Assembly: GCA_029248755.1 (NCBI GenBank) | Contig: JAQWIR010000040.1 | Location: 1-55,226, forward strand | From: Porticoccaceae bacterium | Lineage (GTDB): Bacteria; Pseudomonadota; Gammaproteobacteria; Pseudomonadales; Porticoccaceae | Direction of reading: 5' to 3' | Length of the DNA stretch: 55,226 bases | Shown here: piece by piece, positions 1-55,226 of the stretch | How positions within the stretch are numbered: position 1 is the first letter of the stretch | Layout: each line of letters opens with the position of its first letter | The notes under the pieces: model-generated | Told to the model about the DNA's origin: nothing | What the model saw: only the letters and a program-made list of their open reading frames with translations | The model's database searches: none | Program-made: the position numbers and the translations under genes

Positions 1-30
1 TTTTATTTCGCTTTAAGTGATTGATTTATA

Positions 31-107
31 TGGTAGCTACGGGTGGACTTGAACCACCGACCCCAGCATTATGAATGCTGTGCTCTAACCAGCTGAGCTA
101 CGTAGCC
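31..107 (-). tRNA. tRNA-Met (anticodon CAT), elongator type
   Basis: Read on the minus strand this is a complete 77-nt cloverleaf with an encoded 3' CCA (31-33). The anticodon loop TTCATAA gives CAT. The acceptor arm is GGCTACG against CGTAGCT, so base pair 1-72 is a G-U wobble. The 5' half closely resembles the enterobacterial elongator tRNA-Met. The three G-C pairs in the anticodon stem and the unpaired position 1 of an initiator are absent, and the acceptor stem does not look like that of the lysidine-modified tRNA-Ile(CAU). Confidence 0.93.
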
Positions 108-162
108 ACTAAGATGTTGGAAGTCGTTCCAACTATTGCAGTTACTTCTGGAACGGGCGCGC

Positions 163-191
163 ATTTTCGCTACAGATAGCCTGTTTGTCAA
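163..191 (-). promoter_or_regulatory. Promoter of tRNA-Met
   Basis: On the minus strand a perfect -35 hexamer TTGACA (186-191) is followed after 17 bp by GAAAAT (163-168, 4 of 6 matches to the -10 consensus). A GC-only stretch GCGCGCCCG follows immediately, a discriminator typical of stable-RNA promoters under stringent control. Transcription would start near 155, about 50 nt before the mature tRNA 5' end. Confidence 0.6.
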
Positions 192-260
192 GCCATTCCC
201 CTGTTATATCAATGATGTGAGGCTATTTTTTGTATTCGCTATTTATCGGCGGTTTTTTTG

Positions 261-1181
261 TTAGGCTTTTTTGGCAATAGCAGTGGCAATGGATCCGCTG
301 ACCACTAGTATTGCACCTAAAATAGATATTCCTGTCAGTGGTTCTACAGCCATATCTGAAATAGGTATTAGCTGGGCGATGGCAATGGTGAACAGCGGGG
401 TAATGGCGATGATTGCGCTGACTCTGGAGGCTTCTAGATGCACCATGGCTTCGGCAAAGCATCCGTAGGCAATAAATGTGTTTAGCCCGCAAAATAGCAG
501 TGCGGCCCACTGTAGGCTATTTAATTGTCCTAATGTGGAGAAGTCGCTTAGGGGAAGAAACACTAGGCTACCTATCCAGAAGAGAATGACCATGGTTTCG
601 GATGATTGGAAGTCATTGAGCAGGAACTTTTGGATGATGGCATAGCCGGTCCAAAAGATGGCTGACAGGATGATAAATAGCAACCCTAGGCCATAGTCGC
701 CAAATTCGATGAGTAACTGGCCTATCTGGCGTTCAAAAAATAGTATTAGTCCTAGGGAAAACCCAATAAAGCCTAGCCATTGAGTGCGGGTAAATTGTTC
801 TTTAAATAACCACAGGCCTGCCAGTAGGAGCAACATGGGGGCGAGCTGAATCATTACCTGTGTGGCTTCGGCGGAGGTGCGCTCTAGCCCGAGAATATAA
901 AAGCCGTAATTACCGGTAAGCATAAGCCCTGCGATTAAGGTCATGGATAATAGTTTGGGTGATTTTAGCTTATGCCCGTTGATGATTTTTTGGGTAATTA
1001 GTAAATAGGGGGTGAGCAGTAGGGCGGAGATAAAAAACCGAAAAAAAGTGCTGGTGGCGGGCCCGATGGTGGGAGCCACCTGTTGTAAAGTCACTGGCAG
1101 GGTACCCCACATGGTGGCTGTACCTAGGGCGAGTAGTAGCCCAAGTTTCCAGCGGCCTGTAACGGCGTTTAGTTTAGACAT
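261..1181 (-). CDS. EamA/DMT-family permease
   Basis: A 306-residue integral membrane protein with about ten hydrophobic segments arranged as two EamA halves, as expected for the drug/metabolite transporter superfamily. The N-terminal half begins with the motif [11 protein letters not shown], typical of the first EamA repeat, and the second half starts near residue 165 ([14 protein letters not shown]). The substrate cannot be read from sequence. The start overlaps the end of ychF by 8 bp (ATGTCTAA), so translational coupling is likely. There is no clear terminator between its stop and the tRNA-Met promoter region. Confidence 0.87.
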
Positions 1182-2265
1182 TAAAGCGGAAGTGGATTAA
1201 ATCACCATCTTGCACGATGTAGTCTTTGCCTTCTAAGCGCCATTTGCCGGCTTCTTTGGCACCTTGTTCGCCATTGCCGGCTATAAAGTCTTCATAGGCA
1301 ACGACTTCTGCGCGAATAAAGCCTTTTTCAAAATCTGTATGAATTTTGCCTGCGGCATTGGGGGCTGTTGCGCCGATGGGTATGGTCCAAGCGCGCACTT
1401 CTTTGGGCCCTGCGGTGAAGTAGGTTTGTAGCCCTAGTAGTGAGTAGCCGGCGCGAATTACGCGGTTTAGGCCGGGTTCTTCCATGCCCATTTCTGCTAG
1501 GAATTCCATTTTTTCATGGTCTTCTAATTCGCTAATTTCTGCTTCTAATTTATTGCATATGGGGACTACTACGGCGCCTTCTTGAGCGGCAATTTCTTTG
1601 ACTGCATCGAGATAGGGGTTGTTTTCAAAGCCTTCTTCATCGACATTGGCGATATACATGGTGGGCTTTATGGTTAGGGGGCTTAGCTGTTTTAGTGTTG
1701 TCAGTTCGTCTTCACTTAGACCGAGTGAACGCAGTGGTTGTGCTTCATTTAGATGAGGTATTGCTTTTTCTAATACTTCCACTAGGGCTTTGGCATCTTT
1801 GTCATTGCCTTTGGCGGCTTTACTGGATCTGTGAAGGGCTTTTTCGGCGCTTTCGAGATCGGCCAGGGCTAATTCTGTATTAATAACCGCAATATCGTCA
1901 GCGGGGCTAATTTTTCCTTCAACATGGATTACATTTGCGTCATCAAAACAGCGTACTACATGGGCGATGGCATCGGTTTCGCGAATATTGGCGAGAAATT
2001 GGTTGCCAAGGCCTTCACCTTTGGAGGCGCCGGCGACTAGGCCTGCGATATCAACAAATTCCATACTGGTCGGAATTTGTTTTTCTGGTTGTACTATGGC
2101 TGAAATTTTATCTTGCCGAGCATCGGGGATGGGCACAATGCCGGTGTTGGGTTCGATGGTACAGAAAGGGAAGTTTTCTGCACCAATACCGGCTTTGGTG
2201 AGGGCGTTAAATAAGGTTGATTTACCGACGTTGGGTAATCCGACAATTCCGCAGTTAAAGCCCAT
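1174..2265 (-). CDS. ychF: Ribosome-binding ATPase YchF
   Basis: A 363-residue protein of the Obg-related YchF/OLA1 family, which binds and hydrolyses ATP and associates with ribosomes. The P-loop GLPNVGKS lies at residues 9-16. [20 protein letters not shown] is the G3/switch region. The G4 position reads NVDE rather than NKxD, the change that gives this family ATP rather than GTP preference. A C-terminal TGS domain ends in the family-typical [10 protein letters not shown]. The length equals the usual 363 residues. It lies downstream of pth in the same orientation with 26 bp between them, the order seen in many gammaproteobacteria. Confidence 0.97.
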
Positions 2266-2291
2266 GATGTTTTCCTTTTGCCTTAATTTCT

Positions 2292-2873
2292 TTAGTTGCT
2301 GTGTAGTTTATTCATTGCCTGTTCCCATTGGCCATCTGTGGCGAATGGTAGGCAATTAAGTGCATTATTGATGCTTTTTTCTATCAGTTGCTGATCGCCT
2401 TTGGAGGCTTTTTTTAGTACGTAGTCTGCAACTTGGTCTGCGTGCCCTGGATGACCTATACCAATGCGTAGGCGAGCAAATTCTTTGTTGTTGCCAAGGC
2501 TTTTTATGATATCGCGCAGCCCATTATGGCCTCCATGACCGCCACCGATCTTGAAGCGAACCGAACCGGGATTGTGATCAAGTTCGTCATGGGCAACCAA
2601 TATACTCTGTGGTGCAATTTGATAAAACTTGGCCATGGCGTTAACGGATTGGCCGCTGCAATTCATGTAGGTGCTTGGGATGAGTAGACGAATATCTCTG
2701 CCGTTAAGGCTAATGCGCGCTGTTTCGCCAAAAAACTTTGTTTCAGTACTGAGAGTTGCGCCAGCTGAATGTGCAAGTTCTCTAACGAAATCGGCTCCGG
2801 CATTGTGACGCGTCCGTTGATATTTGGAGCCGGGATTTCCCAGCCCTACGATCATGTCTACGGGCGTTTCCAA
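2292..2873 (-). CDS. pth: Peptidyl-tRNA hydrolase
   Basis: A 193-residue enzyme that cleaves peptidyl-tRNA released from stalled ribosomes. The active-site regions are visible: GLGNPG, then RTRHNAG with the catalytic His, the substrate-binding MNCSG segment, HDELD with the catalytic Asp, and [17 protein letters not shown] start is chosen because GAGG sits 8 nt upstream of it. The in-frame ATG six codons later has no ribosome-binding site and would begin directly at MIVGLGNPG. It follows rplY by 32 bp, so ribosomal protein and peptidyl-tRNA recycling genes are probably cotranscribed. Confidence 0.95.
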
Positions 2874-2905
2874 TGTCGGAGCCTCAGATTAAGCAAGTAT
2901 GAAGA

Positions 2906-3568
2906 TTACTCTTCGCTTGCTTCTTCTTCGCTATCTTCTTCAGTTGCTGGAGCCTCTGGAGCTTCATCAGAAATTTCTTCTACTGCTTTTGGCATATTAA
3001 CAGCAGCGACTGGAAGATCGTGATCACTACCATGGCTAAGGGCAACACTTTCTACACCCTTAGGTAGTTTGATGTCAGACAAGTGTACTGTTTGACCCAC
3101 TTCAACGTCTGCCATATCGACTTCGATATACTCTGGCAGGTCTTTGGGTAAACAGCTAATTTCTATATCGGTCATGCTGCGTGCAATTAAGCCGCCACCC
3201 AGTTTAACGCCAGTACATTCTTCTTCATTAATGAAGTGAAGTGGTGCTCTTGTTTGTAGCTTGGTGGTTTTGCTTACACGAAAGAAGTCCATATGCATAA
3301 CCACAGATTTTGCTGGGTGACGCTGGATGTCTTTGATAATGACATCTTCAGATTTGCCATCTATCACTAGCCCAACAATATGGGAGTAGAATGCTTCATT
3401 CTCCAGTGCTTTTGCCACATCTTTTTGTGTCAATGAAATTTGCGCTGGGGCTTTTTTTCCACCGTAAACGATGGCGGGTATTTCTCCGGCCAGACGACGC
3501 AGGCGGCGGCTCGCACCTTTCCCTGTATCCTCGCGACCATTCGCATTTAAAGTAAAATCAGTAGACAT
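2906..3568 (-). CDS. rplY: 50S ribosomal protein L25 (general stress protein Ctc form)
   Basis: A 220-residue protein of the long L25/Ctc type, which binds 5S rRNA. The N-terminal L25 domain covers about residues 5-95 (RLRRLAGEIPAIVYGG and VVMHMDFFRV). The C-terminal beta domain runs to about residue 190 (VDMADVEVGQTVHLSDIKLP). The tail is strongly acidic, with many Glu and Asp. It is about twice the length of the E. coli protein, which lacks the C-terminal domain. The ATG is preceded by TAGGAGA. It sits between prs and pth, the usual position in pseudomonads. Confidence 0.95.
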   Translation of the reverse strand: MSTDFTLNANGREDTGKGASRRLRRLAGEIPAIVYGGKKAPAQISLTQKDVAKALENEAFYSHIVGLVIDGKSEDVIIKDIQRHPAKSVVMHMDFFRVSKTTKLQTRAPLHFINEEECTGVKLGGGLIARSMTDIEISCLPKDLPEYIEVDMADVEVGQTVHLSDIKLPKGVESVALSHGSDHDLPVAAVNMPKAVEEISDEAPEAPATEEDSEEEASEE

Positions 3569-3661
3569 GATTGTCTCCTATAATTTGCCATTTCAGACCG
3601 CGACCAGACCTGAAGTGGAGTTAAGTGCCCAAAATTGGGCGTTTAAATCAGTACCCGTTGT

Positions 3662-4606
3662 TTATTGAACAAACATGGCGCTGATGGATTCTTCGTTACT
3701 CAGACGTCTTACTGATTCGCCGAGTAATTTTCCTAGGGTTAGAGTGCGTATTTTGCCACACTTTTTAGCTTCTTCTGTGAGTGGAATACTGTTGGTAACC
3801 ACTAAGTAATCAAGGCTAGAGTTGCTAATATTTTCTATTGCTTTACCCGATAAAACTGGGTGTGTTGCGTAGGCTACGACTTTGTCTGCACCGAATTTTT
3901 TAAGTGCTTCTGCGGCCTTACATAGTGTGCCGGCAGTATCAACAATATCGTCAATGAGTAGACAGGTGCGTCCTTCTACTTCACCAATAAGGTTCATGAC
4001 TTCGCTTTCGTTGGCTGAAGGTCGACGTTTATCAATAATAGCCAAATCACAGTCTAGTTGTTTTGCCACAGCGCGTGCTCTTACAACACCGCCGATATCG
4101 GGGGAAACAACTTGTAAATTTTTGTAGTTCTGACGTTGAATATCGTCTAGAAGTACGGGTGCACCATAAATATTATCTACGGTGCAGTTAAAGAATCCTT
4201 GAATTTGCTCTGCGTGTAAATCTACGGTTAGTACACGATCTACGCCGGCATTAGATAGCATATCTGCTACTACTTTGGCGCTAATGGGGACTCGCACTGA
4301 GCGAACGCGTCGATCTTGTCGGGCATAGCCGAAATAGGGTACTACTGCAGTAATTCGTTCTGCGGAGGAGCGACGAAGTGCGTCGACCATTAGGACTAGT
4401 TCCATCAAGTTGCGATGGGTCGGCTCACAAGTTGGTTGAATGATAAACACATCGTGACCGCGAACATTTTCGCGAATCTCGATATTAATTTCACCATCAG
4501 AGAAGGTGCTGACAAGTGAATCACTTAGTTTAACCCTAAGGGACTTAGCAACTTCTTTTGCGAGTTCCGGATTAGCGTTTCCGGTGAAAAGCATTAATTT
4601 AGACAC
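3662..4606 (-). CDS. prs: Ribose-phosphate pyrophosphokinase (PRPP synthetase)
   Basis: The enzyme makes PRPP from ribose 5-phosphate and ATP for nucleotide, His, Trp and NAD synthesis. Landmarks are [19 protein letters not shown] (ATP-binding flexible region), [11 protein letters not shown] (divalent cation and ribose-phosphate signature), KRRP and the PRPP loop [11 protein letters not shown] place the start at a GTG at 4606 (giving [13 protein letters not shown], 314 residues). AGGA lies 7 nt upstream, and this N-terminus matches pseudomonad homologues. An upstream in-frame TTG at 4627 would add seven unlikely residues. It follows tRNA-Gln by 30 bp. Confidence 0.96.
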
Positions 4607-4636
4607 ATCTTTTTCCTGACTTTGCAATTATAAAGA

Positions 4637-4712
4637 TGGCTGGGGCGGGAGGATTCGAACCTCCGAGTGTCGGGATCAAAACCCGATGCCTTAACCACTT
4701 GGCCACGCCCCA
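4637..4712 (-). tRNA. tRNA-Gln (anticodon TTG)
   Basis: A complete 76-nt cloverleaf on the minus strand with encoded CCA (4637-4639). The anticodon loop gives TTG. The acceptor stem is TGGGGCG against CGCCCCA, so position 1-72 is the weak U-A pair typical of bacterial tRNA-Gln and important for its synthetase. It lies 1 nt after the ispE stop codon and 30 bp before prs, so it is probably excised from the ispE-prs transcript. Confidence 0.95.
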
Positions 4713-4713
4713 G

Positions 4714-5556
4714 TTATAAATTTTCCAGTTGTTTATGTAGCGGGGATTGATTTATACCCTTGGCTACAAATGAGTTCCAACTGTTTGGCACTGTTTGTTG
4801 TGCCTTTTTTGCCTCTTGTTGGCTGTCGAAACGGCAGTAAACACTTGCTCCGGTACCCGTCATTAGTGGGTTTCCATAGCGTTTAAGCCAATCTGATACC
4901 TGTTTTACTTCTGGATACAGGGTTTCTACAACAGATTGACAGTCATTTCTGTACAGCTCTTCCGAGAGGGCGCGTATTTTGATGGCTGGAGCGTTCCTTG
5001 TCAATTCACTGTGGCAAAAAATTTGCTCTGTTGAGACCTTTATTTTTGGTGTAACCACCAGATACCAAGTTTGGGTGAGTGAAATAGGGGTTAATTTATC
5101 ACCAATACCTTCGGCAAACGCACTTAATCCTTTTACAAATACGGGAATATCTGCACCTAAATCACTGCCAATTTCTGCCAGTTGGTCATGGGATAAATTA
5201 CATTGCCAAAGACTATTTAATCCCACTAGGGTTGTGGCTGCGTTACTACTGCCACCGCCGAGGCCTGCGCCCATAGGTATTTTTTTATCCAGTTGAATTT
5301 CACAGCCCCAGCTACAATTTGTGGCTTGCTGTAATGCCTGTGCCGCTTTAAAAACCAAGTTATCCTGAGGTTTTACATCTTTAAGATCACTTATGACATT
5401 TATTTCAGCTTGTTTATTGATGCTAAAACTGAGTTGATCGCCATAATCGAGTAGTTGAAATAATGTTTGTAGATTATGGTAGCCATCTTCTCTGCGATCG
5501 AGAATATGCAGAAAAAGGTTTAATTTTGCTGGCGATGGCAGGCTGATTGAAATCAT
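4714..5556 (-). CDS. ispE: 4-diphosphocytidyl-2-C-methyl-D-erythritol kinase
   Basis: A GHMP-family kinase of 280 residues that phosphorylates CDP-methylerythritol in the MEP isoprenoid pathway. PSPAKLNLFLHILDRREDGYH near the N-terminus carries the substrate-binding Lys and the His. PMGAGLGGGSSNAA around residue 95 is the ATP-binding glycine loop, and LMTGTGASVYCRF is the C-terminal GHMP motif. Other MEP genes of this genome (ispD, ispF) lie 14 kb away. The stop is separated from tRNA-Gln by a single base, and the gene follows lolB by 25 bp. Confidence 0.95.
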   Translation of the reverse strand: MISISLPSPAKLNLFLHILDRREDGYHNLQTLFQLLDYGDQLSFSINKQAEINVISDLKDVKPQDNLVFKAAQALQQATNCSWGCEIQLDKKIPMGAGLGGGSSNAATTLVGLNSLWQCNLSHDQLAEIGSDLGADIPVFVKGLSAFAEGIGDKLTPISLTQTWYLVVTPKIKVSTEQIFCHSELTRNAPAIKIRALSEELYRNDCQSVVETLYPEVKQVSDWLKRYGNPLMTGTGASVYCRFDSQQEAKKAQQTVPNSWNSFVAKGINQSPLHKQLENL

Positions 5557-5581
5557 TTTATGCTTCAGTATGTTTTATGAT

Positions 5582-6208
5582 CTATTGAGTGAAAAATTGC
5601 CACTCATTAATGACAAGCTTAAAGGAAACATCCCCATGTCGACCAGATATTTTTTTAGGGATCGTATAAGCACCGTTCGCGAGGTAGCCAGAAAAGTTGA
5701 GTTGCCAACCATTTTGTTGAAAACTGCTAATAAGTCCATCGTCACGAAAATTAATATTTGATGCTTGGTTATGATTGGGGGATATAAGCCCCTTTACCCA
5801 CCAGCTCATTGCATCGACTGATAATGGCACACCCAAAAGCGAAGTACCTAATTGTTCTGGTGTCTTGATTAATTCTCGAGACCCCTTTTGTATGGTTAGC
5901 TGTTGCTGATTACCTTTAATAGTGGCTGCGCCAAAACCTATTGGGCCATTAAGTTTTATATTAAAGTTATTGTTTTTTTGTTGCCAGATTAGATTGATAG
6001 ATTGTGCCTTTTGCGGGGTTCTTATGCCTAATTTACCGGTTATGTTCCAATTATTTTGCTGGGCTAGGGCTGGGCTTTGGGCAGATGCCTGATCGGGCTC
6101 TTGGTCTTGCTCTTGCTCTTGCAAGGGCTCTTGAGAGGAAAAAGAGGCACAGCCGGATAACTGTATTAATATTAGTGCGCCTAATAGAAAAATAATCTGA
6201 TATTTCAT
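5582..6208 (-). CDS. lolB: Outer membrane lipoprotein receptor LolB
   Basis: A 208-residue lipoprotein that accepts lipoproteins from LolA and inserts them in the outer membrane. It has a classical signal peptide ending in the lipobox LSGC (Cys20), and residue 21 is Ala, not the inner-membrane retention Asp. Residues 27-50 form a Gln/Glu/Ala-rich linker encoded by short DNA repeats, then the LolB fold begins at WNITGKLGIRTP. GFGAATIKG and the SWWVKGL segment are family features. It is divergent from hemA, the arrangement also found in enterics and pseudomonads. Confidence 0.9.
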   Translation of the reverse strand: MKYQIIFLLGALILIQLSGCASFSSQEPLQEQEQDQEPDQASAQSPALAQQNNWNITGKLGIRTPQKAQSINLIWQQKNNNFNIKLNGPIGFGAATIKGNQQQLTIQKGSRELIKTPEQLGTSLLGVPLSVDAMSWWVKGLISPNHNQASNINFRDDGLISSFQQNGWQLNFSGYLANGAYTIPKKISGRHGDVSFKLVINEWQFFTQ

Positions 6209-6424
6209 AAGGTCCGTTTAATAGTCGATTGGTTTGTAAGCACAACTGTTAGCATAGATAGGCCATGATGTTATCAGTTAAGGGTCAGACTGTCCTCTAT
6301 GTTGCTATGCTTTATATAATATTTGCTAGCAATTTTCCTATTGACCGTAACTCTAGTGTAAAATTGAGGTTTTGGTGCTTTGTGCCCATAAATTTAAAAA
6401 TCTAATGGTTATGGATAGAAACGG

Positions 6425-7684
6425 ATGGCTTTGGATATCATAGCGTTTGGCATTAATCACAAGTCTGCGTCAGTAGATCTTCGTGGTCGTGTGTCTTTTG
6501 CGCCTGAAGTGGTGGTTGAGACTTTAGGTTCAGCACTGCCCATTTTACAGATCGACGAAATTGCTATTCTTTCTACCTGTAACCGCACTGAGATTTATGC
6601 AGTGGGTGATTTATCTGATCAGCAGTTGCTCGAGTGGTTGGCGACAACCAAGGCGTTGGATGTTCGGGATATTGAAAATTGCTATTACTGTTATCGTGGC
6701 AAAGATGCGATTCGTCATCTTATATGCGTCGCAAGTGGTTTGGATTCTTTGGTTGTTGGTGAGCCGCAAATCTTTGGTCAAATTAAGTCAGCTTATTCTG
6801 TAGCGCAAAAAGCGCAGACGGTGTCGGGTCAATTGAATATGGCCTTTCAGTGGGCCTTTGCTGTGGCTAAGCGCGTTCGATCTGAGACGGCCATTGGTAA
6901 GAATCCAGTATCTGTAGCCTATGCTTCGGTCTGTTTGGCAGAGCAAATTTTTTCTGACTTAAAATCAGCAAATGCTTTGTTAATTGGTGCTGGCGAGACC
7001 ATAGAATTGGTTGCACGTTATTTGCAGGATAAAAAAATCGGGCAAATTACTGTGGCCAATCGCACTTTAGAGCGTGCTAAGGAATTGGCGGAGGATTTTT
7101 CTGCAGAAGCTATCTTACTTGCGGATATGCCCGAGCATCTTCATAGGGCGGATATTGTTATTTCGTCCACAGCAAGTCAATTACCAGTATTGGGCAAGGG
7201 AGCGGTTGAAGCTGCGCTAAAAAGACGTCTTCACAAACCCATGTTTATGGTGGATGTTGCTGTTCCTCGAGATATTGAACCTCAAGTGGAAGAATTAGAT
7301 GATGTCTATCTTTATACGGTTGATGATTTAGAGGAAGTAATTCAAGATAATCTCAAAGCGCGACAATCCGCGGCGGATCTTGCCCAGCAAATTGTAGATG
7401 AGGAAGTAGAAAACTGGTCATCCAAGCAGCGTGAACTTAGTGTAGTGGATACTATTAAGGCATTTAGAGATAGTGCTGAAATAATTAGAGATACGGAGAT
7501 TGAGAAAGCATTAGCGGCTTTGGATCGCGGACAGGACTCTTCTGAAGTCATTACTATTTTGGCTCGCAATCTTACCAACAAGCTTTTGCATAAGCCGACC
7601 ACCAAGCTTAAACAGGCGGGTGAAAAAGGGTGTGATGACACTATTAATGTGACTCAAGCATTATTTGATTTAGATAAGAAATAG
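6425..7684 (+). CDS. hemA: Glutamyl-tRNA reductase
   Basis: A 419-residue enzyme reducing glutamyl-tRNA(Glu) to glutamate-1-semialdehyde, the first committed step of the C5 heme pathway. The catalytic Cys52 is in LSTCNRTE, and the conserved GLDSLVVGEPQIFGQIK follows near residue 105. The NADPH-binding domain has LLIGAGETIELVARYL near residue 187, and the C-terminal helical dimerisation domain ends in LLHKPTTKLKQA. It is divergent from lolB across 216 bp. The usual downstream prfA-prmC pair is absent. Instead hemX follows after 147 bp with its own apparent promoter. Confidence 0.97.
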   Translation: MALDIIAFGINHKSASVDLRGRVSFAPEVVVETLGSALPILQIDEIAILSTCNRTEIYAVGDLSDQQLLEWLATTKALDVRDIENCYYCYRGKDAIRHLICVASGLDSLVVGEPQIFGQIKSAYSVAQKAQTVSGQLNMAFQWAFAVAKRVRSETAIGKNPVSVAYASVCLAEQIFSDLKSANALLIGAGETIELVARYLQDKKIGQITVANRTLERAKELAEDFSAEAILLADMPEHLHRADIVISSTASQLPVLGKGAVEAALKRRLHKPMFMVDVAVPRDIEPQVEELDDVYLYTVDDLEEVIQDNLKARQSAADLAQQIVDEEVENWSSKQRELSVVDTIKAFRDSAEIIRDTEIEKALAALDRGQDSSEVITILARNLTNKLLHKPTTKLKQAGEKGCDDTINVTQALFDLDKK

Positions 7685-7746
7685 CCTATTTAGTATTTGT
7701 ATTCTGTAGTTGATCGTCGGTATTAGGTAGAGGTTTAAAATTATTC

Positions 7747-7776
7747 TTGACCGCAAATATCTAACCACCCTTTAAT
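7747..7776 (+). promoter_or_regulatory. Candidate sigma-70 promoter for hemX-hemY
   Basis: TTGACC (7747-7752, 5 of 6 to consensus) and TTTAAT (7771-7776, 5 of 6) are separated by 18 bp in the hemA-hemX gap. The position would give a leader of about 50 nt before the hemX TTG start. It was found by eye without scoring against background. Confidence 0.45.
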
Positions 7777-7831
7777 AGAGTATTGTGTAAGATGTTATTG
7801 AATAACATCGATTAAAAATTGGGGTTTTACA

Positions 7832-8983
7832 TTGACTGAAGAAGCTAAGCCAAAATCCAAGCCAAAACCAAAGCGGTCATCAGCTGATAGTAAAGCTGCT
7901 GATAAAAAACCTGTGGTTAAAAGTAAATCAGAAAAAACCCCTAAGTCATCTTTTGGTGTGTTAAAAGCTTTCACTAGAATGATGGTTATTGTGTTTATTG
8001 TAGGAGTTTCATCGGCGGGTTGGTTATTTTGGCAAGACTGGCAGGTACAAACGCGTGCCATTGCCAGTAATAGTGGTTTACTTTCATCGCTAAAGTCTAC
8101 TGTAAGCTCAGCCCAAAACTACTCTAAAGATGCCATAGAACAACAGCGCCAACAGCAAAAAATAATGGTTCAGCTTGAAAGTCATTTGCAAAATATTGAG
8201 TTAAGAGTCAACGCTCAGGGCCGGCGATTGGTTGAATTGGGTTCAACCACTCGCAGTGACTGGTTGCTGGCTGAGGCAGAATACTTAGCGCGATTAGCTC
8301 AGCAAAGATTGCAAACCGAGCGCAGTGTAAAAAGTCCCTTAGCGCTATTGCAAAGCGTCGATGCTATTTTGAAGCAAATAGATGATCCTAATTTATTACA
8401 GGCTCGCACTGCTGTGGCGGCTGATATAACCCGTCTGCGCTTGGCGGCGGATGTGGATAGAGCGGGTATTTATCTAGAACTCCAAGCATTGGCTAGCAGT
8501 GTGGATAAGCTTTCTTTAGTTGAATTAGCTGAGCCACAAAAGACAGAGCAACAGCCTGTTGAAATAGCTAATCATCAAAAACAAACAGTATTGGATGAAT
8601 TTTTGGCTGATTTAAGCGGGCTAGTTAGGGTCCGTCACCGTCAAAATCCTATTGAGCCCCTATTGGCGCCTCGGGAAGAGCGTATGGTTAAGCGCAATAT
8701 GCAGATGATTTTTGAGCAAGCTCAGATATCATTATTGCGCGAAGAACAGAGAATTTATCAGGTCACTCTTGAAAAGGCGCAAGCGTATCTGTTTAGATTT
8801 TTTCAATCAAACCCTAGCAGTGAGACGGTAAGTCAGCGTTTAACTCTATTGCTGGATACGCCTATTATTCAGCAGTTACCCGATATACACAGCTCACTTG
8901 ATGCTATTCAGACTTTATTAATTATGCGTGAGCAGCGATTGCTTGAGGATGAAAACCCATTACCTTTGGAGCCTGATCAGTGA
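7832..8983 (+). CDS. hemX: HemX-family membrane protein
   Basis: A 383-residue protein of the HemX family (Pfam HemX, PF04375). These are often mis-annotated as uroporphyrinogen-III C-methyltransferase because of old gene naming, but this family lacks a methyltransferase domain. Residues 1-45 are Lys/Ser-rich and cytoplasmic, one membrane helix lies near residues 48-66 (MMVIVFIVGVSSAGWLFW), and the rest is periplasmic with coiled coil (QQRQQQKIMVQLESHLQNI). The conserved core includes DWLLAEAEYLARLAQQRL. The start is TTG. It is translationally coupled to hemY. Its function in heme synthesis is not established. Confidence 0.85.
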   Translation: MTEEAKPKSKPKPKRSSADSKAADKKPVVKSKSEKTPKSSFGVLKAFTRMMVIVFIVGVSSAGWLFWQDWQVQTRAIASNSGLLSSLKSTVSSAQNYSKDAIEQQRQQQKIMVQLESHLQNIELRVNAQGRRLVELGSTTRSDWLLAEAEYLARLAQQRLQTERSVKSPLALLQSVDAILKQIDDPNLLQARTAVAADITRLRLAADVDRAGIYLELQALASSVDKLSLVELAEPQKTEQQPVEIANHQKQTVLDEFLADLSGLVRVRHRQNPIEPLLAPREERMVKRNMQMIFEQAQISLLREEQRIYQVTLEKAQAYLFRFFQSNPSSETVSQRLTLLLDTPIIQQLPDIHSSLDAIQTLLIMREQRLLEDENPLPLEPDQ

Positions 8984-10182
8984 GGCGATTATTACTGGTT
9001 ACGCTGGGTGCATTATTATTGGGTGCGTCAGCTATAGGTCTGATGCAACAGGATCAAGGCTACATTCTTGTTAGTCTTGGTACCGTCAGTGTTGAGATGA
9101 GCTTTTGGCTGGGTGCCATTATTTTTGTAGCCACTAGCTGCCTTTTTATATGGTTATTATTGTTCTTAAAATGGCTTTTGGCTGCCGGTGGTGTCAGGCA
9201 ATGGTGGGTCGCGAGACGAGCGGTAAAGCAAACCAGTCAAACCGCTAAGGGCTTGATGGATTTTTTAAGCGGAGATTGGTCATCGGCGGGTCGTGGACTA
9301 AAACAGTCAGTAAAAGATCCTGCATTGTCTAAGATAAGCCTGTTGTTCGCGGCAAAAGCAGCGGCAAATAATAAGCAATTAGATCAAGCAATGGCGTTAT
9401 TAAACCGCTTTTCTATGGAATATCCAGAGCAAAAAGGATTTGCTGATTTAATTCTAGCTGAGACATTAATTGATGCCGCGCAAATTGATCAAGCGATAGA
9501 GATTCTTGAGGCGGATAAATCAGACAATAAAATGGCCCTAAGATTACTGGCCGATGTCTATTGTATGCGCTCTAATTGGATGTCTTTAAGTGCCTTGATG
9601 CCAAAGCTAAAGCGTAAGTCTGTGTTTGATGAAAAAGATTTTAAAGCCCTTCAAATTGTGTGTTTTTGTGGTTTATTGACTAATATTGACGATAATCTGC
9701 CGGTTAAGATAAAACTTCAAAAATTAGAAAGCATATGGTCTGATGTGCCTCGATCATTGCGCCAAATACCCGAAATTCTAGCTGCTTACAGCGATGGCTT
9801 AGCAACTGCAGACGCCCCAGAGCAAGCATTAAGTCTGTTGGCGAAAGCACTTAAAGTAAATTGGAATCGATGTCTACTAGAAGCCTATGGTCGATTAGAA
9901 ATTAAAGATGGCACAAAACAGTTAGCTTTAGGCGAGCAATGGCTGGCAAAATACTCTGATGACCCGCTTTTGCTATTTTCTCTCGGTCGTATTTGTCGCA
10001 GGATGGGGTTTCTAGGTAAGGCTAAGGATTATATGAAATCGACCATTGAGCGGGCCCCTTCAGTTCAGGCTTACCATGAGTTAGCGGCGATACTTGAATT
10101 ACTTGGGGATACTCAAGCTAGCTCAGAAATATATCGACAGGGTTTAAAGTTTGCTACGCAATCAAATACCGAAAAAGTTTAA
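8980..10182 (+). CDS. hemY: HemY-family TPR membrane protein
   Basis: A 400-residue protein with two N-terminal membrane helices (about residues 3-22 and 40-66), the HemY_N domain (GLMDFLSGDWSSAGRGLKQS near residue 90) and tetratricopeptide-type helices to the end (LLFSLGRICRRMGFLGKAKD). It has nothing to do with the protoporphyrinogen oxidase also called HemY in Bacillus. The GTG start overlaps the hemX stop in GTGA, so the two are coupled. The stop region overlaps the convergent mnmC stop by 4 bp. Confidence 0.87.
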   Translation: MRRLLLVTLGALLLGASAIGLMQQDQGYILVSLGTVSVEMSFWLGAIIFVATSCLFIWLLLFLKWLLAAGGVRQWWVARRAVKQTSQTAKGLMDFLSGDWSSAGRGLKQSVKDPALSKISLLFAAKAAANNKQLDQAMALLNRFSMEYPEQKGFADLILAETLIDAAQIDQAIEILEADKSDNKMALRLLADVYCMRSNWMSLSALMPKLKRKSVFDEKDFKALQIVCFCGLLTNIDDNLPVKIKLQKLESIWSDVPRSLRQIPEILAAYSDGLATADAPEQALSLLAKALKVNWNRCLLEAYGRLEIKDGTKQLALGEQWLAKYSDDPLLLFSLGRICRRMGFLGKAKDYMKSTIERAPSVQAYHELAAILELLGDTQASSEIYRQGLKFATQSNTEKV

Positions 10183-12251
10183 ATTTTTCGCCGTTTTAGA
10201 TCTCTTATTAAAAATCTTGCTGGATGCATTGCCAGCCTAAGATCCCTTTCGATAGGGGGAATTTCACCACTAATTTCTGCAGCTAAAATTTCTGCTGTTA
10301 GTGGCCCATAACTCAGGCCTCTTGAGCCCAAGCCACAGTGCATATATAGGCCTGGTTGATAATTGCCAAAGCTATCTATATCTGATGTAGCATCCTGTCG
10401 CAGAGCTTGATGTTGTTGAATAAACTGGTCTGCGTTTGGCACTGCACCTACTATGGGTAAATAATCCTTTGTGGTACAGCGAAAATTAGCTCTGCCATCT
10501 ATATGTTCTAGATCATCTCTCTTTCCAGATTTTATAGCCTTTGCAATACCTGGATCAGTTTTGCTGAGTGTATCTATATTGGCTAAATGATCCTCTACTC
10601 GGAGCGCCTTGGATAGCAGACCCTTGTTGTAGGATGCACCACAACTTTGCACGCCATTACTTGTTGGCGCTATATAGCCTTTACCACAAATCACTGTTTT
10701 TAAATCATTGATCGCGCTGTCGGTAGTGATATGTGTAACCTGACCGCGCAATTGGTTGACTGAAAGGAAATTGGTTTGAGAAAAGTTAGCGCATTCATAG
10801 GCAGTGGCTACGACTAATGTTTCGGCACTGTCTACAATATTGGCCTGCGGGTCTTTGAGTATCCATTGGTTGTTTTTAGAACAGCGTTCTATTTGATCAA
10901 TATCTGCACTTAGAAGTGTAATATTTTCTTCTTCCAATATTTTCTGACATAACTGTTGTGGCGGTAGCCAGCCTAAACGCGGAAAAAATAGTCCCAATTG
11001 GGCTTCAAGTGCAAGACCACTGATAGCACAGATTTGTTGATTATCTAATGGGGTGACTAACTCTTTATGATCGGCATAACGCTCAGCTATTTGTTGCAAA
11101 TTTAGAGTGGATTTATCGCTGTCAGGCAACAACATAACACCACATTGTGAGCCTAAACCCTGATCCCAAAATTGTTGATAGTAACGACTAGCTAATGTCA
11201 TAGCGGTGAGATTAACTCTTGGTAGAGCATCATTTTGGCGAGATAGTTTAGGGTAGACCACCGCTTGAAGGTTTCCAGAACCCTCGTTAGCTACAGAGTT
11301 ATGCCGATCGATTAATCTTACTTTAAAGCCCTTTTTACTCAAGGCAGCAGCAGTTAAACAACCGGCAATACCTGCGCCAATAATAATTACATCCTTATTA
11401 CTTTTTTGATTTGGTAGTTGATTAATATGCCAATGTGTAGAGGTCAGATTTTCAGTTTTTAATTGTCCGGTGAAGTTGCCTTTTAAAGATTCTCTCTTTT
11501 TGCCAAATCCATTAATTTTAATAGCTTCAAACCCGGCATTTACAAGGCCCTTTCGAACTTCTGAGGCGCAGGTAAAAGTTGAAAATGTTGTTTCTTCGAA
11601 TGATAAAGAGGCCACAGTTTCAAATAGTTCATCAGTCCACATATCGGGGTTTTTGGTTGGAGAAAAGCCATCCAAAAACCACGCATCTACGGATTTTTTT
11701 TGATAGCTAGCTAAAAATGACTGAGGACTTTGGGCTATGCTTTTTAGCATCTGATTGGCTTCGCCAAGCAACAATAAAAGTTGAATACGCCCTTCGGCTA
11801 ATTCAACGAGATGAACCCCTGGGGTTAATACCGGGTATTGATCAAGCAATTGCTGAGACAATTCAGAAAAAACAGACCATCCTTGATGAATTTCTTGTAT
11901 ATCAGATAGGGAAATAGGTCTTATTTCAGTGGAGATAAACTGTAGACGCCAATGTTTGGGTGCGGTTTTTAGCCACAAATCACAGGCGGTTAAAAAATTG
12001 AGCCCGGTACCAAAGCCCGTTTCACCAATAACAAAAACAGAATGACTAGAGTCCTGTTGGGCGGATAAATTTTCCCAACGCTCTCGTAGCTGGTTTTGCT
12101 GTAAAAACAGGTATTCAGTTTCTTTTAAGCCATGTTCAAAAAAAGGTTGATCGCTACGATAATAAACATCATCGTAATCATTACAAAAGGGAATATTATC
12201 CCGCCATTCAATGGTGGCAGTCTTAACGTCTAACCCGAGGGCTTTAGTCAT
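10179..12251 (-). CDS. mnmC: Bifunctional tRNA wobble-uridine biosynthesis protein MnmC
   Basis: This enzyme completes 5-methylaminomethyl-(2-thio)uridine at tRNA position 34: the FAD domain removes the carboxymethyl group and the methyltransferase domain methylates the product with SAM. The methyltransferase comes first, with GETGFGTGLNFL at residues 76-87 and DAWFLDGFSPTKNPDMW near 189. The FAD oxidoreductase starts with the dinucleotide loop IIGAGIAG near 290-297 and ends with MHCGLGSRGLSYGPL. I use the ATG at 12251, overlapping the fldB stop in ATGA, giving 690 residues. The longer open frame from 12293 would run 46 bp into fldB. Confidence 0.95.
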   Translation of the reverse strand: MTKALGLDVKTATIEWRDNIPFCNDYDDVYYRSDQPFFEHGLKETEYLFLQQNQLRERWENLSAQQDSSHSVFVIGETGFGTGLNFLTACDLWLKTAPKHWRLQFISTEIRPISLSDIQEIHQGWSVFSELSQQLLDQYPVLTPGVHLVELAEGRIQLLLLLGEANQMLKSIAQSPQSFLASYQKKSVDAWFLDGFSPTKNPDMWTDELFETVASLSFEETTFSTFTCASEVRKGLVNAGFEAIKINGFGKKRESLKGNFTGQLKTENLTSTHWHINQLPNQKSNKDVIIIGAGIAGCLTAAALSKKGFKVRLIDRHNSVANEGSGNLQAVVYPKLSRQNDALPRVNLTAMTLASRYYQQFWDQGLGSQCGVMLLPDSDKSTLNLQQIAERYADHKELVTPLDNQQICAISGLALEAQLGLFFPRLGWLPPQQLCQKILEEENITLLSADIDQIERCSKNNQWILKDPQANIVDSAETLVVATAYECANFSQTNFLSVNQLRGQVTHITTDSAINDLKTVICGKGYIAPTSNGVQSCGASYNKGLLSKALRVEDHLANIDTLSKTDPGIAKAIKSGKRDDLEHIDGRANFRCTTKDYLPIVGAVPNADQFIQQHQALRQDATSDIDSFGNYQPGLYMHCGLGSRGLSYGPLTAEILAAEISGEIPPIERDLRLAMHPARFLIRDLKRRKI

Positions 12252-12787
12252 GATGGGGTAAGACCAAATTCTTCTAGTATCTGTTGACACCACTGGTCTA
12301 TATATTGATCGGTAAGGTCAAATTGATTTTCATCGTCTAAGGCTAAGCCCAAGAAGAATTTTTGATCCTTGGTTAGCGCCTTTGACTGCTCAAATTCATA
12401 ACCCTTGTTTGGCCACAATCCAATTGCCGATGCCCCTTGATTGACTGCTTTAGCCCATAGATAGCCAAGAGCATCTTGAAACCACTGAGGATAGCCTATT
12501 TGATCACCAAGCCCAAAAATGGCGACCTTGGTGTGGGATAAATCTATGTCATCTAGGCGGTGCCAATGGGTTTCCCAGTCCTCTTGAAGCTCTCCATAAT
12601 CCCATGTGGGTATGCCGAGAATAAGATGCTGGTACTGCGGCAATAATTGTATGCAGTCATTGGCAATATTATGTACATCAATTTTTTGCTCAGGTATTTT
12701 GCTTTGGATACAGTCGCGAATTTTTTCTGCCGCCATTTCGGTATAGCAGGTTGAGCTTCCGTAAAACAGTCCGATAGTATTTTGCAT
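12248..12787 (-). CDS. fldB: Flavodoxin, FldB-like
   Basis: A 179-residue long-chain flavodoxin. The FMN phosphate loop YGSSTCYTEMAAEKIRD is at residues 9-25, LGIPTWDYGELQEDWE contains the first isoalloxazine-stacking Trp, and FGLGDQIGYPQWFQDALG the second loop. The sequence looks closer to E. coli FldB than FldA (for example WPNKGYEFEQSKAL and GLALDDENQFDL). It serves as a low-potential electron carrier. It sits between trmL (adjacent, no gap) and mnmC (4-bp overlap), a position suggesting cotranslation with tRNA-modification genes, but no specific partner can be assigned. Confidence 0.9.
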   Translation of the reverse strand: MQNTIGLFYGSSTCYTEMAAEKIRDCIQSKIPEQKIDVHNIANDCIQLLPQYQHLILGIPTWDYGELQEDWETHWHRLDDIDLSHTKVAIFGLGDQIGYPQWFQDALGYLWAKAVNQGASAIGLWPNKGYEFEQSKALTKDQKFFLGLALDDENQFDLTDQYIDQWCQQILEEFGLTPS

Positions 12788-13273
12788 TTACTTGCCTTGC
12801 TCCTGTGAGTCAAAACTACCGGCAAAATCTAATTGACGCCATGCCTCATAGGTAACAATGGATACCGCATTAGATAGATTAAGACTGCGACTATCTGGCT
12901 GCATAGGTAGGCGAATGACGTTATCTTCTCCTAAACTTTGACGCAAATCCGCAGGTAAACCCCGTGTTTCTGGGCCAAAAAGTAGGCAGTCACCAGGCTT
13001 GTATGTAACGTTTGAAAAACAATTTTTGCCTTTGGTGCTAAGCCCATAAATAGTATTAGGCTTTACTGTTTCAATATAAGCTTTCCAGTTTTTATGAACC
13101 TGGAGAGATTGAAATTCTAAATAGTCCAGACCCGCGCGGCGTAATTTTTTATCATCCAAATCAAATCCAATAGGCTCTATTAAGTGCAGCGTAAAGCCGG
13201 TGTTGGCACAAAGTCGAATTATATTGCCTGTATTGGGCGGAATTTCAGGTTGATAAAGTACAATATCGATCAT
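12788..13273 (-). CDS. trmL: tRNA (cytidine/uridine-34 2'-O)-methyltransferase TrmL
   Basis: A minimal 161-residue SPOUT methyltransferase of the TrmL/YibK type, which 2'-O-methylates wobble position 34 of the tRNA-Leu isoacceptors. The N-terminal MIDIVLYQPEIPPNTGNIIR carries the conserved Asn-Thr-Gly-Asn-Ile-Arg core. The trefoil-knot motifs are LLFGPETRGLP and IRLPMQPDSRSLNLSNAVSI. There is no extra RNA-binding domain, as expected. It is first in the trmL-fldB-mnmC run and divergent from yheU across 121 bp. Confidence 0.95.
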   Translation of the reverse strand: MIDIVLYQPEIPPNTGNIIRLCANTGFTLHLIEPIGFDLDDKKLRRAGLDYLEFQSLQVHKNWKAYIETVKPNTIYGLSTKGKNCFSNVTYKPGDCLLFGPETRGLPADLRQSLGEDNVIRLPMQPDSRSLNLSNAVSIVTYEAWRQLDFAGSFDSQEQGK

Positions 13274-13394
13274 AGGTAATATTTTATTCGCACAGTAGTA
13301 TTTTATGGGACAATGCTATTATCGCATTAAATGATGATGGGATTACAGAGGCGATAAGCCTTTTTAAATCTAAACTTAACATGAGGTCAATTGG

Positions 13395-13706
13395 ATGATT
13401 GAAATACCGTTCCAGCGATTGGGGGATGACATTTTGCAGGCCATTATCGAAGAATTCATTCTTCGGGAAGGGACCGACTATGGCGCTTATGAAGCAGATT
13501 TTGAAAGTAAGGTGGCTCAGGTGCACAAACAATTAGCCTCAGGTGAGATTGTGATTACATTTGATCCAAAAACAGAAAATTGTACAGTGCTAACGCGCCA
13601 TCAGTTTCAGCGCAACAAGCGCACACTTATGCAAGAAAGAAATTTTGCTCAACAAGATTTAGATACGTATCAAGACTATATTCATGATACGGGTGGGATT
13701 GAGTAA
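13395..13706 (+). CDS. yheU: YheU family protein (UPF0270)
   Basis: A 103-residue protein whose N-terminal 70 residues match the small UPF0270/YheU family: MIEIPFQRLGDDILQAII, then EEFILREGTDYG and QLASGEIVITFDP. The family's function is not established. The C-terminal 30 residues are extra, charged and probably helical (FQRNKRTLMQERNFAQQDL). It ends 2 bp before tilS, so the two are probably one operon. Confidence 0.85.
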   Translation: MIEIPFQRLGDDILQAIIEEFILREGTDYGAYEADFESKVAQVHKQLASGEIVITFDPKTENCTVLTRHQFQRNKRTLMQERNFAQQDLDTYQDYIHDTGGIE

Positions 13707-13708
13707 GC

Positions 13709-15043
13709 ATGTCTGAATCATCGGCTTTAAATTCGGCATTAATTCCCTGGAAGCAGGCGATTGACGATGCGCCACAGATTTTGCTAGGTCTAAGTGGTGG
13801 TATGGATTCGATACTGTTACTAACACTGCTTAAAGAACAAGTTGATTCTCAGTGTATCCAAGCGGTTCATATTAACCATGGGTTATCGGACAACGCTGAT
13901 CAGTGGCAACAGTTTGCTAAAGACTATTGCGAAAACATTGGCGTGGATTTTTATGCGAAAAAAATTCAACTTGTAGCCACAGGTGATGGCATAGAGGCGG
14001 CAGCACGAGAAGCCCGATATTCAGTATTTGAAAAGCGACTAAAAGTGGGAGGGCTATTATTTTTGGCTCATCATGCTGATGATCAGGTAGAAACAGTGCT
14101 CTATCGACTATTGCGAGGTGCCGGCTCTAAAGGTTTGTCAGGTATGCCTGCAACAAGGCCACTGGGTGCAGGTAAGCTGATTCGTCCGCTATTAGATTAT
14201 TCAAGGCAAGACCTTCATGCTGAAGCTTTAAGTAGAAAGCTTAAATGGGTTGAAGATGAAAGCAATCAAGATAGCCACTTTGATCGCAACTATATCCGTA
14301 ATAAAGTGATTCCTGCTATTGCTCAGCGGTGGCCAAATTATGCTCAATCAATAATGCATTCAGCTGCATTGAGTCATCAATCAGATCATTTATCAAAAGC
14401 GTTGGCGATAGAAGATTTAAACCAATTAGAGATGAAAAAAGAGCGTGCTGGATGGTCTATTTCCCTCTCGTTATTCACTGAACTTTCAAATCTTAGGCAA
14501 AAAAACACATTGCGCTACTGGTCGGAAATTAACGATATTTCCGCTCCTAGCAGTAAGATTATTAATGAAATTTTGTCGTCTGTGGTGAGTGCTCGACAGG
14601 ATGCTTCGCCAGAGGTTGTTTGGCAATCCCAATGCTGGACACGATTTCAAAACCGACTATATTTATTAAATCATGACAATAAACAACTTCGATACAAATC
14701 ACCCATTAATTGGGATTTAAAAGATTGCCTATTACTTCCTGATAACAGTAGCCTCAATACTCGATTGAGTATTGGAAAGGGCTTAGGGCAAAACATAGAT
14801 AAAGTTGAGATACGTTATCGACAGGGCGGCGAACGATGCAAACCCGAGGGTAGAGGACATTCTAGTAGTTTAAAAAAGCTTTTATTAGAGTACCAATTAC
14901 CGTCTTGGCTGCGAGATAGAATTCCTTTATTTTATGTGCAAGATCAGCTGGTGGCTGTAGGTGATCTTTGGGTTTGTGACGGCTGGGGGGTTAAGCCTAA
15001 AGAAACGGGTATAGAGATTCTCTGGCAAGTAGATTCTCTTTAG
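13709..15043 (+). CDS. tilS: tRNA(Ile)-lysidine synthase
   Basis: A 444-residue PP-loop ATPase that attaches lysine to C34 of tRNA-Ile(CAU), changing both its decoding and its charging identity. The N-type ATP pyrophosphatase loop GLSGGMDS is at residues 27-34, with HINHGLSDNADQW and HHADDQVETVLYRLLRGAG following. RNYIRNKVIPAI is the family-typical segment after the catalytic domain. The C-terminal domain includes RYRQGGERCKPEGRGHSSSL. It follows yheU by 2 bp and is separated from pyrG by 148 bp. Confidence 0.95.
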   Translation: MSESSALNSALIPWKQAIDDAPQILLGLSGGMDSILLLTLLKEQVDSQCIQAVHINHGLSDNADQWQQFAKDYCENIGVDFYAKKIQLVATGDGIEAAAREARYSVFEKRLKVGGLLFLAHHADDQVETVLYRLLRGAGSKGLSGMPATRPLGAGKLIRPLLDYSRQDLHAEALSRKLKWVEDESNQDSHFDRNYIRNKVIPAIAQRWPNYAQSIMHSAALSHQSDHLSKALAIEDLNQLEMKKERAGWSISLSLFTELSNLRQKNTLRYWSEINDISAPSSKIINEILSSVVSARQDASPEVVWQSQCWTRFQNRLYLLNHDNKQLRYKSPINWDLKDCLLLPDNSSLNTRLSIGKGLGQNIDKVEIRYRQGGERCKPEGRGHSSSLKKLLLEYQLPSWLRDRIPLFYVQDQLVAVGDLWVCDGWGVKPKETGIEILWQVDSL

Positions 15044-15060
15044 ATGAGAGTGGAATACTA

Positions 15061-15105
15061 GCCACCTTTGTGGCAATATACTAACCCATCTTGATTCGGA
15101 TGGGT
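15061..15105 (+). promoter_or_regulatory. Tandem hairpins upstream of pyrG
   Basis: Two adjacent stem-loops lie in the tilS-pyrG gap. The first is GCCAC-CTTT-GTGGC at 15061-15074. The second is ACCCATC at 15084-15090 pairing with GATGGGT at 15099-15105 around an 8-nt loop. Neither is followed by a T-run, so they do not look like intrinsic terminators. They may sit in the tilS 3' end or in a pyrG leader. Confidence 0.35.
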
Positions 15106-15161
15106 CAAAGGCTTTAATCACTCACTTGATTAGCCAGATCACCTTCCAAAAAGACAATTAA

Positions 15162-17678
<2,517 letters not shown>

Positions 17679-17750
17679 TTTTAGTCTGGATGGTTTAGCC
17701 GTTCAGATTTTTGAATATGAACAACCCCAACTTTATGGAGAAATTTTTGA

Positions 17751-19037
<1,287 letters not shown>

Positions 19038-19087
19038 TCACTGCTGGTTAGCAACAGTTTCACATATATGGTTAGATTGATTACATT

Positions 19088-19393
19088 ATGCGTTGGTTAA
19101 TGTTTTTTTTGGTTGCTATTCTCGTGCTTCTTCAGATTCGTCTGTGGTTTGGTGAGGGTAGTATTTCCAATAAAATAACATTAGATAAGCAGTGGGATTC
19201 GCAGCAGCAGATTAATGAACAGCATAGGCTGCGTAATCGGTTGATTGCGCAAGAGGTGGAAAGCCTAAAAACCAATCTCGATTCCCTTGAAGAAAAAGCG
19301 CGCAAAGACCTTGGTATGATTAAAGATGGTGAAGTTTTTTATCTAGTGATAGACAAAAAGAAACAGTCTGCAACTGACAGAGCTGAACCCTAA
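19088..19393 (+). CDS. ftsB: Cell division protein FtsB
   Basis: A 101-residue bitopic protein of the FtsQLB divisome subcomplex. The membrane helix spans about residues 3-20 (WLMFFLVAILVLLQIRLW) and is followed by GEGSIS and a periplasmic coiled coil (QINEQHRLRNRLIAQEVE). The family-typical EEKARKDLGMIKDGEVFYLV follows. The position between eno and ispD is the standard one, and the 3-bp gap to ispD suggests cotranslation. Confidence 0.94.
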   Translation: MRWLMFFLVAILVLLQIRLWFGEGSISNKITLDKQWDSQQQINEQHRLRNRLIAQEVESLKTNLDSLEEKARKDLGMIKDGEVFYLVIDKKKQSATDRAEP

Positions 19394-19396
19394 CCG

Positions 19397-20104
19397 ATGA
19401 CTGGATTTATATCAAAAATATGGGCTATTGTTCCGGCAGCGGGGCAGGGACAGCGTTTTTCAGATACTAAACCAAAACAATTTTTTGAGCTCAACGGTCA
19501 GCTAATTGCCGAGCATAGTTTAAGTCGCCTGTTAGCGGTTCCTCAAATCGAACAAATAATAGTTCCCAGCGATATTGATTGCATCTGGTGGTCACAGGTT
19601 CTATCCATTAAACATTCAAAAACTAGGCAGGTTAAAGGCGGTGAGCAAAGGGCGCATTCAGTACTAAATGGCATCCTATCCTTAACTGAATTAGCCTCAG
19701 ATAATGATTGGGTGCTGGTACACGATATAGCCAGACCCTGCGTTACTAAAACAGATATTAATCAATTAATTATGGCGGTCAAAGATCACCCGGTGGGTGG
19801 TATTTTAACCGCTAAAATCGAGGAAACTGTAAAACAAGTAGCCTTGGATAATCACATTTCAGCCACAGTGGACCGCACTCATCACAGATTAGCTCAAACA
19901 CCACAGATGTTCAGATACGGTTTATTAAAACATGCCATTAGTGCCTGTTTGGAGGAAAATATCATTCCAACCGATGAGGCATTTGCCATTGAACATGCAG
20001 GGTTAAAAGTTCTGAGTGTCGAAGGTCGTCGCGATAACATTAAAATTACTCGCCAAGAAGATTTACCCATAGCATCTGCAATTATAAACAGTCAGGAGGT
20101 ATAA
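19397..20104 (+). CDS. ispD: 2-C-methyl-D-erythritol 4-phosphate cytidylyltransferase
   Basis: A 235-residue enzyme of the MEP pathway that transfers CMP from CTP to methylerythritol 4-phosphate. The nucleotide-binding signature is IVPAAGQGQRFSDTKPKQF. GGEQRAHSVLNGI, VLVHDIARPCV, QTPQMFRYGLL and PTDEAFAIEHAG are all family blocks. It is immediately followed by ispF (3 bp), and the upstream RBS of ispF (AGGAGG) lies inside its last codons. Confidence 0.96.
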   Translation: MTGFISKIWAIVPAAGQGQRFSDTKPKQFFELNGQLIAEHSLSRLLAVPQIEQIIVPSDIDCIWWSQVLSIKHSKTRQVKGGEQRAHSVLNGILSLTELASDNDWVLVHDIARPCVTKTDINQLIMAVKDHPVGGILTAKIEETVKQVALDNHISATVDRTHHRLAQTPQMFRYGLLKHAISACLEENIIPTDEAFAIEHAGLKVLSVEGRRDNIKITRQEDLPIASAIINSQEV

Positions 20105-20107
20105 ATA

Positions 20108-20587
20108 ATGCGTATTGGGCAAGGATATGATGTGCATGCCTTTGGTGAAGGCAATAGTTTAACCATTGGTGGCGTAAAGATTCCCCATAAGCGTTCATTA
20201 ATAGCCCATTCAGATGGTGATGTTTTAATCCATGCATTGATGGATGCTATTCTCGGCGCCCTTGCATTGGGCGACATTGGCCATCATTTTCCCGATACAG
20301 ACCCTCAGTATAAAGGTTGTAGTAGCAGAGAATTGTTAAAAAATATATACCAATTAATGTCGGAAAAAGGTTTTCACCTTGCCAATGCAGATATAACTCT
20401 AGTTGCAGAGATGCCAAAAATGGCACCTCATTTAAAGGCAATGATTATTAATCTGGCGCAGGATCTTCAGTGTTCAGCTAATCAGTTAAATATTAAAGCG
20501 ACAACTACAGAAAAGTTAGGATTTATTGGTCGCGGTGAAGGCATAGCTTGTCACGCAATTGTTTTATTAAGTGCCAAAGAGGTCTAG
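20108..20587 (+). CDS. ispF: 2-C-methyl-D-erythritol 2,4-cyclodiphosphate synthase
   Basis: A 159-residue trimeric enzyme forming the cyclic diphosphate in the MEP pathway. Zn and substrate residues are visible as Asp8 and His10 in [10 protein letters not shown], the [15 protein letters not shown] block with a further Zn-binding His, and [32 protein letters not shown] is the C-terminal signature. The end overlaps the proposed truD start by 17 bp. Confidence 0.97.
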
Positions 20588-21545
20588 GTATATCAGTTTA
20601 GATCGTTACAGGTTCGACAAGCTTAAAAGACTGCATGGCGACCCACTGGCAACCGCCAGTTTTCGCAACTGTCCCGAAGATTTTATAGTGGATGAAATCT
20701 TCGATTTCCAACCTACTAACGAAGGTGAGCATCTACTACTTCACATAAAAAAACGCGATCAAAATACTCAGTGGGTAGCAGGTCTTTTAGCTGAGTTGGC
20801 GGGTATTGATCATAGATCAGTGGGGTTTTGCGGACTTAAAGATCGATTTGCAGTCACTACTCAGTGGTTTAGCTTACACCTTCCAGGACGCCATATTGAG
20901 AGTGACCAGTTAGCCCATGCAGATTTTCAAATACTCACTAGTGCACGCCATAATAAAAAATTAAGAAGAGGCATGCATGCAGGCAATCGATTTTCAATTG
21001 TACTGCGCGATTTTTCAATTGATCTCGAGATACTTGAACAAAGACTTGAGCTGATTCAAAAATCCGGTGTACCCAATTACTTCACCGAGCAGCGATTTGG
21101 CTGGGATGCAAACAACCTAGTAAAAGCCGAAGAACTCATTGCTCAAAGAAAGCTAAAAGGCAACCGTCATGGCACAGGTATCTATTTATCCGCAGCGCGC
21201 TCATGGTTATTTAATCTCCTTTTAGATCGCTACTTAGCTCTTGGAGAGATAAAGCAACAAGATACGGGCCCATTATGGGGTCGCGGGCGATCTACTACAG
21301 AGGCTAGTTTTAGTGAGCACGAGCAGCAGCTGCTCAGTGACTGGCCAACTTGGTGTCATGCACTTGAGCATGCTGGACTTCAGCAGCAGCGTAGGACGTT
21401 TATCCTGCACCCTCAAAAATTTAGTTATAAAGGGTCCGTGCAGGGTCAATTTGAATTTAACTTTGAATTACCCAATGGCGCCTATGCCACTGCAGTATTG
21501 CGTGAAATTGCTGAATTATTTCGCCCCGAGATCACCCGCCTGTGA
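20571..21545 (+). CDS. truD: tRNA pseudouridine(13) synthase TruD
   Basis: A 324-residue pseudouridine synthase modifying U13 of tRNA-Glu. The catalytic Asp is in the family motif [13 protein letters not shown] near residue 90, and [32 protein letters not shown] and [13 protein letters not shown] are TruD blocks. The only standard start in frame is a GTG at 20571 inside ispF, without a visible ribosome-binding site, so the exact N-terminus is uncertain. In related genomes surE follows truD. Here 72 bp lead straight to pcm. Confidence 0.93.
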
Positions 21546-21617
21546 TATATTTGATGCAAGTATTTAGATCCTTAGTTATTCAAAACTTATGCAGTTTTAT
21601 TTTGTTAGGAGCATTCG

Positions 21618-22289
21618 GTGAATTCGATTGATTTTGCTGGGATAGGTATGACATCTCAGCGTACAAGGGAGCGTTTAATCAAGCGCTTAAAAGAGCAGGG
21701 AATCAGCAATCAAAAGGTATTAGATGTCATTAGGTTAACCCCTCGTCATTTATTTCTTGATGAGGCCCTAGCTCATCGAGCCTATGAAGACACCGCTCTC
21801 CCCATTGGATTCTCACAAACCTTATCACAGCCCTATATAGTGGCTAGAATGACTGAAATACTCCTAAGTGCCGGTCCATTGCGTCGAGTTTTAGAAATAG
21901 GAACTGGCTCAGGTTATCAATCTACAGTATTGTCTCAGTTAGTCGACACCGTATTTTCAGTAGAGCGCATTGAGCCACTACTAAAAAAGGCTCGAGATCG
22001 ATTTAGAACCTTGGGGTTAAATAATATCTTTACTTCTTTGTCAGACGGAGGTTTTGGCTGGAACAACAATGCGCCCTATGATGGCATAATTTCAACAGCT
22101 GCACCTCAGACAATCCCTGAGCAACTCCTGCGACAGTTAGCACCCAATGGTATTTTAGTGATACCTGTCGGTAATGGTGTGTCACAAAGTCTAAGTGTTA
22201 TAAAACGTGTGGGTGACTCTAACGAATTTGATGAAGATATTGTTGAAAAGGTAAAATTCGTCCCCTTATTAACCGGAGTCACACATTAA
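21618..22289 (+). CDS. pcm: Protein-L-isoaspartate O-methyltransferase
   Basis: A 223-residue SAM-dependent repair enzyme that methylates isoaspartyl residues of aged proteins, classically important in stationary phase and placed next to rpoS. The SAM loop is [18 protein letters not shown] near residue 92, and [19 protein letters not shown] is the family-specific segment before it. GTG start with TTAGGAG 6 nt upstream. Confidence 0.95.
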
Positions 22290-22302
22290 AATTTACAGGT
22301 AA

Positions 22303-23235
22303 TTGGCCACTGAATTTATGAAATCCACCCAGTACAAATTGTTGTTATTTCTTCGCGGCGTTGCCATGGGCGCGGTAGATTTAGTGCCAGGAATTTCGGC
22401 AGGGACCATTGCCTTTGTTACCGGTATTTACCAAGAGTTACTCGATTCAATTAAAGCCTTCAACCTTACTGCCCTAAAGACACTAAAGAATCAGGGTTTT
22501 GGTGCCGCATGGCGGCATATCAATGGAGAGTTTTTGTTGATTTTAATATCTGGAATTTTATTTAGTTTATTTACCTTAGCCGGTGTAATGGGTTACTTAT
22601 TAGAGGTATTCCCGTTACAGCTATGGTCATTTTTTATGGGTTTAATTATTGCCTCAATCATTTATTTGTTGCGCCAGTATCCAGCCACAAAAGCCATAGA
22701 TATTTTATTGCTAGCGGCAGGCACACTAGCGGCCTATGGTTTATCCCTAGCCACAGCAGGCACTATGGAGGGTAATTATCCCAGCATATTTTTTGCTGGC
22801 AGTATTGCACTTTGCGCTATGATTTTACCGGGAATATCAGGTTCATTCATTCTTGTTTTACTTGGTTTATACCCGCTGTTCATTAATGCATTAGTTAATA
22901 TAGAGTTGGACTTTCTAGTGACATTCGCCGCAGGAGGTGTAGTGGGTCTAATGATATTTAGTCGATTATTATCCTGGTTGTTAGATCGCTATAAACATGC
23001 AGTGATTGCCACTATGTGTGGCTTCTTAATGGGTAGTTTGTCAGTGTTATGGCCATGGAAACAGGTCGCCTTAAAATCTACAGGTGGGTTTCAAAATATC
23101 ACGCCACAGAGTTATCTTGAGGTTTCGGGGCAGGACCCTCAGATATTCTCCTGTATGCTAGTTTTTTTATTCGGTCTTTTTATGGTGCTTGTTATTGAAA
23201 TTATAAGCATCAAATTAAAAAATAAAGTCATATAG
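22303..23235 (+). CDS. DUF368 membrane protein (PopT-like polyprenyl-phosphate transporter)
   Basis: A 310-residue polytopic membrane protein of the DUF368 family. The two inverted-repeat signature motifs are visible: GAVDLVPGISAGTIAFVTGIY near residue 26 and MILPGISGSFILVLLGLY near residue 165. Family members have been linked to recycling undecaprenyl phosphate across the membrane, which would serve peptidoglycan and LPS synthesis; applying that role here is inference. The start may be the TTG at 22303 or the ATG at 22318, and neither has a well-spaced ribosome-binding site. Confidence 0.85.
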   Translation: MATEFMKSTQYKLLLFLRGVAMGAVDLVPGISAGTIAFVTGIYQELLDSIKAFNLTALKTLKNQGFGAAWRHINGEFLLILISGILFSLFTLAGVMGYLLEVFPLQLWSFFMGLIIASIIYLLRQYPATKAIDILLLAAGTLAAYGLSLATAGTMEGNYPSIFFAGSIALCAMILPGISGSFILVLLGLYPLFINALVNIELDFLVTFAAGGVVGLMIFSRLLSWLLDRYKHAVIATMCGFLMGSLSVLWPWKQVALKSTGGFQNITPQSYLEVSGQDPQIFSCMLVFLFGLFMVLVIEIISIKLKNKVI

Positions 23236-23243
23236 GTGATCTG

Positions 23244-23984
23244 ATGTTTAGAATATGGCTATCAATATTTATCTTTTTATTAGCAACCTTAAATCAGGGT
23301 TGTACACCCTACAAAGCACCCATTGTTAATTTAGAGCAACCCCCTAGCCAGATGATTAACACCCATCTAGTTGAAGAGGGAGAGACCCTGTATTCAATTG
23401 CTTGGCGCTATGATCTTAATGTGCGCGAACTTGCGCGAATAAATGGTTTAAATGAGTCCTACCGAGTTCGTAAAGGCATGGTACTTAATTTAGATAAAAC
23501 TCGGCACACTAAATCTGTACCCACTATAGCAAGCCCTAAAGTTAAAAAAGTAGCACCTGTGGTAGTTGAAAAATCTGATGCAATAGACAAAAAACCATCA
23601 GTTAATCTGTCACTGAAAAAGATAAGTGGTAAGAAATTACGCTGGAAAAAACCGATCAAAGGAAAAATAATTGAAAGTTATAATCCAAAAGATTTACGCA
23701 AAGGTGTAGTAATTCAGGCTGCTTCAGGGGCTTCAGTAAAACCTGCCGCTCAGGGTGTAGTAGTTTATGCAGGAGATGGATTGCGTGATTACGGTAAACT
23801 GGTTATCATCAAACACTCAGACTATTTATTAAGTGCCTATGGTCATAATCAAAAGCTTTTGGTTAGCGAGGGTCAGATAGTCGATGGTAGTAAGAGTATC
23901 TCAAAATTAGGAACCAATGGACGGCTTTATTTTGAAATAAGGAAAGACGGTAAACCTATTAATCCTGTGGCTTATATAAAATGA
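23244..23984 (+). CDS. nlpD: NlpD-like LysM/LytM lipoprotein, probably an amidase activator
   Basis: A 246-residue lipoprotein. A signal peptide ends in a lipobox-like LNQGC (Cys20). A LysM domain lies near residues 35-78 (HLVEEGETLYSIAWRYDLNVRELARING). A Lys-rich linker leads to an M23/LytM domain from about residue 150. Catalytic metal ligands are largely gone: the usual HxxxD region reads SVKPAAQ and the HxH motif reads RLYFE, so this is a degenerate EnvC/NlpD-type domain that would activate an amidase rather than cut peptidoglycan. It lies directly upstream of rpoS, the conserved location of nlpD. Confidence 0.88.
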   Translation: MFRIWLSIFIFLLATLNQGCTPYKAPIVNLEQPPSQMINTHLVEEGETLYSIAWRYDLNVRELARINGLNESYRVRKGMVLNLDKTRHTKSVPTIASPKVKKVAPVVVEKSDAIDKKPSVNLSLKKISGKKLRWKKPIKGKIIESYNPKDLRKGVVIQAASGASVKPAAQGVVVYAGDGLRDYGKLVIIKHSDYLLSAYGHNQKLLVSEGQIVDGSKSISKLGTNGRLYFEIRKDGKPINPVAYIK

Positions 23985-24056
23985 TTTATTGCCATTTGTA
24001 TTATCGTTGGAACTGTTTCAGAAACACCTAATTAGGGACTAAAAAATAGGGAAGTT

Positions 24057-24078
24057 TAGGCGAACACCAGTTCGCCTA
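24057..24078 (+). promoter_or_regulatory. Stem-loop in the rpoS 5' leader
   Basis: A perfect 9-bp inverted repeat TAGGCGAAC-ACCA-GTTCGCCTA sits in the nlpD-rpoS gap, ending 34 nt before the rpoS ATG and about 19 nt before its ribosome-binding site (AAGGAG, 24098-24103). No T-run follows, so it is not a terminator. It may be part of a translational control structure, as rpoS leaders are often regulated. Confidence 0.5.
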
Positions 24079-24112
24079 TTGGAGTTATTGAAATGCAAAG
24101 GAGTTGCGAGTT

Positions 24113-25015
24113 ATGGATAAACTGTCTGTAGTTGATGAAAAATCTAATAATCATTCAAAATCATGTACGGTAGATGCCACCAGTCTTTATTTGAAAGAGA
24201 TTGGTCGATCGCCCCTGTTATCTGCTGATGAAGAGGTATTTTTCTCCATCAAGCTTCAAGAGGGAGATGAAGCCGCTCGACATCGTATGATTGAAAGTAA
24301 TCTGCGTTTAGTCGTTAAAATTGCGCGCTGTTACCTAAATAGGGGACTCGATTTTCTCGATTTAATTGAAGAGGGGAATTTTGGTCTTATGCGTGCGGTC
24401 GAAAAGTTTGACCCCCATCGAGGTTTTCGTTTTTCCACCTATGCCACCTGGTGGATTAGGCAGACTATAGAGCGTGCCTTAATGAACCAGACACGTACCA
24501 TTCGATTGCCGGTTCATGTGGTCAAAGAGCTAAATATATACCGCCGAGTATCCCGTAAATTGGCACAAAAGCTTGATCATACGCCAACCTATAAAGAAAT
24601 CGCACATGAGGTGGATAAGCCAGCTGATACTGTCAATCGAATCCTTGAGCTCAATGATTCTGTTTGCTCTCTTGATATCCCTGTTGGCGACAATGAAAAG
24701 TCCTTTGTAGATACCATTCCCGATCACAAATCTAATAGCCCAGAAAGGGTAATCGATGACGATAATTTGATGCAAAAGTTAAATTATTGGCTTCAAGAGC
24801 TTCCAGAAAAACAACGAGAAGTTGTAGTGCGAAGATTTGGATTACTAAACCATCAGCAAGAAACTCTGGACCAAGTAGGGCGTGAGGTGGGTCTGACTCG
24901 AGAACGAGTACGGCAAATTCAAATAGATGCACTGCGTAGGTTAAATGATATGTTGAAAAAAAATGGGCTATCTAGCGATATTATTTTTTCCGAGCATGAT
25001 TCGCATCTTAGTTAG
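24113..25015 (+). CDS. rpoS: RNA polymerase sigma factor RpoS
   Basis: The stationary-phase and general-stress sigma factor of the sigma-70 family, about 300 residues. [18 protein letters not shown] is region 1.2, [20 protein letters not shown] and [19 protein letters not shown] are regions 2.1-2.4, [12 protein letters not shown] opens region 3, and [19 protein letters not shown] is the region 4.2 helix-turn-helix. The ATG at 24113 has AAGGAG at a 9-nt spacing. An in-frame TTG at 24104 is too close to that site. It is followed by a strong terminator. Confidence 0.97.
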
Positions 25016-25026
25016 TCTTACATTCT

Positions 25027-25068
25027 AAGCAATAAAAAACCCGACAAATGTCGGGTTTTTTATTGCTT
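25027..25068. terminator. Bidirectional intrinsic terminator between rpoS and ppa
   Basis: A perfect 20-bp inverted repeat with a 2-nt centre. The core stem CCCGACA/TGTCGGG is flanked by A6 on the left and T6 on the right, so it works as a rho-independent terminator in both directions, for rpoS on the plus strand and for ppa on the minus strand. Confidence 0.9.
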
Positions 25069-25084
25069 GAGTCGAAATGGCGCG

Positions 25085-25615
25085 TTACTCGGCTAAATAA
25101 CGTTCACGTGATGAAATAACTTCAGCTTTCGCTGCATCAGCATTATCCCAACCATCAACTTTAACCCACTTACCTGGCTCAAGAGCCTTGTAATTTTCAA
25201 AGTAGTGAGCAATTTGCTTAATAAGTAATGGATCCAAATCTTCGATTTCTTCAACATGATCATAGATTTTGGTCAATTTACTGTGAGGAACTGCTAAAAG
25301 TTTTGCGTCAATACCAGACTCATCGCTCATTTTAAGCACGCCAACTACACGGCTGCGGATAACTGAACCTGGTATAACAGGGTAAGGTGTAACAACCAAA
25401 ACATCTAATGGGTCACCGTCTTCAGAAAGAGTCTGAGGGACATAACCATAGTTTGCTGGGTAAAACATAGGAGTAGCCACAAAGCGGTCAACAAAAATAG
25501 CATCGCTGTCTTTATCCACTTCGTATTTAATAGGATCGTGATTAGCCGGTATCTCGATGATCACGTTGATGTCGTTTGGCAGATCCTTGCCTGCCGGGAT
25601 GTCATTAAAGCTCAT
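25085..25615 (-). CDS. ppa: Inorganic pyrophosphatase
   Basis: A 176-residue soluble family I pyrophosphatase that hydrolyses PPi from biosynthetic reactions. The signature DGDPLDVLV carries the Mg-binding Asp residues, [16 protein letters not shown] is the N-terminal active-site strand, YGYVPQTL follows, and [15 protein letters not shown] is the C-terminal block. The length matches bacterial hexameric enzymes. It is monocistronic: a terminator lies directly downstream and a promoter upstream. Confidence 0.97.
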
Positions 25616-25654
25616 GATTAAGAATCCATAGATTGCGTTCAGAAAGTTTGCGGA

Positions 25655-25663
25655 TTATACCAG
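25655..25663 (-). promoter_or_regulatory. Extended -10 promoter for ppa
   Basis: On the minus strand TGGTATAAT, a perfect TATAAT with the TGn extension, lies 40 nt upstream of the ppa ATG. No good -35 is present at 16-18 bp, as is common for extended -10 promoters. Confidence 0.55.
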
Positions 25664-25753
25664 TCAGCTATAATTTGACTAGTCCAATATCAAGGATTTT
25701 AAATCTGATGTAAAAATCTAGCCAATTTTTTCCTCAAGAAAGTCATTTAAATT

Positions 25754-25783
25754 TTGGATAAACAGATATGGGATAGATATAAT
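25754..25783 (+). promoter_or_regulatory. Candidate promoter for the RND efflux operon
   Basis: A perfect TATAAT at 25778-25783 with a weak TTGGAT (25754-25759) 18 bp upstream. Transcription would start about 95 nt before the adaptor gene. The region is AT-rich, so chance matches are easy. Confidence 0.3.
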
Positions 25784-25883
25784 TTAATAAATTTAGCCAA
25801 AGATAACAGGATCTGTGTTGTTCGGCCAGTCGTATGGTACAGACAATCTTTATTATCGGCTTACCAACTGCCCATAAAGGAAT

Positions 25884-26945
25884 ATGATGAATACAAATGT
25901 AAGACTTGCACTGCTAATTATTTTGGCAACACTTATATGGTTAGCCAGTGGCTTGTTTGCCAATGAAGAACAGTCAAATTCTAATCAACCCTCCCTATCT
26001 CTTACAAAAGTCTCGCTGGGTCATTTTACAGTGCAAAAATTTGTACCGCAGCTCAGAGTTAACAGCCATACAAAACCCAATCGAGTGGTTAATTTAAGAG
26101 CACAGGTGGCAGGTTCAGTTGTATCTGTTCCCGGTCAGCGGGGTTCTGTGGTCGACAAACATCAAAGTATCTGCGTAATTGAAGCAAAAGAAAGACCGCA
26201 ACAGCAACAACAAGCAAAGGCAAAATTAGAACAGGCCCAGATTGCCTACAAAGGAGCGCTTCAATTAGAAACAGCTGGCTATCAATCAAATTTAGCTATA
26301 GCTCAGGCAAAAGCTAATTTAGAAATCGCAAAACTTGAACTAACCCGTAGTCAAAATGACATTGAAAATTTAAACATTAAGGCACCCTTTACTGCCATAA
26401 TTGAAGATCGACCCATTGAAGTGGGTGATTTTTTAACAGTTGGACAGCTTTGCGCAACGCTGGTTGAGCTAAGCCCAATAAAAATTGTGGCAGAGGTTTC
26501 AGAGTCAGATGTGGTAAATCTTCAAATAGGCGATATAGCACTTGCACTATTTGATGACTACCTCCCTAAAAATGCAATTATTTCCTATATTGCACATCAA
26601 GCCAATCCCACTACGCGATCTTTTAGGGTGGAAGCGGTAGTTGAAAATACTGAGTTGGAGCTAAGAGCGGGCATTTCTGGCCAATTACAGCTTCAATTAG
26701 CAACGGTGAAAGCGCATCTAATACCAGCGAGTTTGATTCTATTAGATGCAGAGGGTGACATGATGGTCAGAGCGGTTAATCAAGTTAAGCTTGTAACCCA
26801 ATTTAAGGTTGAGGTTTTAGGTGAAGCAGAAAACGGACTCTGGGTAAATGGGTTGCCGTCCACCATCAATCTAATTACCGTGGGGCAAAATTACGTCTCT
26901 CAGGGAGAAGCCGTCGAAACCTATCTCCCGCACAGCAACCCATGA
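25884..26945 (+). CDS. RND efflux periplasmic adaptor (membrane fusion protein)
   Basis: A 353-residue HlyD/AcrA-type adaptor. An N-terminal signal or membrane anchor (LALLIILATLIWLASGLFA) is followed by the lipoyl half-motif VNLRAQVAGSVVSVPGQRG, an alpha-hairpin rich in Gln and Lys (residues about 105-155), the second half-motif LNIKAPFTAIIEDRPIEVGD and a beta-barrel domain. ATG codons at 25884 and 25887 share the AAAGGA site. It is 18 bp upstream of the pump gene. No outer membrane factor is encoded nearby, so a distant TolC-type channel is presumably shared. Confidence 0.9.
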   Translation: MMNTNVRLALLIILATLIWLASGLFANEEQSNSNQPSLSLTKVSLGHFTVQKFVPQLRVNSHTKPNRVVNLRAQVAGSVVSVPGQRGSVVDKHQSICVIEAKERPQQQQQAKAKLEQAQIAYKGALQLETAGYQSNLAIAQAKANLEIAKLELTRSQNDIENLNIKAPFTAIIEDRPIEVGDFLTVGQLCATLVELSPIKIVAEVSESDVVNLQIGDIALALFDDYLPKNAIISYIAHQANPTTRSFRVEAVVENTELELRAGISGQLQLQLATVKAHLIPASLILLDAEGDMMVRAVNQVKLVTQFKVEVLGEAENGLWVNGLPSTINLITVGQNYVSQGEAVETYLPHSNP

Positions 26946-26963
26946 CAGGTTAAGAGGTAGTTA

Positions 26964-29900
26964 ATGGGATTCCTAAAAGCCGTCCTCAGTCGCTCACGGG
27001 CTACGCTCTCTTTGATGCTTTTATTTCTACTGGCAGGCATTATGTCGCGTGCCTTAATGCCTATTGAAGTTAATCCCAATGTGACCGTCCCTGCGGCCAT
27101 AATCATGGTGCGACATGAGGGGATCTCCCCAGAAGATGGTGCAAGACTATTAATTCGACCCATTGAGAATGAGCTAAAAACTCTGGATGGCCTTGAAGAA
27201 ATGATTGCCACAGCGCGTGAAAGTGCGGTCTATGTTTTTGTAAGATTTGATATTAATTTAGATATAGATACGGTAATTGCTGATGTAAGAGAGTCAGTAG
27301 ACCGCGCCAAGGCCAAGTTTCCAGAAGAGACCAAAGAACCCATTGTAAAACCTATAAGTCCCAGTCCTGAGCCTGATGTCGTTGTCACTTTTTCTGGACA
27401 AACAGTTGATGAGCGCGATCTTTTTAAGGCAGCTAAGTTTTTTCAAAGAAAAATTGAGGGGCTAAGGGATGTACTTGAAACCAATTTATCAGGGCATCGC
27501 AATGAAGTAGTTGAAGTTGTTTTAAACCCCACTAAGCTCGATCTCTACAATATAACCACCGCCGAGCTTTTCCAGCGATTAAGCCAAAATAACCTATTAA
27601 TTCCTGCGGGTGAAATGGATGCTGGTTATGGACGGTTTGGTATCAAGGTGCCAGCACTTATTGAAACAGAGCAAGATATCCGCGATATACCCATTAGGAG
27701 TAATAGCCAATCGGTAGTTAGATTAGGGGATATTGCGAATGTTGACCGCAAGTTTAAAGATGCCACTGGCTTTAGCCTACTCAATGGTAAACCGACTATA
27801 GCAGTGGATGTTCGCAAGCGCCTAAAAGCTAACTCAATTGAGACTATAGCCGCTGTGCGCGACGTGGTTGAAACCTATAAGACAGAATTCTCTCAGGATA
27901 TTCAAATCGACTTTATGTTTGATAGTTCAGAATATGCCCAATCGATGGTCAGTGAGTTAATGGGAAATATTTTAACAGCCATGATTTTAGTTTTAGTCCT
28001 AGTAGTGGCGACCCTTGGAATTAGGTCAGGTCTGCTGGTGGGTTTTGGCATACCTTTTTGTCTACTTGGCTCAATGATTATCGTCAATTTGCTGGGTTAC
28101 AGCTTTAACTTTATGGTTATGTTTGGGCTTTTGCTCTCACTGGGTATGTTAATTGATGGTGCTATCGTAGTGGTTGAATTTGCCAATACGAAAATAGTTG
28201 AAGGTCTCTCAGTTAAATCAGCCTACTTACAATCTATAAAGCGAATGGCAGTCCCAGTATTAGCATCAACAGGCACTACGCTGGCTGCATTTTTACCTAT
28301 GTTATTCTGGCCGGGGGTATCGGGTAATTTTATGATGTATCTTCCAGTGACAGTTTTTTCAGTGCTTGCTTGGTCATTGTTATATGCTCTTATATTTGTG
28401 CCAACACTGGGCGTGACTCTAGCGAAAATAAATGCCACAAAACAATCACCAGTTACTGCGACAAGTTCTCCATCTACATTATTTTCGCCCTTACTAAATA
28501 ACTATCTTAGATTGCTAAATATAGTCCTATCCAAACCAATAAAATCCGCATTCGCCGCATTACTTTTATTGATTGGAATATTCTATGGTTATGGAAAATT
28601 TGGCGCAGGCTTAGAATTTTTTACTGAAACAGAAAACAGATTCGGTATGGCGACGTTGCGCGCTCAAGGCAATTTATCTATCGAAGAACAGAAACAACTC
28701 ACAGTTCAGGTGGAAAATCGTTTTTCTCATTTGCCCGGGATAAAACAAATCTATGCATCAAGCAGTGCTGGTCAATTAATGGGGCAAAGAGATGCAAGTC
28801 GCGATCAAATTAGTAGTTTTTTAATTGAACTCCATCCGCGCGCCAAGCGAGAAAGAAGTAGTTTAGAGGTATTTTCTGAAATAAGAACACTAACTAAGGA
28901 TATTCCTGGCGTTTATGTTACTGCAGCCAGTGTCGAAGGTGGTCCGCCCGTGGGAAAGGATTTGCAAATCCAGATTTCCTCTAGAAAAAGAGAATTGATG
29001 TACAGAACCACAGCCCGTATTCGTCAGTGGATTGAATCAAATGTTGAAGGATTACGGGATATTGAAGACAGTCTTCCACTATCAGGTGTGCAGTGGGAAA
29101 TGGTTGTCGATCGATCACAGGCTGCGATGCTAGGTGTCGATGTCAATGCGGTTGGGCAAATGGTGCAATTGGTTACCAATGGCATGATGATTGGTGAATT
29201 TAGGCCAGATGATGCAGACGAAGAAGTAGAGATACGGGTGCGGTTTCCAGCGGCTGATAGAAAGCTCGAATCGCTTGATAATTTGCGAGTTAATACGGCT
29301 AATGGAGCAGTACCAATTTCAAGCTTTACTCAGCGTAAAGCAATGAATCGTGTTGATGCTATACAGCGCATTGATCGCTTGGAGAGTGTATTTATTTTAG
29401 CCAATACCAAAGAAAATTATTTAACTGATACACAGGTTAGTCAAATTAGCCAATGGCTCTCAACACAGGTAATAGATCCCGCCATAAAAATATCGTTTCG
29501 CGGTGCCAATGAAGAGCAAGCTGAGTCCGCGGCGTTCTTATCAACTGCATTCACCTTGGCTATGGGGCTAATGCTAATACTGCTGGTGTCGCAATTTAAT
29601 AGCTTCTACCAGTCTGTACTAATACTGTTTTCAGTAGTTATGTCCACAGCCGGGGTATTGTTGGGCTTACTGATTACACAGTCGGTATTTAGTACAATTT
29701 TAACCGGTGTAGGAATAGTTGCATTAGCTGGGATTGTGGTAAATAACAATATTGTACTGATCGACAGTTACAATTATTTGCGACGAAATCAGCCAGAGTT
29801 ACCAATCAAAGATGCAGTTTTTCAGGCAGCTAAGTCCAGGTTTAGACCTGTTATGTTAACCACTGTTACAACCATAGCAGGACTATTACCACTTGCTACA

Positions 29901-30140
29901 GGTTACAGTATTGATATGGTAAACAGAAAAATTGAAGTAGGTGGTATGGTTGCCTCATGGTGGCAACCTCTGGCGAGCGCTATTGTAAACGGCCTCTTAG
30001 TAGCAACCCTTATGACCCTTTTGGTTACACCGGTTATGCTGTTATTGCCTAGTTTGATTAAAAGGCAGTTTAATCTTGAATTTATTAAAGGTGCACAACA
30101 GAAACTGCTCATTGCCCTAAAAAAGAAGATCATGCGTTAG
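26964..30140 (+). CDS. RND family efflux pump, inner membrane subunit
   Basis: A 1058-residue HAE-1-like RND permease with two homologous halves, each with large periplasmic loops. TM4 reads GMLIDGAIVVVEFAN: the first of the two AcrB proton-relay Asp residues is kept and the second is Gly. TM10 reads GIVVNNNIVLIDSYN, where AcrB has the relay Lys. FMVMFGLLLSLG and the LLTTVTTIAGLLPLA-like segment near residue 975 are typical. Substrates are unknown. It is cotranscribed with the adaptor. The alternative relay residues suggest a subfamily distinct from AcrB, though still proton-driven. Confidence 0.92.
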   Translation: MGFLKAVLSRSRATLSLMLLFLLAGIMSRALMPIEVNPNVTVPAAIIMVRHEGISPEDGARLLIRPIENELKTLDGLEEMIATARESAVYVFVRFDINLDIDTVIADVRESVDRAKAKFPEETKEPIVKPISPSPEPDVVVTFSGQTVDERDLFKAAKFFQRKIEGLRDVLETNLSGHRNEVVEVVLNPTKLDLYNITTAELFQRLSQNNLLIPAGEMDAGYGRFGIKVPALIETEQDIRDIPIRSNSQSVVRLGDIANVDRKFKDATGFSLLNGKPTIAVDVRKRLKANSIETIAAVRDVVETYKTEFSQDIQIDFMFDSSEYAQSMVSELMGNILTAMILVLVLVVATLGIRSGLLVGFGIPFCLLGSMIIVNLLGYSFNFMVMFGLLLSLGMLIDGAIVVVEFANTKIVEGLSVKSAYLQSIKRMAVPVLASTGTTLAAFLPMLFWPGVSGNFMMYLPVTVFSVLAWSLLYALIFVPTLGVTLAKINATKQSPVTATSSPSTLFSPLLNNYLRLLNIVLSKPIKSAFAALLLLIGIFYGYGKFGAGLEFFTETENRFGMATLRAQGNLSIEEQKQLTVQVENRFSHLPGIKQIYASSSAGQLMGQRDASRDQISSFLIELHPRAKRERSSLEVFSEIRTLTKDIPGVYVTAASVEGGPPVGKDLQIQISSRKRELMYRTTARIRQWIESNVEGLRDIEDSLPLSGVQWEMVVDRSQAAMLGVDVNAVGQMVQLVTNGMMIGEFRPDDADEEVEIRVRFPAADRKLESLDNLRVNTANGAVPISSFTQRKAMNRVDAIQRIDRLESVFILANTKENYLTDTQVSQISQWLSTQVIDPAIKISFRGANEEQAESAAFLSTAFTLAMGLMLILLVSQFNSFYQSVLILFSVVMSTAGVLLGLLITQSVFSTILTGVGIVALAGIVVNNNIVLIDSYNYLRRNQPELPIKDAVFQAAKSRFRPVMLTTVTTIAGLLPLATGYSIDMVNRKIEVGGMVASWWQPLASAIVNGLLVATLMTLLVTPVMLLLPSLIKRQFNLEFIKGAQQKLLIALKKKIMR

Positions 30141-30207
30141 TTGAATAGTGTGACAGGTTATTATTTGCTAATATCAAATTCAGCTTCTGCCATAAAAGGT
30201 AAGTATC

Positions 30208-30531
30208 TTGAGTAACGGCATTTCAAAAAAATCCCTTCGCAAACAACTTCGTGAAAAAACCGAAGAGTTTCTGGGTAAGGGGGGTGAAATTAAGAAATAT
30301 CAACAGGGTGAAACCGGTGAGCCCGCGGATCAACCAAGAGCAAAATCAGTTTTTGTTAGCCCATCTCCCATCAAAAAAAGAACCTATGTTAACGAGGTGG
30401 TCGCCAGACTTGACGAGCGCAAACAAAAAAAGACCCCCAAACCAGCCCCAAAAGCCTCAAAAAAGCCGATAAAAAAGATTATTTATGATGATTTTGGAGA
30501 GCCTTTAAGAGAAGTTTGGGTCGATCAATAA
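30208..30531 (+). CDS. Small basic protein, possibly SutA-related
   Basis: A 107-residue Lys-rich protein with no signal peptide or membrane segment. Residues 13-30 read QLREKTEEFLGKGGEIKK, which recalls the FLxxGGKV motif of the pseudomonad transcription regulator SutA and other small gammaproteobacterial proteins. The rest differs (basic instead of acidic N-terminus), so this is only a hint. The middle and C-terminal parts are low complexity (KKTPKPAPKASKKPIKK), and the end IIYDDFGEPLREVWVDQ looks structured. TTG start with AAAAGGT 8 nt upstream. Convergent with lipA, 14 bp apart. Confidence 0.6.
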   Translation: MSNGISKKSLRKQLREKTEEFLGKGGEIKKYQQGETGEPADQPRAKSVFVSPSPIKKRTYVNEVVARLDERKQKKTPKPAPKASKKPIKKIIYDDFGEPLREVWVDQ

Positions 30532-30545
30532 ATGACTGCACCAAA

Positions 30546-31526
30546 CTAGGTGATATCTTCGCCTCGCGCTTGTTTATCAGCGTGGTAGCTAGAACGCACC
30601 AAAGGTCCACAGGCTGCTTGAGTAAAGCCAATGCTCTCAGCGTACTCGGTGTACTCTTGAAACTCATCAGGATGAACAAAACGCTCAACAGGAAGGTGGT
30701 TGGTTGATGGCTGAAGATACTGCCCAACGGTGAGCATATCAACATTGTGCTCACGTAAGTCGTCTAAGGTTCGCAATAATTCGTCCTTAGTTTCGCCAAG
30801 TCCAACCATAAGGCCCGACTTAGTTGGAACTGTTGGATTAAGTGCTTTGTACTCTTTTAACAGCTTCAATGACCACTGATAATTAGCACCTGGACGAGCC
30901 TCCCGATAAAGTCGCGGAATGGTTTCCATATTATGATTAAACACATCCGGCGGTGTTGCGCTTAGAATTTCTAGTGCAGGATCCATGCGGCCACGAAAAT
31001 CAGGCACCAACACTTCCACTTTTAAACTGGGTGATAAGATTCGCGATTCGCGAATACAATCCGCAAAATGCTGAGCACCGCCATCGCGAAGATCATCTCG
31101 ATCCACTGATGTAATCACCACATAACTCAGACCCATTTCACTGATTGCCTTAGCAAGATTTAACGGCTCGTCCTGATCTAATGGATTGGGTTTACCATGA
31201 CCAACATCGCAAAATGGACAACGTCTGGTACATATTTCACCCATGATCATAAATGTAGCAGTACCATGACTAAAGCATTCGTGAAGGTTAGGGCATGCCG
31301 CTTCTTCGCATACAGTAGCCATCTTATGCTCGCGCAGAATACTCTTAATTTGGTTGACTCTAGGCGAGGCACTCAAGCGTATTCGCATCCACTCAGGCTT
31401 GGATTGATACTCGGTAGTAGGAATGACTTTTACCGGAATGCGTTCCACCTTATCAGCACTGCGAAGCTTTTCGCCTTGCTGAAGCCTTTTGGTTCTCTTC
31501 GGTGGATCAACCAGATTAATTGTCAT
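30546..31526 (-). CDS. lipA: Lipoyl synthase
   Basis: A 326-residue radical SAM enzyme that inserts two sulfurs into protein-bound octanoyl groups. The auxiliary cluster motif [12 protein letters not shown] lies near residue 75, the radical SAM motif CTRRCPFCD near 100, and the C-terminal Arg-Ser-Ser-Tyr (VRSSYHA) that supplies the unusual Ser ligand is present. The ATG shares one base with the lipB stop (TAATG), so translation is coupled. Confidence 0.97.
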
Positions 31527-32215
31527 TAAATTTCCTTGGATTTATATTCAGCCAAAATAGATTCACTACCCAACTGGTAACTATTATAACCCAGAGCCAC
31601 CTGCAGCAGCTCGGCTAATTTATGGGTTACCTGTTGTTTACTGGGAGATGGCTCAACTAGATCTGCCAATTGAGTCATTTTTACCCCAAGACCACAAGGA
31701 TTAATACGACTCCAAGGTGACATATCCATATCAATATTAAAATTTAAGCCGTGATAACTACAACCTTTTCTAATACGAAGACCCAAGGATGCAATTTTAT
31801 AACCCTCAGAAGTATAAACACCCGGGGCATCAGATCTGGGACTAGCCTCAATATTCCAATAGTCAAGACAGTCGACCAAAGCTTGCTCTATAAGAGTGAC
31901 CAAATCACGCACGCCAATACTTAAGCGCTTTAAATCAATCATTAAGTAGGCGGTAATCTGTCCTGGACCATGATAGGTTACCTGACCGCCGCGATCGGTT
32001 TTAATCACCGGTATCTCGCCCGGTGTAAGAATATGATCGGACTTACCGGCTTGGCCCTGAGTAAATACTGGGTTATGTTCTAAAAACCAGATTTCATCAC
32101 AGCTGCTCTCACTGCGTTGAGCCACATAGGCTTTCATTGCTTCAAAGGTAACAGAATAATCCTGAAGCCCTAGATGGCGAATGGTTAGTGATGATTTATT
32201 TGTTCCTAAGGTCAT
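31526..32215 (-). CDS. lipB: Octanoyl-[ACP]:protein N-octanoyltransferase
   Basis: A 229-residue transferase moving octanoate from ACP to lipoyl domains, the substrate for LipA. Landmarks are [38 protein letters not shown] with the catalytic Lys, and SRINPCGL with the acyl-carrying Cys. It starts 2 bp after the ybeD stop in the conserved ybeD-lipB-lipA order. Confidence 0.96.
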
Positions 32216-32217
32216 GC

Positions 32218-32487
32218 CTAGAGAACCATTTTGACTCTACTGCTGGTTTTAAGATCAGCAAAAATAGCCTCTAACTGAGGTTTTCCAGTCGCTATAATGG
32301 TCACTGTTAGTGACTGCCACTTACCCTTACTGCTATTTTTAACCGTTAAATCAGATGCTGTTATTTTCGGAGCATGAGTATTCATAACCTTAACAACATG
32401 CTGATTTAAATCTGGATGAGCCTCGCCTAGTACCTTGATGGGGTACTTACAGGGGAATTCAATTTCTGGCTTTTTATCTTCAGGCAC
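32218..32487 (-). CDS. ybeD: YbeD family protein (DUF493)
   Basis: An 89-residue ACT-like protein of the DUF493 family. EFPCKYPIKVLGEAHPDLN at the N-terminus and the SSKGKWQSLTVTIIATGKPQ strand-turn are typical. Its function is unknown, but it is consistently linked to lipB and dacA. The start is GTG, 10 bp after the dacA stop, with no strong ribosome-binding site. Confidence 0.9.
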   Translation of the reverse strand: MPEDKKPEIEFPCKYPIKVLGEAHPDLNQHVVKVMNTHAPKITASDLTVKNSSKGKWQSLTVTIIATGKPQLEAIFADLKTSSRVKMVL

Positions 32488-32497
32488 AGTCGCTAAC

Positions 32498-33673
32498 TCA
32501 GGAAATTAGCTGTGTAAAAAACAGCAAAATCCAATCAAAGAGTCTGGAAAAGAATCCAGCTTGCGCAATATCTTTTTCAGCTACGAGTGGCACACTAACC
32601 ATAGATTTTCCATCGAGTGTAACCTCAAGATTACCAAGAATTTGACCCGCTGTAATCGGTGCCTTAATTTCGTTATCTACAGTAATTTCAGCCGATAAAT
32701 TTTTTCTCTCGCCTTTAGGGTAAGTAAGAGTAATATCTGTGGCGATGGTTAAATTTAAAAAATCTTCCTCACCATACCAGAGCGCTGCATTCTGTTTGAT
32801 GACCTCACCCACAGTATAGATTTTTTTGGTTTCATAATGCCGAAAGCCATAAGAAAATAGTTTTTGTGATTCTCTAGCTCTAGCTTCATCACTTTGAGCG
32901 CCTAGTACCGCTGATATAAGACGCATACCACGACGCTTAGAGGAAGCTACTAGGCAATAGCCCGCTTCTTTAGTATGACCTGTTTTAAGTCCATCAATAC
33001 TGCTATCTCTCCACAGCAGACGGTTGCGATTAGGCTGATTAATATTGTTATGACTAAAATATTTTTTAGAATAAATACTGTAATACTCTGGGTGTTGATT
33101 GATAATTTCCCGAGCAATAACGGTTAAATCTCTAGCCGTTGTGACCATGCCCTCAGCGGGCAAACCTGTAGAATTGGCATAGTAGGTATTAGTCATACCC
33201 AGCTGTTCTGCCTGAAAGTTCATATTGTCGGCGAATGCGGTTTCACCACCGCTGATATGCTCCGCCAAAGCGATGGCAGCATCGTTGCCCGATTGAATAA
33301 TCACCCCATGCATCAAATCAATGACTGACACCTTTGATCTTGGGCTTAAAAACATGGTTGAACCATCTGTTTTAGCGCCGCCCAATTCCCAAGCATTATC
33401 GCTAATAAGAACTAAATCATCCTCTTTAAGACGGTTTTCCTTGATTTCATTTGAGGTTATATAGGTAGTCATCATTTTTGCTAGACTAGCCGGAGGTAAA
33501 GTCTCATCTGCATTATTTTCTGCAATAACATAGCCGGTATCGGCATCGATAATAATCCAAGCCTTGGCATTTATCTTAGGGGCATCAGGAAGGAACTGTT
33601 TTGCTGCAGCATGATGGATAATACTAGAGCAAAGTAAAATTACCAACGAACAAAAAAAGCTTTTTTTCAACAT
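32498..33673 (-). CDS. dacA: D-alanyl-D-alanine carboxypeptidase (PBP5/6 family)
   Basis: A 391-residue low-molecular-mass penicillin-binding protein that trims peptidoglycan stem peptides. The signal peptide ends at about residue 24 (HHAAAKQF). The SxxK nucleophile motif is in PASLAKMMT, SxN is in IQSGNDAA, and KTG is in DGLKTGHTKEAG. A PBP5 C-terminal beta domain follows, with a final amphipathic/hydrophobic segment (FFSRLFDWILLFFTQL) that anchors it to the inner membrane. It is separated from mltB by a terminator-like hairpin. Confidence 0.95.
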   Translation of the reverse strand: MLKKSFFCSLVILLCSSIIHHAAAKQFLPDAPKINAKAWIIIDADTGYVIAENNADETLPPASLAKMMTTYITSNEIKENRLKEDDLVLISDNAWELGGAKTDGSTMFLSPRSKVSVIDLMHGVIIQSGNDAAIALAEHISGGETAFADNMNFQAEQLGMTNTYYANSTGLPAEGMVTTARDLTVIAREIINQHPEYYSIYSKKYFSHNNINQPNRNRLLWRDSSIDGLKTGHTKEAGYCLVASSKRRGMRLISAVLGAQSDEARARESQKLFSYGFRHYETKKIYTVGEVIKQNAALWYGEEDFLNLTIATDITLTYPKGERKNLSAEITVDNEIKAPITAGQILGNLEVTLDGKSMVSVPLVAEKDIAQAGFFSRLFDWILLFFTQLIS

Positions 33674-33794
33674 ATTAGGGGTACCGAGCCAGCCGATCTT
33701 TAAAGAAAACTATTCTAACATTACTCGCCATAATGTTCCCACAATGAATATGCTCAGACCTAACGAATATTCAAAGACTGTAAGTTAGAATGCC

Positions 33795-33838
33795 AAAAAA
33801 TCTTATAATTTCATACTCAATACTAAATTATAAGATTT
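33795..33838 (-). terminator. AT-rich intrinsic terminator after mltB
   Basis: A perfect 14-bp inverted repeat, AAATCTTATAATTT (33798-33811) and its complement (33825-33838), with a 13-nt loop. On the minus strand the 3' arm runs into six T (33795-33800), giving the shape of a terminator for mrdA-rodA-mltB. The stem is nearly all A/T, so it may be weak. Confidence 0.6.
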
Positions 33839-33883
33839 AGTTTTAGAGTGCAAGATGAAGGACTAGTTCCCTGATAAACCAGT

Positions 33884-34915
33884 CTATTTAGATGAGTCGC
33901 AGGTTTCGATTACTTCACAGCGCTGTTCGCGAATCGTTAAACTCAGTTGGTAAACCGCCATTGCATATTTAATTCTGGGGTTATAGCGACCTATAGCATA
34001 AAAATTACTAAGTCCCAGCCAATACTCGTCGCCATATTTTCCGCTTAACATCATTGGAAAAGCCAAGCTGTCTTTGGCATAGTTTTGCGCCGGTATAAAA
34101 CCTTGTTGTTCCATATCGGCAATGGTTTTCTTAGGTTTACGCATTTTGTTTAAGCCGTCAGTATTAGAGTTTTCCTTAATATGTGCTCTAGTAGCCACGG
34201 GCTGATCTTTTTTCCATTGACCCTTTTTAGACAGGAAATTGGCAATACTGCCAATCGCATCTGTTGGGTTTTCCCAGATATCAGTAAGATTGTCATCGTC
34301 AAAATCAACCGCATAATCGCGATAACTATCTGGCATAAATTGACCCCAACCCATAGCGCCGGCATAAGATCCTTCAAGGCTTAGTGGGTCTTTCTTCTGC
34401 TCGCGAGCCAGCAAAAATAGATTTTCAAGTTGAATAGTAAAAAACTTTTTTCGAGATTCACGCTTCTCAATTGAATGATAAAAATCAAAGGCAAGCGTAC
34501 TGAGCGCATCAATTACGCGATAGCTTCCCGTATTGCGACCATAATTAGTTTCCACACCCAAAATACTCACAATAATGGCAGGGTCAACACCGTATTTCTC
34601 GTAGGCTCGATCAAGTGAAGCCTCATGTTGTTGCCAAAACTCCACGCCTCTTTTTATGCGAAGATCTGACACAAACAGTTTGCGATACTCATGCCAAGGT
34701 TTGACCTTTTCAGCGGGACGACTCATGGCCTTAACAATGGACGTTTGGTATTCAGCAGCAGTTAGCCATTCGACAATCTGTTCGCGCTTAAATTGATGTT
34801 TATCAACCATGAGGTCGATAAAATCAGCGACCTGTGGTTTTTCTGAATAATCCGCCGAGCAAATAGTTGCCACTGACAAGTAGAGCGAAAGTACAATAAA
34901 TTTAACAATTTTCAT
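33884..34915 (-). CDS. mltB: Lytic murein transglycosylase B family protein (GH103)
   Basis: A 343-residue peptidoglycan lytic transglycosylase. The signal peptide (VLSLYLSVATICSA) probably has a type I cleavage site, because the residue before Cys is Ile and does not make a good lipobox. The catalytic Glu is in ILGVETNYGRNTGSYRVIDA, and YAGAMGWGQFMPDSYRDYA and IGSIANFLSKKGQW follow as in MltB. The ATG directly abuts the rodA stop. The gene order mrdA-rodA-mltB ties it to side-wall elongation. Confidence 0.94.
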   Translation of the reverse strand: MKIVKFIVLSLYLSVATICSADYSEKPQVADFIDLMVDKHQFKREQIVEWLTAAEYQTSIVKAMSRPAEKVKPWHEYRKLFVSDLRIKRGVEFWQQHEASLDRAYEKYGVDPAIIVSILGVETNYGRNTGSYRVIDALSTLAFDFYHSIEKRESRKKFFTIQLENLFLLAREQKKDPLSLEGSYAGAMGWGQFMPDSYRDYAVDFDDDNLTDIWENPTDAIGSIANFLSKKGQWKKDQPVATRAHIKENSNTDGLNKMRKPKKTIADMEQQGFIPAQNYAKDSLAFPMMLSGKYGDEYWLGLSNFYAIGRYNPRIKYAMAVYQLSLTIREQRCEVIETCDSSK

Positions 34916-36052
34916 TTAGCGCCAAGTCCCGATTCGTTTAGGTTCTGAACTGATAGCCATCAGGATACCAAATCCAAAAAACAGAGTCACAATTGCTGAG
35001 CCACCATAGCTTACCAGAGGTAACGGCACCCCAACGACCGGAAGTAAGCCCGAAACCATAGACATATTTACAAACATGTAAATAAAGAAAGTAAGACTGA
35101 TACTTCCCGCCATTAACCGTGCAAATTGGGACTGTGCATTGATAGCAATAATCATGCAGTATCCTACCAATAAAAGATAGATGCTACAGAGGCCAATAAC
35201 CCCTAAAAGACCAAATTCTTCAGCCATTACTGCAATAATAAAGTCAGTGTGGCTCTCAGGTAAGAAATTTAGCTGGGATTGAGTGCCCTCAGTCCAACCC
35301 TTACCTGAAAAACCGCCAGAGCCAATAGCGGTTGTTGACTGGATAATATTCCATCCCGCACCAAACTTATCATCCTCTGGAGAAAGTAGGGTAAGCACAC
35401 GCTGTTTTTGGTAGTCTCGCATAACATAGATCCACAGCAGAGGTGCCGCAGCTAGAGTGGCAAAAAATGCACCCGCCAAATAGCGTTTTCTTAAACCCGC
35501 AAGAAACAAAACAAAAAACCCAGAGGTAAATACTAAAATAGAAGTGCCTAAATCGGGCTGTCGAATAATCAATAAGGCAGGAATTCCGACAATCAGTAGT
35601 GCACCGGCCACATGTTTTAGTTTAGGCGGTATAAGTCGTCGGCTAAGATAGGCTGACACCATCATAGGAACTGCAATTTTTGCAATTTCTGAAGGTTGAA
35701 ATCTAGCAAACCCAAGATTAAGCCAACGAGTTGCCCCCTTAGCCTCAACCCCAAAAAACAAAACTGCAATCAAAGCTAAAAGAGCAGAGCCGTAAAAAAG
35801 GCCAGCCCAGCGCTCCCAAAAGCGAACCGGGAACTGAGCGACAATAAGCATGCCAGTAAATCCGGTCATCATAAACGTTGCTTGGCGCTTAACATAATAC
35901 AAACTTTGCTCGCTAGCACTATAAAGCACAAACAACCCTGTCATGCACAGCACTAACAGTATAATCAGTAGGGTAAAATCTATATGCAGAACATTTTGCC
36001 GTCGATCCCCGCCCTTAGTATCCAACTGCCTAACAAAATCATATTTATACAT
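34916..36052 (-). CDS. rodA: Peptidoglycan glycosyltransferase RodA
   Basis: A 378-residue SEDS-family polymerase with about ten membrane helices that polymerises lipid II during rod elongation with PBP2. Recognisable blocks are GATRWLNLGFARFQPSEIAK, RQPDLGTSILV and the extracellular loop with FLPESHTDFIIAVMAEEFG. VGVPLPLVSYGGSAIVTLF is the C-terminal SEDS signature. It follows mrdA by 3 bp. Confidence 0.97.
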   Translation of the reverse strand: MYKYDFVRQLDTKGGDRRQNVLHIDFTLLIILLVLCMTGLFVLYSASEQSLYYVKRQATFMMTGFTGMLIVAQFPVRFWERWAGLFYGSALLALIAVLFFGVEAKGATRWLNLGFARFQPSEIAKIAVPMMVSAYLSRRLIPPKLKHVAGALLIVGIPALLIIRQPDLGTSILVFTSGFFVLFLAGLRKRYLAGAFFATLAAAPLLWIYVMRDYQKQRVLTLLSPEDDKFGAGWNIIQSTTAIGSGGFSGKGWTEGTQSQLNFLPESHTDFIIAVMAEEFGLLGVIGLCSIYLLLVGYCMIIAINAQSQFARLMAGSISLTFFIYMFVNMSMVSGLLPVVGVPLPLVSYGGSAIVTLFFGFGILMAISSEPKRIGTWR

Positions 36053-36055
36053 TGA

Positions 36056-37960
36056 TTAGTTATCCTCAATAGAGGCTGAAGAATATTTAGCCAGTTTCAA
36101 GGCATCATTATTAGGTCTTTTTTGTAGGTAATCGGATAAATAGCGATCAATGACTTTGCGTGCAATTGGCGCTGCAGTTCGACTGCCATGTTCGCCGTTT
36201 TCAACAATCAAGCCCAATGCTACTTTGGGGTTATCAGCAGGTGCAAAAGCCACAAAAAGTGCGTGGTCCCACTTGCGCTTATCAATTTTAGACGAGTCAT
36301 ACTTTTCTTTTTCATGGATACTAATAACCTGAGCCGTTCCTGTTTTGCCAGCTAGTTTATAATTAAGACCCTTGCTAATACCGCGCGCAGTCCCTCTGTC
36401 TGAGTGAACAACATCAATCATTGCTTTATGAATATAGTCCCAGTACCTATCATCATATTCAATTTGATCCGGTGCATATTCAGGTGCAATTTCTTCACCA
36501 TTAATCGATTTTAACAACTTAGGGACCACTGTTTTTCCACGAGCAGCAATGCGCGCCGACATTACCGCAAGTTGTAATGGTGTAGTCAGCATAAACCCTT
36601 GCCCAATGCTCATATTAATCGTGTCACCATTAAACCAATCCTGTCGACGGTTCTCTTTTTTCCAATCTCGGGAAGGCATGATTCCACGTTTCTCCCCGGG
36701 AAGATCAATGCCAGTGATATCACCAAGCCCAAATAAAGCGCTCTCCTTAGATAATAAATCTATTCCCGCTTTAACACCGGTGGTATAGAAAAATACATCG
36801 CAGGATTCAATGATCGCCTCAGCTAAATCAACACCTTGGCCATGACCGCCCTGATCAGCATTGTGGTCGCGCCATGGTCTTTTGATCCCCTCCATAAAGA
36901 AATAACCCGGATCATTGATAGAATAATCTAGGTCAAAAACCTTATGTTGCAAGCCGATTAAACCAAACAGTGGTTTTACCGTTGAGCCCGGTGGGTATTG
37001 GCCTCGTAAAGCGCGATTAAAAAGTGGGCGATCAGGTGATTTTAGCAAGCCATCATACTGTTTTTGGCTTATCCCTGAAGTAAATAAATTAGGGTCATAA
37101 CTGAGGGTGCTCACCATGCTGAGAATACCGCCTGTTTTGACGTCTATAGCTACCAGTGCACCGCGCTCATTCTTCAGAGCATCCAGAGCAACGCGCTGTA
37201 ATTGGCTGTCGATATGAATGGTAAGATTACTCCCTGAAACGGGATCTTTTTTACCCAGAACACGCATCACGCGACCTCGGGCATCGGTTTCTACCTGCTC
37301 CGTACCTACCTTGCCAAGCAAGGTCTCCTCATAGTATTTTTCAAGGCCAATTTTGCCAATAAAATCAGTACCTCGATAATTTTCAGGATCGATAGTTCTA
37401 ATTTCTCGATCATTAATGCGGCCCACATAGCCTAATGTATGGGTCAGTAATTCACGTTGCGGATAAAAGCGCATTAACTGCGCACTAACCTCAGTTCCCG
37501 CTAGCAAATGACTATTCACCGCAAGAATGGCGCGCTCCTCTTCAGTAAGGTTATATTTTAGCGGAACAGGAGCAAAGCCCTTACTGCGTTTTGCGCGTTT
37601 TTCAAAGCGTGCAACATCCTTATTGGAAATAGAGAGTAATAAGCCAAGTTGAGCAATCAAACTATCAGTGTTTTGCGTTCTATCAGGGATAATATTGAGT
37701 GTAAATGCTGGACGGTTATCCGCCAGTAATTGGCCACGACGATCAAAAATCAGTCCCCGAGTGGGTGCTACAGATCGAATATGAATACGATTTTTATTAG
37801 AGTTAGTTACATAGTCAAGATGACGGTTTATTTGCAGATCAAAATAACGGTATAAAACAACGGAGGTTAATCCAAGCACAATGCATAAAGACAGCACCAC
37901 CCGCGTAGAGAATATTCTCTGCTCTTGCTGGCGGTCTGAAATAGCAATGTCTCGCATCAT
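36056..37960 (-). CDS. mrdA: Penicillin-binding protein 2
   Basis: A 634-residue class B PBP, the transpeptidase partner of RodA in cell elongation. A single N-terminal membrane helix (about residues 20-40) is followed by the dimerisation domain (RGLIFDRRGQLLADNRPAF). The transpeptidase domain has PGSTVKP with nucleophile Ser326, the SxN motif in the ESCDVFFY region, and KTGTAQV near residue 540. Two ATG codons stand side by side at the start. rlmH precedes it by 11 bp. Confidence 0.97.
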   Translation of the reverse strand: MMRDIAISDRQQEQRIFSTRVVLSLCIVLGLTSVVLYRYFDLQINRHLDYVTNSNKNRIHIRSVAPTRGLIFDRRGQLLADNRPAFTLNIIPDRTQNTDSLIAQLGLLLSISNKDVARFEKRAKRSKGFAPVPLKYNLTEEERAILAVNSHLLAGTEVSAQLMRFYPQRELLTHTLGYVGRINDREIRTIDPENYRGTDFIGKIGLEKYYEETLLGKVGTEQVETDARGRVMRVLGKKDPVSGSNLTIHIDSQLQRVALDALKNERGALVAIDVKTGGILSMVSTLSYDPNLFTSGISQKQYDGLLKSPDRPLFNRALRGQYPPGSTVKPLFGLIGLQHKVFDLDYSINDPGYFFMEGIKRPWRDHNADQGGHGQGVDLAEAIIESCDVFFYTTGVKAGIDLLSKESALFGLGDITGIDLPGEKRGIMPSRDWKKENRRQDWFNGDTINMSIGQGFMLTTPLQLAVMSARIAARGKTVVPKLLKSINGEEIAPEYAPDQIEYDDRYWDYIHKAMIDVVHSDRGTARGISKGLNYKLAGKTGTAQVISIHEKEKYDSSKIDKRKWDHALFVAFAPADNPKVALGLIVENGEHGSRTAAPIARKVIDRYLSDYLQKRPNNDALKLAKYSSASIEDN

Positions 37961-37971
37961 ATACTATTGCT

Positions 37972-38439
37972 CTAACTGCGATGATAGGGATGGTTTTGAT
38001 TAATGGTCCAAGCCCTATAAAGCTGCTCCATTAATAGAACGCGAACCAAAGGGTGGGGCAAGGTAAGATCTGATAGCGACCATTTCATATCTGCCCGCTC
38101 AAGACAATCCGAAGACAGCCCATCAGGGCCGCCGACAAGCAAACAAATATCCTGCCCATTCATTTGCCAGTCAGACAGTTGGGTTGCCAGAGATTCTGTA
38201 GACATAGATTTACCCAACACATCCAACGCAACAACTCTATCCTGTTTGGCGATGTGTTTAAGTATAGCCTGTCCCTGATTTTCTTTTGATTGAACAGTAG
38301 ATCCCTTACCCTTAGGACTAAGCGGTATTTCAATGGTTTCTAGTTTAAGCTCGCTCGGCATTCGCTTATGGTATTCATCAAAGCCAGCTTCTACCCAGCT
38401 CGGCATGCGCGTTCCAACGGCCAGCAATTTGAGCTTCAT
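37972..38439 (-). CDS. rlmH: 23S rRNA (pseudouridine-1915 N3)-methyltransferase
   Basis: A 155-residue SPOUT methyltransferase that modifies helix 69 of assembled ribosomes. MKLKLLAVGTRMPSWVEAGF opens the protein, LLVGGPDGLSSDCLERAD is the SAM-binding loop, and the C-terminus ends in the highly conserved YRAWTINQNHPYHR. Between rsfS and mrdA, as in pseudomonads. Confidence 0.97.
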   Translation of the reverse strand: MKLKLLAVGTRMPSWVEAGFDEYHKRMPSELKLETIEIPLSPKGKGSTVQSKENQGQAILKHIAKQDRVVALDVLGKSMSTESLATQLSDWQMNGQDICLLVGGPDGLSSDCLERADMKWSLSDLTLPHPLVRVLLMEQLYRAWTINQNHPYHRS

Positions 38440-38493
38440 AGGCTTATCAATAACCTCAATGTTTATCCAATCAAATTAATATAAGGGTAACCC

Positions 38494-38835
38494 TTAACCT
38501 TCTTCAGTATCATTAGGTCTTACTGACCACAGGCGTTCAATATCATAAAAAACCCGGGTAGCAGGGAGCATGACATGAACAATCACATCGCCAAAATCCA
38601 CTAAAACCCATTCAGCTTTATCATCGCCCTCAATGCCAATCATTTCATGTCCCGCTTCTTTAGCATCCACCACCACACTATTAGCCAGAGCCTTTACCTG
38701 ACGATTAGAATTACCAGAGGCAATAATCATAGTGTCCGTAATACCCGTAAGATCACGCACATCAATAGCAGTGATTTCAGTGGCTTTAACCTCTTCGAGG
38801 GCGTTGATAATAATATCTTTTAAGACTTGGGCCAT
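38494..38835 (-). CDS. rsfS: Ribosomal silencing factor RsfS
   Basis: A 113-residue protein that binds L14 and blocks subunit joining in slow growth. It shows the family blocks IDVRDLTGITDTMIIASGNS, EGDDKAEWVLVDFGDVIVHV and RVFYDIERLW. It lies 9 bp after nadD and 54 bp before rlmH. Confidence 0.96.
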   Translation of the reverse strand: MAQVLKDIIINALEEVKATEITAIDVRDLTGITDTMIIASGNSNRQVKALANSVVVDAKEAGHEMIGIEGDDKAEWVLVDFGDVIVHVMLPATRVFYDIERLWSVRPNDTEEG

Positions 38836-38844
38836 AACAATAAA

Positions 38845-39477
38845 TTACTCATATAAAGAATGTTGTTTAATATAGTTAACCACCGACTCAGGGGTCATAT
38901 GGTCGATATTTTTTTCGTATTTTATATTGTCTCTAATAGCAGTAGAGGAAATATCCAATAGCGGTATTTTACACAGATGAAGGCAACCATGGGATTGCTT
39001 TTTTACCTGCGTTAAATCATTACATAAATGCTGATCAATCCACTTAGCCACAACCCCATTACTGGGTAACTGATAGTCAGGTCTAGAGCAAGCTACAATA
39101 TGACAGTAGTCCAATAACTCAGCCCAACGGTGCCAGCTATGGATAGATAACAGAGCATCCATGCCAATACAAAAGAACAGTGGCGTTTGCAAACCAATAG
39201 CCTGTCTTATACAGCCAACAGTATCAATACTAAAGCTAGTGTCGCCCCGTTTTAACTCTAGGTCATCGGCCACAAGGGAAGGGTTGCCATCAATTGCCAA
39301 TTCCAACATAGCCAAGCGTTGCTCAGCACTAACATTCGGTGTTTCACGGTGGGCAGGAATAGCGCAGGGGAGCATACGCACCGACTCAACCTGCAAATAA
39401 TCAGCTAATTCAGAGGCTAAATTAAGATGACCAAAGTGGATTGGATTAAACGTACCGCCAAATAATGCAACCGACAT
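38845..39477 (-). CDS. nadD: Nicotinate-nucleotide adenylyltransferase
   Basis: The enzyme forms deamido-NAD from nicotinate mononucleotide and ATP. ALFGGTFNPIHFGHLNLASE carries the nucleotidyl-transfer GGTFNPxHxGH motif and ISSTAIR is the second ATP-binding motif. WHRWAELLDYCHIVACSRPD is typical of proteobacterial NadD. I take the ATG at 39477 (210 residues), 1 bp after the proA stop, because the longer frame from 39504 adds nine residues unlike homologues and overlaps proA. Confidence 0.94.
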   Translation of the reverse strand: MSVALFGGTFNPIHFGHLNLASELADYLQVESVRMLPCAIPAHRETPNVSAEQRLAMLELAIDGNPSLVADDLELKRGDTSFSIDTVGCIRQAIGLQTPLFFCIGMDALLSIHSWHRWAELLDYCHIVACSRPDYQLPSNGVVAKWIDQHLCNDLTQVKKQSHGCLHLCKIPLLDISSTAIRDNIKYEKNIDHMTPESVVNYIKQHSLYE

Positions 39478-39478
39478 A

Positions 39479-40735
39479 TTATTGGCGGATTTGCCCATCG
39501 CCAAACACCACCCATTTTTGACTGGTTAAACCCTCAAGCCCCACAGGGCCTCGGGCATGAATCTTATCCGTTGAAATACCGATCTCAGCACCCAAACCAT
39601 ATTCAAAGCCATCGGCAAAGCGAGTCGATGCATTAATCATCACTGAACTTGAATCTACCTCAGCAATAAACCGTTGGCCGCGCTCATGGTCCTCAGTCAC
39701 AATAGACTCAGTGTGTTGCGAGCTATAAGTATTGATATGCTCAATCGCCGCATCAATACCCGCCACCACCTTGATGGCCACAATCGGGGCCAAATACTCC
39801 TCACGCCAATCGCTCTCGCTAGCCACAGAAATAGATGACAAAATTTCACAGCTTCTAGCGCAGCCACGCATGTCTACCTGTTTGGCAGCATAAATATCAG
39901 CGATTAAAGGTAACACTTTTTCAGCCATAGACTCGGCAACCAACAGCGACTCCATCGCATTGCACACCCCATAGCGATGGGTCTTAGCATTAACCGCAAT
40001 CGCCACCGCTTTATCTATATCCGCATTATCATCAATATACACATGGCAGTTCCCGTCTAAATGCTTAATAACCGGCACTCGCGCATCCGCACTAATTCGC
40101 TCAATAAGACCCTTACCACCGCGAGGAACAATCACATCCACATACTCAGCCATAGTAATCAACTCAACCACCGCCGCGCGATCGGTGGTATTAATGACCT
40201 GCACCGCAGATTCTGGCAAGCCAGCATCAGCAAGGCCTAGCTTTATACAACTAGCTATTGCTTGATTGGACTCAATCGCCTCGCTACCACCACGCAAAAT
40301 AGTTGCATTGCCAGATTTAAGGCACAGACTAGCAGCGTCAATGGTTACATTAGGGCGGGACTCATAAATAATACCAATAACACCCAGTGGAACCCGCATT
40401 TTAGCCAATTTAATACCGCTAGGGCGGGTACCTAAATCGGTTAACTCACCCACAGGATCAGGTAACTCAGCCACCTGGTGTAAGCCCTCAATCATGCCAT
40501 TAATACGCCCATCATCAAGCGCAAGGCGATCCAAAAGGGCCTCATTAAGACCATTATTGCGGCCATTTTCCATATCCACCTGATTAGCCGTCAAAACAGC
40601 ACTGCGGTTAATATCCAGTTGGTTAGCAATAGCCACAAGCGCATTGTTTTTAACAGCGCTACTGGCACGCGCAAGAGCGCGAGAGGCGTCTCGGGCACCA
40701 ATGCCCACCGACTGCATATAAGCTTTAATATCCAT
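39479..40735 (-). CDS. proA: Gamma-glutamyl phosphate reductase
   Basis: A 418-residue aldehyde-dehydrogenase-like enzyme of proline synthesis that reduces gamma-glutamyl phosphate to glutamate semialdehyde. The catalytic Cys is in [12 protein letters not shown] near residue 260. [40 protein letters not shown] and VPRGGKGLI are family blocks, and [20 protein letters not shown] ends the protein. The proB partner is not in the window. Confidence 0.97.
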
Positions 40736-40849
40736 AAAATTCCACTAATCACTAACAGGGTTTTAAATCAAAACCCCATTATACGAAACTCAGAATATAA
40801 TTCCTTATATTTGGCAATAAATAGCTTCTCAACAGGAAGGTTGATCAGT

Positions 40850-41872
40850 CTAGTGTGAAAGGGATAAGCGTTTTTCTAAAATACTCACCAGGGCATCAAT
40901 ATGCACTGGGTCATCATTTAAACAGGGAATATAATGGAAATGCTCACCGCCACTCTCAATAAAGCTCTCGCGGGCTTCCATATTAATTTCCTCAATAGTC
41001 TCAAGGCAATCAGAAGAAAACCCAGGGCAGATAACCGCCACATGCTTAACCCCATCCTCTGGCAACTGCTCCAAAGTTTTATCAGTATAGGGTTGCAGCC
41101 AAGGTTCGCGACCAAAGCGCGACTGAAATGTCGTCATCACTTGGCTTTCATCAAAGCCAAGCTTCTCGCGTACCAAACGCGTGGTCTGATGGCAAAAACA
41201 ATGATAAGGATCGCCATTTTTAAGATAGCGCTCCGGCGTACCATGATAAGAAAAAACAAACTTATCCGGCTGACCATGCTGTTCAATATGACGCTTTATA
41301 GTTGTACAAAGTGCGTCCAAATAGCCCTCAGATTTATGGTAGCCATTAATAAACTGCAACTCAGGTACCCAGCGTAGTTTAGTAAATGTTTTAGCGATAG
41401 CATCAAAGGTAGAACCCGTCGTTGCCCCAGCATACTGCGGGTACAAAGGTAACACGATAATATCGCGCACATTTTGATCGGTTAACTGCTTAATCGCCGA
41501 TGCCATCGACGGGTTGCCATAGCGCATCCCCAGTACCACCGGAATATCACCGTATTTTTCCGCAAGACGTTGCTTAACCGCCTCTACCTGCCCCTGACTG
41601 TAAAGCATTAATGGCGAACCCGCCTCAGTCCATACCGATTGATATAATTTAGCCGAACGCCGCGGGCGAATACGCAAAATAATAAGGTTTAAAATCATCC
41701 ACCACAGCAGTCGCGGTATCTCAACCACCCGCGGATCGCTTAAAAATTCCTTTAAATAGCGTCTAAGTTCAGCGGGTCTAGGCGCATCTGGCGTTCCCAG
41801 ATTACACAATAAAATACCCTGACGCGGAGACGCACCCTCATGGTCATAGTCAGTTTGACCAATATATTTCAT
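40850..41872 (-). CDS. hemH: Ferrochelatase
   Basis: A 340-residue enzyme inserting Fe2+ into protoporphyrin IX, the last heme step, complementing hemA elsewhere in the window. GILLCNLGTPDAPRP opens the domain, VLPLYPQYAGATTGSTFD and FSYHGTPERYLKNGDPYHCF (with the metal-site His) are diagnostic, and ICPGFSSDCLETIEEI follows. I use the ATG at 41872, with GGAG 6 nt upstream, rather than the TTG at 41884. It is separated from proA by 114 bp. Confidence 0.95.
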   Translation of the reverse strand: MKYIGQTDYDHEGASPRQGILLCNLGTPDAPRPAELRRYLKEFLSDPRVVEIPRLLWWMILNLIILRIRPRRSAKLYQSVWTEAGSPLMLYSQGQVEAVKQRLAEKYGDIPVVLGMRYGNPSMASAIKQLTDQNVRDIIVLPLYPQYAGATTGSTFDAIAKTFTKLRWVPELQFINGYHKSEGYLDALCTTIKRHIEQHGQPDKFVFSYHGTPERYLKNGDPYHCFCHQTTRLVREKLGFDESQVMTTFQSRFGREPWLQPYTDKTLEQLPEDGVKHVAVICPGFSSDCLETIEEINMEARESFIESGGEHFHYIPCLNDDPVHIDALVSILEKRLSLSH

Positions 41873-42062
41873 GTATTGCTCCAAAAATTTAGCGATTTAG
41901 CGATCAATAACCACAACCATAAAGCACTCAGTTGCTATCAACAACCATTGATATGCCGATTATACGCCACATCTTAAATTTAGGACTCTTAGTTTCAAAA
42001 TGAACGATTTTAAAATAAATAACAGCAAAATCCACTTGAACAAATCTGCATAGTATTAGATA

Positions 42063-42078
42063 CTGTATAAATAAACAG
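42063..42078 (+). promoter_or_regulatory. LexA operator (SOS box) of umuDC
   Basis: CTGTATAAATAAACAG is a full CTGT-N8-ACAG match with an AT-rich centre, and flanking bases extend the symmetry (GATA before, TATC after). It contains a -10-like TATAAA and sits 34 bp upstream of umuD, the expected place for LexA repression. Confidence 0.9.
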
Positions 42079-42111
42079 TATCTAAGCTAATAATAACACC
42101 TCGAGATTCCT

Positions 42112-42561
42112 ATGAACCTATCACTACTAGGCCGCAGTCATGCCCTCGCATGGATCAAATCACACTGCCTTAAAATACCCCTATTTAGCGAAGCCGTATC
42201 CGCAGGCTTCCCCTCACCAGCCCAAGACTACATCGAAAAAACCCTTGATTTAAACGAGCTCTGTATCAAGCGACCTGCCGCCACCTTCTTTGTGCGAGTC
42301 GAAGGTGACTCAATGATTCAAGCAGGTATCTATGCCGGCGATATTCTAGTGGTTGATCGTTCAGTGACCGCCGAACACAGGGATACAGTTATCGTCGCCA
42401 TTCATGGTGAAATGACCGTTAAAGAACTAGAGTTGCGCCCAAAAGTACGCCTAGTGCCACGCAACCCAGACTATCCTGTGATAGAAATCCCCGAAGGCAC
42501 AGCACTGGATATCTTTGGCGTGGTTACTAATGTTATCCGCAATATACGCCATAAAGCCTAA
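42112..42561 (+). CDS. umuD: UmuD, SOS mutagenesis protein
   Basis: A 149-residue LexA-like S24 protease domain protein. The autocleavage site is visible as AGFPSP (Ala-Gly bond near residues 31-32), the catalytic Ser is in RVEGDSMIQAGI near residue 67, and the Lys in EMTVKELELRP near residue 104. RecA-stimulated self-cleavage would give UmuD', the Pol V subunit. It is 6 bp upstream of umuC under a LexA box. Confidence 0.95.
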   Translation: MNLSLLGRSHALAWIKSHCLKIPLFSEAVSAGFPSPAQDYIEKTLDLNELCIKRPAATFFVRVEGDSMIQAGIYAGDILVVDRSVTAEHRDTVIVAIHGEMTVKELELRPKVRLVPRNPDYPVIEIPEGTALDIFGVVTNVIRNIRHKA

Positions 42562-42567
42562 GCTAAA

Positions 42568-43839
42568 ATGACCCCTATTTTTGCCCTAGTAGACTGCAAT
42601 AACTTTTATGCCAGTTGCGAGAAATTATTCCGTCCCGATTTAGCCCATACCCCAGTGGTTGTATTATCCAACAACGATGGTTGTGTAGTGGCGCGCTCCA
42701 AAGAAGCCAAAGCCCTAGGTATAAAAATGGGCATTCCAATCTTTAAAATAAAGCAACAGATTCAGCAGCATGGCATCCAAGTATTCTCCTCAAATTACAG
42801 TCTATATGCCGATATGAGTGACCGCGTGATGCGAACCCTAGAAGATATGGCACCAAGGGTTGAGATTTATTCCATTGATGAAGCATTCTTAGACCTTACC
42901 GGCATTCAGTCGGCTGTATCACTGATTGATTTTGGCCGGCAAGTAAAACACACCATTGATCGCTGGATAGGCATTACCGTCTGTGTCGGAATAGGGCCCA
43001 CCAAAACCCTCGCCAAGCTCGCCAATCACGCCGCCAAAAAATATACAGCAACCCAAGGCGTAGTCGATTTAACTGACCGCAAAAGACAGCGCAAACTATT
43101 AGCCCTAACCCCAGTGCAAGATATTTGGGGTGTGGGGCGCAGATTGTCAGCGCGCCTGCAAGCCATGGGGATACATACAGCACTTGATCTAGCTGATACC
43201 TCAGCCAAATCAATACGTCAGCATTTTTCTGTAGTATTAGAGCGCACCCAAAGAGAGCTCAATGGCGAACCCTGTATCCAACTAGAGCAAATACCGCCTA
43301 CCAAAAAGCAGATTATCTGCAGTCGCTCCTTTGGAGCCAGAGTCACTAGCCGTATACAGATGGGCCAAGCCCTGTGCGAGCATGTCACGCGAGCCGCAGA
43401 AAAGTTGCGCAAAGAACAACAACAGACCAAGCTATTAACAGTGTTTATTCGCACCAGCCCCTATCAAAATAATACACCCCAATATAGCAACGCCCTGAGT
43501 GCACAACTATCACGCCCCAGTGACGATACCCGCGACCTTATTCAGTTATCCATGAGCCTGCTCGATCAACTATGGCGCGACGGCTACCACTACGCAAAAG
43601 CCGGTGTTGTACTCTCGGATTTCTATGATATTGGCACCTATCAAGCAGAGTTATTTGATCAGCCTTCAACCCATACAAACAGCCGCCAACTAATGAATGT
43701 AGTCGATACAATAAATCACAGTGGTCGAGGTCAAGTATTCTTTGCCAGACAAGGCGTAAAAAAAAGCTGGGCAATGAAACGCGAGCATTTATCACCAGCC
43801 TATACAACTCGTTGGAATGGGTTAATACAAGTGAATTAA
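42568..43839 (+). CDS. umuC: UmuC, catalytic subunit of DNA polymerase V
   Basis: A 423-residue Y-family translesion DNA polymerase. Catalytic carboxylates are in FALVDCNNFYASCEKLFRP and IYSIDEAFLDLT. GIGPTKTLAKLANHAAKK is the palm/thumb motif, and VWGVGRR-type HhH is present as DIWGVGRRLSARLQAMG. The little-finger region and UmuC C-terminal domain (QVFFARQGVKKSWAMKRE) complete the normal length. An 8-bp inverted repeat (43826-43849) overlaps the stop but lacks a T-run. Confidence 0.96.
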   Translation: MTPIFALVDCNNFYASCEKLFRPDLAHTPVVVLSNNDGCVVARSKEAKALGIKMGIPIFKIKQQIQQHGIQVFSSNYSLYADMSDRVMRTLEDMAPRVEIYSIDEAFLDLTGIQSAVSLIDFGRQVKHTIDRWIGITVCVGIGPTKTLAKLANHAAKKYTATQGVVDLTDRKRQRKLLALTPVQDIWGVGRRLSARLQAMGIHTALDLADTSAKSIRQHFSVVLERTQRELNGEPCIQLEQIPPTKKQIICSRSFGARVTSRIQMGQALCEHVTRAAEKLRKEQQQTKLLTVFIRTSPYQNNTPQYSNALSAQLSRPSDDTRDLIQLSMSLLDQLWRDGYHYAKAGVVLSDFYDIGTYQAELFDQPSTHTNSRQLMNVVDTINHSGRGQVFFARQGVKKSWAMKREHLSPAYTTRWNGLIQVN

Positions 43840-44388
43840 GGCACTTGTAACATCAGCAAAAAAACATAAATAATAGTAAAAAATTATTTTTTAGCTAAAA
43901 ATAGCTCAAGCCTAGAGCCAGCAAAACATAGAGCAAAAAAACGCCGTAGCCCAGTCAATTCAATAAAGAATAGATTACACCAATCGACAGCAAAATAATG
44001 GAAAGTCCAAAAATGCTTTGCTACTTTTTAGGAAGTAAAGTTTGATTGTAGCGCCCCAAAAAGTTTACTAAACAGGAGAAGGACTTCCAGAATTGTAATC
44101 TAGGGCAAAAGTTAAATTGGAAGGGATGCCAATGTGTTTAACTGATCAAAGTACATTTAATGGGATATTATTTCTAATATCCACCTATAGGCCCTGTTTA
44201 TCGCGTGGCCAGACTTTGTCTTTATCTACCCAAAACCCTTTCTATTTTGCCGTTGACCTCTGCTTATTTGAGTGTTTAGCCGGTAGCAATCCAACGTAAA
44301 TCACGCAGTAGCAACGCTCGAATAGCAAGGCCCTGCTCCATCCATATTGCATGGCCTGAAAAGGCATATTTGATAGAGGTATCTCACC
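43840..44388. other. 549-bp AT-rich intergenic region upstream of the giant protein
   Basis: No convincing gene is seen between umuC and the giant protein. The first 300 bp are very A-rich. GGATATTA-TTTC-TAATATCC forms a perfect 8-bp hairpin at 44163-44182. A 60-codon open frame at 44117-44299 has no ribosome-binding site or recognisable family. The stretch 44183-44388 is less AT-rich and contains protein-like stop-interrupted reading on the minus strand, so it may be decayed sequence. Any promoter of the giant gene must lie here, but none stands out. Confidence 0.4.
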
Positions 44389-47300
44389 ATGGAAAATATT
44401 AACGCACATTTAACTTCAAGACTTACATTAATACGATATCTATTGGCCCCTTTGGTTTTAGCTTTAAGCTTTAGTGTTACAGCTGAAAACAAAGATCAAT
44501 CGGAGGTGAACGACCGATGGGAATCATCAGCATTGAATACACGTTATGGAGATAATCCACGTTATGCTTTTGAGGTTAAAAATTCGGCTATTATAGATAT
44601 GAGGCTTGAAAACAAGACATTTTGTGGAGGAGGTGCTGGGGCGGACCCCTACCTAATTCTACTAAATGAGTCAGGTGACGCACTTGGAAAAAATGATGAC
44701 TGGGATGCGGATAATGTACCTAATGATAAAGTAACAAACTGCTATTTAAATTCAAGAATTATTAGATATTTACCAAAAGGCAATTACATATTGGTTGCTG
44801 CGACATATCGTTCGGGGGATAGTGGTGATTTTGTAGCTAGCATTAGGGGCCCCAGAAATAGCATTTCAGCGTTACAATCTGAGGCTGAGCAATTTTCATG
44901 CACAGAATCATGGAATGAGTCTGGCGGTAAAAGCATAGGAAGTGAAAAAAATCCAAAATTCAAATTTCATCTTAATGAAAAAGCACAAGTAAAAATCGAT
45001 CTAACATCCTCAGCAGATACTTATTTATATCTGTATTCAGATAGCTCAGAATATCCGTCTTTACAAAATCCAATAAAAGATGATGATGGTGGTCAGGGTT
45101 ACAACTCACGAATAAATCAAGAGTTGGACATTGGAAGCTACACAGTGATTGCGGCAACTTACTGGTTTGGCGTCAGTGCTAATTTTGATTTATCAGTTAC
45201 GTCAAAGGAATCTATTGAATTAAGATGCGAAGAAGAACAGAAGGCTCAGGATGCTTTTACTGCTGGCGATGACCGAACTATACAATATGAACCTAATGGT
45301 TCTTATACCCAGCAGGCCACAGGTGGAAAAGGAAATGGGGAAATAACTTATAACAGTTCTAACCAGGAGTTTAGCGTCGATGCCAATGGTGAGGTAATTT
45401 ACCAGAATGCAGGAACAACCACAATTACAGCAACCATTGAAGGTGATAATCAATACCTGGGGGGAAGTGACCAATACGTGCTCACTGTAGAGCCAGCACC
45501 CCAAGCGAATTTCGATTTGGGTGATGATCACACTGTAGAGTATAGTCATGATGGCAAATTGACCCGACAGGCTTCTGGCGGTAGTGGTGTTGGACAAATA
45601 AGTTACAGCAGTTCAGCTCCAAGTATTGCAACAGTTAACAATAATGGAGTAGTTACATTTAAAAATGCAGGTGTTGTAGCTATTACAGCTACAAAAGCAG
45701 CCAGTCAAAATTACCTTTCAGCCCAAGACTCGTTCAAATTAGAGATTTCAAAAAGTCAAGAGCGCATTAGTTTTGGTTCAAGCGGAACTGACAATGTTAA
45801 AGTTACAACTTCTCGCTCGTCTTTCACGAGAAAAATTGCAACACCTAATCGCCATGTTACTTACCGCATTTATCGTGAACAACCGTCCGCAGCACTTTTT
45901 TCAATGGATAATGTCAGTAAGGGTAAGGTCTCTTTTAATAATGCTACTGGCCGGATCATGGTTTGTGCTCACTCATTAGACAGTCATAAATATGTGAATT
46001 CAAGTGCTTGTTATAACTTATATGTAGAAAAGCGGCATAGGGAAAACTTTGAGTTCAAAGGGAGCCCCGAAATTAACTGGAATAGCGATGATAAACCCAT
46101 AACCAAAACAATAATAGATTGGCCTAGTGTAGTTTATTCTGTGGATAGATCAGATCTTGCAACTGTAGACAACAAAGGAATGGTAACAATAACAAATCCT
46201 AAACAAGCTGAAGGTCAAGTGATTAAAGTTACAGCACAGAAGCAGGAAGATATGAATTATAAAATGTCAACCGCAAGCTATAACATAAATGTGCTAGTTG
46301 AAGCTAAAGACTCGGATCGCGAAAATGCTAACACTACATTGCCGGATTGGGCTTATACCCAGACTAACTATACAATCACTAAATTTAGTGATGAAAAGCC
46401 ATTTATAATTAACCAAGTGTTTAAGGGGATAGAAGAACAATTCAAAAACAATTCCGGAATAATAAGTTACACGCTAAAAAACGGCGAGAGCATTAAACTT
46501 GATAAAGATGGAAGAGTTGAAATAAAAACCTCTGGAACAAGCATAGTTGAAATAGCTAGAGGCTTGGGTGCTAATAGTTCAGTCACAATAAGGGTGGATA
46601 TTCTTGATTCCAATGATAAATTCACATTTAACGATGATGCTAAGGTAAATATTAGTGATAAAACTTATAAGATTAAATGGCATCCTGGTCACGCCACAAA
46701 TAAACAAATTTCACTTTACTACTCACTCCGGAAACTTGAAACGTACAGTGATCATTATTTCCATAGGTATTATCATTACTGGCAATTGCTGCCTATAAAG
46801 GGGGCAGAAAATATAGCTGCTAAGCAGGGTGAATTTACCTGGGACACATCAAAAATCCCAGAGGGTGAATACTATATTGTTGCCAAATATCAAAAATATT
46901 CCCGTGAGTACTTCAAAAATCACTCATGGGGCAAAGATATTAAAGATAGTTTGGGGATTGTTGCCGAGAATTCTAATAAGTTGATTGTTGAACATGATCA
47001 TGGTTTTGCCAAAGATTGTTCAAAATTATTTAACGATCCCTATTACACTGATGGTGAAGAAACGCGAAGTTCTCTTTATAATAGTAGAAATTTATGTGAA
47101 TCAGAGAGGGGATTTGCTTACATACATCCAGATGATGGACGAATTGTTACTTGGAATCAAAAGGTCCCATATACTTCTGTCCCTGGTGTTTTGAGGGAAG
47201 GAAACTATGGTTACAAAAAGATTTACCCATACAGCCGCTATGGTTATGTTGCCTTTAAAATAGAGGGCGGTAATAGCCAAATAAAAGCTTGGGGTCATTC

Positions 47301-50013
47301 TAATTATTCAGAAAATATTAAGGGTGAAATTACAGCAATAGAGGCCATATACTTCAGCAACTACTACAGGAGCCCCCGAGCATTAGGTCTTATGCTAAGA
47401 ATGAAAGATGGCACTGCTCGAGCTGTTGGTAGTTGCCTACCACCATTAACTTGTAAGGTTCAGAATATAAATAAACCAGTTATTGGTGTTGATGCAGCAA
47501 GACCCATTGATCCCAAAACTGAGTACTATGGTGTGAACGGTTTTACAAAGCACTACGAAAATAGAGAACTATTTATTAGTGTAAAAGACAATGGTCATGC
47601 CAGTATTTACGATGCAACTGCTTCAAAGACGAAAGTGCAGTGGACCGGTTTTTCTGATTTTGGCCCTGAGGTAAAAATATTTGGCAATGGACGCACAGGT
47701 ATGGTTGCGCTCAAGCGTCACAGGGAATTCCAATCTATAACTTTTAGTGACCCCTGGCTGACTTACACAGATGGTGTTACGTCTGTTTTTTCGGATAGAC
47801 AACAAGAAAAAATACTTCCAGGGTCTGGTAATAAGGATGTTACTAAGATTTATTCTAATGCTGCAGCCTATGCAGCTTTAAGAAGTGATGGTTCTATTAT
47901 TACTTTTGGTAATAAAATGTGCGGAGCTGGCTCCGATTCCCCAAATCCATCAGAGACGGGTTTTGTAGCCATATACTCAAATCACTGTGGTTTTGTTGCA
48001 GTTAAAGCTAATGGTGAAATGACGTATTGGGGGGATTTTTCATATGATGAGTACTACGAAGGATTTCGTGAGCATGTCGATAATGGTGGCGAGGTTCACA
48101 GCTATGATGTTGACCTCCTTGCAATGCACCGGCAGAGTACTTCGCCAAAAAAATTAGCATTTGTTGACGCTGTAGATGAGAAATATAAAGTGCTAAACCC
48201 TGTATCTGTTGAATTGTTGTCAGATGGACAGGTGAAGGTTGATTGGACTGTTTTTCAAAATACCATAAAAAATATCTATCACGATGGTAATATCCTTTAC
48301 TCAAGCAAATCATTTGCTAATTTAGAGCCAGACCTATTTAGTGCAAATGTAGAGGGTTTTTCTCCTCGATTTACACCTGATGATAATCCATACCTATTTT
48401 TAGGCGATCTTGATTTAAATAAAACCTACTATCTGACCATGGTACTTTTGGATGCATCAGGTAAAACTGTTGCCTATACAAGAGAGTCGAAAATATCTGT
48501 GCCTAGTCTGATATTTACCGGTGATAAAAAGGCTGATCAAAGCTATGATATTAGCTGGAACTCTGAATCATTGAGTAATAATAAAATTAGCCTGTTTTAT
48601 GGTCACAATAATCGTCCAAATGGCGGAATTAAAATCGCTGATAATTTAGTAGCTAAGAGTGGGACTTTTACGTGGAACACTGCTAATTTACCTGAGGGAA
48701 ATTATTATATTTATGCCCAGTTAGATGATGTTGATCAGACAAAATATTACAGTCAAAAACCTGTAGTTATAGACCATGAACATAATATTTCGGACTGTTC
48801 ATCTTGGTATAGTTTTCCAGGAGGCAAGAACAATAGCCATATAGGTTGGTGTGAGAATATTGTAGAACTTAATGATACCGGTGAAATCAACTTTATAGCC
48901 TCCAATGTTACTCCATTTGAAAATAATTCTTCAGGTGCTGTATATAAATCAATATTGCAAGGTGCAACAGGTTATTCAGTAGAAACCGATAAATTTGTCC
49001 AGTGGGGTGATTATAAAGGCTCAAATCCTTCAACTAAATATGGAAATTTTGAAAGCGTTACTTCAAATAGTGATTCCTTTGCTGGATTAGATGAAAATGG
49101 CGCCATAACAGTTTGGGGCAATACCGACTTTGGAGGTAGTCCTGATGATGCCCCAAATGATCAGGGTTACACAGCCATAGCTTCTACAGGATTTGCCTTT
49201 GCTGCCTTGAAAGACGATGGAATCACCTCTTGGGGTTGGAATATAGGCTCGGCAGAGGGGTTTAAAACCCTTAAAGGTAATAATTTTACGCAGATATATT
49301 CTAACAATAATACCTTTGCTGCAATGGATGATGATGGAAAAATTACCACTTGGGGAGGCCCTTTAAATCATGGTAATGGTGATGGTCCAGCAGATGGTGG
49401 TTATATTGCAATAGCCTCCAGTGACGCAGGCTTTACTGCAATTAAAGCCGATGGATCTACAATTTTTTGGGGTAATGACTTTTTCATTGGTGGTAAATTT
49501 GTTCGACCTTTGGAAAAATATGAGGACAATGTTGAAATATTCGCCAATGATAATGCATTTGCGGCCTTGTCTAGTGAGGGTCAAATTAGTATCTGGGGGT
49601 CCTCGTTAAGCGGTGGCTCTTGGTTATTAGCAGCTTCAGAGGATTCATCAGGTATACATAGTGAGCCTTCAATTAAAAAAGGCTTTCAATCAATAGCGGC
49701 TACTGAAAGTGCATTCGCAGCGCTTAATCATGATGGTTCAATTTTATCTTGGGGAAATTGTTCTGATACTAACTGTGACGGCTTGGAGCCAACACAGGGT
49801 GTGTTCACCAAAATTTATTCAAATGCTAAGGCTTTTGCGGCTCTAGATAAGGATGGATTTATTAAGTCTTGGGGAGATGAGGATTGCGGAGGTGGAGGTT
49901 TTGGCGCACCAGACGATGGCGATGGTGGCTATATCTCAATTTATTCCGGTAGGTGCACCTTTATTGCCTACAAGGCAGATGGTTCCACAAAAATTTGGGG
50001 TAAGGTTGATTAA
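44389..50013 (+). CDS. Giant secreted multidomain protein with Ig-like and RCC1-like repeats
   Basis: An 1874-residue secreted protein of unknown function. A signal peptide is cleaved near SVTA-EN (residue 32). Two PPC-like domains follow (about 38-158 and 170-271), each with DxYL, a Gly/Asp turn, NSRI and GxYxxxAATY. About five Ig-like (BID_2-type) domains span 283-740. A module at about 744-866 (TYKIKWHPG, GEFTWDTSKIPEGEYYIVA) leads via VEHDH and DCS into a first, degenerate RCC1-like propeller (about 870-1248). A fibronectin-like segment lies at about 1258-1375. A second copy of the module (SYDISWNS, GTFTWNTANLPEGNYYIYA, IDHEH, DCS) leads into a second propeller with eight clear FAALxxDGxIxxWG repeats (about 1535-1874). 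No C-terminal sorting signal, transmembrane anchor or catalytic motif is visible. It ends before a strong terminator, so it is probably monocistronic. Confidence 0.9.
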   Translation: MENINAHLTSRLTLIRYLLAPLVLALSFSVTAENKDQSEVNDRWESSALNTRYGDNPRYAFEVKNSAIIDMRLENKTFCGGGAGADPYLILLNESGDALGKNDDWDADNVPNDKVTNCYLNSRIIRYLPKGNYILVAATYRSGDSGDFVASIRGPRNSISALQSEAEQFSCTESWNESGGKSIGSEKNPKFKFHLNEKAQVKIDLTSSADTYLYLYSDSSEYPSLQNPIKDDDGGQGYNSRINQELDIGSYTVIAATYWFGVSANFDLSVTSKESIELRCEEEQKAQDAFTAGDDRTIQYEPNGSYTQQATGGKGNGEITYNSSNQEFSVDANGEVIYQNAGTTTITATIEGDNQYLGGSDQYVLTVEPAPQANFDLGDDHTVEYSHDGKLTRQASGGSGVGQISYSSSAPSIATVNNNGVVTFKNAGVVAITATKAASQNYLSAQDSFKLEISKSQERISFGSSGTDNVKVTTSRSSFTRKIATPNRHVTYRIYREQPSAALFSMDNVSKGKVSFNNATGRIMVCAHSLDSHKYVNSSACYNLYVEKRHRENFEFKGSPEINWNSDDKPITKTIIDWPSVVYSVDRSDLATVDNKGMVTITNPKQAEGQVIKVTAQKQEDMNYKMSTASYNINVLVEAKDSDRENANTTLPDWAYTQTNYTITKFSDEKPFIINQVFKGIEEQFKNNSGIISYTLKNGESIKLDKDGRVEIKTSGTSIVEIARGLGANSSVTIRVDILDSNDKFTFNDDAKVNISDKTYKIKWHPGHATNKQISLYYSLRKLETYSDHYFHRYYHYWQLLPIKGAENIAAKQGEFTWDTSKIPEGEYYIVAKYQKYSREYFKNHSWGKDIKDSLGIVAENSNKLIVEHDHGFAKDCSKLFNDPYYTDGEETRSSLYNSRNLCESERGFAYIHPDDGRIVTWNQKVPYTSVPGVLREGNYGYKKIYPYSRYGYVAFKIEGGNSQIKAWGHSNYSENIKGEITAIEAIYFSNYYRSPRALGLMLRMKDGTARAVGSCLPPLTCKVQNINKPVIGVDAARPIDPKTEYYGVNGFTKHYENRELFISVKDNGHASIYDATASKTKVQWTGFSDFGPEVKIFGNGRTGMVALKRHREFQSITFSDPWLTYTDGVTSVFSDRQQEKILPGSGNKDVTKIYSNAAAYAALRSDGSIITFGNKMCGAGSDSPNPSETGFVAIYSNHCGFVAVKANGEMTYWGDFSYDEYYEGFREHVDNGGEVHSYDVDLLAMHRQSTSPKKLAFVDAVDEKYKVLNPVSVELLSDGQVKVDWTVFQNTIKNIYHDGNILYSSKSFANLEPDLFSANVEGFSPRFTPDDNPYLFLGDLDLNKTYYLTMVLLDASGKTVAYTRESKISVPSLIFTGDKKADQSYDISWNSESLSNNKISLFYGHNNRPNGGIKIADNLVAKSGTFTWNTANLPEGNYYIYAQLDDVDQTKYYSQKPVVIDHEHNISDCSSWYSFPGGKNNSHIGWCENIVELNDTGEINFIASNVTPFENNSSGAVYKSILQGATGYSVETDKFVQWGDYKGSNPSTKYGNFESVTSNSDSFAGLDENGAITVWGNTDFGGSPDDAPNDQGYTAIASTGFAFAALKDDGITSWGWNIGSAEGFKTLKGNNFTQIYSNNNTFAAMDDDGKITTWGGPLNHGNGDGPADGGYIAIASSDAGFTAIKADGSTIFWGNDFFIGGKFVRPLEKYEDNVEIFANDNAFAALSSEGQISIWGSSLSGGSWLLAASEDSSGIHSEPSIKKGFQSIAATESAFAALNHDGSILSWGNCSDTNCDGLEPTQGVFTKIYSNAKAFAALDKDGFIKSWGDEDCGGGGFGAPDDGDGGYISIYSGRCTFIAYKADGSTKIWGKVD

Positions 50014-50092
50014 AACTACCAAAGCCATGCTGAAAAATACTACAAGCAACTTTTATGAGTATTTTTAGAGCTGAAGTTGGCAGAAGCGTTAT

Positions 50093-50120
50093 AGGGCGAT
50101 CACTAGGTCGCCCTTTTTTA
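50093..50120 (+). terminator. Intrinsic terminator after the giant protein
   Basis: AGGGCGA (50093-50099) pairs with TCGCCCT (50108-50114) around an 8-nt loop and is followed directly by a T-run. It lies about 80 bp after the stop and upstream of prfC. Confidence 0.85.
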
Positions 50121-50230
50121 TTTTAAAAGGAAACTTTGCGCTAGTTTTACCCCCCTTGTTTAATGATTAGCTGAAACCCTTTTGCGCCGAGGGTATAATG
50201 CGCGGCTTTTAACCTTTGTGAATAATCTAC

Positions 50231-51802
50231 ATGACCCAGCCAGTTTCTGATCGGCGTACCTTTGCCATTATTTCTCACCCCGATGCGGGTAAGACCACTA
50301 TTACTGAAAAGTTACTGCTGTTGGGTAATTTGATTCAGGTGGCGGGTACGGTTAAGGGTCGAAAGAGCGACCGCCATGCGACTTCTGATTGGATGACCAT
50401 GGAAAAGGAGCGGGGTATTTCGGTCACTTCATCGGTGATGCAGTTCCCTTATCGCGATTGCACGGTTAACCTTTTGGATACACCGGGGCACGAGGATTTT
50501 TCTGAGGATACTTACCGCACTTTAACGGCGGTGGATTCTTCGTTGATGGTTATCGATGGCGCTAAGGGTGTGGAAAAAAGAACCATCAAACTAATGGAAG
50601 TTTGCCGTTTGCGCGATACGCCTATTCTTTCATTTATTAATAAGATGGATCGTGATATTCGTGAGCCCATCGATCTGCTGGACGAAATCGAAGATGTACT
50701 AAAGATTAAAGCAGCGCCCATTAACTGGCCTATTGGTATGGGTCGGGGTTTTCGCGGGGTGTATAACCTGTATACCGATACTATTCATGTGTATGTGCAG
50801 GGTAAGGGCCATCAGTTGATGGATGATATTCAGATTAAAGGCTTGGAGTCCCCTGAGGCGCGTGAGGCATTGGGTGATTTTGCCGATGATGTACTAGAAG
50901 AATTGGAGCTGGTTAAGGGCGCTACTCATCAGTTTGAGTTGGATGAGTTTTTAGCGGGTAAGTTAACGCCGGTATTTTTTGGTACTGCATTGGGTAATTT
51001 TGGCGTGCGCGAGCTATTGGATGATTTTGTGCGCTGGGCGCCGCCGCCTCAGCCGCGAGAAACCTCGGTTAGGCAGGTGCAGGCCAGCGATAAACAATTC
51101 AGTGGCTTTGTATTTAAAATTCAGGCCAATATGGACCCTAAGCACCGCGATCGTATTGCTTTTATGCGTATTTGTTCGGGCACCTATACCAAGGGTATGA
51201 AAATGAAGCATGTGCGTACGGGTAAGGATATGCGGGTATCCGACGCCTTTAGCTTTAAGGCGGGGGAGCGTATTTCGGTTGAGCAGGCGGTGGCGGGGGA
51301 TATTATCGGCTTGCATAACCATGGTTCTATTCAGATTGGCGATACCTTTACTGCGGGCGAAGACTTAAAATTTGGGGGTATTCCCCATTTTGCCCCTGAA
51401 CTATTCAAGCGTATTCGTCTTAAAGACCCGCTTAGAGCAAAACAGTTACAAAATGGTATTCGCCAGTTATCCGAAGAGGGCAGTACTCAGGTATTTTTCC
51501 CATTTAAAAATAATGACATTATTGTGGGTGCTGTAGGGCAGTTGCAGTTTGATGTGGTGGCGTTTCGGTTAAAAGAAGAATATGGTGTTGAGGCTATTTA
51601 TGAGCCCGTCAATGTGTACACTGCACGTTGGGCTGAAGCGGACGATGATAAAAAAATAGAGGCCCTTAGAAATAAGGCGGATGATAACTTGGCGATTGAT
51701 GGCGGTGGGCACTTAACCTACCTAGCGCCAACCCGAGTTAATCTGTCCCTTGCTGAGGAGCGGTTCCCCGATATTGATTTTAGGTCAACTCGGGAACATT
51801 AA
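50231..51802 (+). CDS. prfC: Peptide chain release factor 3
   Basis: A 523-residue translational GTPase that recycles RF1/RF2 after peptide release. The P-loop is [16 protein letters not shown] (near residue 16), the switch region [21 protein letters not shown]3 is [16 protein letters not shown], and G4 is [10 protein letters not shown]3-specific C-terminal blocks include [20 protein letters not shown]. It follows the terminator of the giant gene and starts a plus-strand run to 53836. Confidence 0.98.
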
Positions 51803-51821
51803 TAGATAAGCTGAGGAAAGT

Positions 51822-52445
51822 ATGGCTAATAGGGCTAATAGGGCTAAAAAGCAACCTACCTTTGAAGATAACCCAGTTCCACAGCATTTGCGCGCTAACC
51901 GCAGTGCTTTTACTCGCTGGTTTGGTAAGGCTTTTTTACGTTTTTTTGGTTGGCGGGTTGAGGGCAGTATTACTAATGCCGAACGGGTATTAATCACCGC
52001 CGCGCCTCATACATCCAATTGGGATGCGGTTTTGGGCATTGCCGCGGTGCTTGGTTTAAATGTGCGGCTGCATTTTTTGGGCAAACATACTATTTTCGTG
52101 CCGGGTTTACGATGGTTTATGCGCTGGCTGGGGGGTATTCCGGTGAATCGGCAGAACCCAGAGGGCGTAATCGAGCATGTTAACCAGTTGGTTGAAAAGC
52201 ATGATGGACTGGTAATTGTAATAGCCCCTGAGGGGACCCGCAAAAAGACGGAAAAATGGAAAACCGGTTTTTTGCGTATTGCTGAGGCTAATAACTGCAA
52301 AATTCAGATGGGTGCCTTAGATTTTGAACATAAACGCATTGTATTGGGTGATCTTTACCAGCCTACGGGTGATAATCAGGCGGATATTGCCAATATAAAG
52401 CAGTGGTATACCCAGTTTGAGGGTAAGTACCCCGATCAGTTTTAA
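51822..52445 (+). CDS. Lysophospholipid/1-acylglycerol-3-phosphate acyltransferase family protein
   Basis: A 207-residue PlsC-superfamily acyltransferase. The catalytic HX4D motif is APHTSNWDAVLG near residue 65, WLGGIPVNRQ is motif II, and IAPEGTRKKTEKWKTGFLRI is motif III. The N-terminus is basic, encoded by a 9-bp tandem repeat (two copies of GCTAATAGG giving MANRANRAKK). The exact acceptor lipid is unknown. It lies 19 bp after prfC and 2 bp before a small membrane protein gene. Confidence 0.88.
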   Translation: MANRANRAKKQPTFEDNPVPQHLRANRSAFTRWFGKAFLRFFGWRVEGSITNAERVLITAAPHTSNWDAVLGIAAVLGLNVRLHFLGKHTIFVPGLRWFMRWLGGIPVNRQNPEGVIEHVNQLVEKHDGLVIVIAPEGTRKKTEKWKTGFLRIAEANNCKIQMGALDFEHKRIVLGDLYQPTGDNQADIANIKQWYTQFEGKYPDQF

Positions 52446-52447
52446 TA

Positions 52448-52792
52448 ATGAGTAGCTTTATTGCCACTGTTTTACTGTCATTTGTTATTCTGATTATTGC
52501 ATTGGTTGTTTTTCGCTATGCGGGGGTGCCGGTGTATCAGGTGCGCGCGGTGAATATCCAAAATATCCTTAAATTGGCTATTTCAGGTAAAGCAACCCCT
52601 GCAGATTGGGAGGTGTTTATTAGTATACCCATCCGCCAAGATACTGAGTTGGACAAAATACGCCACGAATGTGCTATGTTATCGGCTGAGATAACCGAAC
52701 GGCAGGGCAAGCTAGTATTTTCAGCGTCTGGTCGTCAGTTATTAACTAATCTGCTACGGCAGGTGGATTTAAAAATTGAGGCTTCGGAATAA
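52448..52792 (+). CDS. Small membrane-anchored protein of unknown function
   Basis: A 114-residue protein that I do not recognise. One N-terminal membrane helix (about residues 4-24, FIATVLLSFVILIIALVVF) is followed by a soluble part with GKATPADWEVFISIPIRQD, which reads like a compact alpha/beta domain with a conserved Trp, and a C-terminal helix (RQLLTNLLRQVDLKIEA). The gaps are 2 bp to the acyltransferase upstream and 3 bp to the permease downstream, so it is in one operon. Confidence 0.75.
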   Translation: MSSFIATVLLSFVILIIALVVFRYAGVPVYQVRAVNIQNILKLAISGKATPADWEVFISIPIRQDTELDKIRHECAMLSAEITERQGKLVFSASGRQLLTNLLRQVDLKIEASE

Positions 52793-52795
52793 TCT

Positions 52796-53836
52796 ATGAC
52801 AACCCAACAAGCACCTATCGCTAAGTTCCTTATTGTCTTTGCCGCCTTTGTTATTGTGGTGTCTGGGCTAAAAATGGCTTCCTCTTTAGTCGTTCCGTTT
52901 TTATTGGCGGTTTTTATCGCCATGATTGTCTCACCTTTATTGGCCTGGTTAAAAAGCCGCCGAGTGCCGGGCGGTATTGCCATAGTGTTGATTATTTCAT
53001 TGATTTTATCCATTGGGCTTCTATTGGGTGCGGTGATTGGCGCTTCGGTGGATAGCTTTCGTCAAGATATTCCAGTGTATTCGGCAAAATTGTCGTTAAT
53101 CAGTGAGTCGATTCAGCAAAGCATTGCCCAAAGCGGTATTGCGATTGATACCGAGCAGTGGCAAAACAGTTTTGACCCCAGTGCGGTAATGCGTTGGGTG
53201 GGTAGTACCCTAGCCTCCTTTGGTAGCGTGATGACCAATTCAGTGCTTATTTTGTTAACGGTTATTTTTATTTTGGCGGAAAATACCCGTTTTGGCGATA
53301 AGCTGCGCATGGCGCGCGGTGATAAAAGCTCACAGGCATGGCTAGCAGAACTTTCTACCAGTATTCATGGCTATTTAGCCATTAAATCAGCGATTAGTGC
53401 GGTGACTGGCCTATTGATTTATATCTGGTTGACTATCTTAGGGGTCGATTATGCGGTTCTTTGGGGGTTGCTGGCCTTTTTGCTTAACTTTGTGCCAACA
53501 GTAGGTTCTTTTATCGCCGCTGTGCCGGCGGTGTTGCTTGCCTTGGTGCAGTTGGGTGTGGGTAGTGCGGGTCTAACCCTGCTAGGCTTTGTGGTGGTTA
53601 ACTTTCTGATGGGTAGTGCTATTGAGCCGCGTTGGATGGGTAAGGGGCTTAATCTTTCGCCATTAGTGGTGTTTGTATCCTTAGTGTTCTGGGGTTGGAT
53701 ACTTGGCCCTGTGGGGATGCTGCTTTCTATTCCACTGACTATCATGGTAAAAATTGCCTTGGCATCTAATGATGATACTCGCTGGATTAGTGTTATGTTG
53801 GGTGATTCTGAATCAGCATTGGACAATGAGTCTTAG
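52796..53836 (+). CDS. AI-2E family (PerM/TqsA/UPF0118) permease
   Basis: A 346-residue membrane protein with about seven to eight helices. Two N-terminal helices with PFLLAVFIAMIVSPLLAWL, a soluble loop (DSFRQDIPVYSAKLSLI), and the family signature block VLWGLLAFLLNFVPTVGSFI near residue 220 followed by GSAIEPRWMGKGLNLSPLVV place it in this family. Members export diverse small molecules or ions, and the AI-2 label should not be taken as its function. Confidence 0.9.
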   Translation: MTTQQAPIAKFLIVFAAFVIVVSGLKMASSLVVPFLLAVFIAMIVSPLLAWLKSRRVPGGIAIVLIISLILSIGLLLGAVIGASVDSFRQDIPVYSAKLSLISESIQQSIAQSGIAIDTEQWQNSFDPSAVMRWVGSTLASFGSVMTNSVLILLTVIFILAENTRFGDKLRMARGDKSSQAWLAELSTSIHGYLAIKSAISAVTGLLIYIWLTILGVDYAVLWGLLAFLLNFVPTVGSFIAAVPAVLLALVQLGVGSAGLTLLGFVVVNFLMGSAIEPRWMGKGLNLSPLVVFVSLVFWGWILGPVGMLLSIPLTIMVKIALASNDDTRWISVMLGDSESALDNES

Positions 53837-54200
53837 CCTTTCGGTGTAGATTTATCGGTTTGACCCACAGTCTAAAATTCTTATTTATTACTAATTAAAC
53901 TATTGACTCCTTGATTTAAATCTTGGAGTATAGGTTAGTGGTGTAAGTAAAGTAGCCGAAATTTCCCGTTATTTTAGACGAACTTTTCGCCTTGAAGTCC
54001 ACGCAGAACGCGGCCTTAGCCGTAGAAAAACGAATATAGATAGATAATTTGATAGTAATAATTTCGACTAGTCATATTGTCAATCTGATAAAAAAAGTAA
54101 TAAAAAATTAGTAGTAAGAGGGGTATCCGGGTAAATATTGTCATATCTATTTAATAGTGGATAGCAATTTTTCTCGCGATAACAAAAAAAGTAATTAAGT
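53837..54200. other. 364-bp intergenic region upstream of the last gene
   Basis: No gene is supported. A GC-richer island at about 53965-54030 contains the hairpin CGGC-CTTA-GCCG (54011-54022) and is flanked by AT-rich sequence. Downstream, AAAAAAAGTAAT occurs twice (near 54089 and near 54185), a short direct repeat bracketing about 95 bp. No clear promoter or terminator is visible. A 60-codon open frame on the minus strand (54080-54262) overlaps the next gene and looks spurious. Confidence 0.4.
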
Positions 54201-55226
54201 ATGGAAAATAATAATATGTGCCATTTAATATCAAACTTAAAAAGTATCTTTTCAAATTTCACTCAAGGTGTTGGTTCTTTTGCAAAGGTTGTTGTTGCAA
54301 CTTTGCTCCTTGGTTCGTTCAGTGTTTCTTCATTCGCAACTACAACAGTAGGCGAGAGCTCAGACTTTAATGCAATGTCTAATGCAACATGGAAAGCTAA
54401 TGTTGCTTTAGCGCTTCAGTCGGATGGTGCTTCTAGCCAAGCTACTCAGACATTGTCGATCAATGTCACTGGGTTGCCTGATGGTGGTGCGAACTATAGA
54501 GTCTATAAGACAACGGCTAATGGCGGTGACTTCTTTGCTACTCCTGTGGCATTGGCATTGGGTGAAAACTCCATTTCAGTTGGCGGTGTAGCCTTTGATA
54601 GAGCTGTTAAGTTCCAGGTTTCAAGCACTGCAATAGAATTCGATAGTCTTGTTGTTAATGGTGTAGTGCTCTATGCAGAAGAAACTACAGATGAAGAGCC
54701 TGTGGATGAAACTCCCGCAGAGCCAGCAGCCGGAATAACGCTGGATGATAGTTCTGACTTTTATGATAAGAATAATGCAACTTGGGTCAAGGTTATTGAT
54801 TTGGCACTTGTTAGTGATGGTGCTTCTAGCCAAAATCAGCAGACATTATCAATGAATGTAACTGAACTACCTGATGGTGGAGCCAACTATAGAGTTTATA
54901 AAACGACATCCAATGGCAATGATTTCCTTGCTAGTGCGCAAGCTCTGACCTTAGGAGCCAATACTATTTCAGTTGCTGCTGTAGCCTTTGATAGATCGGT
55001 TAAGATTCAATTTACAAGTGTTGATATAAGATTTGACGCCCTCTCCGTCAATGACAATCAGTTGTATCCAGAATTACCTGTTGCTACAACAGCATCTGTG
55101 ACATTCCAAGTGGATATGTCTGCAGTAGAGACAAACGCTGATGGTGTTTATATTGCTGGTGGCGGTGTGTTCGGACAAGACGGTGTATTGATGGCAGACA
55201 ACGGCAGTGATGTATGGACTGCGACG
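54201..55226 (+). CDS. Secreted repeat protein with probable carbohydrate-binding modules, 3' end outside window
   Basis: An open frame of 342 codons without a stop reaches the window edge. A long signal peptide (SFAKVVVATLLLGSFSVSSFA) ends near residue 46. Two homologous modules follow, offset by 131 residues (about 53-160 and 184-290), sharing SDGASSQ, LPDGGANYRVYKTT and AFDR-VK blocks. An acidic linker (EETTDEEPVDETPAEPAA) lies between them. From about residue 298, ASVTFQVDMSAVETNADGVY and IAGGGVFGQDG resemble a beta-sandwich domain common in secreted marine polysaccharide-associated proteins (family recollection, not searched). The enzymatic part, if any, is beyond the window. Confidence 0.82.
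   Translation, partial: MENNNMCHLISNLKSIFSNFTQGVGSFAKVVVATLLLGSFSVSSFATTTVGESSDFNAMSNATWKANVALALQSDGASSQATQTLSINVTGLPDGGANYRVYKTTANGGDFFATPVALALGENSISVGGVAFDRAVKFQVSSTAIEFDSLVVNGVVLYAEETTDEEPVDETPAEPAAGITLDDSSDFYDKNNATWVKVIDLALVSDGASSQNQQTLSMNVTELPDGGANYRVYKTTSNGNDFLASAQALTLGANTISVAAVAFDRSVKIQFTSVDIRFDALSVNDNQLYPELPVATTASVTFQVDMSAVETNADGVYIAGGGVFGQDGVLMADNGSDVWTAT

Follow-up and report, generated by a model that had tools for sequence, protein, structure and literature searches.

The stretch of DNA analysed here (the window) comprises the 55,226 nucleotides of contig JAQWIR010000040.1 from a Porticoccaceae bacterium, whose assembly amounts to 1.65 Mb with an estimated completeness of 88.7%. 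On its forward strand, one gene stands alone between umuC and prfC and codes for a multidomain protein of 1874 aa (Table 1). With the whole protein as the query, no second relative was found in its own assembly at E <= 1. The protein is probably secreted, judging from a signal peptide read by eye and from its cysteines.

Table 1. Features of the umuC-prfC site, with window coordinates. G063 is a genome of the same genus that carries a relative of the gene.
Feature	Position	Strand	Basis or remark
umuD and umuC, left border of the site	42112..43839	+	
Whole gene	44389..50013	+	1874 aa, probably secreted
Probable Sec signal peptide, residues 1-32	44389..44484	+	Read by eye, VTA/EN
Two PPC-like beta domains, residues ~33-155 and 168-275	44485..45213	+	Pfam PPC; mutual score
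Ig stalk, Big_2 domains	45253..46617	+	Three Pfam stretches; four or five by eye
Ig1, Kre9/KNH-like module, residues 744-867	46618..46989	+	Kre9_KNH 0.0079, below cut-off; similarity to Ig2
Junction 1: EHDH, DCS, then C903	46990..47097	+	Possible disulfide C877-C903
Propeller 1, most likely eroded, residues 904-1250	47098..48138	+	Register with G063 relative; last two blades by HMM; low-confidence model strands
Two clear blades of propeller 1, with C1178 and C1200	47839..48033	+	Blade HMM iE 5e-11 and 2e-6
Linker, residues 1251-1371, perhaps degenerate Fn3-like	48139..48501	+	Low-pLDDT strands
Ig2, Kre9/KNH-like module, residues 1372-1461	48502..48771	+	Kre9_KNH 8e-8
Junction 2: DHEH, DCS, then C1488	48772..48852	+	Possible disulfide C1470-C1488
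Propeller 2, eight crisp RCC1-type blades at 1554-1871	48853..50010	+	Blade HMM; Pfam; PDB sequence and fold matches
Intrinsic-terminator-like site 3' of the gene	50093..50114	+	Stem and T run; a similar one after the relative's gene (by eye)
prfC, right border of the site	50231..51802	+	

At the N terminus, Pfam PPC matched in two stretches at 3.9e-5 (24.9 bits, slightly under the cut-off of 25.9), and residues 115-149 were also matched by Calpain_III, over its cut-off (24.8 vs 21). The two PPC-like domains scored 86 against each other, with a maximum of 49 in 300 shuffles. The stalk matched Big_2 over the cut-off (1e-11), and its first and second copies had a mutual score of 164, as compared to a maximum of 48 in 200 shuffles. 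Part of the linker (residues 1291-1370) gave a weak Pfam match to dCache_1 (0.13).

Two Ig-junction-blade blocks

The first-pass annotation, which was made from the sequence alone, had claimed a large internal duplication within this protein. The same order was indeed found twice in the one open reading frame, namely an Ig-like module, a junction with DCS and a following Cys, and RCC1-type blades, and the motifs lie where they had been placed (EFTW at 815 and TFTW at 1426, PEGEYYI at 824 and PEGNYYI at 1435, EHDH at 868 and DHEH at 1462, DCS at 876 and 1469). The proposed offset of about 594 residues between equivalent points held for the junctions (593-594) but not for the Ig motifs (611) or the last two blades (655-656).

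Similarity between the blocks was far above that of shuffled sequences, which preserve composition only. Ig1 (residues 744-880) and Ig2 (residues 1372-1475) had a Smith-Waterman score of 134, which was reached by none of 500 shuffles (30.6 ± 5.3, maximum 50). Ig2 scored 36 against residues 1-743 and 42 against residues 881-1371, values that were reached by 300 and 42 of 500 shuffles, respectively. The regions from DCS onward (876-1290 and 1469-1874) scored 164 (shuffles 41.1 ± 5.9, maximum 76, none of 500 reaching 164), and the last two blades of both propellers scored 163 against each other (shuffle maximum 52). BLASTP of residues 741-1250 against 1351-1874 yielded a long alignment (1e-16, 22% identity) and aligned the last two blades of propeller 1 with the end of propeller 2 at 48% identity over 65 aa. 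The same modules therefore occur in the same order, with above-chance similarity at both block ends, the pattern by which an internal block duplication is recognised.

Both Ig modules resemble the Kre9/KNH domain (PF10342), here followed by DCS...C. Ig2 exceeded the Pfam cut-off of 24.6 bits (33.4 bits), and Ig1 fell under it (17.4 bits, E 0.0079). Because Ig1 is below the cut-off yet resembles Ig2, we use "Kre9-like" for it as a likeness only. In one of the two AlphaFold models, the 10-residue mean pLDDT across residues 1374-1443 of Ig2 was 57-80.

Propeller 2 is of the RCC1 type, and the eight crisp repeats that had been reported for it were recovered with an HMM whose training set comprised 67 blades of six viral-contig loci and none of the window; this HMM gave eight blades at 1559-1871, each with iE < 1e-4. 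Pfam RCC1_2 (PF13540) matched in five stretches with 43 bits (cut-off 22), and WD40_RLD (PF25390) with 61.7 bits, under its cut-off of 150. The nearest solved structures by sequence were BLIP-II (from 7e-6), followed by RCC1 (0.02). Similarly, the predicted structure of propeller 2 resembles BLIP-II/RCC1, with fold matches to BLIP-II, UVR8 and RCC1; the likeness to BLIP-II is one of sequence and fold and carries no functional claim. In the second model, some fold matches drew on blades of both propellers; we discounted these, since in alignment A7 the first blade of the relatives falls on propeller 1.

The description of propeller 1 as eroded was borne out in part. The blade HMM found two clear blades at 1151-1215 and a weak half blade at 915-922 (iE 0.12), as compared to 0.01 domains per sequence at iE < 0.01 in 100 shuffles of block 1, and WD40_RLD matched with E 0.0038. 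Blade-like units lie at approximately 915-922, 941-969, 983-1014, 1050-1075, 1096-1120, 1151-1174 and 1192-1215. Residues 906-1143 aligned weakly with propeller 2 (score 56, reached by 7 of 1000 shuffles) and in register with blades 288-480 of the G063 relative (score 65, maximum of 55 in 1000 shuffles). Later segments of that relative were less distinct (45 and 44, reached by 19 and 50 of 1000 shuffles). Since the alignment with the crisp G063 blades is in register, propeller 1 is most likely an eroded propeller. Structure prediction, which had been named as a check, yielded two AlphaFold models with mean pLDDT of 53 and 51 and pTM of 0.37 and 0.43; it agreed with a BLIP-II/RCC1-like propeller 2 but left propeller 1 beyond its two blades unsettled. 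Strands appeared there at low confidence, and most of residues 876-1150 was below pLDDT 50 in both models. A propeller, presumably a ring, is likely but not proven at this place.

It had also been suggested that either an old duplication diverged unevenly or propeller 2 is still being homogenised. The blades of propeller 2 have mean identities of 35.7% (protein) and 48.9% (DNA). By the same measure, a propeller encoded on contig 43 of the same genome has 79.5% and 84.7%, that of viral-contig locus L076 77.0% and 82.9%, three other viral-contig propellers 43-57% and 57-67%, and one of genome G047 35.4% and 48.0%; blades were thus more alike than those of propeller 2 in five of the six propellers measured. 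The low blade identity indicates that propeller 2 was neither recently amplified nor homogenised, and on this ground and that of the DNA repeats we rejected ongoing homogenisation as not supported. The old, uneven duplication fared better, in that the blocks are similar and unequally worn, but its age and the order of events are unsettled. The Ig scores show about equal distances (Ig1-Ig2 140, Ig1-relative 126, Ig2-relative 135), as would fit a duplication that took place close to the divergence of the two species or earlier. For the last blades, the score within the protein (163) exceeds that to the G063 relative (127). Passages of PMC9218822 put RCC1/BLIP-II at 10% of a set of highly repetitive propellers and describe amplification and decay of propellers as common, so a worn and a fresher propeller in one protein would be unsurprising.

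A relative at the same site

A search of 50 genomes of the genus with region 744-1874 gave matches in five, including the window's own and G063. The other matches were weaker and, in the places read, which do not include those in G034 and one in G018, were to other RCC1 proteins. The G063 gene (public record JAQWMF010000037.1, a Porticoccaceae MAG) adjoins prfC. Its contig ends within the gene, so that 1134 residues are visible and the N-terminal part and the left border of the site are unseen.

Residues 1-460 of the G063 protein align with window residues 583-1093 (22.8%, 4e-13) and run in the order Big_2-like, Ig, EHRFGLAMDCS, Cys and blades. The HMM identified three blades at 356-452 and late ones from 1030. 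Between these, blade-like motifs were seen by eye; the segment 661-770 scored 71 against the protein's own early blades (shuffle maximum 50), and two stretches of this part gave no Pfam match. The Ig module likewise had no Pfam match at E <= 1. The relative thus shares with the window protein its place beside prfC, the Big_2-like, Ig, DCS...C and blade order, a last blade with a Cys pair and a terminator-like stem, and it differs in showing a single Ig-DCS block in its visible part and in the 577 residues that separate its early and late HMM blades. Over the two longest alignments the two alleles are 23-28% identical, as compared to 87-96% for the neighbouring proteins.

The position of the G063 block speaks for block 1 as its counterpart. 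In BLAST, the G063 block gave 97 bits to block 2 and 62 bits to block 1, and its early blades scored 165 and 115, respectively. Erosion of block 1 would explain the higher scores to block 2, as would block 2 being the true counterpart.

We located prfC (E <= 1e-150) in 45 of the 50 genus genomes and examined 21 of the 44 others at the locus (20 loci and G063). Among the window and its four nearest genomes by prfC (95-97%), the site is occupied in the window and G063 and empty in G005, G008 and G070, where 117-133 bases separate umuC and prfC. Comparison of window positions 43840-50230 with these empty sites (loci L033, L034 and L035) revealed the insertion of a single gene, present in two of the five closest genomes and absent from the other three; no mobile element was recognised in it. 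In the window, G005, G008 and G070 the umuDC genes are flanked by hemH on one side and prfC on the other, a part not visible in G063. In the 17 further genus loci, no umuC was found at E <= 1e-20, and hemH is adjacent to prfC, starting ~0.2-0.5 kb from it, in 15 of them and lies ~2.4 kb away in G056; it was not found in G023. In a tree of neighbouring genes, the empty G005 grouped with the occupied G063 (support 100) and the window joined them next (93), so that the gene was either gained once and lost once or gained twice.

The inserted part starts roughly at the stop codon of umuC and stops short of the prfC promoter. Its G+C is 0.36-0.42 within the gene, as compared to 0.44-0.47 around it. 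Four translated pieces of the upstream stretch gave no Pfam match to a transposase, and this stretch is single-copy in the assembly except for matches of 16-25 bases.

Junctions, searches and other repeat proteins

All three modules (Ig1, Ig2 and that of G063) retain the first His, DCS and the Cys that follows. The G063 relative has HRF in place of HxH, the second His being lost, so the His/Cys junction of the first-pass annotation does not hold as a conserved unit. The window protein contains 18 cysteines, and pairing of neighbours places eight of nine pairs within 39 residues, including 877/903, 1470/1488, 1178/1200 and 1833/1856, the last of which sits at the last blade of propeller 2. Cysteines 270/287 and 1082/1101 of the G063 relative are at corresponding places. 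Because a His is lost while DCS and the next Cys are kept, the simplest reading of the junction is a disulfide-closed loop.

A profile of the Ig module and junction (A2), built from the three modules, matched two of 112 family genomes at E <= 0.001 (the window's own and G063), five of 390 order genomes at E <= 0.01 and five of 369 class genomes at E <= 0.001; the window's own genome is part of every set, and some genomes may be shared between sets. Nine matches fell beyond the profile's own modules. Eight of these end at profile position 96 or before, and a match in G098 (positions 63-125, E 0.004), whose frame contains three stops, was taken as chance. Four of the nine matched regions, scanned for patterns in frames of at least 400 aa, contained neither RCC1 repeats nor DCS. 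The profile search that had been proposed thus found no other junction in these genomes apart from the weak, stop-containing frame. Phage records gave no match to the whole protein or to propeller 2 at E <= 1e-5, viral-contig protein scans gave none, and of the genome-contig scans one returned a single locus, the G063 gene, and the other none. The twin arrangement was seen once, in one protein.

Propeller 2 is of the same blade type as RCC1/BLIP-II propellers (PF13540, PF25390), from which the protein differs in that the propeller caps an Ig stalk and follows a junction with cysteines, has a Cys pair in its last blade and is preceded by a second, eroded copy. The same blade consensus is found in "AFAALKxDGSVVTWG" repeat proteins, among them Shewanella oneidensis megaplasmid proteins, a Vibrio plasmid frame and several viral-contig loci (L065-L076). 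Twelve viral-contig frames, some cut by locus ends, lacked DCS and the Kre9-like pattern. The frame in L076 (11139-13268), perhaps bacterial DNA in a viral bin, has Big_2-like Ig repeats (by eye) before a nine-blade RCC1-type propeller with blades 77% identical. We consider the window protein an unusual arrangement of known modules and not a new kind of system.

Other large repeat proteins were met in these genomes. The window's own genome (G000) encodes a second giant protein of 2733 aa (contig 14; L087, 832-9033). By eye it shows leucine-rich repeats of the BspA kind; it also has thrombospondin-type-3-like repeats and an RCC1 region whose blades are of a different type (HACAIDDGGMVCWG), and at its end (LDIDANGSFDALTDGLIILRY...) it is similar to the end of a 1151-aa RCC1 protein in L025. 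The contig 43 propeller belongs to a 939-aa protein (L088, 576-3395) with eight near-alike blades and, on these identities, is recently amplified. In G018, two adjoining genes (L026, 4664-11826) encode proteins with two RCC1 regions each, alike by eye, and the larger ends in a glycoside-hydrolase-16-like stretch (by eye). The small G063 genome also holds a frame of at least 3014 residues with cadherin-like repeats (by eye; contig 65, L095).

Origin and possible role of the protein

The reading that we favour, and hold to be rather probable, is that of a Sec-exported extracellular binding protein, adhesin-like, with a block that was duplicated long ago and an inner copy that has eroded. Two PPC-like domains and the Big_2 stalk would hold out two copies of one block, each comprising a Kre9/KNH-like Ig domain, a short, probably disulfide-closed loop (DCS...C) and an RCC1/BLIP-II-type propeller with a second Cys pair in its last blade. 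The C-terminal copy would have kept its consensus blades, and the counterparts of the worn blades would still be crisp in the single-block relative of the sister species. Extracellular binding, presumably by the propeller faces, is suggested by the signal peptide read by eye, the close Cys pairs, the Ig stalk and propellers in which no catalytic domain was recognised. Bacterial fibrillar or surface adhesins combine a signal peptide, a stalk of Ig domains, an adhesive tip domain and a cell-surface anchor; of these the protein shows a stalk, a tip-like propeller and, by eye, the signal peptide. The analysis recognised neither an outer-membrane anchor nor a C-terminal sorting domain, so the protein may be periplasmic or released.

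Independent recruitment of common modules, with no duplication, appears unlikely to us. The Ig signature is the Kre9/KNH consensus, which matches both modules (Ig1 under the cut-off); Ig-only hits also turned up in other large frames, and RCC1 blades are widespread, with propellers of this blade type in other contexts, so that a similar order could arise by shuffling. Against this, both blocks have DCS...C at one end and the similar Cys-bearing last blade at the other, and in the sampled genomes the two alleles alone have an open frame that extends over the profile's junction part. Somewhat more credible, and still the lesser possibility, is that residues 904-1150 form another beta domain and that two RCC1 blades (1151-1215) are left as a relic; the two HMM blades in block 1 and the low pLDDT before them would fit this, and the register with the G063 blades favours erosion of a full propeller.

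The gene might instead be decaying or selfish cargo, gained between umuC and prfC, diverging fast and lost in G005, an idea that we regard as improbable. It would suit the patchy presence at the site, the empty G005 next to the occupied G063 in the tree and the decay of young propellers noted in a passage of PMC9218822. However, the frame is open over 1874 codons, a terminator-like site follows both copies, the DCS...C and last-blade cysteines persist despite the low allele identity, and the upstream pieces lacked transposase matches. Less plausible still is a functional His/Cys metal or catalytic site at the junction: HxH and DCS co-occur in both copies, but the relative retains DCS and the next Cys without HxH, and most cysteines in both proteins have a near neighbour cysteine. 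More speculatively, and with considerable doubt on our part, the Ig-[DCS...C]-blades-[Cys-pair last blade] unit could be a disulfide-latched cassette, in which Cys pairs replace sequence conservation in holding the ring, so that the blades could drift apart and admit further domains (as in G063) and the whole could duplicate as a unit; the umuC-prfC site would then be a hot spot that diversifies a recognition protein far faster than its neighbours.

The best reading is thus a fast-evolving, probably extracellular binding protein with one kept and one eroded block. Divergence of the alleles so much faster than that of the neighbouring proteins would suit changing targets or evasion, possibly of phages or grazers. 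If this is right, a single chain would present a late stage of propeller duplication, in which one copy has been retained and its twin is hardly recognisable any more, with a single-block relative in the sister species as the reference, and a marine lineage with small genomes would carry a very fast-changing, probably secreted protein.
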